From Pleodorina starrii (lineage: Eukaryota > Chlorophyta > Chlorophyceae > Chlamydomonadales > Volvocaceae), in assembly GCA_030267565.1 (NCBI GenBank), contig BRXU01000013.1, positions 1,590,001 to 1,654,000 on the forward strand: 64,000 nt of DNA, given 5' to 3'. The notes under the pieces were generated by a model. It was not told the DNA's origin, made no database searches, and saw only the letters and a program-made list of their open reading frames with translations. A program made the translations under genes and the position numbers. Positions 1 through 64,000 of this stretch are shown here, in pieces (the stretch's first letter is position 1; each line of letters opens with the position of its first letter).

Positions 1-3000
1 TGGTATGGCAACGTTGCAAGCGCTCGGAACCGCACGGCTCCCCCCCTGGTGCGACTGGGCCATCACCCCGACCTTGGGGTGTGTGTGCCTGCATGTGCCT
101 GTGTGTGTATGTGTGATTATGTACGTGTATGTGTGTCCCTCACCCCTTCCCCCCCGGGGCTCCCGGTGCCCGCAGGAGGTCTCGGGTGTGGAGCTGGAGG
201 TCGAGTGCCTGGAGGTGGGGCGGGGACTTGGGGGGCGATGGGGTGGTTCGGGGTCCGGAGGGCGCTGGTCTGGGACGGGCCCGGGGGAGGGGGGGGCGCT
301 TGGGTTGATGGGTAAGGCCAAGGTCTCCACCCCCCGGTGTGTCTCGTGCTCCACCCCTGGTGCGTGGTTTTTTCTTCGGGCGACGGACCGACTGCAGTCG
401 GCACCGCCGCCTGTTATCGTCAATCATAGCGCGTCGCGGCATTTGCCCCTCGCTGCCTCGTTCCTTCCACTGCCTGCCGCTGTTGCTGTTGTGTCATGTT
501 GTGCCTGTTTTTTGCGACAACACGTTTTCGATGTCGTACTTTGTACGACACAGACACTGGCGTTTCGCGCGGGTCACAAGGCCCGTTACATGGACGGCCA
601 GGCGCTGGCCGTCACCGCCTGGGCGCTGGGCAAGGTGGGTGGTTGGGAGCCGGGGAGAGAGCCGAGGTGGCCGGGTTTTAAGGTTTCGGAGCCAGGAGCG
701 AGGATGAGTTGTCGGTCTTTCCATATCTGCTGGCACTGGGAAGGGGAGGGGGCGAGGGGGGAGGCGTGTCTTCCGCCACACACCGTGGGGTGCTGGGTAC
801 ACCAGAACCCGATTGTCGTAAACTGCATGCCCACTCGCCCACATCCTCCCTCCCGCTACCCCCCCCCCGCCTCCCGCCACCCACCCACCCACCCCCGACC
901 CACCCCCAGGCTCGACTGCGCCACGAGGCCGCCCTGAGGTCCCTCTGCGCTGCGGCGCTGCACGCACTGCGGCAGCAGCAGCAGCAGCACCAGCACCAAC
1001 ACCAACACCAACACCAGCATGGCGATTCGGGCAGCAAAAGCACCGCCAGCAGCAGCAGCAGTGGAGGCGGCGGCATGGAGGCGTCCGCAGCGCCTCCGGA
1101 GGCGGCCGCCCCCGCGCCCGCCCGTGCTCCTGGCTCCCCCGGCCCCGCCCCCTCCTTCCCCGCCCCCCACCTGGCCCCGGAGGACCTGGTGCGGCTGCTG
1201 TGGGCGTGCGGCCGACTGTCGTACTTGGACGAGCAACTGGTGGAGGCGGCGCAGGTACGACATTAGTACGGCAACGGCCGCGGTTCGATCGATGGGGGTA
1301 GGCCGTGTGGGGAGGGACACGTAGGCGGGTGCTGAGGACGAGGGGTGGGGACGGGCTCGACCTCGGAAGAAAAGTCAACCTCTCATCCAGAGCATTGCGG
1401 CCCGGGTCCCCCCTCCCCACGCGCCCTCGTCAACTCCCCCTCCCCTCCCTCCCCCAGATGCCCATCCCCCGAATAACCCTGTCCCCTCCCGCCCCCCTCT
1501 CCCTCCTCCCAATCCTCCACGTAAGGCCCACTTGCTGCCCCAGATCCCCTCCCTGGACCCGACCTCCCTCTCCAGCCTCACCTTTGCCCTGGCAGCCCTC
1601 CGCCGCCACCACGCACCCACATTCACCGCCCTCTGCAAGCGGGCGCAGCAGCTGCTGCCGCCGACGCCGCAGGCGCCGCAGGCGCCGCTGCCGCAGGCAG
1701 CGGCGCCAGTCGCCGAGCGCGACACCGCAGCAACTCGAGACGCTCTCGGCGGCGGCGGTGGCGGTGGCGCCACCGCTATCGGCGACGCCGACGCCGACGC
1801 CTTCGGCGGGGATGTGTCCGCTGTGGTCCCCCGCCTGAGTTCGTCACAGCTGGCGGCACTGGTTGCGGCGTTGGCCCGAGTGGAGCACTACGACTCGGGA
1901 CTGATCGATGCGGTGTGCGAGGCGATGAGTGCGGAAGGGCGGCTGCGGGAGCTCAGGCCGCGGGAGGTGGGCCGGGTTTGGTTTTGGTTTTTACGTGGCT
2001 GACACACAACTCTGGTCTGGTGCGGCAAAGGACCGTGTTGACCACTGCTGTGTGTGCCATCCGTGTCAACCTCGAAACTCCCCCGCTGTGTGTTTTGTCG
2101 GGGCCCGCCCGCCCGCCTTCCCGCCCGCCCGCCCGCCTTCCCGCCCGCCCGCCCGCCTGCAGATCTGCTCGATGGTTTCGGCGCTAGGCACGTTGGAGCA
2201 CCCCCACCCCGCCCTGCTCGCAGCGGTGGATGCCCACGTGGCGGCTGACGTACTGTCGTACCAGCCGGACGAGCTGGCGGACCTGCTGTACGGCTTCGCC
2301 TGCACCGACACGCGCGCGGAGAGGTAACAACCGGAACCACTCACCGCACCTTCGTTGATAGCGTAACGGAGGTGTTGGTTGTGCATGCGACGCGACGTGA
2401 CGCGACGCGACGCGAGGGGGGGCGAGATGGATGGAGACCATATCCCGCTTCCCGCTTCCCGCCCCACTGCCCAGTGCCTTCAGCCGAGCAACACATGTTC
2501 CTGACGTACACGTAGTACAACATGCAATGTCGCTGTCACTGCCACCTTGCCCCAGGGACCTATTGCTTCCACTTCGCTGCTCCTTTCCTCAGTTCCATTT
2601 CCTCAGTACCATCTTTGATTCCCCCGTCCTTCCATTCTCCCCTCCTTCCATTCCCCCCTCCTTCCATTCCCTCCAAACACACACACCCGATTCCCCCCTC
2701 CCCCCTTTTCCCCCGGCTGCCGGGGGGCTATCAGGCTGCCTCCGGCTGCAGCGCCTCTGCTGGCGAGGCGGGTGGCGCGGATGGAGCCGGAGGCGGTGGC
2801 GCGGCTGGCGGAGTCGTACGTCGTACACGGGGCTCCTCACGATGACCTGTTCCAGGTGGGTGGATGGGTGGGTGCTACTCTCCCGCGACCTGTCGCATCG
2901 TGATCTCGAGGTTGCCTGGAGTTCTAACCCCCCCCTACCCTCCCCCTCCCCCCTTTGCGAATGGCTCCCCGCCCTCAGGCGATTGCGGTGGTTGCCATTG

Positions 3001-3495
3001 GGCGGCGGCAGCGCTTCCTTCAGCCCCAGTTGGAGCGCATTGCCTGGGCCTTCAGGTGGGGGGTGGGGGGCGTGGTGTGTTTTACCCTTGCGAACGCGTC
3101 GCCTGGCCTTTCAGTTTGGGCTTTCAGTTTACGGGGCTTGGGGCCCTTCCGAATGACCGTACCGTATTTGTTCTTGGCGCCCCGAATAGGGCCCCTCCCC
3201 TTCCCCTTTTTTTTAAAACACCGTCCGCCTCCGTGCGTCGCAGCCCCGCGCCGGCTCCCTCTTTTGCCGGCTTCCCCCACAACCACCAACCGCCCAACCA
3301 CCAACCGTCCAACCACCCGTACCACGCAGGTCCCTGGGCTACGAGGACTCGGAGGAGCTCACGGAGGAGGGGTCATGGGGTCAGCAGCAGCAGCAGCAGA
3401 TGATGAGGGGGGGTGGGAGCAGCTACGGGGGTGGCCGTCGGGTCGAGCGGCGGGGTCGGGGTCGGGGTCCGGGTCGGCCTCATAAGGCCCCGTGA
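1..3495 (+). CDS. OPR/FASTK-like helical-repeat protein, 5' end outside the window
   Basis: Likely an alpha-helical repeat protein that binds RNA in an organelle; no catalytic domain is visible. Exons read as 176..214, 554..634, 910..1254, 1544..1966, 2163..2323, 2735..2855, 2979..3055, 3330..3495 (stop TGA 3493-3495); all junctions are GT-AG and phases agree, giving about 470 residues. An earlier exon ending near 78 (frame ambiguous) and more upstream are likely. Repeat-like motifs are QALAVTAWALGK, PEDLVRLLWACGRLSYLD, SQLAALVAALARVEHYD and PDELADLLYGFA, which resemble the 'L..LLWA.a.LG' signature of OPR and FASTK-like repeats that are abundant in chlorophyte organelle RNA factors. A poly-Gln/His tract and a Ser/Gly linker interrupt exon 910..1254, and the C-terminus is Gln-, Gly- and Arg-rich with no RAP domain visible. 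Family assignment is inference from short motifs; a generic HEAT-like repeat is the alternative. Confidence 0.55.
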
Positions 3496-4170
3496 AGGAC
3501 GGGCTGCGGTCTTCCGCTGAAGCCTTCGGGACTCCTTCGGGACTTCTTCCGGGTTCCGGCTGCAGGGTTTCGGCCGCTTAAGGCACCGGGACGCAGCGAA
3601 GGCGACGGAGGCCGTACCGAATGTCCCGTACCAAATGTCCGTACCGAATGTCCGTACCGCTCGCTTACCTCCGACAGACAGAACAGAGAGAGACAGACGG
3701 AGAGCTCGGGCGGCCTCTGAGGCAAGCAGTCTCACCAGCCTCACCAGCCTCACCGCTGCGTTGCTTCAACCACGAGTAGCCCTGCTCCCGCCCGCCCGGG
3801 TCTAAGTCCCTCCCCGGAAAGGCCACCGCACTCACGAGCCCCCAACGCCGCCTCCGAGCTCACCCGATCCAAGCCGGCCCCGCCCCCGGCCCTCGAGCCC
3901 CGCCCCGGCCCATTCGAGCTGCCACAACCAGCCCGGGCCCTCTGGCAAACCGCCGCCAGCAGCAGCAGCAGCGGTAGCAGCGGTAGCAGTCCCGAGCCGC
4001 GGCAAGATTGCGTCGAGCCGCCTTCGCCTCCACCCCCTCAGCAGCCCCCTCACACCTGCATCCGCCCATCGCCCGCGTCCACCGCTGCCTCTCACACACA
4101 CAGAGGAGGAAGAACAAAGACACCCGCTCCCCCCTCCCCTCACATCGTCAGAGCCAGACCAAAGACCCCA
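3496..4170. other. Convergent 3' region between two genes
   Basis: The plus-strand repeat protein ends at 3495 and DBR1 ends, on the minus strand, at 4171, so this stretch should hold both 3' UTRs. I find no TGTAA-type polyadenylation signal for either gene. A short tandem motif, GTACCGAATGTCC with variants, recurs three times at about 3613-3657. No gene is seen. Confidence 0.5.
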
Positions 4171-7100
4171 TCACAAACCCATTGACTGAAACATGGGGTC
4201 ATCAGCCAGAGCGGCCGCGGCCTGCTGCTGCTGCTGCTGCTGCTGCAGGTCCGCAGCGGCAGCACCGCCCCCCGTCGCCCCCTCTCCCGCCCCCGCTTCG
4301 CCGACTCCGTCCGCGCCATCCCCCGCGCCGCCCTCCCCTTGCGCCCCCTGCTCCTCCGCGCCCTTCCCCCTGCCGCTGCTGCCCCCCTCTCCCTCCCCCT
4401 TCCCCTCCCCCGCCTGGCCCCCCGCACCCTGCCCCTGCCCCGCCTCGTCCGCCTCGTCCGCGTCTACGTCCAGGTCCCCCAGGTCAATTTCCTCCGGGTT
4501 GGGCGGCAGGGCGGCAACAGGGCCGGCCGCCGGCGCCGCGGCGGGTCGGGGCTGCCCCGGGGGCGCCAGCGACAGTGGCGCTGCGAGTACGAGGGTGTAC
4601 GACACCGCGAGTCATCATCCGGGGGGAAGGGAGGGGGTGAGGGTGTTTAGCGCGTTATCCGGAAGAGGAGGTGGGAGGCGGGAGGAGGCGGCCAGCACAG
4701 GCGAGATGGCGGCTAGGCCCCGCCCCCCCTTGGAGCACACGGCGCAAAAAAGGCGTCACACAGCCCCCGCCCTCAGTGGTGCCACCAACCCACATACACA
4801 CATCCACACCGTGATTAGATTCCCCCCTGAGGGCACTCACCGCGACCCGAGGGCCGTGCTCCGAGACCATTCCTCGCGGCGGTGGCGGCGGCGGCTGACG
4901 CCGCCGCCAGGCCGCTGGCGGCGGTGGCGGCGCCGCCGCCACCGGCTGCCGCCGCCGGCGGCCCGGCGGGGACCCCGCCTCTGGCCACGTGGTCGCTGTG
5001 GTCCAAATTGTACGGCAGGCCGAGCATCTCCAGCAGGGCCACCGTCTGCGGGTTTCGCACGTGGCGCTGCGGCATGCGCCCCCGCCGCTGACCCGACGCC
5101 GGGTTGTACGGCTCTGCCGTGACGGCGAAGTTGTCCGGCACGCGGCTGGTGCCCCGCGCCGCCAGGACCTGCCGTACAAACTCCACGTCCTCTGGCCGCG
5201 GACCCGCCCGCAGCGCGCCCATGCCTGGTGCCGTATTCCGTACATAACCCCCGGAGGGTTGCGGGAGTGAGGGTGTGCGAGGAGGGAAGCGGGAGGTCGA
5301 GAGTGAGGGAGAAAGGAAAAGCGAGGGGCTTGGGGCCGTCCACATCGCCCCTCCCTCCCTCACCCACCCACCCACCCACCCACCCACCCACCCACCCACC
5401 CACCCAACCCACCCGGCAACGGTGCGTGTTTGAATCCCAGGTTGGTGAGGTGGTGGGTGGTTCGCAGCACTGCCAGCCACTCCGGGTCGTAGTGCAGCTC
5501 GGGGGGACCGGGGGCGTCCAACTCCATCACCTGGGTGGGTGGGTGGGTAGGTACGGTAGGTGGGTAGATAGGTAGTTAGGTGGGTAGATAGGTAGGTAGG
5601 TAGGTAGGTAGGTAGGTAGGTAGGTAGGTAGGTAGGTAGGTAGGTAGGTAGGTAGGTAGGTAGGAAGGAAGGGGGAGGCAGTGAGCAGGCGTGTGGGCGG
5701 GTGGGGGCGTGAGGGTGCCCCGCCTGGCTGGTCGGGGTCGTTCGGGGTCCGTTCGGGGTCCGTTCGGGATCCGTTCGGGGTCCGCCTGGCTGGTCGGCGT
5801 GGGTGAGTGGGCGGGCTGGTGCGTCACCGGCACTGCACTGCACTGCACTGCACTGCACTGCACTGCACTGCGCGTATCTGGATCGCCCCCACCGCCCCTC
5901 CCGCACATCTCCCCCAGGCCCCCGCGCCGCGACCCCTCAGCCCGCCAGTCCCGACGACCCACTGCGGGCCCGATCCCTCAGCCCGTGTCACATCCGCCCC
6001 GCCGCCGCCTCCGCCCCTCCCGCAGAGCCCCATCGGACTCCAAACAGCAACCGCGAAACGTCCCGACCCGCCAACCCCTCGCCCACCCGCCCACCTGCAA
6101 AAAGTCCCGACCCGGCAGACACTTGTCAAGCGCCAGGAAGCGAGTGGTGCTGCCACCGCCCCCGCTGCCGCTGCCGTTCGCCGAGCCGGGCCCCGGACCC
6201 GCGGCCGCCGCCGCCTGCTGCTGACCCGCGGGTCGGCCCGAGGTGGAGGCGGAGGCAGCCGGCGCCTGCTGCTGGTGCTGCTGGTGGGTCAGGGGCGGGT
6301 GCTGCACGACCGCCGCGAACTTGGTGTGCAGGTGGGCTGAGAACCAGTAGGCGGGTCGCAGGGCCGCAAGCAACTGGGCGGCGGGGGGGCTGCCCAGGCT
6401 GCCGCTCTCCACCTCGGCGCGGAGGAAGGACTGGGCGGGAGGGAAAAAGGAAATACCGCAGCGGAGAAGGAGACGGCGGGGGGTGGGGGGTGGGTGGGGA
6501 AACGTGGGGGGAAGAGTTTGGCCTCGCCGGGGCTGGTGGAAGTCAGTGGAATGATGGAACATCGGAATCTCGACCGGAGGGCGGCAGAGGGGGGCAGAGG
6601 TCTAACGCTCGGGCCGCGCGGCGCGAGGGCGCGACACGCTCACGTGTGTATTTCCGGCCGCAGCTCCACATCGACCGCGGCGACGATGCGACGAAAACAC
6701 GGCAATCCGGAATGTGGGTGAGTTGCTCACCTTCCTGGCGAGGAGCTGTGCCGTATTGCCGTACCGGGCAATGTTGGTCGGCCAGTCGTGCGACAGGAAT
6801 ATGTCCACGGGCTGCGTCATCTGCATCAGGCGATACACCTCAAAGTCGCGGACGTGGTACAGCGATCGGATCGTGGATTCGGTGTACGGCAGACTCTCGT
6901 GGTGGCCGCGCATGAAGTCATGCTGCTTGTAGATGCCGCTGAGACCCGCGATGCGCAGCCCGCCAAACCTGGACACAGTACGACAGTACGGCAGGAAACC
7001 GCGTGACGTGTTTGATGTGTGCGGCCCTGGCGGATGAACTATGGCGGGACCTGTACTACACATACACATACACATGCACACACACCCGGGCCCCGTGCCC

Positions 7101-8725
7101 TGCAACTCCCCCGCACCTGACCGCGCCCGCAAAGCCCAGGAAGTAGATGTTGGGTGCTGCCCAGCCGCCGTAGTACAGCTCCCATAAGTGGTTGGCCGCC
7201 TCGTGGTTGCCGCCGACTGCGAAGCAGCAGCAGTGCCAGCAGCAGCAGTATGCGGCGCAGGCGCAGGCGGAGATAAGGACAAAAGCGGAGCGGGGGCGGA
7301 GGCAGACGCGACTTCACAGCAGCAGCGGCAGCGGCAGTGGAGGGAAGGACCCTTGTTGCCGCGTCAGCTAACGCTGTGGCCAGTGCTGGGTTCCGCTGGT
7401 GTGTGTGTGTGTGCGGGTGTAAAAGAAAACGGCCCGGGTGTGTGTCTTCTGTGCTGTGCTGTGCTGCGCTGCTGTCCCCAACCTAACCCAACGTCGTAGC
7501 CACGTGGTTACGCGACCAAGCCGGGCCCTTGGCTGAGCCCACATTCGGCGCCCATCCGGAAGCCCTGACCAGACCCAACCCGACCCAGGCCAACCCATCC
7601 CACCCAGATGCCCGGGGCCCCAGCGCCGGGGCCGGCGCCATTTCCGGTCCCCGCCCCATTCCCAGCCCCGCCCCATTCCCAGCCCCGCTCCAGCCCCGCC
7701 CCGCCCCGCCCCGCCCCAGCCCCAGCCCCAGCCCCAGCCCGGCTCAGTGCCCCAGCCGCTCACTGAAGATGGTGGGGAAGGGCGCCACCTTCTCTCCCGA
7801 GTAGTACTTGTAAAAGGTCTGCATGGCGCGGTACTTGGGCGGGCAGGCCATCGTCTCCAGGTCGTCCAAGTTCCGTACGGCCTGCAGTACGGTGACCGGC
7901 AATGGCATAACGGGCCGTCCGTACTGTAATTACGGCCCTCCCCTCCCCTCCCTGGGGCGGGGAAGGCACCAGGTACAGCTGTGTGATCCGTCCCCCGGGT
8001 GTTCGAGGGGACAGCCGCGGTGAATGGTGCCACGGAGGTGCCAACTATGGGTGGCAAGGGCGGCACCGGCAGGCGGCTGCGGCGCCGCTGCCACCACCTC
8101 CCGCCGCCGACAACGGAGGGCAGCACTGCCGCTTTTCCCCCGGTGAGTCGTCGTCGTCGTCGTCGGCGGCGGCGGCGACGGCGACGGCGACGGCAGCGTC
8201 AGCGGCGGGGTGAGTTCAGAGTGCAATGGGTCGTTGGGTCTGGTTGAAGCGCCCAGGCCCGGGGGAAAGTGCGGGGACGGGAGCAGGAGCGGGAACAGGC
8301 GCGGTGGAGGGAGCGGGAGAGGGAGCGGGGGCGGCCGTGGGAGCGAGGTGCGGATGGCGGGTGGCGGGGGGGGCGGGGGCGGTTGAGGGCCCACCTGGAA
8401 ATCACCGCAACAGATGAGCAGATCGATCTTCTTGCCCTCCCGCTGCTCCAGCAGTTGCAGCGTGGCGTAGATCTTGTCCAACTCGCCATGGCAGCAGCCC
8501 TCGACGGCTATCTGGAATGGAATACAGTGGATGGGGCGCTGAAATCAGAAAGCGTGGCAACAGTGGCCGGGTGAGGAGCGTGGTGCTGGCGAAGAGGGGC
8601 GGGGCGTGTGGGGATCGCGGAGGGCGTGCCTCTGTGCCATCTGCCCCGGCATCGGGCGGGCGGGCCAGAGACACCGAAGAAGGTTGTTTACGCGTCCATG
8701 TAGCAGAACTCACCGTAACCTTCAT
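4171..8725 (-). CDS. DBR1: RNA lariat debranching enzyme DBR1
   Basis: Metallophosphoesterase that hydrolyses the 2'-5' branch of excised intron lariats in the nucleus. Exons: complement(4171..4580, 4841..5224, 5413..5530, 6095..6430, 6731..6968, 7117..7216, 7764..7881, 8395..8511, 8714..8725), 610 residues; every junction is GT-AG and phase-consistent. Metal-site motifs are complete: GCCHGELDK (Cys10, His12), CCGDFQ (Asp41), GGNHEA (Asn86, His87), FLSHDWP (His176) and FSAHLH (His228, His230). [15 protein letters not shown] lies near the end of the phosphoesterase core. The DBR1 C-terminal domain follows, with PYNLDHSDH. The tail after it is acidic ([16 protein letters not shown]) and ends with a Gln run from a CTG repeat near 4225-4246. 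The first coding exon is only four codons (MKVT), chosen because family alignment starts with this strand. Introns 6 and 7 contain several microsatellites. Identification is very secure; the tail exon is less so. Confidence 0.96.
5361..5671. repeat. (CCCA)n and (GGTA)n microsatellites flanking a DBR1 exon
   Basis: A (CCCA)n run occupies about 5361-5410, partly overlapping the splice donor side of the DBR1 exon at 5413..5530. A (GGTA)n run with GGGT variants occupies about 5532-5671, immediately upstream of that exon on the minus strand. Both are intronic. Short ORFs through them are artefacts. Confidence 0.85.
5731..5870. repeat. 11-bp tandem repeat and (CACTG)n in a DBR1 intron
   Basis: Four to five copies of an 11-bp unit, TTCGGGGTCCG with variants, lie at 5731-5785. 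They are followed by a (CACTG)n pentamer run at about 5831-5870. Both are inside the intron between DBR1 exons 6095..6430 and 5413..5530. Confidence 0.8.
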
Positions 8726-9183
8726 ATTGCCGCCCCCGCGTTTGCCGCCAGCCGCGGCTTTGTTGCGCTGCGCTGCCTTCTGCTGCGGCTGTCGTGCGAT
8801 TCCGTTAGTGTGCACGCGCGCTCGGGAGCTTCCGAACAGCTGGCGTGAGACTTCTCGGGACCTTAAGTTAAATTTTGACGTGAAGCAGCTCAGCCTGCGG
8901 GCCGCAAAGCCGTTCATGTACCGTGTATCTGAAAATCTTCCTCGTGGCAAGCCGATGTTTCACAGGATAACACCCGAATACATTTCTGCATCTACGGCTA
9001 ACGACGTCTCAAGTCAAAGAAAGGCAATGGGAAGGAAACGTTCAAAGCCCCGAAACTCAGTCGTACGGCTTTTTCGTCAGTTGCTGAGACGCCCGCGGAC
9101 ATGATCTATGCACTTACTAAGTCATACAGCTACATCACTTGCACTTGGGAATGTAGAGAGCCGCTACATCGAGCCAATCAGTC
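8726..9183. promoter_or_regulatory. Divergent upstream interval, DBR1 / lumen protein
   Basis: The start codons of DBR1 (minus) and the lumen protein (plus) face away from each other across 458 bp, so both promoters and 5' UTRs should lie here. Base composition is visibly more AT-rich from about 8860 to 9180 than in the flanking exons. No TATA box or other element can be assigned with confidence. Confidence 0.4.
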
Positions 9184-12100
9184 ATGCAAGTATCCATCCT
9201 TGACGCCACGTCGCTGACGGGCCACAAACCCCGGTTGCAAGCAGCGACGACGCCACGACCATCTTCCTGGAGTCAACCGACCTCTTCCGGTCGTTCACTA
9301 TCGCACTGCAGCAACAAATTCCACAGCGCGCCGCGGTGGCGTCGAGTCCATTCGCGATGCGCCCAGCGGGCTGCCTCGGGCAACAGCGTGGACGCTACCG
9401 ACCCGGCGCAGCCCAGCACGTCCTACTCCTCACCGTCTGATGCAGCTCCCGTCACCGCCACGCGACGCAGCGCCATCCTCGCGCTCGCTGCCTCTGCGAG
9501 CGTCCCCACCTGTCTGTCTGGCAGTCCCGGCCCGGCCTCTGCCAGCAAGTTGCCCTTCCTGGACGCCGGCTGGGAGGCCCTGGGCGGCGGACCTGCCGAC
9601 CTGGTGTTCCCGGAGGAGTTCTTGGGGGGTGCGTGGAGGGGTTGCGTGGTTCCGGAGCGGGGGCCCGGCGAGGGGGCCCGGCGAGCGACGTCGGGCTCAC
9701 CGGTGTTGGGTGGCGGGTGGAGAGGGAGGGATGGGGGGAAGCGCTTGACTATGGCGGGTACATAGCATGGTGTGCGTGTTTAGGCGCGTGACCTGGTGTG
9801 GGGTTAGCCCTCCGCCTCCTCCTCCTCCTCCTCCTCCTGCAGCAGCAGCAGCAGCCTCTTTCGATTGCCTGGCGCTCTCGCCGAAACGAGCTACACAGCG
9901 ACACCCAGCGACCCCCAGCGACAACGCTACCCAAAGCCTGTGCTAGGCGGTGCGCGCGTCGCGCCGCCAGCCGCACCCCACCCGTCCCCACTGCCTCCAC
10001 CGCTGAGGTGTTACATGTGTGTGTGTGTGTGTGTATTGCCCCTCCGCCTCCCGCCCATGACCCATGATCCCCCCCACACACCCTTCGCTCGCTGCGACCC
10101 CGCCCCCATCATCGATACCTCGGGCCGCCCCTCGGTCGGTTGGTCGGCTGCCGTCTCGTACGACAGTGTGGGACGTGACCAGCGTGCTATCCCGGGTGGA
10201 GACACCGCTCGGCGAGGATGCCGTACCCAACCTGGCTGCCGTACGACGAGCCCAGCGGGAGGATCTGGATCACAAGACGTCGTACCAGGTGGCCTTTGTG
10301 CGCAACGGCGCCGGCAAGGTGGTGTACGACAGGCGATTCAACACGGCATCCATGCTGTCCATGTAGGTGTACGGCGAAACAATCCGCCCAATCCCGCTTT
10401 ACGTAATCCCTGCCGGGGTGCACGAGCTTAGGAACACTCACCCCCACCCCCGGGGCCGTCCCCCCGGGGCTCCACCAAGCTCATTAGTCAGCCCACGGCC
10501 CAACCGCTCGCAGCAACAGCCATCGGGTGCACAGCCCCCAGTACATGTGTACGGCCACTGAAGATGCCGTACTGTATTTGTCGTACAGGTACTACGACAA
10601 CACCATGTCCTTCACGGAGCGCATCCGGTGGAACATCGATGACCCCAATGTGCTCTCTCTGGCCATGCCGGTGAGTGAGTCGAGATGTTGCCTGAACAGG
10701 ACCCCGGTAACTCGCCCAAGCCACGTTCGATAACTGTCGGGCGGCAGCGACTGGACTTGACTCCTCCGGATGGGATCTCAGCTCTGCAGTACTTCTTTAA
10801 ATAAGCCATTGGACTACTCAATCTGGACTACGTTACAAATGGGCTTTTCGTGGTTTTCGTTTGGCTAATGTTGGTGCCTGGCACCCAGTACCAACCGGCG
10901 CAACCCAGTATCAGCGTGGCACACTGCACGCATACAACCCCGCCCCTCCCCCCTTCTCCTCCCGTCTCCCCCCCCCCACACACACACGCGGCTCAGGGCA
11001 TGTCGGTGCGCACGCGCGTCACTCGCCGGTCGGAGGACCTTCCGCAGCCGGATCGCATCGAGACGTCTGAGGTGCGGGGCGGGGCGAGGGTGACCGGTGG
11101 GTCTGTCCATAGTGCGGCGCAGTGCGATTGCGGTGCGGTGTCAGCCCGAAGGGAGGCGGACCGGTTTCAGGAGCGACAATGCGTTGGTGGGGGAGTTTCC
11201 CCTGGGAGGGAGGTAACGGTGGTTAACCAGTGGTAGCAAAGATGTGGTGAAGGGGCGAGGTCGGGCAGGGTCGGGCGCGCGCCACAGGGCCTTTGGATAG
11301 GAGCCCTCACCAGGATAGGAGCCGCCTCCCTTTCCCGCGCGTGCGCTCAGCAAGCTTGGTACTCACCCAAAACACCGTGTGTCTTTCTGTACTGCACACA
11401 GTACGTCGAATCGGTGTACGACAGCGGAGACGGCGGTGCGCCGCGCATCAAGGCCAGCCAATGCTTCACCAAGTACAAATGGCGATCCGCAGAGGTATGT
11501 GATTGGGGGGTGGTGTTCGGGGGGCCTGGAGGGTCTAGGGGTTCAGCAAATGTGCGGGTTTGTGCGTTTGCTCGTGTCCATAGGAACCCATAGGCCGGCC
11601 CATAGGCCGACCCATAGGCCGACCCGTAGGCCGGCCCATAGGCCGACCCATAGGCCGACCCGTAGGCCGACCCATAGGCCGACCCATAGGCCGACCCATA
11701 GACCGGCCCATAGGCCGACCCATAGGCCGACCCATAGGCCGACCCATAGGCCGACCCATAGGCCGACCCATAGGCCGACCCATAGGCCGACCCATAGGCC
11801 GACCCATAGGCCGACCCGTAGGCCGACCCGTAGGCCGACCCATAGGCCGGCCCATAGGCCGACCCGTAGGCCGACCCATAGGCCGGCCCATAGGCCGACC
11901 CATAGGCCGACCCGTAGGCCGACCCATACGCCGAACCGTAGGCCGACCCATAGGCCGACCCATAGGCCGACCCATAGGCCGACCCATAGGCCGACCCATA
12001 GGCCGACCCATAGGCCGACCCATAGGCCGACCCATAGGCCGGCCCATAGGCCGACCCATAGGCCGACCCATAGGCCGACCCATAGGCCGACCCATAGGCC

Positions 12101-14045
12101 GGCCCATAGGCCGACCCATAGGCCGGCCCATAGGCCGACCCATAGGCCGGCCCATAGGCCGACCCGTAGGCCGACCCGTAGGCCGACCCATAGGCCGGCC
12201 CATAGGCCGACCCGTAGGCCGACCCATAGGCCGGCCCGTAGGCCGACCCATAGGCCGACCCGTAGGCCGACCCATAGACCGGCCCATAGGCCGGCCCATA
12301 GGCCGACCCATAGGCCGGCCCATAGGCCGACCCATAGGCCCGCCTATGGGCCGACCCATAGGCCAACCCATAGGCCGACCCATAGGCCGACCCATAGGCC
12401 CGCCTATGGGCCGACCCATAGGCCAACCCATAGGCCGACCCATAGGCCGGCCCATAGGCCGACCCATAGGCCGACCCATAGGCCGACCCGTAGGCCGACC
12501 CATAGACCGGCCCATAGGCCGGCCCATAGGCCGACCCATAGGCCGGCCCATAGGCCGACCCATAGGCCCGCCTATGGGCCGACCCATAGGCCAACCCATA
12601 GGCCGACCCATATGCCGACCCATAGGCCCGCCTATGGGCCGACCCATAGGCCAACCCATAGGCCGACCCATAGGCCGGCCCATAGGCCGGCCCATAGGCC
12701 GGCCGATGGGCCGACCCATAGGCCGACCCGTAGGCCGACCCATAGGCCGACCCATAGGCCGACCCATAGGCCGGCCCATAGGCCGACCCATAGGCCGACC
12801 CATAGGCCGGCCCATAGGCCGACCCATAGGCCGACCCATAGGCCGACCCATAGGCCGACCCATAGGCCGGCCCATAGGCCGACCCATAGGCCGACCCATA
12901 GGCCCGCCTATGGGCCGACCCATAGGCCAACCCATAGGCCGACCCATAGGCCGACCCATAGGCCGACCCATAGGCCCGCCTATGGGCCGACCCATAGGCC
13001 AACCCATAGGCCGACCCATAGGCCGGCCCATAGGCCGGCCCATAGGCCGGCCGATGGGCCGACCCATAGGCCGACCCGTAGGCCGACCCATAGGCCGACC
13101 CATAGGCCGACCCATAGGCCGGCCCATAGGCCGACCCATAGGCCGACCCATAGGCCGGCCCATAGGCCGACCCATAGGCCGACCCATAGGCCGACCCATA
13201 GGCCGGCCCATAGGCCGACCCATAGGCCGACCGATAGGCCGACCCATAGGCCGACCCATAGGCCCGCCTATGGGCCGACCCATAGGCCAACCCATAGGCC
13301 GACCCATAGGCCGGCCCATAGGCCGGCCCATAGGCCGGCCGATGGGCCGACCCATAGGCCGACCCGTAGGCCGACCCATAGGCCGACCCATAGGCCGACC
13401 CATAGGCCGGCCCATAGGCCGACCCATAGGCCGACCCATAGGCCGGCCCATAGGCCGACCCATAGGCCGACCCATAGGCCGACCCATAGGCCGGCCCATA
13501 GGCCGACCCATAGGCCGACCGATAGGCCGACCCATAGGCCGGCCCATAGGCCGACCCATAGGCCGACCGATAGGCCGACCTGTAGACCTGCGCGTCGCTT
13601 TGGGTCTACTAGGGGTTGAGGGCATGGGCGGGTGTACGTGTGGATGCCGGTTCGCTCGTCGCGGTGTGGATGAGAACGCCTTCACGTGCGGGGGAGGAAA
13701 CGGTTTCAAGGTTGGTCGAGCAGTGTGCGTGTGTGTGCGTGTGTGTTTGCGCGTGTGTGTCTTTGTGTTGGTGTCCGACCGCTGTAACGAATGTCACGGA
13801 AGTACTGAACCCATCCGAATTAAACTGAGTTTCTCCGAATCCAACCGAATTGACCGCAGGCTGCCGCGCGCGACGCCGGGCCCGCCATCGTGGCTACCCA
13901 GGTTGTGTCGGATTACCTAACGCCGTACGACGGTGAGCAGCAGTACCTGATGGCAATGAACAAGCCGTACGCGCAGTACACGTACCGTATGTCATTCCGG
14001 CGGCCCGCCAACGCCAACGTCAACGCCGTCATCGCCGCGAGCTAA
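9184..14045 (+). CDS. Thylakoid-lumen protein, DUF6816-like family
   Basis: Probable soluble lumen protein of unknown function found in cyanobacteria and plastids. Exons: 9184..9628, 10167..10362, 10589..10670, 10997..11071, 11402..11494, 13860..14045; 358 residues, all phases agree. The N-terminus is Ser/Arg-rich, like a transit peptide. It is followed by a twin-arginine lumen signal (TRRSAILALAASASVP) and an ASA-type cleavage site before the mature start at SKLPFLDAGWEAL. The conserved body includes FPEEFLGVWDVTSVLSRVE, PLGEDAVPN, VVYDRRFNTASM, RTRVTRRSEDLPQPDRIETS and ASQCFTKYKWR, matching my recollection of the DUF6816 pattern. The family name is from memory and less sure than gene reality. 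The last intron is 2365 nt and is nearly filled by a minisatellite. A TGTAA polyadenylation-type word sits near 14664. Confidence 0.82.
11575..13585. repeat. 2 kb minisatellite, 12-bp unit CCCATAGGCCGA, in an intron
   Basis: About 165 copies of a 12-bp unit fill most of the last intron of the lumen-protein gene. Variants are CCCGTAGGCCGA, CCCATAGGCCGG and CCCATAGACCGG. Because 12 is divisible by 3, every frame stays open and yields spurious long ORFs with four-residue periods (for example PTHR, PIGR, AYGS, GRPM). Seven inverted units (CCCATAGG CCCG CCTATGGG) begin at 12331, 12391, 12559, 12619, 12895, 12967 and 13255; all spacings are multiples of 12. Longer blocks are duplicated, showing higher-order repetition. 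Confidence 0.97.
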
Positions 14046-14460
14046 CGAGGAATGAATCGGTTCTCAGGTGATCTAAAAGTGCTGCTGCTGCTGCTGCTAT
14101 TTCTATTGGGAAAGGGATGCCGCGGAACGGATTTCGGCCGGCGAGTGTACCGTTTCTGTATGTGTGTGTGTTGTGTGCTCAATCAGTCGCTCGGTGGGTC
14201 CGCGGACTTGCCGCGTCTTCTTTCCGCGGGTTGTGGCTGGCTGTGGCTGGCTGGCTACTCGGCTGTGGCTACCGTACTACCGGTATGCTGTGGCTGGCTG
14301 CGGCGATTTGGAGGGGCCTTATCTCGTCCTGCTGCGGCTGCGGCTGTGGGTCGCGACTTTGACTGGCTCGGATGAGTTACCGCTTTATTCGATGCAGAGT
14401 TAGAGGAAAGACACGAAGTTAGAGGGCGTAGAGGCCGGGAAACGGTTGCCGGGATGCTGC

Positions 14461-14853
14461 ATGTATTGGCGCTCCCTAGACGCAACCATTTCCGAGACGC
14501 GGAGGCCCCAGGTGGGATGGGAGATGTTCCCGGATCGGAGCTCATATTTCTGCCGGGTTGGACTTAACGAAAATCGGAGACACATTGCATGCTTTGGAAA
14601 GTATGCACTGTCTGAAAAGTCAATCAAGGCATACATACAAGAAGAGAGCTGCGCCGTAAACCTTGTAAACCATGTAAACCATGCGCCGTACTTTCATCAC
14701 CGAAAAAGTGATGAAAGTACGACATCAGCTCCCCGTAGCATTGTTCCCCGTTGTTTTCTCGCCTTTTCGTGTTTGTTTGGCGGTTTAGCGGTACTTATTG
14801 CGGCCTATATCAACCCGCAGGCAGTCGGCCTCGTTGCTACCTTCTCGTTCTAG
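14461..14853 (+). CDS. Doubtful ORF, 130 residues
   Basis: An ATG-initiated frame without obvious low complexity, reading MYWRSLDATISETRRPQ at the start and ending in a hydrophobic stretch (FLAFSCLFGGLAVLIAAYI) that could be one membrane segment. No family is recognised, no introns are evident, and a 14-bp inverted repeat lies inside it. It may simply be part of the long 3' UTR of the upstream gene. Listed only because it is the least artefactual frame in this interval. Confidence 0.15.
   Translation: MYWRSLDATISETRRPQVGWEMFPDRSSYFCRVGLNENRRHIACFGKYALSEKSIKAYIQEESCAVNLVNHVNHAPYFHHRKSDESTTSAPRSIVPRCFLAFSCLFGGLAVLIAAYINPQAVGLVATFSF
14687..14721. repeat. Perfect inverted repeat, 14-bp stem, 7-nt loop
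   Basis: Left arm CGTACTTTCATCAC (14687-14700), loop CGAAAAA, right arm GTGATGAAAGTACG (14708-14721). It is preceded by a short tandem of TGTAAACCA-like words (about 14662-14682), which include TGTAA polyadenylation-type signals. It could be a 3'-end hairpin of the lumen-protein transcript or a remnant of a small inverted-repeat element. Confidence 0.7.
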
Positions 14854-16026
14854 TACGCGGTTTCGTCCTCACGGAAAATGAGCACACGGAAAATAGAATG
14901 ACCAGGTCATATTCTAGGAATTCCTTCTTTCGGGCAAGCTTTTAGCGAGGCGCCAGGTTGAGTGGATGGACGGACAGAGACGGTTCCTCGATGGCCCACA
15001 CCTGAACCAACCGAACAAAGCAGCCACCACCGTCCGTCATTACTTGGTTAATCGGTACTCCGCTACGAGGGCTCCTCCCGTTTTTGGACTCCGCATACTC
15101 CGGGCGCGAAAGCATGTCTATTCGTTGGTTGTTTCTCTCTGACATTTGCATGCAGGAAAGGTTTGATCGATCGCGGCAAGCAGGGCCGGGAGCAGGGCAG
15201 GACAATCGGGGGGGGGGGGAAGAGCAGGTGGGTGGTGGCGGGAGTAGGAACGGAGAAGAGACTTTGGCTTGCGAGGGCGGAGCACGGTTGGTGCGGAAGG
15301 AGTGGGGTTGCGGGGCCTCACTGCGCTGTTGCGATGTGGGTGCGTGCCTGTGTAGGTGCGGATTGCGGAGGTGATCGCGAGTATGTCTGTCTCTGGTCGG
15401 CGGGCCAAGGCGGGGCTTCGGGGCGGGGCTAAGCCGGAGAGGTTGAGGGAGGATGGCTCGGAGGGGGTGGGGGCCGGCGCGGGGGCCGCAGGCGGGCGCG
15501 GCGGCAGCTGCAGGCATTGAGCGCGAAGGCGCGCGAAGGAGCGAGCGCGAAGGAGTGAGCGCGAAGGTTTTATTTGCATGTTTTGTACGGCACGGCACGG
15601 CTGCCGTATGTGTCAGTCGCAGAATGGGACATGCAAGAAGGTGCCAGTAGCGCAGTAGCCTGGAGCGAGAGATTGAAGCCAGAGTCACGAGTGGACGGAG
15701 TGGTTGCATTGTTACTGCAGCGCGTATTCCGGGGGGAATACGAACGCGGCAAGTCGTCGCTAAGACTTAGTTCGGTCGGGTCACACTCCCCTCCTTTTCA
15801 ACCCCGGGGGCACTACTTCCGTTCGGCACATGGTCCTTTACCTGCTGCGGCCGCCATCTGCCACCACCATCATCACCCTCTGCCGCCTCAAGACTGCGCT
15901 CGAAAGGTAATTTTATTTTCTAATCACCATCAGTCATACCACGTAGATCACAGGGAAACGACGATATCGCATACCGCAAATCACGAAAGGAAAACGGAAG
16001 TCAGACATTAGAATAAAAAAGAAACT

Positions 16027-16052
16027 CTGTCAATACATGTCCGTATTGACAG
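16027..16052. repeat. Perfect inverted repeat, 10-bp stem, 6-nt loop
   Basis: Left arm CTGTCAATAC, loop ATGTCC, right arm GTATTGACAG. It lies in an AT-rich patch. Function unknown. Confidence 0.65.
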
Positions 16053-16684
16053 GATTGTTAACGTGAAGGCCACCTTGTCCCACTCACCAGTGTGCACACA
16101 GCCTGTGTGTGGGGGGGGAGTGTCAGCAACCGATACCCTCCCCCTCTGCCCCAGGCACTCTCATCCCCCAAACAGGCCATCGCCAGTAATGCCTACTATC
16201 GCGCACGATACGTCCACCATACTACGCCCAGATCTGTACACCAGTCATCAGCATTTATGTACATCAAACATCATATACGGGAACTGCAAAATGGGCACGA
16301 AAAGTGAGGCCTGCGGCGCGTGATCGGATCCCGGAGCAGATGGCGCCCAGCGATCGACCCACCCAACGCTGATCCGATCCGTCACTACGAACAGGAGTTA
16401 GTACTTAACAAAGAAAAACGCTGCGCCGCAGACACATTGGTATACCCCTCCAAACCCCGCCCAGCACCGCAGCAGGCATCAAAACGCGACACTGCCTCTC
16501 CCTCACCCTGTAGGTTACCATCAGGAAGGAAAGCCGGTCTAAAACCCTTTATTACCCCACCATGCCCCCCTCTATACGGCGAGAGCAGAGCTATGATCTC
16601 CTGTAACTAGTCGGCAGCTGCCCGGGGGAGGCAGCAGCTGCCAGTCGTCCGGACTGCCGGGCAGTCCGCACTGCTGCAGCATCC

Positions 16685-18291
16685 TCAGTGCACGTACTTG
16701 ACGCCCCGGTTGTCGGCTGGGCTCCTGTAAAAAGGGGGCAGGCAGGGGTTGAGGTGGTCATTTCCTACAAAAGCGGCGAGGAGCGCATGCACGATGCAGA
16801 TTTGCAATGTGGGGTGCCCCAACACACACGGCCATGTCAGCAGGTGCGCAGATAAGTCAGGCCTCATGCGGAACGGGCCGCCGGCGATGGCGCAGCGCGG
16901 CGCGGCGAGTCGGCGAGTCGTCGGCGGGTCGCGGTCCCCACCTGTCGCACAGCCCCGCCAGCCCTCCCGCGCGCATCTTGTCCACATTGGTGGGGCCGCC
17001 GTTCTTGTGGACGCCCGTGTAGAGGCTCTTGTCGTCGTGGAACTGCGGTTGACGCGGATGACGCCAGGGGGGGCAGAGGGGCAGAGGGGCAGCGGCAGGG
17101 GCAGACGGCAGGGGAAGGGGTCAACAGGGCAAAGCTGGACGACCGTGACGGCGACATTGCGGTGAGAGCACCGCATGAGACCATTTTTAACCACTTTGGT
17201 ATAGTTCACGACAAGACGGCCGCAAAGGCCGCGAGTCAGGTCAGGGCCGCGGAGAGGTCGGACAGCAGAGGCTGGGTACGCGCGCATGGGCTTCAGGGGC
17301 ACAGAGCTGCTCGTTGCTGCCACACACACACATCGCTGCCCCGGCCCACATGTGGTTGCATAGTCCCTACCTTGACGGCGGCAGCTTGTGTGGCGTTGCT
17401 CTGGGGGCTCGCGGCCGCAATCTTCTGCTCCAGCTCAGCGCGACGAACGCCCTTCTTCTGGGCGAAATGGTCGAGAGCGGCGCAGAACTGCCCGCAGGAA
17501 CGGTGGGGAAGGGAGGAGGAGTGTATGTCGGCGGTTGAAGGCAGCGTCCAGAGTTATGGGCAACGCAGAAGATGCGCGGGAGGCAGAGCGTCAAGGAGCC
17601 TAGAGTGGTTTTTAGTATTACAAATTGCGTGGCTCACCATCGCGGCTGGGGCAAAAATTGGGCGCCAGCAGGCGCACGGAGGGGTACTGAGGGACCCGAC
17701 TGCCGTTCGCGGCTTACCTGAACGAAGTTAATTGTCCGGTCGGTCTTGGCCTTGACCTATTGTGGAAAATTACGCGGGAGTGTCCAATCTCAGAGTTGAA
17801 TCAGGGAACTAACGCAAGGTTTTGAGGCAAGTCGGCGACTGGGCGCATTCGCGAGGCGCTCCCTGTGCTCCAGCGCACTTCCGGTAAACTGACGCTCCCG
17901 CCTCCCTTGGCGCTGCCAGGCCCTCCACACTCCAACGCACCTTCATGAAGGTGATATCCACCTCAGTACTTGTCATGCATTTCGCATCCATGATCTTCGA
18001 GTCCTTGATGCATTTGCTGCGGCAAGGCGGACAAGGGTTTTCAACATTCTGGTCCCGATGCCACAACCTTTGCCGCCTTAGAGGAGGGCAGCTACCTGAA
18101 GTTCTTGTTGTCCATATCCACCTTGATCTGCATAGGCGGTGGGAAGGCGAAATAAGAACACGAAGTAAGGCGAGGCATGCGGGCAAGCCCAAACGTGGGC
18201 GTCAGCGAGATCAGGTCACTACCGCACCCACCTCTTGCCCCTTTCCATACGAGGCAAAGGCAGTAAATGCCTGCCTGAGGGCGTCCGACAT
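16685..18291 (-). CDS. p25-alpha (TPPP-like) family protein
   Basis: Small p25-alpha protein; animal members (TPPP) bind and bundle microtubules, and short single-domain members occur in many ciliated protists and algae. Exons: complement(16685..16724, 16942..17042, 17371..17487, 17718..17756, 17941..18016, 18096..18127, 18232..18291), 154 residues, all GT-AG with matching phases. It begins MSDALRQAFTAFASYGKG, then the family core NKNFSKCIKDSKIMD, TEVDITFMKVKAKTDRTINF and FAQKKGVRRAELEQKI. The conserved end includes DKSLYTGVHKNGGP, MRAGGLAGLCDR and SPADNRGVKYVH. Three exons are under 41 nt (32, 39 and 40 nt). The lack of an N-terminal extension marks a short-type member. A cilium or microtubule role is inference from the family. 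Confidence 0.92.
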
Positions 18292-19418
18292 CTTCGGCGC
18301 AGGTGGAGACAATTGAATTGAGGAAGTAGGTACCTTCGTGAGGCGCAACGAACCTGATGCTTGAGCAATTGTATAATACTTGGTGAAGGAGACAGCTTTA
18401 GATAGCAACACGGGCTGTGGTGAGGGGCTGAAATAACCTGCCGGCGGAGTACGGCACAGCGGTTGGCGGAACACGGCCGGAAGCCGGAGTGCACCCGAGC
18501 AATGTAATTGCATGAAGTTAAGGTTTAACGTCTTGGAGCTTTAGCAGGCAAAAACCGGGGCATGCCTAAGCTCCGGCAAGGCTACAAGCACAACACCGAA
18601 TGTCAATAGCTGTGCGTTGTTCTGCGTTCGTGGTAACATATTGATGATCAATCTGGTTTATTCGGATGAAGGCTTTTGCAGTCAACACAATTTGATGACA
18701 AAGCACAAAGCAGGCCTTCGCTTGCAGTCAACACATTTTGATGACAAAGCAGGCCTGTGCTTTCCATTTCGCATGGCCACGCTGTTTCCAGTCATGAGTA
18801 TCATGGAAGACACCGTTAAACTGCCTATCACAGCAGAATGAGTTCGCCCCTTTACGCAAAGAACCGCTGTGAGCCGCTCAGCTTCCTCCTGCCTGCAACA
18901 AACCAGATTGTTCGCCTTCCGCTCTGTTCGCCTTGCATTCCCAGCAAACACCACACGCTTCCGCTCGTCCAAACGTTACGAAGCAATAGCAGCAACACTG
19001 CACGCCCATCCCGCATCAAGTACACTTCCCGCCAACACAACTCTCACAACTGCACACTTTTTTACGCAGCCACAGCCTGTATAAATCCCCGACTGCTGCC
19101 AAACCGCGAGGCATATACGCCGCGACGACGACGATGCACCGCCGGCGGCCTCCCCCCGGACACGGCACTGCCCCCTTCTGAGCGAGCCTCTGGACGCCAG
19201 CGTCTGGAGCCCACTGAACCAACACACAGCGCGCCCTCCCTAAACCCGAAGGTCAATGACAAGGGCCGCAGAACAACCCCTCATCCGCAAACAGCCACCA
19301 TTCGCCCTCAACCAGCCCCTCTGGCCAAAGTCGCCAAAACCTGCCCCACCTTCTCCGCCCCCCGGTCCCCGCCCAGTCCACCTTCCTCCCCGGCTCGCCC
19401 GCTCCTAGGCCACAGCTC
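18292..19418. other. Intergenic region between two minus-strand genes
   Basis: This contains the upstream region of the p25-alpha gene and the presumed 3' UTR of the RIF1-like gene. A 35-41 bp direct duplication lies at 18676-18756. Open frames here on the plus strand overlap the antisense of low-complexity coding sequence and were not accepted. No TATA box or TGTAA-type signal in the expected orientation was found. The C-terminal exon of the RIF1-like gene may in fact be spliced into this interval. Confidence 0.4.
18676..18756. repeat. Direct duplication, two copies of 35-41 bp
   Basis: Copy one 18676-18716 and copy two 18722-18756 share TTGCAGTCAACACA, TTTGATGACAAAGCA and AGGCCT. Copy one has a 6-bp insertion and there is a single A/T difference. 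The copies are 5 bp apart, so this is probably a recent tandem duplication. Confidence 0.8.
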
Positions 19419-20607
19419 TCATCCGCCCCCCAGCTGCCCCGCCGGCGGCGGCGGCGGCAGCGCCGCCGCCGCCGCTGCCGGCCCCGCCGCCGCCGCGGGA
19501 TCCCCATTCGCGCCCTGCAGGCGCCTACCCACCATGGCCGCAGATACACTCATGTGGATGTCCCCCAGTACCCTGCTCGCCTCCCACAACTCCTCCGGAC
19601 TCAGGCCCTCCGCGCTCCACAAAGCGCCCAAACGTCGCAGGACCGCCAAACCTTCCACCGACCCCACAGGCCCCACCGCCCCCATCGCCCCCACCGGCCC
19701 CGCCCTCGCCCCGGTAATCGCCAGCCCCCAGGGCCTCGCGCCCCCGCCCCCGCCCGCGCACGGTCCAGCGGCTCGCGGTGCCAACGCCCCGCAATTAACC
19801 CCGCCGTCGCCGTCGCCCGGCGCCTGCACTAGCGGCGGCCGCTCCGCATCCTCCGTCCCTTGCATCGCACCGCCGCCGCCACCGCGGCCGCCACCGTTCT
19901 CACCGTCGATATCAGGCGCGTTGTTGGCTGCAGCGGCGGAAGCAGCAGCGTCGGGCGCATCGTGGGCCACCGCCACCCGGGCTCGCTGCCGCAGCCCCTG
20001 CTCCTGCCCCAGCCCCAGCCCCAGCCCCGGCCCGGACTGCTGCCGGTCTTTCCGCGGCTCGGATGTGCCGTCCGGTGCAGTCGGTTCCCCGGGGTCGCCA
20101 CCCGCCGGGGGGCCACTGGCAGCAGCAGCAGCAGCAGCCGCATCGGAGACTGAGTTCACACCGCTGTTCGCGCCGCCTGATCGTAACCCCACTGCATCGC
20201 CTTCGCCTTCGCCGGGGCCGGGGCCGGCCGGTATCGGCTCCCGGCCGGCTCGACGACCGACTCGGCCGCCGCGCGGCGCCGCTGGAGGCTGGCGGCAGGT
20301 GCCCGAGGGTGCTGGCTCCAACGAGCGTGAGCCACCCATCCCATTACTCCGTGTCGCATCGCCGCCGCCGGCGTGTCCGGTGCAGACCTGTCCGGAGCCG
20401 GTGTCGCCGCCGCCGCCACCAGGGGCCGCTGCGCTTCTGCCGCCGGGCACAAGCAACCCGGGTAGCGTGGCTGCTGCTGCTGCTGCTGCGGCTGCTGCCT
20501 GGGATGCTGCCGCTGCCGCTGCACCTCCAGGGAGCACCTGGTCGGCGCTTACAGCCCCCGCCTGAACCCGCTGGCGCTTCCGCCGGGGGCCACCCTCCTC
20601 CTCCTGT

Positions 20608-20642
<35 letters not shown>

Positions 20643-23600
20643 CTGCTGCTGGGTGGAATCCACCATAAGCTCGTCCACACCATCGACCGCCTCGGCGACC
20701 GCCGGCTTTGCCGCCGCCGCCGCCGCGGATGGCGGCGGTGTCGTCGCCGTCGCCGCCGCCGCGGCCGATGTTCTGCGCGATGCCGGCAGCGGAGAGGCGG
20801 CGGCGGCCCTCCTCCTGCCGCTGCTGCCACACGGAGGCCCAGGTGCCCGGGTCTGTGCGTGGGGCTGCCCACGGGCCGGCACGGGGCCCCAACCGCCGCC
20901 ACCGCTGCCGAACTCGTCGCCATCCGCCACGTCCAGCTGGGAAGCGCCATCCACCAGCGGCACCTCATCCGTCGGCACCGTCGGCACCGTCAGCGCCGGC
21001 GCCGACTTTGTACCCGTCGTTATAGCAGCATTAGCACCAGCGGCAGCGGCAGCACCAGCACCAGCGGCGGCATCAGCACCAGCGGCAGCGGCAGCACCAG
21101 CGGCAGCGCCGGCACCAGCGGCAGCGGCAGCACCAGCGGCAGCACCAGCGGCAGCGGCAGCACCAGCGGCAGCACCAGCGGCAGCACCAGCAGCGCCAGC
21201 TTCAGTCAGCCCCGCTGCTTCAACCGCTGAGCCCAGAGTTCGCCGCGGCCGCTTCCGCGAGCCCTCGCCCTCGCCCTCGCAGTGTGGTTGGTGCTGGTGC
21301 TGGTGCTGGTGTTGGTGCTGGTGCTGGTGTTGGTGTTGCTGGGGGAGGTCCTTCGGGGAGTGGTGGTGGTGGTGGGGGTCAGGGTGTGCGTTGGGGTCCA
21401 AGGAATCCGGAATCACCTCCATCATCTCCCCCTCCGGGGCCCCCCTCTCCGTCTCCGCACCGTCCTCGCTGTCCGAATCCTGGTCCAGCTCGATGACCTC
21501 GACGTCCTTCCGAACGCCGACGCCCGCCTGGGCTGGATGTGGTTGTGGCCTCCGCTGAACCGCTTTACAGTGGACCGATTGCGGGTGCCGCTGCGTTGGC
21601 GGCGGAGGCGGCGGCGGCGGCCGCTGACGCGGAGTCGGCACCGCCGGCGCGCGAGCTGCTTCCGGTACAAGCGGCGTCGGATGTTCCAAGAGCGCCTCGG
21701 GCGCGGGCGAGGGCTGCTGCCGCTGCGTCGGCGGCACCAACCGCTCGTCGGGTGCCGGCGACTGCGGTGGAGGCGGCGGCGGCGGCCGCCGCTGCGACGG
21801 CGGCGGCGGTACCAGGAGCCTTGGGTCGGGCCGTGGCGACGGCGGCGGTACCAGGAGCCTTGGGTCAGGCTGTGGCGACGGCGGCGGTACCAGGAGCCTT
21901 GGGTCGGGCTGTGGCGACGGCGGCGGCGTCTCGTCCTCTACCGCCTCAGCAAGTTCTATCGCTGCGGCGGCGGCTGCGCTGGCGGCGGCGCAAGCACCGT
22001 CACCGGGTCGGTTTTGACCAGGCAACAGCGCCGTCGCCGGCGGCAGCGGCACCGGCAGCGGCAGCGGCGGCGTTCGCCTCTCTGAGGAGTGAGCTCCGAA
22101 ACCCAACGGCGGGGCCCCGACGACCTCCCACGGGTGGCGTGCCAGTCCCTCGCCACCGCCGCCGCCGCCAGTGTCGCCGGCGCCGCCGCCACCGCCGCCG
22201 CTCTCATCATCCGAGCCACTGCAGTCCTGGCTCTCGCTGCCCATTCCAATCAGACCCACGGGTCCCGACTGAGACCCGTCCAGAGCCGTGTAGGTGTTGA
22301 CGCCAGTGCAGCGGCGGCGGCGCTTCGCGCCGCCGCGGCGCGCCGCGGCGGCGGCGGCGCCGCCGCCGGCCGGGGACGGCGCCGGCAGGATGCGCACGTA
22401 CTCTGTTTGCGAGTCCAGGAACGAGCGCTTAGCGCTGCGGCGGCCTGCGCCGGCGGCGGCGCCCTTGATCGGCGCCGTGCCGTTGGGCGGAGTTGCACCT
22501 GCCGCCTGGCCCGGCGGATTCGTCGCCTGGTCGACCGGCCTCGACCACGTGCCGCCTGGGGTTGCCGGCAGGCCCGATTGCCGCGGCGCCGGCGGCGCCG
22601 CCGCTGCCGCAGGCTGATTGGGTTGGTGCAAATGAGCCCGGTTCGGCGGCGGCGGCGGCGCCGCCGCTCGCTTCTGGATCTGGATCTGGCTGTCAGGTAG
22701 CAAGAAACCCCCGTCCCACGCGAGCTCGTCCACTGCGAATTGTACAGCCTGCGGCAGCGCCAGCGGCGCCAGACCGCCGCCGCCATGCACTGCCGCCGCG
22801 CCAGCGGCGGCGGCGGTAGCCGCCGCCGCCGCCGCCGGCGCTGGCGCCCCAGCCGCGCAGCCCAGCAGCAGCTGCTGCAGCCCGCTTGCCGCCGCCGCCG
22901 CCACTGTACCAGCCCCCGTAATGCCGTACGCTGCCTGCGCGATGGACCCCTGCTGCTGCCGCAGCTGCAGGCCTCGCAAGTGTTCCGCCACTCGGCCGTG
23001 CAGACGCGGCATGCGACCCGCCATCAGCGACTCAAGCGCCATGGCCGCGGCCTGAGACAGCACGCCAGCCTCACCCTGCGCCGCCGCCGCCGCCGAGGAA
23101 GACGCCGCGGCAGCCACCGCTGCGGCAGCAGCCCCACCGTTCTCCAGGGAGGGCTGTGCCGCCCTGCCGACCGCTCTGTGGGTGTGAGGCGTGGAGGCGG
23201 GGACGAGGGGCATAAGGCCCTGGGAGTCAGGAAGGATGTGTGTGTAGATGTGTGTGTAGTTGTTACGGTGAGGGGCACGCACACGCACCTGAGGCACACC
23301 GCCAGCAGCGGCGCCAGTCCGTCCAGCTGAGCCGTCACATCACAGCCACGCAGCCGCAGCTGACACAGCAGCCCCAGCGCCGCCGTCACCGCTGTTGCCA
23401 CGTGCACCTCGCCCAACTGCTGCTCTTCGCCACCAGCCGCGGAAGCGCCGGCGTCGGCGGCGGCGCCGCCGCCGCCGCGCTGGCGCAGCAGCGCCTGCGG
23501 CAGCAGATCCTGCGCCACCGCCAGCAGCGGCGGCTGCAGCGCCTGCAACGCCGCGTCGGCGGCGGCGATGGCGGCGGAGGCGTCCGCCGACGCCGGTGCC

Positions 23601-25644
23601 AGCACCATGAGGACATCGGGCGCCACATCCAGCGCCGCCGCAAGCGCCGCTGCCGCGGCGCAGCTCCGGAACCCACCGGCCTGCGGGCCCGTACCGCTGC
23701 CGTCAGGGTTGTCGGCCGCCAGCGCCGCCGCGGCGGCGGCGACCAACGCCGCCAAAAGCTCCGGGCCCAGAGCCGCTGCCGCGGCCGCCGCCACGGCCGA
23801 CGGCGACGGCGACGCGCCGCCGCCGGGCGCCGACGCGGAGGCGGCGGCCAGCGACGCTGCAGCGGAGGCGCTGGGGCCGGCCGGGCCCTGGCCGCCGCGG
23901 CCGCCGCGCGGCGTCAGGGCGGGGCCGGCGGCGACGGCGGCGCTGCCGCCCGGTGTGCCCGGAAACGTCGCCGAGAACGCATTGCGCGCCGCCGCCGCCG
24001 CCCCTCCATTGGCCTTGACCGGCGTCCCAGTGGGTTGCGTGCGGGAACGCGAGCCGTTGTCCGCCAACGATGCCGTAGCGGCGGCGGCGGCCGGGTCGTA
24101 CGTCGCCGCGAGGTGCCGTGCCAGCGCGGTGGCGGCGGCGCCAACGACGCGCCAGGCAGGCGCCTCCAGGGGCATCGGCGGCGGCGGTGCTGCCGCCGCC
24201 GCCGCCACATCCGGCACCGCCGCAGCGGCTGCGGCTCGGCGCGCCGACGTAATGTGCGCTCGGAGCAGCTCCGTCAGCCGTACGGCGATGCCTTGTACGG
24301 CAACATTGACGGCGTCCGCGTGCCTGACGCTGGACGCGCAAGCGTGGCGGGGGGCAAGTCAAGGCGAGGTGCGGTAGGGCGGGCTGAGCGCCGACGCAGC
24401 GGAACATTGCCCTGCATCCCTTCCCTTCCCTTTCCTTCCCTCCTTCCCCTTTCACCGTTCCTTCGGCCTCCCTCCTTTCCTCCGCTGCGATTCGTACTTC
24501 AAAGACGGGCAAAGCTACAGACCACTCACCCGCCCGACCCGCGGGTCACTACTGACGCGACGCCGCGCCGCGCTCGACGGCTATGCTGCAGCAACGCCGC
24601 CAGCAGCCCCTCCCACGCCGCCGCCAAACGGCCACCGTCGCCGAAATGCTCCGCTGCGGCTGCCGTACCCTCGTACGGCATCTGCGAGCCTGCCGAAGGC
24701 AGCAAGGCCTCCAGCGGCGCCGTCAGCAGCTCCGCTACCGCGTCGGCGGCCTCCCGCCGCCGCCGATTGGCGCTCTGGCTGCCTTCGTCCGGGATGAACG
24801 CCGCCGCCGGCGGCACGCCGCCGCCGCCGCCGTCGCCGGTCTTAACGGCCGCAACCGTCGACCCACCGCTTGCCAAGAGCTCCGCTGCCACCTGCCACAG
24901 CACCCAGGCGTAAGGGCACGGCGGCGGGCGACTGGCGCCCTCCAGCCCCGGCCGGCAGCAATCGCCATCGACCCGTGGGTCGCTCGGCTGCCGTGCTTTC
25001 GGGAATGGCGAAGGAGAGCGCGAGCGTCGCGGCAGGGGCGACCGCAACGGCGGAGGCGGAGGCGGCCGCAGCGCCGGGCAGCACAGCGCCGCCAGGCGCG
25101 GAGCCGCCGCCGCCGCACCGTTGCCGGCCGCCGCGCCGGCGCACGCCTCCCGCAGCGTCAAGCTCCGCAGCTGCTCCCGCCAACTGGACCACCACTCCGG
25201 CGGCCTCGCAGCTGCGGCGTGTTCGCCGCCGCCGCCGCCGCCGCCGCCAGCACTCTTCTCCAACTCCGGCACCGCCGCCGCTGCCGCCTTCAACGGGTCC
25301 ATCTGCCGGCTGACGGCCAGCCACGCCGCCACCGCCTCCGACCACAACGACGAAGGCGACGCCGACACGCGGCGCCCTCGGGCGCCTAGCTCGCCTAGCG
25401 GCGGCAGCAGCGGCGGCCTGTACGGCAGCTGAAGCAGGCGCGCCAGCAGCCGATCCAACTGGGGTCCCGCGTGGCTGCAGATGAGGCACCGCAGAGCTCG
25501 CCGCTGCCGCTGCTCCTCCGGCGATTCCGGCTGCTGCTGCTGCTGCTGCTGTGGTTGCCCGCGCGGCAACGGCGATGGCGGCGGCCGCGGCCGCGGCCCC
25601 GGAGTAGCACCGTCGGGAGCTGCATCCTCCGCAGCGCTCATCGT

Positions 25645-25682
<38 letters not shown>

Positions 25683-28600
25683 GCACGGTGGCGGCGGCGG
25701 CGACGGAGGCCGCTGGGGCGAGGAGAGCGGAGATCGCAGCACAGAACTGCATCCATAGGGCCCACGGCTGATTGCTGCCGCCGCCACCGTCATCCGTGGA
25801 AGCATCGTGGGCGGCGGCGGCGGCGCCGCCGCCACCGCCAGGCGCGTCCGGTTCGCCCTTGCAGGCAGACGCATGCAGTGACGGTGGAAAGAGAGGCAGC
25901 AACCGCTCCGAAACGCGGCCCCAGGCCTGCCATGCGGCTTCCACTGCCGCTGACCCGACTGGCCCCACTGAGCCGCCGTCGCCAGCTCCCTCCGCCGCCG
26001 CCACCGCCGCGGTGCGGCCATCGACGCCGGGCCCGCCCGCAGCCCGTACGGAAGCCTCCGCCGTCAGCTCAGCAGCGCAACGGAACATGCGCTTCAGCAG
26101 TCCGGCCCAGAACTCGACCGTAGACTGCACGGCCGCCGCCGCCGCTGCGGCGGCGGCGTCGGCCGCCGCATCACCGGCCGCCGACGTCATCAACGACGAT
26201 GACGGCGGCGGCAGCGGCGGCGGCAGGACGGCCGCTAGGAGGTCTGCCAGGGGCGTTAGGCTGGATTGGGAGGCGGTGGCGGTCAAGGTGAGGAGCACCT
26301 GCTGGGCACCAGCATCGGAACAGAGAACGAAACGAGAAGAACGGACAGTAAGGAATAAAGAGAAAAGGAAGAAGAAAAGAAAAGGAAAAAGAAAATGAGA
26401 AGGAAGGGAAGGGAAGGGATATCGGTACGTTGCAAGACGGAAAGGTAGGAAGGAAAACATTGCGAACCCTCTGTAAAACCACCCAAGCCCCCCTAAAGTC
26501 CTAAAACCCTAACAAGACGGCCCCACGTCCCCCTGAACCCATAAACCAAAACCCGCCTTCTTCAGCGTCGCGATCCGGGTCGCCACCAGTGCAGCCGACG
26601 AGCCCGCCGGTGAGCCCGCCGACGAGAAGCCGGGCACCCCGACCGCCTGCTGCAGCAGCGCCTTCGCCACCGGCTCCACCGCCGCAGACCAAACCTTGGG
26701 AAGCACCGGACCCCCGCACCGCAGCGCCTGATGCTGCAGATGATGTGGCTGCAGATGTGGCTGCGGATGTGGGGACTGCGGTGGAGGTTGCTGCTGCTGC
26801 TGGCGGCTCCAGACTCCGCCGCCGCTGTCGCCGCCGTCGGCGTCGCCGCTGTCGCCCGAGGAGGCGCCGCCGATGGTCTGCGGGCATTCGCGCGTTCAGA
26901 GCTTCAGTTCCGTTACCGACTTGCAGTGAGCGGCTGAGGCTTGGGAGGCGGTGCGGGTGCGGGTAGGCGGATCTGGATCAGATTCAGCATCTGGGTCAGA
27001 TTCAGCATCTGGGTCAGATTCAGCATCTGGGTCAGGATCAGCATCTGGGTCAGGGCGGGCTGCGCCATGTCCCTCCGGGCTCTGCGACCGGATCGGGTGA
27101 GGTGGAGGGGAGGTGCGGCCCGATACTGGAGGCCCTGGCCCCGGGCCCAGAAGCACCTCACTCGGCGCCCCACCTACCCCACCTGCCCCACCTGCCGCTC
27201 CTCGGAGGATTCACGAAGCAGCGGCCCCGGTGTAGACAGCCGACCACCACCACCACCACAGCCGCCGAGAGGGCCCTCCTGCTGCTGCTGCTGCTGCCGC
27301 TGCCATGTTCCGACACCACCGTCACCAGCCGGCGCCGCTGCCGTCTTCGCCGCTTCCGCCGGGTCCAGCACTGCAGCGGCCGCCGCCACCGCCGGGTGCA
27401 GGCGCCCCAGCGACCCCGACGCGCCGTACTCCTCGTACTCGCCGTACGGCTGCGAGAGCCGCTGAATCAGGTGCTGCCAGCAGTCCAGCGCGGCCGCACG
27501 AACCTCCGGGCGCCTGTTTAGGCACCACACGGGCGGCGTGGGCGGACACCAAAGGGTTGGCGGCTTGAGTCAAGAAAGGTCGACGACGGCAGACAGAGGC
27601 GCTTACGGTGGAGAGAAAGGCCGTTGGGAGGGATTGTTGGGTACGGCCCTGAAAAACACCCACTATCGCCCACCACCACATGCCACCGCCACCACCACCA
27701 CTACCACGACCGCCGCCGGGTTGCCACCCACTTGTCAAACTTGGCGGCGTGCTCCAACGGCGCCACCACCAGCCGCAACCGACCCATGCTGTTGGCGCCG
27801 CCACCCGCGGGCCGCTGCTGCTGCTGCTGGGGCTGCTGCAGCGACTGCGGTGGCGGTGCCGGTAGTTGTGGTGGGGGCGGGGGCGGGGGCGGGGGGAGCT
27901 CTCCGTGCTCCCGGAATGTGTCGTACAGGTCCTTCCAGGCGGCGAAGGCGGCGCAGGGCAGCCGGGTGCTCGCCTGGCAGGTGAAGCAGGGCTTGAGGAT
28001 CTGCGCAGGGGAGGGGAGGGGAGGGGAAAGGGGAGGGGAGAAGGCGGTTCCGGAGCAAGTGCCGGGGAGCAGAGGGGGGCAGGGAAGGGCCAACACAGAG
28101 AGGGGCAGAAAGGGCTACGGGGCCGACCCCAGCTACACACAGGGCTGGGCAGATCAGGACGCCAGCCCCGCCCCGCCCAGCCCAGAAACGACACCATGAA
28201 GTTAAGAGTCGGCGCACCTTTCCCTGCCACCCCGCCCCGACCGCCCCTTTGCAAGTCCCCACCAGGCCGCCGGCCCAACACCAGCCCCGCCACACCGCCG
28301 CCCCGTGCCGACCCGCCCCTGCACCCCCCCCCCCTTCCACCACCGCCGCCCCTGCACCACCCCACCACCACCGCCCCTGCCCCACCACCACCACCGCCCC
28401 TGTCCCCTGCCCCTCCCTCCTCCCCAGCACTCACGTCCAGCAGCTTCTGCCCCAGCCCCGGCACCCGCACAAAGGCGGGTCCCAGCAGCCGCACCGCCGC
28501 CCCCCACGCCTCCACCGCCACCAGGGCCCGCTCCACAAGCGGCTCGGGGGCGGTGCTGCCCTTCGGGAGGCGGGTCACGAGGCCGACCTGAGGCCGGGGC

Positions 28601-31498
28601 CAGGGCCGGGGGCCACGTGAGTGAGGGGGCGGTTGAGTGGGGCGTGGGGCAACGGTGGAAGGCGGAAGGGTGGAAGAGAGCTGGTGGGTTGGGACAGCCC
28701 GACTTGTGCACAAGCCTGAGTTGGTCGACAGGCGGACAGACGGACAGGCGACGGAGCGATGGAAAGGGCGGTAACGGTGCCCGGAAGGCGCCGGGGGTTG
28801 CCGGATGGAAGGCGGCGTGGGAGAAGAGCGCCGCGCGGGCGAGGAGGGCGAGAAAGGAGGCGAGGTGGGGCAAGGTGGGGTAAAGGGCGCCGCGACCCAC
28901 GCCGCCAGACCCCCCTACCCCCCCCCCCCCGATCTGGCAGCTCCCACCATCTGCGCCATCTCCCCAAGCATGCTGCCCGTCAGCCGCGACGCCAACTGCC
29001 GCCTCACGAGCTCCACCTCCGCAGCCGCAGCAGCAGCAGACTTCTCATCGCGAGAGGCCGGCGAGCCACCACCACCACCGCCACCACCACCACCACCACC
29101 ACCGCCACCGCCGGCGCCGGCAGCGGTGCCACACTCGCCGCGGCTGCGCGCCGCCAGGGCCGCCGCCAGGTGTTGCGTCAGTTGGACCGCCTCCTCCCGG
29201 ATCTGACGGAGGATGGCGGCCTTGGCCTTGACCTTGGCTGGCTGCGGAGAAGGGAAGGGAAGAGAAGGGGAAGGGGGAGACACACCAATAGCATTACATA
29301 ACATATACCGTAATCCTTGCTTTTCGTGTGTGTGTGCGTGATATGTCCTGCCAGGTTAGGCAACTGCGGAGAAGCGACTGATTCGGGCGGCACGCGCGGC
29401 GCGGTGCGCTTTTGAATGTGGGGGCAAACGTGCCTGATCAGGCACCTCCCGCAGCCTTGTGCTCCCCTCGCTACCTGCGACTCCTCCTCTGCCACCGCCA
29501 GCATCAGAGTCCACACCGGTGGGCCCCAGACGCCCGCCGCAGCGGTTGCCTCATCAGGCAACAGAGCCAGCAGCCGCCGCACCGCCCCGAGCGCTTGCAA
29601 GGACACCAGCGGGCTGAGGCGGAGCGACAGGGGGGAGGGAGGGAGGGAGGGAGGGCGTCGAGTACCGCGCAGCCTGCGAATCGGCAGCTATCCAACGCAA
29701 AACCAACCCATCTGCCCCTGACATACCCCAAACAAGCCCAAGCGCAAACCCAAACCCGCAGTCCCCCAACCCCCCAGTCCCCCAACCCGCCCCCACCTCC
29801 GCCAGCTGTTCTCCAGCGGCAAGCAGCCCGCCAGCGCCTCCAGCAGTGGACCCCCTCCCCCCGGCGGCAGTGCGCCCCTCAGCCGCCAGGCCGGCAGCTG
29901 CTGCGTCTGAACCACCCATAGGGACAACTTGACGCGATCCTGGGCGCACAGCGGTGGGGCAACGGGAAGCACACGCGTGGGTGTATGCCGTACCGTGTTC
30001 CCGTACCGGGGCCAGTGGGCGAGGGCCCCGGGGAGAGAAACGCTCTTTTTGGGAAGTGCCCGGGAGGAGCGGGTGAGGGGCCGGCAGATGACGAGATGAG
30101 ACCCACCCAGCCACCCACCTTGGCTGACTCCCTCCGCAAACCCGCCAGCAGCGTCCGGAGAAGTTGCTGGCAGTACGGCTCTGCAGTACAGCAGTACAGC
30201 GACAGGGAGTAGGAAGCGGGGAAGTAGAACGGCGCGGTGAGGTCACACGGGGAGTCGGGACGCGGCGGGACGGGACGTAGCACGGAAAGGGGGGCCACAG
30301 CCCGCGTGGTGGCGCAAATGAACCATCGCGACCCACCGACCCACCGACCCACCCGGGAGCTTCTGCGCCTCCTCTTGCGACTGTAACAACAGCCCCAACA
30401 GCTTCAGCGCAGCCAGGCCACTTTCCGACGGAGGGCGGGGGTAAGGGACAAAGTGGGGGAGGAGGGGGAGGGAGGAAAGGGTCTTGGCAGTGCGAAAGGC
30501 CCTGGTTCCGGAGTTACTTGCACGGCGCACCTCGCCTCTCTCTCTTGTCTCCCTCTCTCTCGGCCGTCCCGAGCCACATGAGGTGGCTAATCGAGGCTCC
30601 TGACCAAACGGGGCACCGCCACAATCCCCCAATCCCGCAATCCAGAGCCCTCCCTCCATTCCTCCCTCCCCCCGGGCATGAGCTGCAAAACCCACCCAGG
30701 GCCCTCCCTCCCTGGGCCCTCCCTCTCACCGCGCTCTGCTGTCTGTGCGGCCCCATGGCCTTCCCCCTTCCCCTTTCCCTCTCCCTCACATGCGCCCCCG
30801 CGCAGCCGAACCCCTGGAACGCCCTCGCCTGCCTCCACCCTCACCCTCGTCAGCCTCCAACCACCAACCACCAACCGCCAACCGCCAACTCACGTGCCCC
30901 CGTCCTCCCCCGCCGATCCCACGTCGCCCAGCAGGACCTCCCACTCCAGCTGCCCCGTCATCACCGCAAACAGCTCCGAGGGGGGAAGCGCCGAAACCGC
31001 CGCCGCCGCCGCCGCGACGGTGGCAGCAGCAGCGGCCGAGCCCGCCGCCGCGTCCGCACTCCCCGCCGCCTGAACCGGCGTGTGTCCCTGCCCCTGCCCC
31101 CGCCCCTGCTGGTGCCACTGGGCCGATCGCTCCACCAATGCGTCCGAGTATAGCGAGTAGATGCGGAGGCGGCTGGCCGGGTCGAGGGCGGACAGCTGCG
31201 GCAGCAACAGCGCTCCGCCCCCCGCGTTGCCGCTGCCCGCGCGGGGACCGAGGCTGGGCTCCGCGCCGGCTGGCGGGGTGGAGGCGGCGAGGCTGCCGGG
31301 GCCGTGGCGGGCGGAGCCGCTCCGCGACCGCGGCGGCGGCGGCATCGCCGACACCGCGGCAGGGATGGTGTCGTTGTTCATTGGACTGGGACAGGGCGTG
31401 CTGGCCGCTGCGGCGCTGCTGCCGCAGCAAGCAAGGGGGGCCGTGTGCGGCGGTGGTTGCACTGCTGCCGCTGCCCCGGAAGCCTGCGGTTGGGACAT
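19419..31498 (-). CDS. Very large RIF1-like protein (RIF1 N-terminal HEAT-type domain)
   Basis: Probable orthologue of RIF1, which recruits PP1 to control replication timing and acts at telomeres and breaks. Exons: complement(19419..23175, 23289..24329, 24530..26298, 26527..26877, 27192..27513, 27732..28000, 28435..28587, 28948..29241, 29475..29613, 29797..29939, 30119..30180, 30353..30420, 30894..31498). Total 8973 nt, 2990 residues; all twelve junctions are GT-AG and in phase. The N-terminal third is helical-repeat sequence (GLAALKLLGLLLQSQEEA, SLQALGAVRRLLALLPDE). Around residues 500-590 it shows the RIF1_N-like pattern AFAAWKDLYDTF, GRLRLVVAPL, RAAALDCWQHLIQRL. The C-terminal half is disordered: Ala/Gly/Pro runs, poly-Gln, basic NLS-like clusters (PRRKRQRV, KRPRR, KRRRR) and a SUMO-binding-like VIELD followed by acidic residues. 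Start is the first ATG in frame. The last exon's end is uncertain: ATG|GTGGGT near 19530 could be a donor. An unrelated HEAT protein is the alternative. Confidence 0.62.
26975..27062. repeat. 18-bp tandem repeat in a RIF1-like intron
   Basis: Four to five copies of CATCTGGGTCAGATTCAG-like units lie between exons 26527..26877 and 27192..27513. On the minus strand one frame reads as DPDAES repeats, another as LTQMLN repeats. Flanking exons join in phase without it, so I treat it as intronic. Confidence 0.7.
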
Positions 31499-32227
31499 GG
31501 ATTTACGAAATGTGGGGGCCAAGGAAATTATGGGGTAACATGCTATCGTCGTCGTGCTTCCCAAAAGTATGGTGGAATATGCAGGAACGTCCGGCGGGGC
31601 CCCAGGGCAGGCACCTGTTGCCCTGCTGCAGGCGCCTCTGCGACCAACGGTGACGCGGCCGGGAGAGAGTCTTACCTTTAAATCTCCAGTCTTTGCGAGT
31701 TTATTCAGGTCGCTGCAGGGCGAAGGGATTATAACTCACGCTTCCGTGAGCTGCATTCCCAAGCTCTAGTCCCACCTCGCCGCTGTCAGGTAATACTATA
31801 CATATGACCATACCAGGGATTATAAGAAGTCTTCATTAAAGTATGATCGGCTGTGTTCGCCAAGGCAATGCCTAAAGAAGGCGGTTTCGCGCCTATTCAG
31901 ACTGTGAGTTGCAACTTATGAGCGCAATGCAAGTGTTTTGTGTTAAGAAGTCGCGGTTGCAAACGTTATCTCTTTGCGGAATTGCCAGTCTTAATTGGCG
32001 ACGTACTGAAAAAAGTGGGTGCTGCGATCCGTGCTGCGCCTCTCCGTGTACGATTCCACGGGAGGCAAAATCGGAAGCGAATTACGCACGTGTCTACATG
32101 TAAAGCTTTAACGCTTGGCGGCAATGAGCGGCAGCGCACTCTAACTTTGGACTCGCGACTCAATCCCTTGCAAGCCGCCTCGGCCACTTCCCGACCAGAG
32201 CGTCGCGCCAGAGGGCTCAGCAGAGAC
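31499..32227. promoter_or_regulatory. Divergent upstream interval, RIF1-like / aminotransferase
   Basis: The two start codons face away from each other over 729 bp, so both promoters and 5' UTRs are expected here. The middle (about 31780-32000) is AT-rich compared with the flanks. An in-frame open stretch precedes the aminotransferase ATG back to about 31940 but contains no earlier ATG in frame. No specific element is assigned. Confidence 0.4.
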
Positions 32228-35988
<3,761 letters not shown>

Positions 35989-37527
35989 AAACTAAAAACT
36001 GATTTCGAGAGCGATTGCGGCAGCGGCCAAGCAACCGTCCACCGCCAGCCGTCGTCAACGGCGGTTGATTTGGTGCGTGGTGGGGTGGGGTGGGGTGGGC
36101 AACGGGCAGGGTGCTTGGTGGGGTGGGAAGTTCGAGGGGCGGGTGGGGAGGAGGAGGGGTTTGTCCGCTCCGGGAGTGAGGAGCGGGTGGGTATATTCGA
36201 GCGAGCGAGCGGGCGGGCGGGCGGGCGGGAGGGCGCATACAGGGAACAAGAGGGGATGGCAGTTGGGACTTGGGAGCGTGCCTGCGCGTGCGCGTGCGCG
36301 TTTGCGGCGTTGTTTTCCTTGAGAGTTGGGCTCTGTTGGCTTGTCCGCTTGGCGGCATTGGTGGGGGTGGTTTGGGTAGAGGCGGAACGGCAAAGTGCGA
36401 CCGCACGCGCGCGGGGAAGGGGTGTGTGTGTTGGCGCCAGGTGGGGGCAGGCTGTACAGCACGGTAATGGTACAGTACGGAGAAACCGGTAATTGTTTTT
36501 GTGTTGTGCAACTCCCACCCGACCTGGCGGAGAAGTCGGTCTCGCGGGGCCACACAGGTCACGAGGCGGCACAGCTGACAACGCAGCGCGTTGTTTAACG
36601 TCGCTGTCACTGTCAGTGTGAATCCCGTCAAAACCGACGGGCGCCATGTCGCGTGGGTCTGTCTGTGGAAAAGGTAAATGCGCCCCGGGCTCGCTGGAAC
36701 CCGAATTGCCACAGTCCCCAAGATCATCACCCGCTCGTGGTCTGCTTTCCAGAGTACGCGTCTGCGGAGCACGGGCATTTGCCGTACAGTGCAGCGGTCA
36801 TGGATCAGGTGGAGCAAGGTGGAGTCACGATGTGTGTCCGCGCTTGGCTGCGTGATGTGTTGCGGAGTGGAAAGTGACGGGATCGCGGTCCCCCGAGCGG
36901 AGGAGGAAGGTCGTTGGGTGACCTGACCGCACCATGTATGTGCTGCAGCGAGCAGCGATGGACACAGGGAAGCGCGACACGGACCGCTCCTGCGTCGGGG
37001 CGTTTTTTCATTGTGTAAGGAAATGAGTGCTCCCTGCGTGCAGTATGCGCAATCGCGACGACTGGCATGCTTTTGCGGCACTGGTTGGGAGGGAAATTTC
37101 GGAAAGGGACGCGATCAGCTACCCAGCATATGATTTGAGTGTCGTGAAATGCCGAGCAATCAATCGGGAACCCTGTGGAAAAGGTGAAATCGTGAAACGA
37201 ACTTGTACAATCGAACCGTACACGGGTTCCCTTTCCACCGACGTTCTCGCCAGCGCCTGGCACCCTACCATTTCAGCGACCTTAATTCATTCATTGCTCC
37301 TGGGCAACGTTTTATACGTGACAGGCTGCTTTCCGGCCACACCCTCCCACTCAGCGCTACAAACCAAGAAAACCGGTGACCAGGGCTCTGCCCGTGCCAG
37401 CCCTTTTATGCGGCAAGAGGACGTTTGCAGTACCTAAGCATACTGTGCAATCTGTGCATTTCCAAGGCAGTGCTGCTCCGCTTGAGAGTCTTGCTGAACG
37501 CTTAACTTGCGCGGAAAGCGCTGTCCA

Positions 37528-38335
37528 ATGGGCCAATGCAGCAGCACCTCCAAGCAGCAGCGCAATAAGACAGAGGCTTTGGAGCGCTTTGATTCACCGG
37601 CATTGGACGAGGACGAGGTGCGCCCGGCCAGTAAGCGCTTGTGTTGTCACTGTACCGCGACGCCCGCTTCTGGCCGCAGACGAGCGATGAGCAAGGCGAC
37701 ATTGTTGAGCCGCAACTATCAGGGCCAAGGCAGCAAAGGCGAGCGATAGACGAACGCGCGCGACGTGACGGAGTCGAGCGCAAGCAGGTGAGGTGGTCGC
37801 ATTTGAATCTCATGATGTAGACTTGATCGTCGATACACCGGACAGGGCTGTGGCGCTGCTCCGAAAGCGCGCCCTGCAACGTCCATTACCGTCTGCATGT
37901 CATACCGCTTTCGGGGCTCGGTCCGATAATTATTTGGCAGCGGCAGTGGCCTGGCGTTAAGTCGCAGTGTGCTTCCCGTCATGGCAGGCCCAGGACTTCG
38001 GCCTGACTGCTTTGCGTCCGAGCTTGGACGACAACACGTGTGCGGCGTTGCTGGCCCTGCGAATGGGTCGGGGCAGCAGCGTCGGTGGCATTCTCAACAC
38101 GACAGGCTCAATCGCCAGCGGCGAAAACGTGGTAACATCGGTCGAGGGTTGCTCGCCGCGGGTCGGCTCGAAAGCAGTGGACTCGGGGAAATCAGGCGTG
38201 CCGCAGCGGCCGTCGCTGCTCAGCAAGCCGACGAGGTCCTCGACCTCCGAATCCAACGAACGACTGGAGAAGTTGCTCGCGTGCGGAGAAGGCGGCAGCG
38301 CGCCGTCGGTGCCGCCCATCCCAGCACAGAGCTGA
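37528..38335 (+). CDS. Candidate gene, protein with possible N-myristoylation signal
   Basis: Weak model: exon one 37528..37630 begins MGQCSSTSKQQRNK, where Gly2 and Cys4 fit an N-myristoylation/palmitoylation signal. It splices GCCA|GTAAGC to an acceptor before 37788, with matching phase, into a frame reading EVVAFESHDVDLIVDTPDRA and LLRKRALQRP. That frame meets a TAA at 37958-37960, then continues in the same frame (AQDFGLTALRPSLDD) to TGA 38333-38335 with a Ser-rich tail and ERLEKLLACGEGG. A 42-nt in-frame intron 37946-37987 (GT...AG) would remove the stop, but that is unusually short; a degraded gene is the other reading. Product would be about 200 residues. A minus-strand frame overlaps the second half and cannot be excluded. 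No family is recognised. Confidence 0.3.
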
Positions 38336-41300
38336 GCCACAGCCGTCTCCCGCACTCGCACACCGTCCGTGCCACACCAGCCTTTCTTTCGCGAGCGAGC
38401 GAGCGTGCCACTGCTGCACCCACCATCTCCCTCCTCCCAGCCCACACCCGCACACCAGTCAGGCACAAGCGCAGCGGGCTCGATGACCCGTCGCGGCGGG
38501 GTCAGTTTCCCGCCCGCTCTGAACCGCGGTTTTGTGGGGGTGGGGGTTGACAATTCGGTGGCGGGGGTCGAGCACCGGACAGCTTCATGTGGGTCGGGAG
38601 ATATAGCCGGCACGGTTGCATCGGTTGACGCACGTGTTTTTAATGCGCGCGCATTTTGAGTGTGCTGGAGGAATGAGGACGCGGGATTGACATGTGCACA
38701 GTGCGTGAGTGTGACGGGGGCGCTGCCCGCCGCTGCACTGAGCGGCGAGATCTATCTACTATCTATCTCTGTGCCTCTGTGCGTGCGTGTGCTTATGGAT
38801 GTGTGTATTGTTTCTTTCTGGCCTGACACTGGCCTGGGGAGACGCCGCTGATGACCGTCAAAACAGGACGCTCTCGACCTCCACATCGGCCTGTGAATGC
38901 GAATGTGAGTGTGTGTGTGTGTTTTGGCGGAGCGGATAATTGGCTATCTGGCTCGATATCTTCAAATCCAAAGTCACGTGAGGGAGCTGACCTGGCGACA
39001 TTGCCCGGTGCTCTCTGCACGTTTGGGCTCTGCGGCTGCAAGAGAGCAGAGAGACCCGCGGGTCACAGCGGCGTAGCTCTTGGGGCCGCGGGTCGTGAGG
39101 CGAGTGTGATGCTGCGCGGCGCGACGCGCGACGCGCAGCGGCTGCTTCTGCTGCTTGGTTGCAACTCCGATATTGGTTAAAAGGTGCGTGGGGGCCGGTA
39201 TTCGGTAGACGTGTGGGCACGGCTGTCGTCGTGAAGCACATGCGGCTGGGGCCGGTTGTGTCTGGGATGTGGGCCCTGCCCGCGCAGCCGGAGGCGTCCG
39301 AAGGTGGTGTCGTGCGGGCGACTTTTGAGCAGCGCATGAATAAAATGAGGAAAGGCCCGCGCGACGCTGGGCGCCTCTTTCGTGGATTTCGTGGATGCGA
39401 GGGGGGGGGGTATGGCGGCACGGCGGGCTGATCTGTCACTGCGAAGGGGCGTTGTACGACACGATTGCCTCTGCGATTTTGTACGAGCGCGTGCGCGCGC
39501 GTGAGAAGGGGAGAGGGCTGCGATTTGGTGCCTGTTTAGTTGTATGGGTGTGGGTCACAACGGGGCTTGGGTTTGGTTTGTGGTGGTGCGGATGCGGGTG
39601 TCCTAAAGTCCTGCAGCGGAGGGAGGCGCGCGTTTCGTGAGCGGCGCAGGGTTTGTTCCGTGAGGCTTGCGCGAGTCGCGCGTATCCCAAAATGCACTTT
39701 CGACCAAAAATCTAAAATATTTGCCTCGGGGAGTCCATTCATGGAGATTTCGCTGATGTAGGTTTGGGAAGCGGGTTTGACCGATTTGATAAACTAGCTC
39801 AATGAATCGGGGGCGGTTAAAAGGCAATAAAGGAAGGACATTCTCCTAAAGTTGTAGTAACTATGCCGATTCACGGCACGAGAGCGGAACCCCGGGGGTG
39901 CATGCTTCTCAACGGTGATCAGCGGGGTGGTGGGCGTGCGTGCGTGGGCATTGTCCTTCCGCCCTTGCGCTGCTTTATACGGTGTCGTACACTGCTTCAT
40001 GAAGGGGGCAGACCCGAGTTGTGAGGGGGCGGAAAGGACCTCTCCTTTGCTTTAGACCCCTAAACCCGGCGTCGGGGGGTGCTCTGCGCATCCGCTTGTT
40101 CGCTGGAAACCAAGGCTGGCGGTGGTCAGACAGCAACGGCGTGCGCTGCGTGCCACTGACCGTGTTCCGCGCCCCTGCACTCGTCCTCCTGGGCGGGGGA
40201 GCGAGGCGGAAGCGCAGTGCCGTGCTGTACTGAGCTGATTGGAGGGGCGGCGGGGAAGAAGGCTTCTCCCTGTTTGCGTGCACTTGCATGTGAGTGTGCA
40301 TGTGCGCGTGTGCACGTCGGTTGTGGCGTGGCGGCGACGGGGCATTCTCTTGCCGCTCCCGCGCCGCCGGATGCCCGTGGGGGGGGGCTTTGCGGTCGCG
40401 CGCTCGCTCGCGCTCTCCAGCGCATTGGCCCGCCTGAATGCGCTGGTATCGCCTCCCTTCCCTCGGTGGGGCCGCGCCGGAAAGAAGCAGGTGTGGTGTG
40501 GTGGTGGGTTTTCGTTGATCATGTCTTTTGTTAGAGTTTGGAGCTCGCCTGCAATATCCGTACTGGCTAGGCTGAGCACTGCGGGCCTGGCAGGTCTTGG
40601 CAGTTACTGTTGCACACTTGTACGGCTGTAGCTTTGGGCGACCGGTGCGCGCAACACGACGTGCTGGGAAGCGGACGGGCAAAGAGATGTCGAGTCGAGC
40701 GCGCGGTCATTAGGGGTGGCCAGCGCCTCCCAAACCCAGCTGACATTGTTGTGGTTTCCGGAACCGATACAGCACTGCTGGTGCTGGTGCGCATTCGTTT
40801 CCGTATTGTGTTTGGTGTTTGGGGTTTTAGGGTTTTATCGCAAATGCGACCGGCTTGTAGGTGTTGTGGTGGTGGTGGTGGTGGTGGCGGTGGTGGCGGC
40901 GTATATGGCGATTCGCGAATAATGTGCTGCGGTGCACCGGCGGCAGTTGGAATGTACGACAAAGTTAGCAAGGAGATGGCGGGGGAGGGGGGAGGGCGCA
41001 GCGGAGGAGAGGCGCGAAGCGGGTACAGCAGTGGTAGGGGAGGCGGGGTAGAGGGTGAAACTCAGCCCATGGCAGTTCGCATCGCTGGATGGTTTGGTTT
41101 CGGTGCCGCCTCATTCAGCGTGGCGAGCGCGCGCTAACGACGATGGAGCAGCGGGGAGGGGGCGGCTTCGAAGGCCCCGCATAGCTGGCGTCGCGTGCAT
41201 CGGGGGTTTAAGACGGTAGATTCGGCGGATATCTGGATCTTGTCTCACGCTACGGTAGTGCTTTCGGACTCCGCCGTCAGTACGGCCTTGTAAGATTGCG

Positions 41301-41573
41301 ACAATACCGGTAGTACGGAAGCCCGCCCGCCCGTACGGATTCAACGGGGCCCCGCCCTTTTTCTCGGCTTCAAGGAAGCCGACACCAACACCCCTTTTGT
41401 CCTTCAGCTTGCTCCTTCTGTTCAGCCAATAAAAAACGGCTGGGCGCCTGCCGGGTGGGGGTTTGGGCAAGCATCACGGGACCATGTTGGGCCAACAACG
41501 GCTCTGGGAGGCTCTGGGAAGGTTTCGATGCGGGGTAACACGATCTGCACAGTTTACGCCCGTAGACCTACTA

Positions 41574-41587
41574 AGTGCGATCGCACT
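41574..41587. repeat. 14-bp perfect palindrome AGTGCGATCGCACT
   Basis: The palindrome is centred on GCGATCGC and flanked by CTACTA on the left and AAGTAG on the right, so a direct CTAAGT-type word also brackets it. Function unknown. Confidence 0.6.
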
Positions 41588-42709
41588 AAGTAGCTGTTAT
41601 CCAGCTCCTCTGTAATTAATTAGACCTGCATGACTGCTCACGAACCGCCGCACGAGCTCAGAATCTGTTGACCCGCTCAAGCGTCGGTCCGAGCCGGTGC
41701 CGTCGGTTTGGGGATCAAAGTGTTTTGGAGACTCACAATGGTATTGTATTTCTGGATGCGATCGCCGATCTGGGTCGCTGGAGGGGGGGCGGCGCGGGCG
41801 AGCGGTGGCATGCGGCCAGTGCTTGCCCGCCTCAGACCTTCCACTGCAACATCGTGCCGAGCGGCATACCGTTTTCCGCTGCCTTTCCCGGAGAAGAGCA
41901 GAAGATCGAACTACATTCGGTCCAAGACGCGTGAAGCGCATATCCGTAGGGCATCTCGTCCTTCTCCCCCAACCAGACAAACCAAAGCATCCCAGCGCAT
42001 GTCGTCACCACGGGTGGGGCTTACCGGTATCCAACCCAACAACTCAACCCAATCAACTCGACCAACCCCTCGGCCCGCTCCCCGCCGTCCTGCTCTTGAT
42101 GACGACGACTCGTCGACTCGTTCACGGATAAATGCAGCTCCCGTAGATTGCACAGCTCGTTCATTGACCCGCGAGCAGCCCCATTGTGCGCCGGGTGCCA
42201 TCCGGAGGGCGTGCGTGCGTGCGTGCGTACATACGTGCGCCAGGGCCACCACCCCGGTCGCCAGGCTTCCCCAGACCCATCACGGCCCCAGCCGCTCTCC
42301 CCCATGGCCTCATCCAGGCAGCAGGGCTGCCCTTTAGGTGTGTGCCTGCCGCAGCCGCAAGGCCTTCCCATGCGCCCAACCACCCGTTTCCAACCAACCA
42401 ACGAACCAACCGCCGCCTCTCCCGGACGTGCAGCATATGGCCTTTAGTTATACGTCTACGCCCTTCGCCCATCTAACTTAACTACTCCTAACGGTTGTAA
42501 GCCTTCGGGCGCGCTGGCCGCTCTGCGGCAACTCGCCAGTCCTCAACGCCATCACCAGCCCCACCCGCCACCGCCAGCCCCAATGCTCCCCTTTTTCCGC
42601 CCCCTCCCCCTCCCCATCTCCCTCTCCCTCCTCCCCTTCCGCGCTTGCTCTGCGCTGCTGCCCCGCTCCTGCTCTGCTGCTCTGCTCCTCCCCGAGTGCT
42701 CAGTGCCGC

Positions 42710-47656
<4,947 letters not shown>

Positions 47657-48460
47657 GCTATTGCCTGTAAGTGACGCGATTATGCCCTGTAAAAGCAGGC
47701 GGTGCAACACTCCCGTTGGAGGATTGATCGCGGGTGTACAAATTGGAGAAAGCTCTGCACGCACTTGTCGGAGTGCAAGGAAAACTTTGCTTGTAAGGCT
47801 CTGCGTTCTGCCAACTACACCGCTAGTGGACGTTAATGTTGTACAACCGCCACTAACGAACTTGTTCGCCCGACATTTGCGTTCAATTGAAGTCCTTAAC
47901 ACCATTCCACGTTATTCAACTGCGGTATCCTACGTCGAACACTAAAATACGATGGCCATGGCCGCTGTCATAGCGTCACACTTTTCCGGGTCCACTCTTC
48001 CGTGCTCATGCGAAATGCGTAGATAGGCTGGGCAACCCTTTCGGACTATACAGTTCGCAACGAGGATGTTAAATGGAAATTTTTGGTTTTGCGGCTTGGC
48101 GCACTACCCTGTGGACACTTCGCGGATTTCCTGGCGGGTAGGCAAGGATTTGTTAGAAGTCGTGCTCTAGCGATTGACTGTTGTGGTGCTTATGAAAACA
48201 AACCACCTGCCTGTCGGGGTGTGCCCGGTGAAAGCGCTCGGACTGAATAGAGCTACAGTCACGTCGGGGGCACGCAGCAAGGGGCAAGGAGTATTAACAG
48301 AAAACTGCCATAAAAATTATGGAACTATATGGAGATTCATTGAACAGCTTGTATGCTGTATCATAGTGCATCCATAAAGTCGGCGTTCCCACCCTCACGG
48401 TGCTACCTGTCCGACTGACTGACATCCCGAGCTCCCGACTGACCACGTTTGCAGCTTCCC
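47657..48460. promoter_or_regulatory. Divergent upstream interval, NFS1 / potassium channel
   Basis: Eight hundred base pairs separate the NFS1 ATG (minus) from the tentative channel ATG (plus). Composition is clearly more AT-rich than the exons, especially 47860-48380. Part of it may be 5' UTR or an undetected first exon of the channel. No individual element is assigned. Confidence 0.4.
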
Positions 48461-51400
48461 ATGCTGACAGCCACCACCACACACCCCACCCCACTCCCCG
48501 CGTCCCCTCAGGAATGGTACCAATACAAATTCAATAAATCCAAGCTGCGGACAGCTTTGGAGGTGCGCCTCCCCGCGCGACGCACACGCCCACACCGCGC
48601 CATCGTCCTGCCCCTTTGGACCACCTGTCCCTCTCCCGCCCATCCCTCCCCCACCAGGCCATGAACACCCTCATGTCCGTCATATCAGTTTCCGTATATG
48701 TGTACGACACGTACGTCTCCATCGATGAGTTGGCACGTGTCATGTACCTGGTCTGCTCCATCACCTTCTCCGTGGAGTACGTGGCGAAGCTGTTGGCAGC
48801 GGATGACGTACTGTCGTACCTTTTCTGGGACTGGTCTCTGGTCGACATGGCAACCATCGTGTACGGCATCGCGTACTTTGTTGATCTGGGTCTGGGCACC
48901 GATCTGGGTTTCATCCGGCTGCTCAGGATCATCCAGGTGCGGATGCGGGTGCGGGTGCGGGTGCGGCGGGGGAGGTAGGAGAGGGCGTGCGCGGGAGGGC
49001 CGCAGGGCCCTCGGGGCGCTCAGGGCCCTTCAGGCCCCGGCTGCTGCGGCCCTCCTGTGGCAAGGCCACTCAGAATCATCCGGCCAGTGTGGGGTGGCCT
49101 CGCGTCCTCCGTGATCCTCCCGAAGGCTGGAACAGAAACAACCGGGGCGCCGGGGTGCCATCCCGTGGCGCGGTCCTTTCTTTGCTCTGTGCGCTGTGCT
49201 GTAATTGTACGGCATATCCTGGCCTCGTAGAATCCCCGCACCCCGGGCCGGCCCCTCTCCCAGGCCCGCGATGGCGATGCGTCCTGACTCGCAGCCCAAA
49301 CGTCCGGCTTCCCCTCCCCACCCCGCAGGTGGTGCGGCTGTGCAAGTCCGTCACGTTCATCGTACTGCAGTACACTCGCCGTACATCGCAGCCGATGCAG
49401 CTGGAGTACGTGCGGCGCAGCGCCGACCTGGCCGTTACGCTGGTGGCGGTGGTCTTCATCTCGGCCTGCGTCTTCTACGAACTCGAGGTGGTACGTGCAC
49501 TGTGGCTGGGCGGTACGAGTTCGCAAATGCGCCTGCGAGATCCCTAGTATGTAGTAGTATCCCCAGAATCGCCACAGTGTGGATTGGCTTCTGCGTCTTT
49601 CCGAGTGGCCGCCCCCTCCGTCTCCGCTGCGGTATCTTCTTTTTACCCCTCCGAAACCCAGCAATCCATATGGGTCATAGCGACTTGCGGCGCCGCGCCC
49701 TCCCCCGTCCCCCTCCTCGCCTCTCTCCGCTTCACCCTCAGGTCCAGGAGGACCTCTATCTGCACAACGCCATCTACTGGGCCTGCGTCACCATCTCCAC
49801 AATAGGATACGGAGACTACGCGCCGGAAACCGTCACGGGGCAGCTGTGAGTGGGGTGGGGGCGGGGGCGGGGGTGGGCCTCGGGATGGAGCTTTCGCGGG
49901 TTGACCCACTCCACTCCACCCCACGGAATCGTTTTCCTTACCCCTCCCCTGCCCACAGTCCCAGGCCGGGATGGGCTATGCCGCCAATGGACCGTCAGCC
50001 CGAGCCCCAACCGCCGCCGCCGCCGCCGCCACAGGCTCTTTCCGCTCATCATCATAATCGTGATCTTGATCCTGCCGCGCAAGATCTCCCACCTGTTCGA
50101 GGTGATGCAGGTGCGTGGGGAACACGCGTGCGTAACACACGTGGGAACGGTTTCGGAGGCGCGGTAGGGGGGTCAGCTGGGCGCGGGAAAGTCGGGTGCC
50201 ATACACGCTGCGCCGTCCGGCGCGGCGTAAGGAAGGAAGGCGGGGGCCAGCTCTCTCGGCGGCAGCCGGCGTGCTTAGGCACGGCAACGTCGCAGCACCG
50301 AAAGCGAGAAGGCGCGCCAGCGCCAGCGCAGGACGTCTTGCCCATTTTCCTGCCCGACCGGGCCGCCCGCTGTCGGCCTGATTCGGACCCGTCCTCCCGT
50401 CCGTGCTCCCCTCCTCCTTTGCCTAATCGGACGGTGCTGCTTCGCCCTCCCGTCCTCCCCTGGCCGCAACCACCCAGAACTTCAGTCGTTTCATCCGCCG
50501 TTCGCACCGCTCCCACCGCTTCGGCAAGCACGTGGTGCTGACGGGGCACGTCACCTCGCTGTCCGCCCAGACCTTCATAAGCGAGTTCTACCACCAGGGC
50601 AGGGGATACCAGGTGAGCGGGCGACCCGACCCACGGGTCGGTGGGTCAAATCATTTTCTTCCAAGAGGCGAGCCAACGGGACGGGATGACAAAGGGGCCG
50701 CCAGCCACGGGGGCAGTCGAGTACGGTAAACACAACAGCGCGACCCAACCAAAACCCACGCAAAACCAATCCTTCAAAACCCTAAAATCCTAAAACCCGA
50801 CCAATACCCTCCTAACACTTACCAACGCCCTCTGGGCCGGGGGATCAGGACATGGACGTGGTGCTTCTGTGCCCCTCCGATCCCGACCCGCCGCTCGTCA
50901 TCACAATGAACAACCCGCGCTGGGAGGACCGGGTCAAGTACCTCAACGGCTCGCCCTACCAAGCAGAGGTGGGTGGTGAAGCTCCTGCGTGCGTGCATGG
51001 CTGCGTGCTTGGGGCAGGGACCCCGCGGGCCCTTCTTGCCGCAGGAACGTAGGCGACCGAGAACCCATAAATGCCCCCCGCCGCTCCCCGCCTCGCGCCC
51101 AACAACCCAGGACCTTGCCCGCGCCGACACCGGCCGCGCACTTGCCGTGTTCGTGTTGGCTGACAAGTACTCGGCCGACCCGGCGGCGGAGGACAGCCGC
51201 ACGTTGCTGGCGGTGCTGGCGGTGGCGCAGTTCCTGCGGCAGTTCGCAGCGCCCGAGGACCTGCCGCCGCCGCGGGTGGTCAGCTGGAGCGCTACCAGCT
51301 GGAAGGGGAGGTACTGCCAGGTGGGTGTTGGGGGGGGTTAGGGGGTGATATGCTCCTTTATATAAAAATGAGTCAAGGAGCCAGGTAGTGCATATGCGTG

Positions 51401-51674
51401 TTGGGGGGGGGTATCAACGTATAGGCCGGAGCCCGTGAACGGCAAAGTGAGGGGCGGGCGGGGTGTCGGTGGGTCGGCGGGTCGGTGGTGGGGTCGATGG
51501 GTGGGTGTGTGGGTGGGTGTTCTTGGAAGCCCGCACAGGAAGCCCGTGCTGGCACATCGTCGTGTGTCTGTCTGTGCGGAGGCTTGCGGCCCGTGCTGGT
51601 TCGCCTGCTCCGCTTGCCCTCTCGCCTGCCTGTCCCGTCTGACCACCCGACCGCCCGCCCGCCTTGATTGCGCG

Positions 51675-51737
<63 letters not shown>

Positions 51738-54700
51738 ATCGCCCCCGCCCCCTGCTGTGTCCCGGCAGTCCTCCGAGTCCAGCCACCCGCACATCATCGC
51801 CCAGTTCCTGCTGAACGAGACACTGGATCACGCCATTGCGCTGCTGCGCTCGGGCGCGAAGCACCCGCCGGAGATGGGACTCATACCGCTGGACGTCAGC
51901 CCCTTTCCCATGTGGGTCGGGGCTGGGGGGCAAGAGAGTTGGGGGCAAGAGAGTTGGGGGCGAGAGAGTTGGGGGCGAGAGAGTCGGGGGCGAGAGAGTT
52001 GGGGGCGAGAGCAAGCGAGCGAGTGGGCGGGTGGCTGGGAACCGTCGCGTCATGTGCGGTCAACTCGTCTCAAGTCATGTCATGTCATGTCTTCACATCT
52101 CATCTGTGATGACCAGGCGTCAGGCGGGGGGCCGCCGCCCTCATCGCCGCCTGTTTGCCACCGCCATTGCCGCCACTGCCGCCGACGCCGCCTGCCGTGA
52201 CCCTCACATGCCCCTTTCCCACCTCCTCCGTGGCTGTGGCTGTGCCTGCGGCCGTGTCGGTGTGTCCGTCTGCTTGCTGTGCCGCAGCTGCGTGGGCAGT
52301 CTGCGCGCCTCCCTGCTGGGCGCTGCGCTGCACACCCCCGGCCTCATCTCTCTGGTGACCAATCTGTGCATCAGCAGCTCACTGGGGAGGCGGAGGACGC
52401 TGATGGGCCACACAGAGGACGCGTCCATGGTGGGTGGATGGCTGGGTGGCTGGGTGGATGGGTGGGTGGGTGGGTGGATGGGTGGGTGGGTGGGTGGATG
52501 GGTGGGTGGGTGGATGGGTGGGTGGGTGGGTGGATGGGTGCGCCGCGAGCAGCGAGCCGTGGGCTGCGGAATAAAGGCTTGAGCAAGCCGCGAGCAAGTG
52601 GGGCGCCCCCCGGCGGGCCTTCGTGCTCCTCCTGGCCCTCCTCGCACGCCCACACAGTCATCTTGTGACCAGGTGGGGCCCGGGACCACCACCACCACCA
52701 CCACCACCACCACCACCACCACCATCACCAGCACTCCGCCAACGACCGACCAACCAACCCCTGCGCCGAGCCCCCTTCTCCCCGAGCTCCTCGCACCGAA
52801 TCCCGGCTCCAGAACCACGCACTCGACCCCTGCTCCTTCGCTGCGGGCTTTTCTTTCTTGGCTGGGCCCCTGCTCCCCCGCATGTCCCCTCGCTCAGCTG
52901 AGCAACTGCGGCTGGCTGTCCGAGTACCTGCGGGGGGCCAGCGTGGAGATCTACGACGTCGCCTTTCCCGAGGTAGGCGGGCCGGAGGGGGCTTGGCGCG
53001 TTGACCCTTGATCGAAAAGGCAGGCCGGAGAGGGAACCGACGCAGCGCCCTCGCTTTTGCCGCCCTTGGGTTTTGTCCCACCTCTGCTCTCCGCGATCCG
53101 CGGTCCGGCCCGTCCGGCCCGTCCGCAGCCCTTCTGGGGCCTCACCTTCAAGCAGGCGGCCCTCAAGCTGTGGCACGAGGAGGAGGTCATTCTCATCGGC
53201 GTGCGGCAGGCAAACCACCGCGACGCGGAGCAGAGGTACGTGGTGCGATGCGGTGTGGTGGGGTGCGGTGTGGTGCGGTGTGGCCTGCTCGGCATCCGCG
53301 GATCGGTCAGCGTGCCGCGGTGGCGTTCCGCGGTGGGTTTTGGGAGCGCAGAGCGCACCGCAGGACCGCACGAGGTGCCGGGGGCGGGGGCATCGGCTCT
53401 CGGCCCTCTCAGAAGCGCCCCTCTCACGTTTGGGACGTTGCCCGCTCCTCCCGTGACGGAGAAGAGACGGAGAGGGAGTCACAACTCCAGCCGCTGCCCT
53501 TACGACACACACACACGTACGCACGCACGCACACACACAAACTCCTTCATCATCCGCTGTTCGCTAAGCCACCAAGCCAAAAGCGCGGTTCTTTTCCTAA
53601 CAACGTGCCCCATATCGCAGCTTTGATGTCAAGTTGGCGCCCATGGGCGGCTGGGCGGCGGCGGCCGCGGGCAGTGGCTCTCGGGGGGCCACCGACGGTC
53701 AGCAGCTGTTGATTGATGGCAGCACACAGGGCTACATTCTGAGTGTGGACGCACTGGTGCTAGGCAGCGCTCCCCGCAGCCTCGTGAATGTGAGTGGCCG
53801 ACAACTCCCGTGAATGTGAGTGGCCGACAACTCCCGTGAGTTCCGGATCCCGTCGGAACTTGCTGCACCTCGGCTGCGCAGTTTTTGTACACATGTGTGC
53901 ATGTGCGTGCCCAACCTCCCCTGCTTCCATTCCTGGCTGTTCCTCATCCACTCCCTCTGCTGGCCCCGCCTTCTCTGACGAAGGTCGTTACCTTTCCCAC
54001 CCCGGCCTTACCCACAGCCCTTGGAGGCACAGGACAAGGACGCGGCCATGCGGCTGAGCATGCTGTACCTGCGACACCAGCAACACCAGCAGCAGCAGCC
54101 GCAGCAGCAGCAACAAGGGCAGCAGCCGGGCGCCCGGCCGGCTCACTGGACAGAGGATCCAATCGCCGCCGCTGCCACCGCATGCACCCTGGACAGCGCA
54201 AACGGTGACGGGTGGGTGGGCGGCCCGCGGTCGCTTACTCCCGGGTGATTTCCCGGTCATGTGTAGGAAAGGTGGCCCACGGGCTGGCGCGCTCGGTGTG
54301 GGGTGTGCGCGATGTCGTTCCGTCGTCGGCACTGGGGGGCAAGCGCGCAACACCGGGGGGATATGAGCGACCAGCAACCGCGACACGGGGGCCCCTGCTC
54401 CACTTCCCGCGCTTCTGGTGCCTTTGGTTGCTGCATGTAGTACATGTTTGGCATTCCACCCCATACAACCGCCCTCCGGATTTTCTCTGATTCGATCCCG
54501 TTCACGGGCTCCGGCCTAAACGTGGATAACCCTCCGTAGTGAGCTGCTGGCGGGCGACGGCCGCACCCTCGGGACGTCCACCGCCTACTGCACGCCCCTC
54601 CGGACGCCCCTGGGATCCCTCAACGATCTCACCGAAGGCGGCCCCGCCGTCGCCGTCGCCGGGGGTCCCTTTGGCGCGGCAACTGTCTCCGCCATCGCCG

Positions 54701-57700
54701 CCGCAGCCACGACCGCAGACGACGTTGGCGGCGACGGCAGCGGCGGCGGCGGCGATGGCGCCGCTTCGCTCGTCACGCCGGCCCCGTCCGGCACCGCCAG
54801 TGTCAGCGCCATTGCGGACGCGCCGACGGTCCAAGTGGCGGTCTACTCGGCGCGGCAGCAGGCGCAAAGTATGTGGCTGACGTGAGTAGCGGGGTACGTG
54901 GATGGTGGGGTTTTTCGATCGGCTTGCTAGGAGAGTCCCGGGCGGGCTGGTAAGAGGACCGGTAAGCGGTAACCAAACGAAAAGACGGCCAGCGGACGAA
55001 TGATGACCCCTCTCCTCTCCTCTCTTCCGTCGCTGCGGTTTCTTGCTTTACGGTATTAATGACCCCTCCGTTCGCCGGACCGCAGCGCCTCCGGTCACGC
55101 CACATGGCTGGCCCGCCAGTCAATGCTGGTGGCGAAGATGCTCTCCGGACGGTACCCGGCTCCGGAGAACGGCAGCGCCCACAGCGTCGAGGCTGCCATC
55201 GGAAGCGGCGGCAGCGCCGCCGCCTCTCCGGAGCCCCACGCCACGCTGCGCCGCAGCTTTCCCGCCGACGCGCGCCAGCGGTCCACGCTCTCTCGGAGGG
55301 TGTCGTTCAGGGACGTCGCCGCCGCCGACGGCCCCGGCTTGAGCGCCGGCGGCGGCGGCTGCGGCGGCGGCGGCCTCGGCGTGGCCACCAGCACCCGGCG
55401 GCAGCAGGGCATGAAGGCAGCGACGCGGCTGCCAGACCTCCACGCGCTAGCCGCCGTCAGCAGTTTCAGCTACCGGCGAGCGACGGAGCGACGGGCGACG
55501 CGGCAGGCGACGGCGCGGCGTGGTGATGGGCCAACACCGGCGTCGGCGTCGGAATCGGCATCAGCATCGGGCTCGGGCTCGGGTTCAGGCTCGGCGAGCT
55601 ATGACTCGGCGGATTCAGACCCGGGGAAGCGAGGCGGTGGCGGTTCGGAGGGCGAGGGGCCGCCGCGGGTGCAGCGGCAGGCGTCGTGGCGGCGGCAAAG
55701 GCGGTGGCGGCCGACGCGGGAAGGTAGGGGGAGGGGGGCCGCCGTGCGGCGGCGCGGTTGGAGGAGCCGGAGATGAGCGGGGCAGTGGTTACCGCGCCTG
55801 CGCGCCTGCCCAGCCCTTGCGTGCAACGTACAGCTGATGGGTCAGCCTGCTAGCTTCAGCCATGGCTGTGAGCTCCATCCGTGCCTGCATGCTTCCTGTT
55901 TTCTCCCTACTCCGCCTTGGACCAAGTCGCTCCCGCGGCCTGCCATCACGGCCCCCACCTCCCGGCCGCCCGCCCGCTCTCCCGACGTGCCTCGGCCGCT
56001 GCTGCCATTCCCTTCCCCAGGAGAGCCGGATCCGCCACCGCAGCCGCCACCGCAGCCGCCGCCACCATCGCCGCCGCCGCTGCAGCAGCAACAGCGAACC
56101 CCGGAGTGTCGGCGACCTCGCGTCGTGGACACCTTCGCGGGCGGCCCTCCTCTGGACTCGCCGGTGCTCGTCATGGGCAGCAGCTGCTTCGTGCAGCTGG
56201 TGGGGGTGGTGGGGGCCATCCGCTCGGCGCCGCCCGTGGGCTTCGCGCGGAGCTTCCGCACTCGCACGATTGTCATCCTGGATGACGGCACCGAGGAAAA
56301 GGTGGGTCGTGGCGTGTGGGGAAGGGGAGAAGGGGGAGGGGGTATGTGAGCCGATGCAGCGCTGGTGAGAAAATGCAAGTGAAGTTCTGTGCAGGGAAGT
56401 TGGCTGTTGGCTGTATGTGTTGGTGAATGGGTGGGTGGATGGCGGTTACGTGGCGTAGGAAGGGTGGCGTGCAGGGCGGGCCGGGCCGGGCCGGGCCGTT
56501 TTCTATTACCCCCCTGGGATTGAGTCGGGCTCCGCCCCGCTCCGGCCCCACCCCTCCATACCAGTGCCACACAACACGTGTGCAGGCGCGACCTCACACG
56601 ACCTGCTGCCGCCGCTTGCCACGCCTCCTGCCCAGGCGGCCCTCAGCGACAACCAGCTGGCGGCGCTGGGGTCCCTCCCGGGAGCCATTCCCGACCGGAT
56701 CTTCATGCTGAGGGCCAACCCCCTGGATGCAGCGGACCTGGAGAAGCTCAACCTCAAACCACACGGCTCGGTGGGTGGACGGGGGCGGGTGGACACAAGT
56801 AGATGGGTGGGTGGGTGGGCGTGGGTGGATGGCAGGGTTGCTGGGTTGTATCTCTTGAGTGTATCGCTCTACGAAGATACACGCCCGAGTCCACGCTAAG
56901 GTTCCGGCTGGGTATCACGCATCAGCTCGCCTGCTTTCCGTAACCCTCTCTGTGCCCCTCCGTACGTGCTCCTCCGCACCCCTCACCGTGCGCTGACTGA
57001 CTGGCAGGTGGCGGCGCTGCTGGTCCCCAGCCGAAAGCTGTTTACGGAGGAGGCGGTGGCGGGCTCCGCACCAGCACTGGCGGATGGGCAGATGCTGGTG
57101 GCGGCGGCGGCGCTGCGGCGGTACTGCCAGGAGGTCCGTGTGGGGGCTTCATACCGGCCTGTGCCCGCGGGTACCGCGCGGTATCACGTCTGCAAACCTT
57201 GCTCGGTGCCCGGGCCACCCGTGCATCTCCACGCCGTCGTGTATGTACCGGTCGTCCGTTGGGGCCATTAATTAGCGTTTCGTTTCATCTTCGTCGCTGC
57301 ACTACACTGTGCATTCTTGTCCAGCTACCGCAGACCCGCATGTCAGCAGCCCTTCAAGGCATGTTATTTTTAGATTGAAGCACCACCGTGCCGCAAACCC
57401 CCTCCCTCGGCCCCCTCCCGTGCTCGCTGCCCCTCCCTGCGTCACCAGATGGACTGTGAGCTTCGAGTGGTGGCGGAGGTATTGGCCCTGCTCAACTGCT
57501 CGTACGCGCTGCCGCTGTGCCTGGCAGAGGGACCCTACCACCACCATCACCGCCACCGGCACAGCCACCACTCGTCAAACAAGTTGGAGAGGGTGCGGCT
57601 TCCTTGTTGTGGTTCTTGCATGTTTGTGTTGTTGTAGTGGTTTTGGTCCTGTGTTTTGCTGCAATCGTCACGGTTCAGATATTGTTCCATGGTGGGGTAC

Positions 57701-60700
57701 CAAACCTGAGAAGGAACCAAACTAGGCAAGGTCAGGTAAGGTCAGGTAAGGTCAGGTCATATGGTGGGGTAAGGTCAGGTCATATGGTCAGGTCAGGTCA
57801 TACGGTCAGGTCAGGTCATATGGTCAGGTCAGGTCATATGGTCAGGTCAGGTCATACGGCCAGGTCAGGTCAGGTCATACAGTCAGGTCAGGTCATACGG
57901 TCAGGTCAGGTCACACGGTCAGGTCAGGTCAGGTCATGCGGCCAGGTCAGGTCATACGGTCAGGTCAGGGCTAATGGTCAGGTCAGGTCATATGGTCAGG
58001 TCAGGTCAGGTCATACAGTCAGGTCAGGTCATACGGTCAGGTCAGGTCAGGTCATACGGTCAGGTCAGGTCAGGTCATATGGTCAGGTCAGGTCATATGG
58101 TCAGGTCAGGTCATACGGTCAGGTCAGGTCATATGGTCAGGTCAGGTCATACGGCCAGGTCAGGTCATATGGTCAGGTCAGGTCATATGGTCAGGTCAGG
58201 TCATATGATCAGGTCAGGTCATGCGGCCAGGTCAGGTCATACGGTCAGGTCAGGGCTAATGGTCAGGTCAGGTCATATGGTCAGGTCAGGTCATATGGTC
58301 AGGTCAGGTCATATGGTCAGGTCAGGTCATACAGTCAGGTCAGGTCATACGGTCAGGTCAGGTCAGGTCATACGGTCAGGTCAGGTCAGGTCATATGGTC
58401 AGGTCAGGTCATATGGTCAGGTCAGGTCATATGGTCAGGTCATACAGTCAGGTCAGGTCATACGGTCAGGTCAGGTCAGGTCATGCGGCCAGGTCAGGTC
58501 ATATGGTCAGGTCAGGTCATATGGTCAGGTCAGGTCATACGGCCAGGTCAGGTCATACGGTCAGGTCAGGGCTAATGGTCAGGTCAGGTCATATGGTCAG
58601 GTCAGGTCATACAGTCAGGTCAGGTCATACAGTCAGGTCAGGTCATACGGTCAGGTCAGGTCAGGTCATACGGTCAAGTCAGGTCAGGTCATATGGTCAG
58701 GTCAGGTCATATGGTCAGGTCAGGTCATACAGTCAGGTCAGGTCATACGGTCAAGTCAGGTCAGGTCATACGGTCAGGTCAGGTCATATGGTCAGGTCAG
58801 GTCATACGGCCAGGTCAGGTCATACGGTCAAGTCAGGTCAGGTCATACGGTCAGGTCAGGTCATATGGTCAGGTCAGGTCATATGGTCAGGTCAGGGATA
58901 ATGGTCAGGTCAGGTCATATAGTCAGGTCAGGTCATGCGGCCAGGTCAGGTCATACGGTCAGATCAGGGCTAATGGTCAGGTCAGGTCATATGGTCAGGT
59001 CAGGTCATATGGTCAGGTCAGGTCATACAGTCAGGTCAGGTCATACGGTCAGGTCAGGTCATACGGTCAGTCAGGTCAGGTCATATGGTCAGGTCAGGTC
59101 ATATGGTCAGGTCAGGTCATATGGTCAGGTCAGGTCATACAGTCAGGTCAGGTCATACGGTCAGGTCAGGTCAAGTCATACGGTCAGGTCAGGTCAGGTC
59201 ATATGGTCAGGTCAGGTCATATGGTCAGGTCAGGTCATATGGTCAGGTCAGGTCATACGGCCAGGTCAGGTCATACGGTCAGGTCAGGTCATACGGTCAG
59301 GTCAGGGCTAATGGTCAGGCCCTACCCTACCCTACCCTACCCTACCCTACCCTACCCTACCCTACCCTACCCTACCCTACCCTACCCTACCCTACCCTAC
59401 CCTACCCTACCCTACCCTACCCTACCCTACCCTACCCTACCCTACCCTACCCTACCCTACCCTACCCTACCCTACCCTACCCTACCCTACCCTACCCTAC
59501 CCTACCCTACCCTACCCTACCCTACCCTACCCTACCCTACCCTACCCTACCCTACCCTACCCTACCCTACCCTACCCTACCCTACCCCACCCTACCCCAC
59601 CCTCCGCTACCCTCCGCTACCCTCCGCTACCCTCCGCTACCCTCCCCTACCCTCCGCTACCCTCCGCTACCCTACCCTACCCTACCCTACCCTACCCTAC
59701 CCTACCCTACCCTACCCTACCCTACCCTACCCTACCCTACCCTACCCTACCCTACCCTACCCTACCCTACCCTACCCTACCCTACCCTACCCTACCCTAC
59801 CCTACCCTACCCTACCCTACCCTACCCTACCCTACCCTACCCTACCCTACCCTACCCTACCCTACCCTACCCTACCCTACCCTACCCTACCCTACCCTAC
59901 CCTACCCTACCCTACCCTACCCTGCCCTGCCCTGCCCTGCCCTACCCTACCCTGCCCTGCCCTGCCCTACCCTACCCTGCCCTGCCCTGCCCTGCCCTGC
60001 CCTGCCCTGCCCTGCCCTGCCCTGCCCTGCCCTGCCCTGCCCTGCCCTGCCCTGCCCTGCCCTGCCCTGCCCTGCCCTGCCCTGCCCTGCCCTGCCCTGC
60101 CCTGCCCTGCCCTGCCCTGCCCTGCCCTGCCCTGCCCTGCCCTGCCCTGCCCTGCCCTGCCCTGCCCTGCCCTGCCCTGCCCTGCCCTGCCCTGCCCTGC
60201 CCTGCCCTGCCCTGCCCCCTAAACCCTAATAACCCTAAAACCCTACCCCTAACCCTACCCCTACCCCTACCCCATACCCCATACCCCATACCCCATACCA
60301 CATACCCCATACCCCATACCCCATACCCCATACCCCATACCCCATACCCCATACCCCATACCCCATACCCCATACCCCATACCCCATACCCCATACCCCA
60401 TACCCCATACCCCATACCCCATACCCCATACCCCATACCCCATACCCCATACCCCATACCCCATACCCCATACCCCATACCCCATACCCCATACCCCATA
60501 CCCCATACCCCATACCCCATACCCCATACCCCATACCCCATACCCCATACCCCATACCCCATACCCCATACCCCATACCCCATACCCCATACCCCATACC
60601 CCATACCCCATACCCCATACCCCATACCCCATACCCCATACCCCATACCCCATACCCCATACCCCATACCCCATACCCCATACCCCATACCCCATACCCC

Positions 60701-63700
60701 ATACCCCATACCCCATACCCCATACCCCATACCCCATACCCCATACCCCATACCCCATACCCCTACCCCTTACCCCTACCCCTTACCCCTACCCCATACC
60801 CCTACCCCATACCCCTACCCCATACCCCTACCCCATACCCCTACCCCTTACCCATACCCCATACCCATACCCCATACCCCTACCCCATACCCCTACCCCA
60901 TACCCCTACCCCATACCCCTACCCCATACCCATACCCCATACCCCATACCCATACCCATACCGTTACCCCTACTTTTACCCCTACCATTACCCCTACCAT
61001 TACCCAAACCATTACCCCTACCATTACCCCTACCATTACCCCTACCATTACCCCTACCATTACCCCTACCATTACCCCTACCATTACCCATACCATTACC
61101 CATACCATTACCCATACCATACCACACCATTACCCATACCATACCATACCATACCATACCATACCATACCATACCATACCATACCATACCATACCATACC
61201 ATACCATACCATACCATACCATACCATACCATACCATACCATACCATACCATACCATACCATACCATACCATACCATACCATACCATACCATACCATACC
61301 ATACCATACCATACCATACCATACCATACCATACCATACCATACCATACCATACCATACCATACCATACCATACCATACCATACCATACCATACCATACC
61401 ATACCATACCATACCAGTCATGTCACATTAATTCATGTCACATAAAGCATGTGATGAAATATGTGTCAAAACTAAATCATGTCACATTACATGTGTCCAA
61501 GTGAATCATGTCAACATCATGCATGTTAGAGTTATGTCATATCCATGTCATGTCATATCATGACACATCTATCTCACATCACATCATGTCATATCATGTT
61601 CCATCACACCCCATGGCATCATATCATGCCACATCACATCACGTCGGGTCATGTCACATCAAAGCAAGTCATGTCACAGCACGGCACATCACCGGACAGG
61701 ATGGACAGGAAAGGACGGGTTGCAGGAACTGTTGCCGAAGTGAGGCATGATGAGTATTACAGTTTGGTGCCGTGCGATTAGTCGGCTTGCATGCATACCA
61801 GGCCCCATACCCTGCAGTATCGAGTTCCATTCGATTCCGTCCCTTGAGACGCCGTGCAGCACACAGCTGCGGGTCTTACATGGGGCGTGCTGAGGCCCAT
61901 GGATCGTTGTCCAGTGCATGTTAGATCAGAGGAGGTGGCAGCATTGGGGCCGGAGAGGGTGACATTTGGGGTGAAGCAGGGGTAATCATGGTTCAGTGGT
62001 GTAACGAATGGTAATGAATGGTAGTTTGGGCTGGGGATGGGGATATACCGGTAGGCCGCGCCCTTGGCTGGATACGAGCCGGTGATTCAAACCTAATGAA
62101 ATCCCCTCCTTGCCCTGTGATGTCTGCAACTCTGCATAGGCGGCACCGTACCCGCATGTGGAGGCTGACACGGGGCCTTGTGCTGGCCTGGGTGAGAGTA
62201 GCAACAGCGGCAGCCGCAGCAGCCGCGAGGTCAGATTCATAACAGACCCGCGGCCCGACTTCCGACGGGGAGTCCACAACTCGCTGCGAAGGTGGGTGGG
62301 TGAGGCGCAGGCGCGGACTCAGACCTCAGAGCTCAGACCTCAGAGCACTCATGCGTCACGTTTCCGTCTCGTGTCTCCAAACCCCCGGACTAATTTTGGG
62401 GCTGTCTTTCTGCCCCCAACCCAACCCAACCCAACCCGACGAACAGCTTTTCGGACTGTCTTCCTCGGACCTCCCGACCCCCCTCCCCCCCTCGCGCAGG
62501 CTGGGGCGGCAGTCGGACCAGGCCCGTCAGGAGGACTATGTGCAGCAAGTGCTGTCGGAGATGCCGCACCTGAGCCCCTCCCTGGCGCCCGGGCACATCC
62601 TCATGCAGACCTTCTTGGACGCCCTCACCTGCCAGGCAGGTCCTGATGTGTGTATGTGTGTGTTGGGGGGGGGTGCCAGCATGATAGCGCGGGTCCAGGC
62701 TCATGTGCACCCGGTCGGCAGGGAGGGATGCAAATACCGTAACGCACACGTAGATGCAGTGGGGAGGGACGCGCGGTTGGCCTGCGGGCGCCGGGCCTGG
62801 GCGCCGTCCGGGTTGTGACGGTTGGAAGAGAAAAAGGGTGTTTTTAGGGGGGGCGCTGTTGCGGCTGTTGCGGCTTCCGCTCTGCGCTGCTGCACCCACC
62901 ATCGCACCGGAAGACCGGATACGTCGCTCCCACGACACGTAAGCGTGCAGGCACTGCCTTGGCCGCTGCCCCGCACCCCCTTGTTCTCAATGCCGCTGCC
63001 CCAGACCCAGTCCCGCCTATCCTCCACCCTTCTCTCTTCCCTTTCCCCTGTTAACCGCTCCGCGCCCCTCAGAGCATCTTCAACCCCATGATGCTCCAGA
63101 TCCTTCTCAAGATGCTCAATTGCTGGGAGCTGACGTCGAGCGACCCGTGGGCCCGGCTGCAACGCCACCATGCGCACGCACACGCACACTTGCATCAGCA
63201 GGAACGGCAGCGGCGCCGCAGCCAGCCAAGACAGCAGCGCCAGGGGCTACCGCCCAGGCGCAGCCCTTGCAACGACCGGCCGCCACCTCCGGCCTTCGCC
63301 ACAGCCGCGGCTGCCGGGCCCGGTGAGCCACCGCAGCCGCAGCCAGCGGCGGCAGCAGGATCCTGGCCCGGACGAGCGCCCAACTCGCCGGCGTCGCTCT
63401 CCCATTCAGGTATGATTACGGAGGCAGCGCCGCTCAAGGTGTCACAGAGTGGCCGTATGGGTACGCCAGCCATAGCGCCCCAGCCGGCGGCGGCTGCCGC
63501 GGCCCCAGTCTCGACCGCGCCGTTCGTCAACCCGCAGCCCGCGCCTGCCTGGCTGCACGCAGCCAGCGAGCCGCTGTGGGCGTCGCCTCCGCCGCCGCCG
63601 TCGCCACCATCGCCGTCTGGCGGGCAGGGAACCGCAGGGGCTGACGACGCCGTGTCGCGGCCGGGGCGCTTGACCGGCGTCGGTCGATCCGGCGACGGCG

Positions 63701-64000
63701 GGCGGGCGGAGCCGCCCCTACGAACGGCTTTTGAGTCCCTACCGCCCGAGCGGGAGGCGCCGGAGGGCGGCGCGAGCGGCTCCGCGGGGCCGTGTGGGAG
63801 GCCTGTGGAGGAGAGCACGGAGCGGCCGGAAGTGCTGCTGGCGCCGCCGCCGCCGCTACCGCCGCCCGCGGCGGCGCCGCTGCCTGGTCCGGGCGCCGCT
63901 GCGCCTGGACCAGGCTCGGGGCTGCCGCCGCCGGACCTTCCGGAGGCAGCCGGCGAGGTGCCGCTTGCATCTCCAAATGGGACCCATGGGTCGGTCGGGC
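48461..64000 (+). CDS. BK (Slo)-type voltage- and ligand-gated potassium channel, 3' end outside the window
   Basis: Membrane K+ channel with paired RCK gating domains. Exons: 48461..48562, 48658..48936, 49329..49490, 49742..49845, 50035..50110, 50478..50612, 50849..50968, 51111..51320, 51769..51911, 52288..52429, 52898..52972, 53129..53235, 53621..53789, 54018..54211, 54540..54881, 55086..55723, 56021..56301, 56636..56770, 57008..57133, 57449..57592, 62140..62291, 62500..62635, 63073 onward; phases all agree. The filter is TISTIGYGD (residues 198-206), then a hydrophobic S6 ([12 protein letters not shown]). RCK1 matches [63 protein letters not shown] long low-complexity linker precedes RCK2 ([63 protein letters not shown]). 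The tail is Pro/Ala-rich. The first exon is tentative: 48512 is a possible acceptor. Exon 22 may use a GC donor. Confidence 0.9.
51675..51735. repeat. (CCCCGA)n hexamer run in a channel intron
   Basis: About ten hexamers lie just upstream of the acceptor of exon 51769..51911. It also generates spurious DPDPDP ORFs. Confidence 0.85.
52430..52540. repeat. GGGTGGAT-type array starting at a channel splice donor
   Basis: Units of GGGTGGATGGGTGGGT begin at the donor of exon 52288..52429 and run about 110 bp. As in the aminotransferase gene, the donor motif itself (GTGGGT) is part of the array. Confidence 0.8.
57727..59319. repeat. 18-bp satellite, TCATACGGTCAGGTCAGG unit, in channel intron 20
   Basis: About 1.6 kb of 18-bp units. 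The seventh and eighth bases vary (TCATATGG, TCATACAG, TCATGCGG, GCTAATGG), and extra AGGTC pentamers give some 23-bp units. Groups of units recur as higher-order blocks: the GGGCTAATGG variant marks several block boundaries (about 57969, 58254, 58569, 58969, 59306). Eighteen is a multiple of three, so frames stay open as VRSGHM or SGQVRSY repeats; these are not genes. Confidence 0.97.
59320..59923. repeat. (CCCTA)n array, telomere-like
   Basis: Nearly perfect pentamer CCCTA (complement TAGGG) for 600 bp, interrupted at about 59585-59670 by CCCCACCCTA and CCCTCCGCTA variants. It directly abuts the 18-bp satellite. The G-rich strand is the template strand of the channel gene. Confidence 0.97.
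59921..60214. repeat. (CCCTG)n array
   Basis: A single-base derivative of the preceding array (A to G). The first 55 bp alternate CCCTG and CCCTA blocks, then it is pure CCCTG to about 60213. Confidence 0.97.
60215..60269. repeat. Degenerate telomeric repeats including CCCTAAAA
   Basis: Contains CCCTAAA, CCCTAATAA, one exact CCCTAAAA (60233-60240), CCCTACCCCTAA and CCCCTA units. CCCTAAAA is the Chlamydomonas-type telomere unit; CCCTAAA is the plant type. The segment is short and interstitial. Confidence 0.85.
60270..60760. repeat. (CCCCATA)n heptamer array
   Basis: About seventy almost perfect 7-bp units with one CCACATA variant near 60297. Spurious PYPIPHT and GVWGMGY frames result. Confidence 0.97.
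60761..61127. repeat. Mixed CCCCTA, CCCCTTA, CCCATA and CCATTACCCCTA units
   Basis: A transition zone. The first 200 bp mix 6- and 7-base derivatives (CCCCTACCCCATA, CCCCTTA, CCCATACC). From about 60962 a 12-bp unit CCATTACCCCTA repeats, followed by CCATTACCCATA variants. Confidence 0.9.
61128..61413. repeat. (ATACC)n pentamer array
   Basis: About 55 perfect ATACC units end abruptly before AGTCATGTCACATTAATTC. It overlaps spurious WYGMV frames. Confidence 0.97.
61414..61690. repeat. Degenerate CATGTCACAT-rich segment
   Basis: AT-rich sequence with irregular CATGTCACAT, CATATCATG and CACATCAC words about every 10-15 bp. It forms the right edge of the intron repeat block; sequence is unique from about 61700 to the next exon at 62140. 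Confidence 0.7.

What the first reader, a model, noticed from the sequence alone, without database searches (positions are those of the whole stretch)
57593..62139. A ladder of telomere-like arrays sits inside an intron of a potassium channel gene
Seen: between the in-phase exons 57449..57592 and 62140..62291 lie consecutive arrays of an 18-bp satellite, (CCCTA)n, (CCCTG)n, degenerate CCCTAAAA-type units, (CCCCATA)n, mixed units and (ATACC)n. Each neighbour can be derived from the previous one by one or two base changes, as if a telomeric seed had been inserted or healed and then amplified stepwise. Known: interstitial telomeric repeats can arise from end fusion or telomerase action at breaks. 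Inference: the intron must be transcribed through about 3 kb of C-rich RNA with a G-rich template strand, which could slow polymerase or regulate the channel.
Basis: partly seen in the sequence, partly recalled or inferred. Interest (0 to 1): 0.85.

Follow-up and report, generated by a model that had tools for sequence, protein, structure and literature searches.

The report
Intronic repeat ladder, mostly not telomeric
An intron of a potassium-channel gene in a colonial green alga is filled with neighbouring short repeats that mostly are not the alga's telomere sequence; similar stepwise repeat ladders occur elsewhere in the same genome, so this looks like satellite DNA growth, with a small telomere-like patch that may or may not have helped to start it.

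Summary
The arrays are real and the coordinates right. The genome matches Pleodorina starrii NIES-4479 (136,057,477 bases, 95 contigs). The gene is an SLO/BK-type K+ channel; a Volvox africanus predicted protein runs without a break across the 4,547-b intron.

Most of the ladder is not telomeric. The genome's telomere is (CCCTAAAA)n. (CCCTG)n is abundant genome-wide, the reversed unit of (CCCTA)n is commoner than (CCCTA)n, and the first array is a dispersed 18-bp satellite. One-register ladders of the same kind occur elsewhere, for example (CCATA)n to (CCATG)n in a dihydroorotase intron.

What remains is a patch of about 25 b (60217-60241) with telomere-like units of 7, 9 and 8 b. Such patches are dispersed (203 sites, 1 in the reversed control). 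One other locus (L030, with a copy L032) mixes CCCTAA, CCCCATA and CCCTAAAA units, so a telomeric seed for the CCCCATA half stays possible (0.22).

Best explanation: slippage or unequal exchange of mutated units in a spliced intron. No function is shown.

The parts
48512..62639 (+). SLO/BK-type potassium channel gene, modelled part (12 exons placed by hand; further exons lie between 51320 and 57008 and 3' of 62639)
   Evidence: PDB sequence search E 8.3e-27 to potassium channel subfamily T member 1 and 1.8e-23 to calcium-activated potassium channel subunit alpha-1; V. africanus P0001 by tblastn
57449..57592 (+). exon upstream of the repeat intron
   Evidence: splice-site edges; P0001 aa 1249-1311
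57593..62139 (+). 4,547-b intron that holds the arrays
57730..59319 (+). 18-bp satellite GGTCAGGTCAGGTCATAT, 88 copies, member of a dispersed GGTCA family
   Evidence: 57 matches including itself on 10 contigs, the others 68-88% identical (39 of 127 candidates scored; contigs recounted)
59320..59919 (+). (CCCTA)n with a CCCTC-CGCTA block at 59600-59669
   Evidence: unit parse
59920..60214 (+). (CCCTG)n, interleaved with CCCTA at 59940-59949 and 59965-59974, same 5-b register
   Evidence: unit parse
60217..60267 (+). seam with telomere-like units CCCTAAA, CCCTAATAA, CCCTAAAA, then CCCTA/CCCCTAA/CCCCTA
60268..60763 (+). (CCCCATA)n, 463-b perfect run; no other place in the genome has nine perfect units
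60764..61133 (+). mixed units: CCCCTACCCCATA (13 b), TTACCCCTACCA and TTACCCATACCA (12 b)
61134..61416 (+). (CCATA)n, 283-b perfect; one other place with 12 perfect units in the genome (C5)
61506..61692 (+). degenerate CATGTCA/ACATC-type repeat related to (GACAT)n on C10 and (ATGTG)n on C24
   Evidence: 14 further matches, 72-79% identity; arrays named
62140..62291 (+). exon downstream of the repeat intron
   Evidence: P0001 aa 1296-1334 matched to 62176-62292

Best explanation
The intron is a site of satellite DNA growth in a genome where short-period arrays grow readily. A copy of a dispersed GGTCA-type 18-bp satellite and one or more C-rich short repeats arose or were inserted in the intron. 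Point mutations in single units (A to G, C to G, inserted C or A) were then spread by replication slippage or unequal exchange, giving neighbouring blocks that differ by small steps. The short CCCTAAA/CCCTAAAA patch is one of about 200 dispersed telomere-like patches and most likely a bystander. The intron is spliced out and the arrays have no demonstrated role. Shown: arrays, register, gene, orthologue join, genome-wide relatives, parallel ladders. Inferred: slippage/exchange, direction of change, splicing in P. starrii itself.
For: CCCTA and CCCTG alternate in one register over 179 units without an indel, and a variant pair (CCCTC-CGCTA) is itself amplified. The same pattern, CCATA to CCATG with CCGTG variants over 47 units in one register, lies in an intron of a dihydroorotase gene. 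The 18-bp satellite abuts a 398-b (ACCTC)n array on C34 (L019); multi-array loci on C10 and C24. (CCCTG)n: 6,390 overlapping 60-b hits. 18-bp satellite: 57 matches. Telomere unit (CCCTAAAA)n, control 0. Telomere-like patches also sit in introns without arrays: 50776-50797 in the same gene. V. africanus and T. socialis predicted proteins continue across the intron position.
Against: (CCCCATA)n and long (CCATA)n are unique or nearly so, and 1 of 15 sampled stretches had any array of 1 kb or more, so the locus is unusual in extent. A Markov model of the flanking arrays, seam left out, makes CCCTAAA in at most 0.2% and CCCTAAAA in none of 1,000 simulations. L030 5899-6004 and its copy L032 mix CCCTAA, CCCCATA, CCCCAAA and CCCTAAAA units, which ties CCCCATA units to telomere-like ones. 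Predicted protein P0004 has about 200 residues where the model has about 55 across the intron position, cause unknown.
Confidence: 0.7

Rival explanations
1. Telomere-seeded ladder: a short interstitial telomeric tract (CCCTAAAA)n was inserted, for example at a healed break, and its degenerate units were amplified into CCCCTA/CCCCATA/CCATA on one side and perhaps CCCTA/CCCTG on the other. (Odds raised from 0.12 to 0.22 on rechecking, because of L030.)
For: Seam 60217-60241 has three telomere-like units between the two halves of the C-rich block. CCCTAAAACCCTA followed by a non-A: 203 sites, 1 in the reversed control. L030 5899-6004 mixes CCCTAA, CCCCATA, CCCCAAA and CCCTAAAA units about 0.8 kb from a (CCCTA)n run; L032 is a copy, so this is one independent case. 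C3:785658 also runs from CCCTAAAACCCTA straight into CCCTACCC.
Against: Only 3 places in the genome, this one included, have CCCTAAAACCCTAC with CCCTACCC within 30 b downstream (other forms and the upstream side were not tested). C1 interstitial blocks keep the 8-b register while seam spacing is 7, 9, 8, 6, 6, 6, 6. CCCTG arrays are common genome-wide. The 18-bp array is not derivable. The test of CCCTAA beside CCCCATACCC genome-wide did not complete.
Confidence: 0.22
2. Regulatory intron: the C-rich nascent RNA and G-rich template slow RNA polymerase or form G-quadruplexes and set channel expression or splicing.
For: G-quadruplex motifs cover 1,628 b of the minus strand in 2 regions; the C-rich 2,097 b has no AG and one GT on the sense strand.
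Against: Conservation could not be tested and no expression data were available. The neighbouring 18-bp array has 194 AG and 251 GT. In the dihydroorotase intron the sense strand is the G-rich one (exons of L056 on the minus strand), so no strand rule holds.
Confidence: 0.05
3. Assembly artefact: unrelated arrays were joined by gap filling.
For: The assembly merged contigs of two assemblers and was gap-filled (TGS-GapCloser, pilon; PMC10256686 section 14).
Against: PacBio reads are usually longer than 4.5 kb (recalled, not checked for this data set); block borders interleave; flanking exons match one orthologous protein.
Confidence: 0.03

Closest known systems
Intronic micro/minisatellite (short-period tandem array) clusters
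   Same: Short units, perfect runs, neighbouring variants in one register, inside an intron
   Different: Several array types side by side over 3.7 kb; 14 of the 15 stretches sampled had no array of 1 kb or more
Interstitial telomeric sequences (short ITS class as described in PMC6410037, passages seen)
   Same: A three-unit telomere-like patch at 60217-60241; C-rich/G-rich strand asymmetry
   Different: The arrays have 5- and 7-b units, not the 8-b CCCTAAAA unit of this genome
Dispersed GGTCA-family satellite of this genome
   Same: 57730-59319 is a member; on C34 it also abuts a C-rich 5-b array, (ACCTC)n (L019)
   Different: Here the neighbours are CCCTA, CCCTG, CCCCATA and CCATA
SLO-family (BK/Slack) potassium channels
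   Same: TIGYGD pore motif and membrane/RCK1 part matching potassium channel subfamily T member 1 and calcium-activated channel subunit alpha-1
   Different: The C-terminal half is recognisable by volvocine orthologues, not by PDB sequence search

Membership tests
Interstitial telomeric sequence | array of the species' own telomere unit | tested here: not met
   Telomere unit CCCTAAAA; no run of two perfect CCCTAAAA or CCCTAAA units between 57000 and 62200
Interstitial telomeric sequence | short or degenerate telomere-like stretch inside a chromosome (short ITS) | tested here: inconclusive
   Only the seam 60217-60241: one CCCTAAA, one CCCTAATAA, one CCCTAAAA; genome-wide excess of such words
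Tandem repeat array evolving by slippage/unequal exchange | head-to-tail units with variant units spread locally | tested here: met
   One register, interleaved and amplified variants; the process itself is inferred
Dispersed 18-bp satellite | further arrays of the same unit on other contigs | tested here: met
   57 matches on 10 contigs
SLO-family K+ channel gene | pore signature and RCK domain with significant similarity | tested here: met
   TIGYGD at 49799; E 8.3e-27 to potassium channel subfamily T member 1
SLO-family K+ channel gene | the two flanking exons belong to the same protein | tested here: met
   V. africanus P0001 and T. socialis P0003 predicted proteins run across; P0004 has a longer stretch there
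Spliced intron in P. starrii | RNA reads joining 57592 to 62140 | not testable with these tools
   no RNA-seq held

The most novel reading that the evidence does not exclude
A short telomere-like patch inserted in a channel intron acted as the seed from which C-rich arrays spread by stepwise unit change, leaving a readable record of an interstitial telomere turning into new satellites; L030, with mixed CCCTAA, CCCCATA and CCCTAAAA units, would be an earlier stage of the same process.
Probability: 0.22. Interest if true: 0.55.

Novelty: new member of a known kind. Interest (0 to 1): 0.33.

Why it matters
It corrects a tempting telomere reading and shows that in this volvocine genome short C-rich units grow and mutate stepwise inside genes. 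Such graded, one-register ladders can be compared between the male, female and bisexual P. starrii assemblies to time array turnover. If the telomere-like patch proved to be the seed, this would be a readable record of an interstitial telomere becoming a satellite.

Tried and rejected
Telomere origin of the whole ladder: rejected on the genome's own unit, the reversed-unit control, the unrelated first array and the parallel ladders. The reversed-pattern control is meaningless for CCCCATA and CCATA, whose reversal is a rotation of the same unit. Closeness of neighbouring units as proof of descent: not significant by itself (13.6% of random unit sets). A Markov model trained with the seam included makes CCCTAAAA in 17-33% of 1,000 simulations at orders 2-3 and 0% at order 1; with the seam left out it makes none at orders 1-3 (one search was an earlier run with the seam included). 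A strand rule (C-rich arrays on the sense strand of introns) was suggested by L030, L032 and L034 and contradicted by L056; not pursued. Pfam on 10 single ORFs found one sub-threshold BK_channel_a match. PDB search with the C-terminal half found no channel; best hit an enolase at E 0.0049, aligned from a His-rich part on. Literature: the listings of searches showed no title or abstract start about nuclear intron repeat ladders in Pleodorina; one search had no hits. PMC8226300 seen as passages, PMC10256686 as passages and section 14 whole, PMC6410037 as passages; other papers as listings only.
Full report
Where it is. The window is C13:1590001-1654000 of a 136,057,477-base, 95-contig genome. 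This equals the published bisexual Pleodorina starrii NIES-4479 assembly (95 contigs, 136.1 Mbp; PMC10256686, passages); the identification rests on these two numbers and on volvocine orthologues. The paper's Results passage speaks of high-fidelity PacBio reads; the methods section describes flye and NextDenovo assemblies, merged and gap-filled.

The gene. The plus strand codes for an SLO-family K+ channel: pore motif TIGYGD at 49799; the membrane-to-RCK1 translation matches potassium channel subfamily T member 1 (E 8.3e-27) and calcium-activated potassium channel subunit alpha-1 (1.8e-23) among PDB sequences. The protein search returned 2 proteins: V. africanus P0001 (1,658 aa) and Gonium pectorale P0002 (636 aa). 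P0001 matches in mostly collinear pieces from 48503 to 63618, with a few stray low-complexity pieces, and includes 57446-57607 (aa 1249-1311), 62176-62292 (aa 1296-1334) and 62495-62638 (aa 1333-1380). A second search with the C-terminal half returned 2 proteins, P0003 (Tetrabaena socialis) and P0004 (JGI, unnamed). P0001 and P0003 run across the intron position; P0004 has about 200 residues there where my model has about 55. All are predicted proteins, and neither search returned a P. starrii protein. The C-terminal half alone had no channel match in PDB sequences. I take the exon pair as one gene by homology, not by RNA.

The arrays. Reading 5' to 3' on the sense strand: the 18-bp satellite (57730-59319), the 5-b register block CCCTA/CCCTG (59320-60214), the seam (60217-60267), CCCCATA (60268-60763), mixed 13- and 12-b units (to 61133), CCATA (61134-61416), then a degenerate repeat (61506-61692). 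The 5-b block has 179 units with no indel: 109 CCCTA, 55 CCCTG, 7 CCCTC, 6 CGCTA, 2 CCCCA, with CCCTG and CCCTA alternating at the border. That is local descent. The first 1.6 kb is G-rich on the sense strand and 2,097 b are C-rich.

Is it telomeric? The genome's telomere is (CCCTAAAA)n: 333 overlapping hits of a six-unit pattern, 0 for its reversal, and C2 begins with 681 b of it. Interstitial blocks on C1 keep that unit (L035, L036). (CCCTA)x7 has 180 overlapping hits, its reversal 675. Only the first 100 places were listed; of the five other loci seen, two are copies of one stretch (197 of 198 50-mers shared). The longest perfect runs there are 45-70 b, against 268 b here. (CCCTG)x12 has 6,390 hits, its reversal 264. 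(CCCCATA)x9 occurs only here, (CCATA)x12 here and on C5. The 18-bp satellite has 57 matches including itself on 10 contigs, a lower bound. The border CCCTAx3-CCCTGx3 occurs twice, here and on C10, and its reversal once.

Parallel ladders. On C5 (L056) 47 units go CCATA, then CCATG with CCGTG, in one register, between exons of a dihydroorotase gene on the minus strand (PDB match E 6.8e-39; exon places). On C10 (L055) a (GACAT)n array of about 550 b and a (CCCTG)n array of more than 1.8 kb lie about 400 b apart. On C24 (L013) six-base and ten-base C-rich units grade into one another. On C34 (L019) the 18-bp satellite abuts a 398-b (ACCTC)n array. In a sample of 15 stretches of 6 kb at round coordinates chosen by me, 2,849 of 90,000 bases lie in arrays of 100 b or more and 1 of 15 has an array of 1 kb or more. 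So the kind is ordinary here, the extent is not.

The seam. Starts of CCCTA are spaced 7, 9, 8, 6, 6, 6, 6. CCCTAAAACCCTA followed by a non-A occurs 203 times in the genome, its reversal once: telomere-like patches are dispersed and real. In its CCCTAC form, 3 places, this one included, have CCCTACCC within 30 b downstream; the one on C3 runs straight into CCCTACCC. A Markov model trained on the flanking arrays without the seam makes CCCTAAA in at most 0.2% of simulations and CCCTAAAA in none, so the patch is not a by-product of the arrays.

Found on rechecking, and in favour of the rival: L030 5899-6004 (copy in L032) is a mixed array of CCCTAA, CCCCATA and CCCCAAA units ending in CCCTAAAACCCTG, about 0.8 kb from a (CCCTA)n run; a clean three-unit telomere patch lies further on. 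This ties CCCCATA units to telomere-like ones once outside the window, and I raised the telomeric-seed rival from 0.12 to 0.22 for it. Against it, telomere-like patches also sit in introns without arrays: 50776-50797 in this same gene, and L056 around 1390-1430 in the intron next to, not in, the one with its ladder. The short word CCCTAAA/TTTAGGG alone is common: 11 in the 90 kb sample.

How it works. The most likely account is neutral array growth: slippage or unequal exchange spreads mutated units, and the intron is removed by splicing. The C-rich part offers no AG and one GT on the sense strand, which may let it be tolerated; the G-rich 18-bp array, full of AG and GT, shows this is not a requirement. 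G-quadruplex motifs on the template cover 1,628 b, but an effect on transcription is only a possibility.

Noticed in passing
window 11586-13580: A second 2-kb array in the window, 12-b unit ACCCATAGGCCG (TRF periods 24 and 60).
   Followed up: no
L030 5899-6004 and its copy in L032: Mixed telomere-like array of CCCTAA, CCCCATA and CCCCAAA units ending in CCCTAAAACCCTG, near a (CCCTA)n run.
   Followed up: partly
L036 (C1:3587001-3597000): Five interstitial (CCCTAAAA)n blocks of 111-143 b spaced about 0.9-1.75 kb apart inside C1.
   Followed up: no
C5:2796-28835: CCCTAAAACCCTAG recurs about every 3.7 kb, eight times, near the start of contig C5: likely a subtelomeric tandem repeat.
   Followed up: no
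window 48563-62499, 10 introns of the channel gene: C exceeds G at the 3' end in 10 of 10 introns measured and G exceeds C at the 5' end in 7 of 10.
   Followed up: partly
L030 and L032: C1:4022001-4032000 and C7:1924501-1934500 are near-identical (197 of 198 50-mers of L030 found in L032): a recent duplication or dispersed element.
   Followed up: no
L030, L032, L034: (CCCTA)n runs end in CCCCGCAG|GG or CCCCAG|GC, as if serving as the polypyrimidine tract of a 3' splice site (the splice sites are my reading).
   Followed up: partly
window 50776-50797; L056 around 1390-1430: Telomere-like patches in introns without arrays.
   Followed up: partly
L037 (C1:9397001-9407000): About 1.24-kb units with inner 72-, 33- and 18-bp repeats, four times, with (CCCTAAAA)n matches at two places among them.
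   Followed up: no
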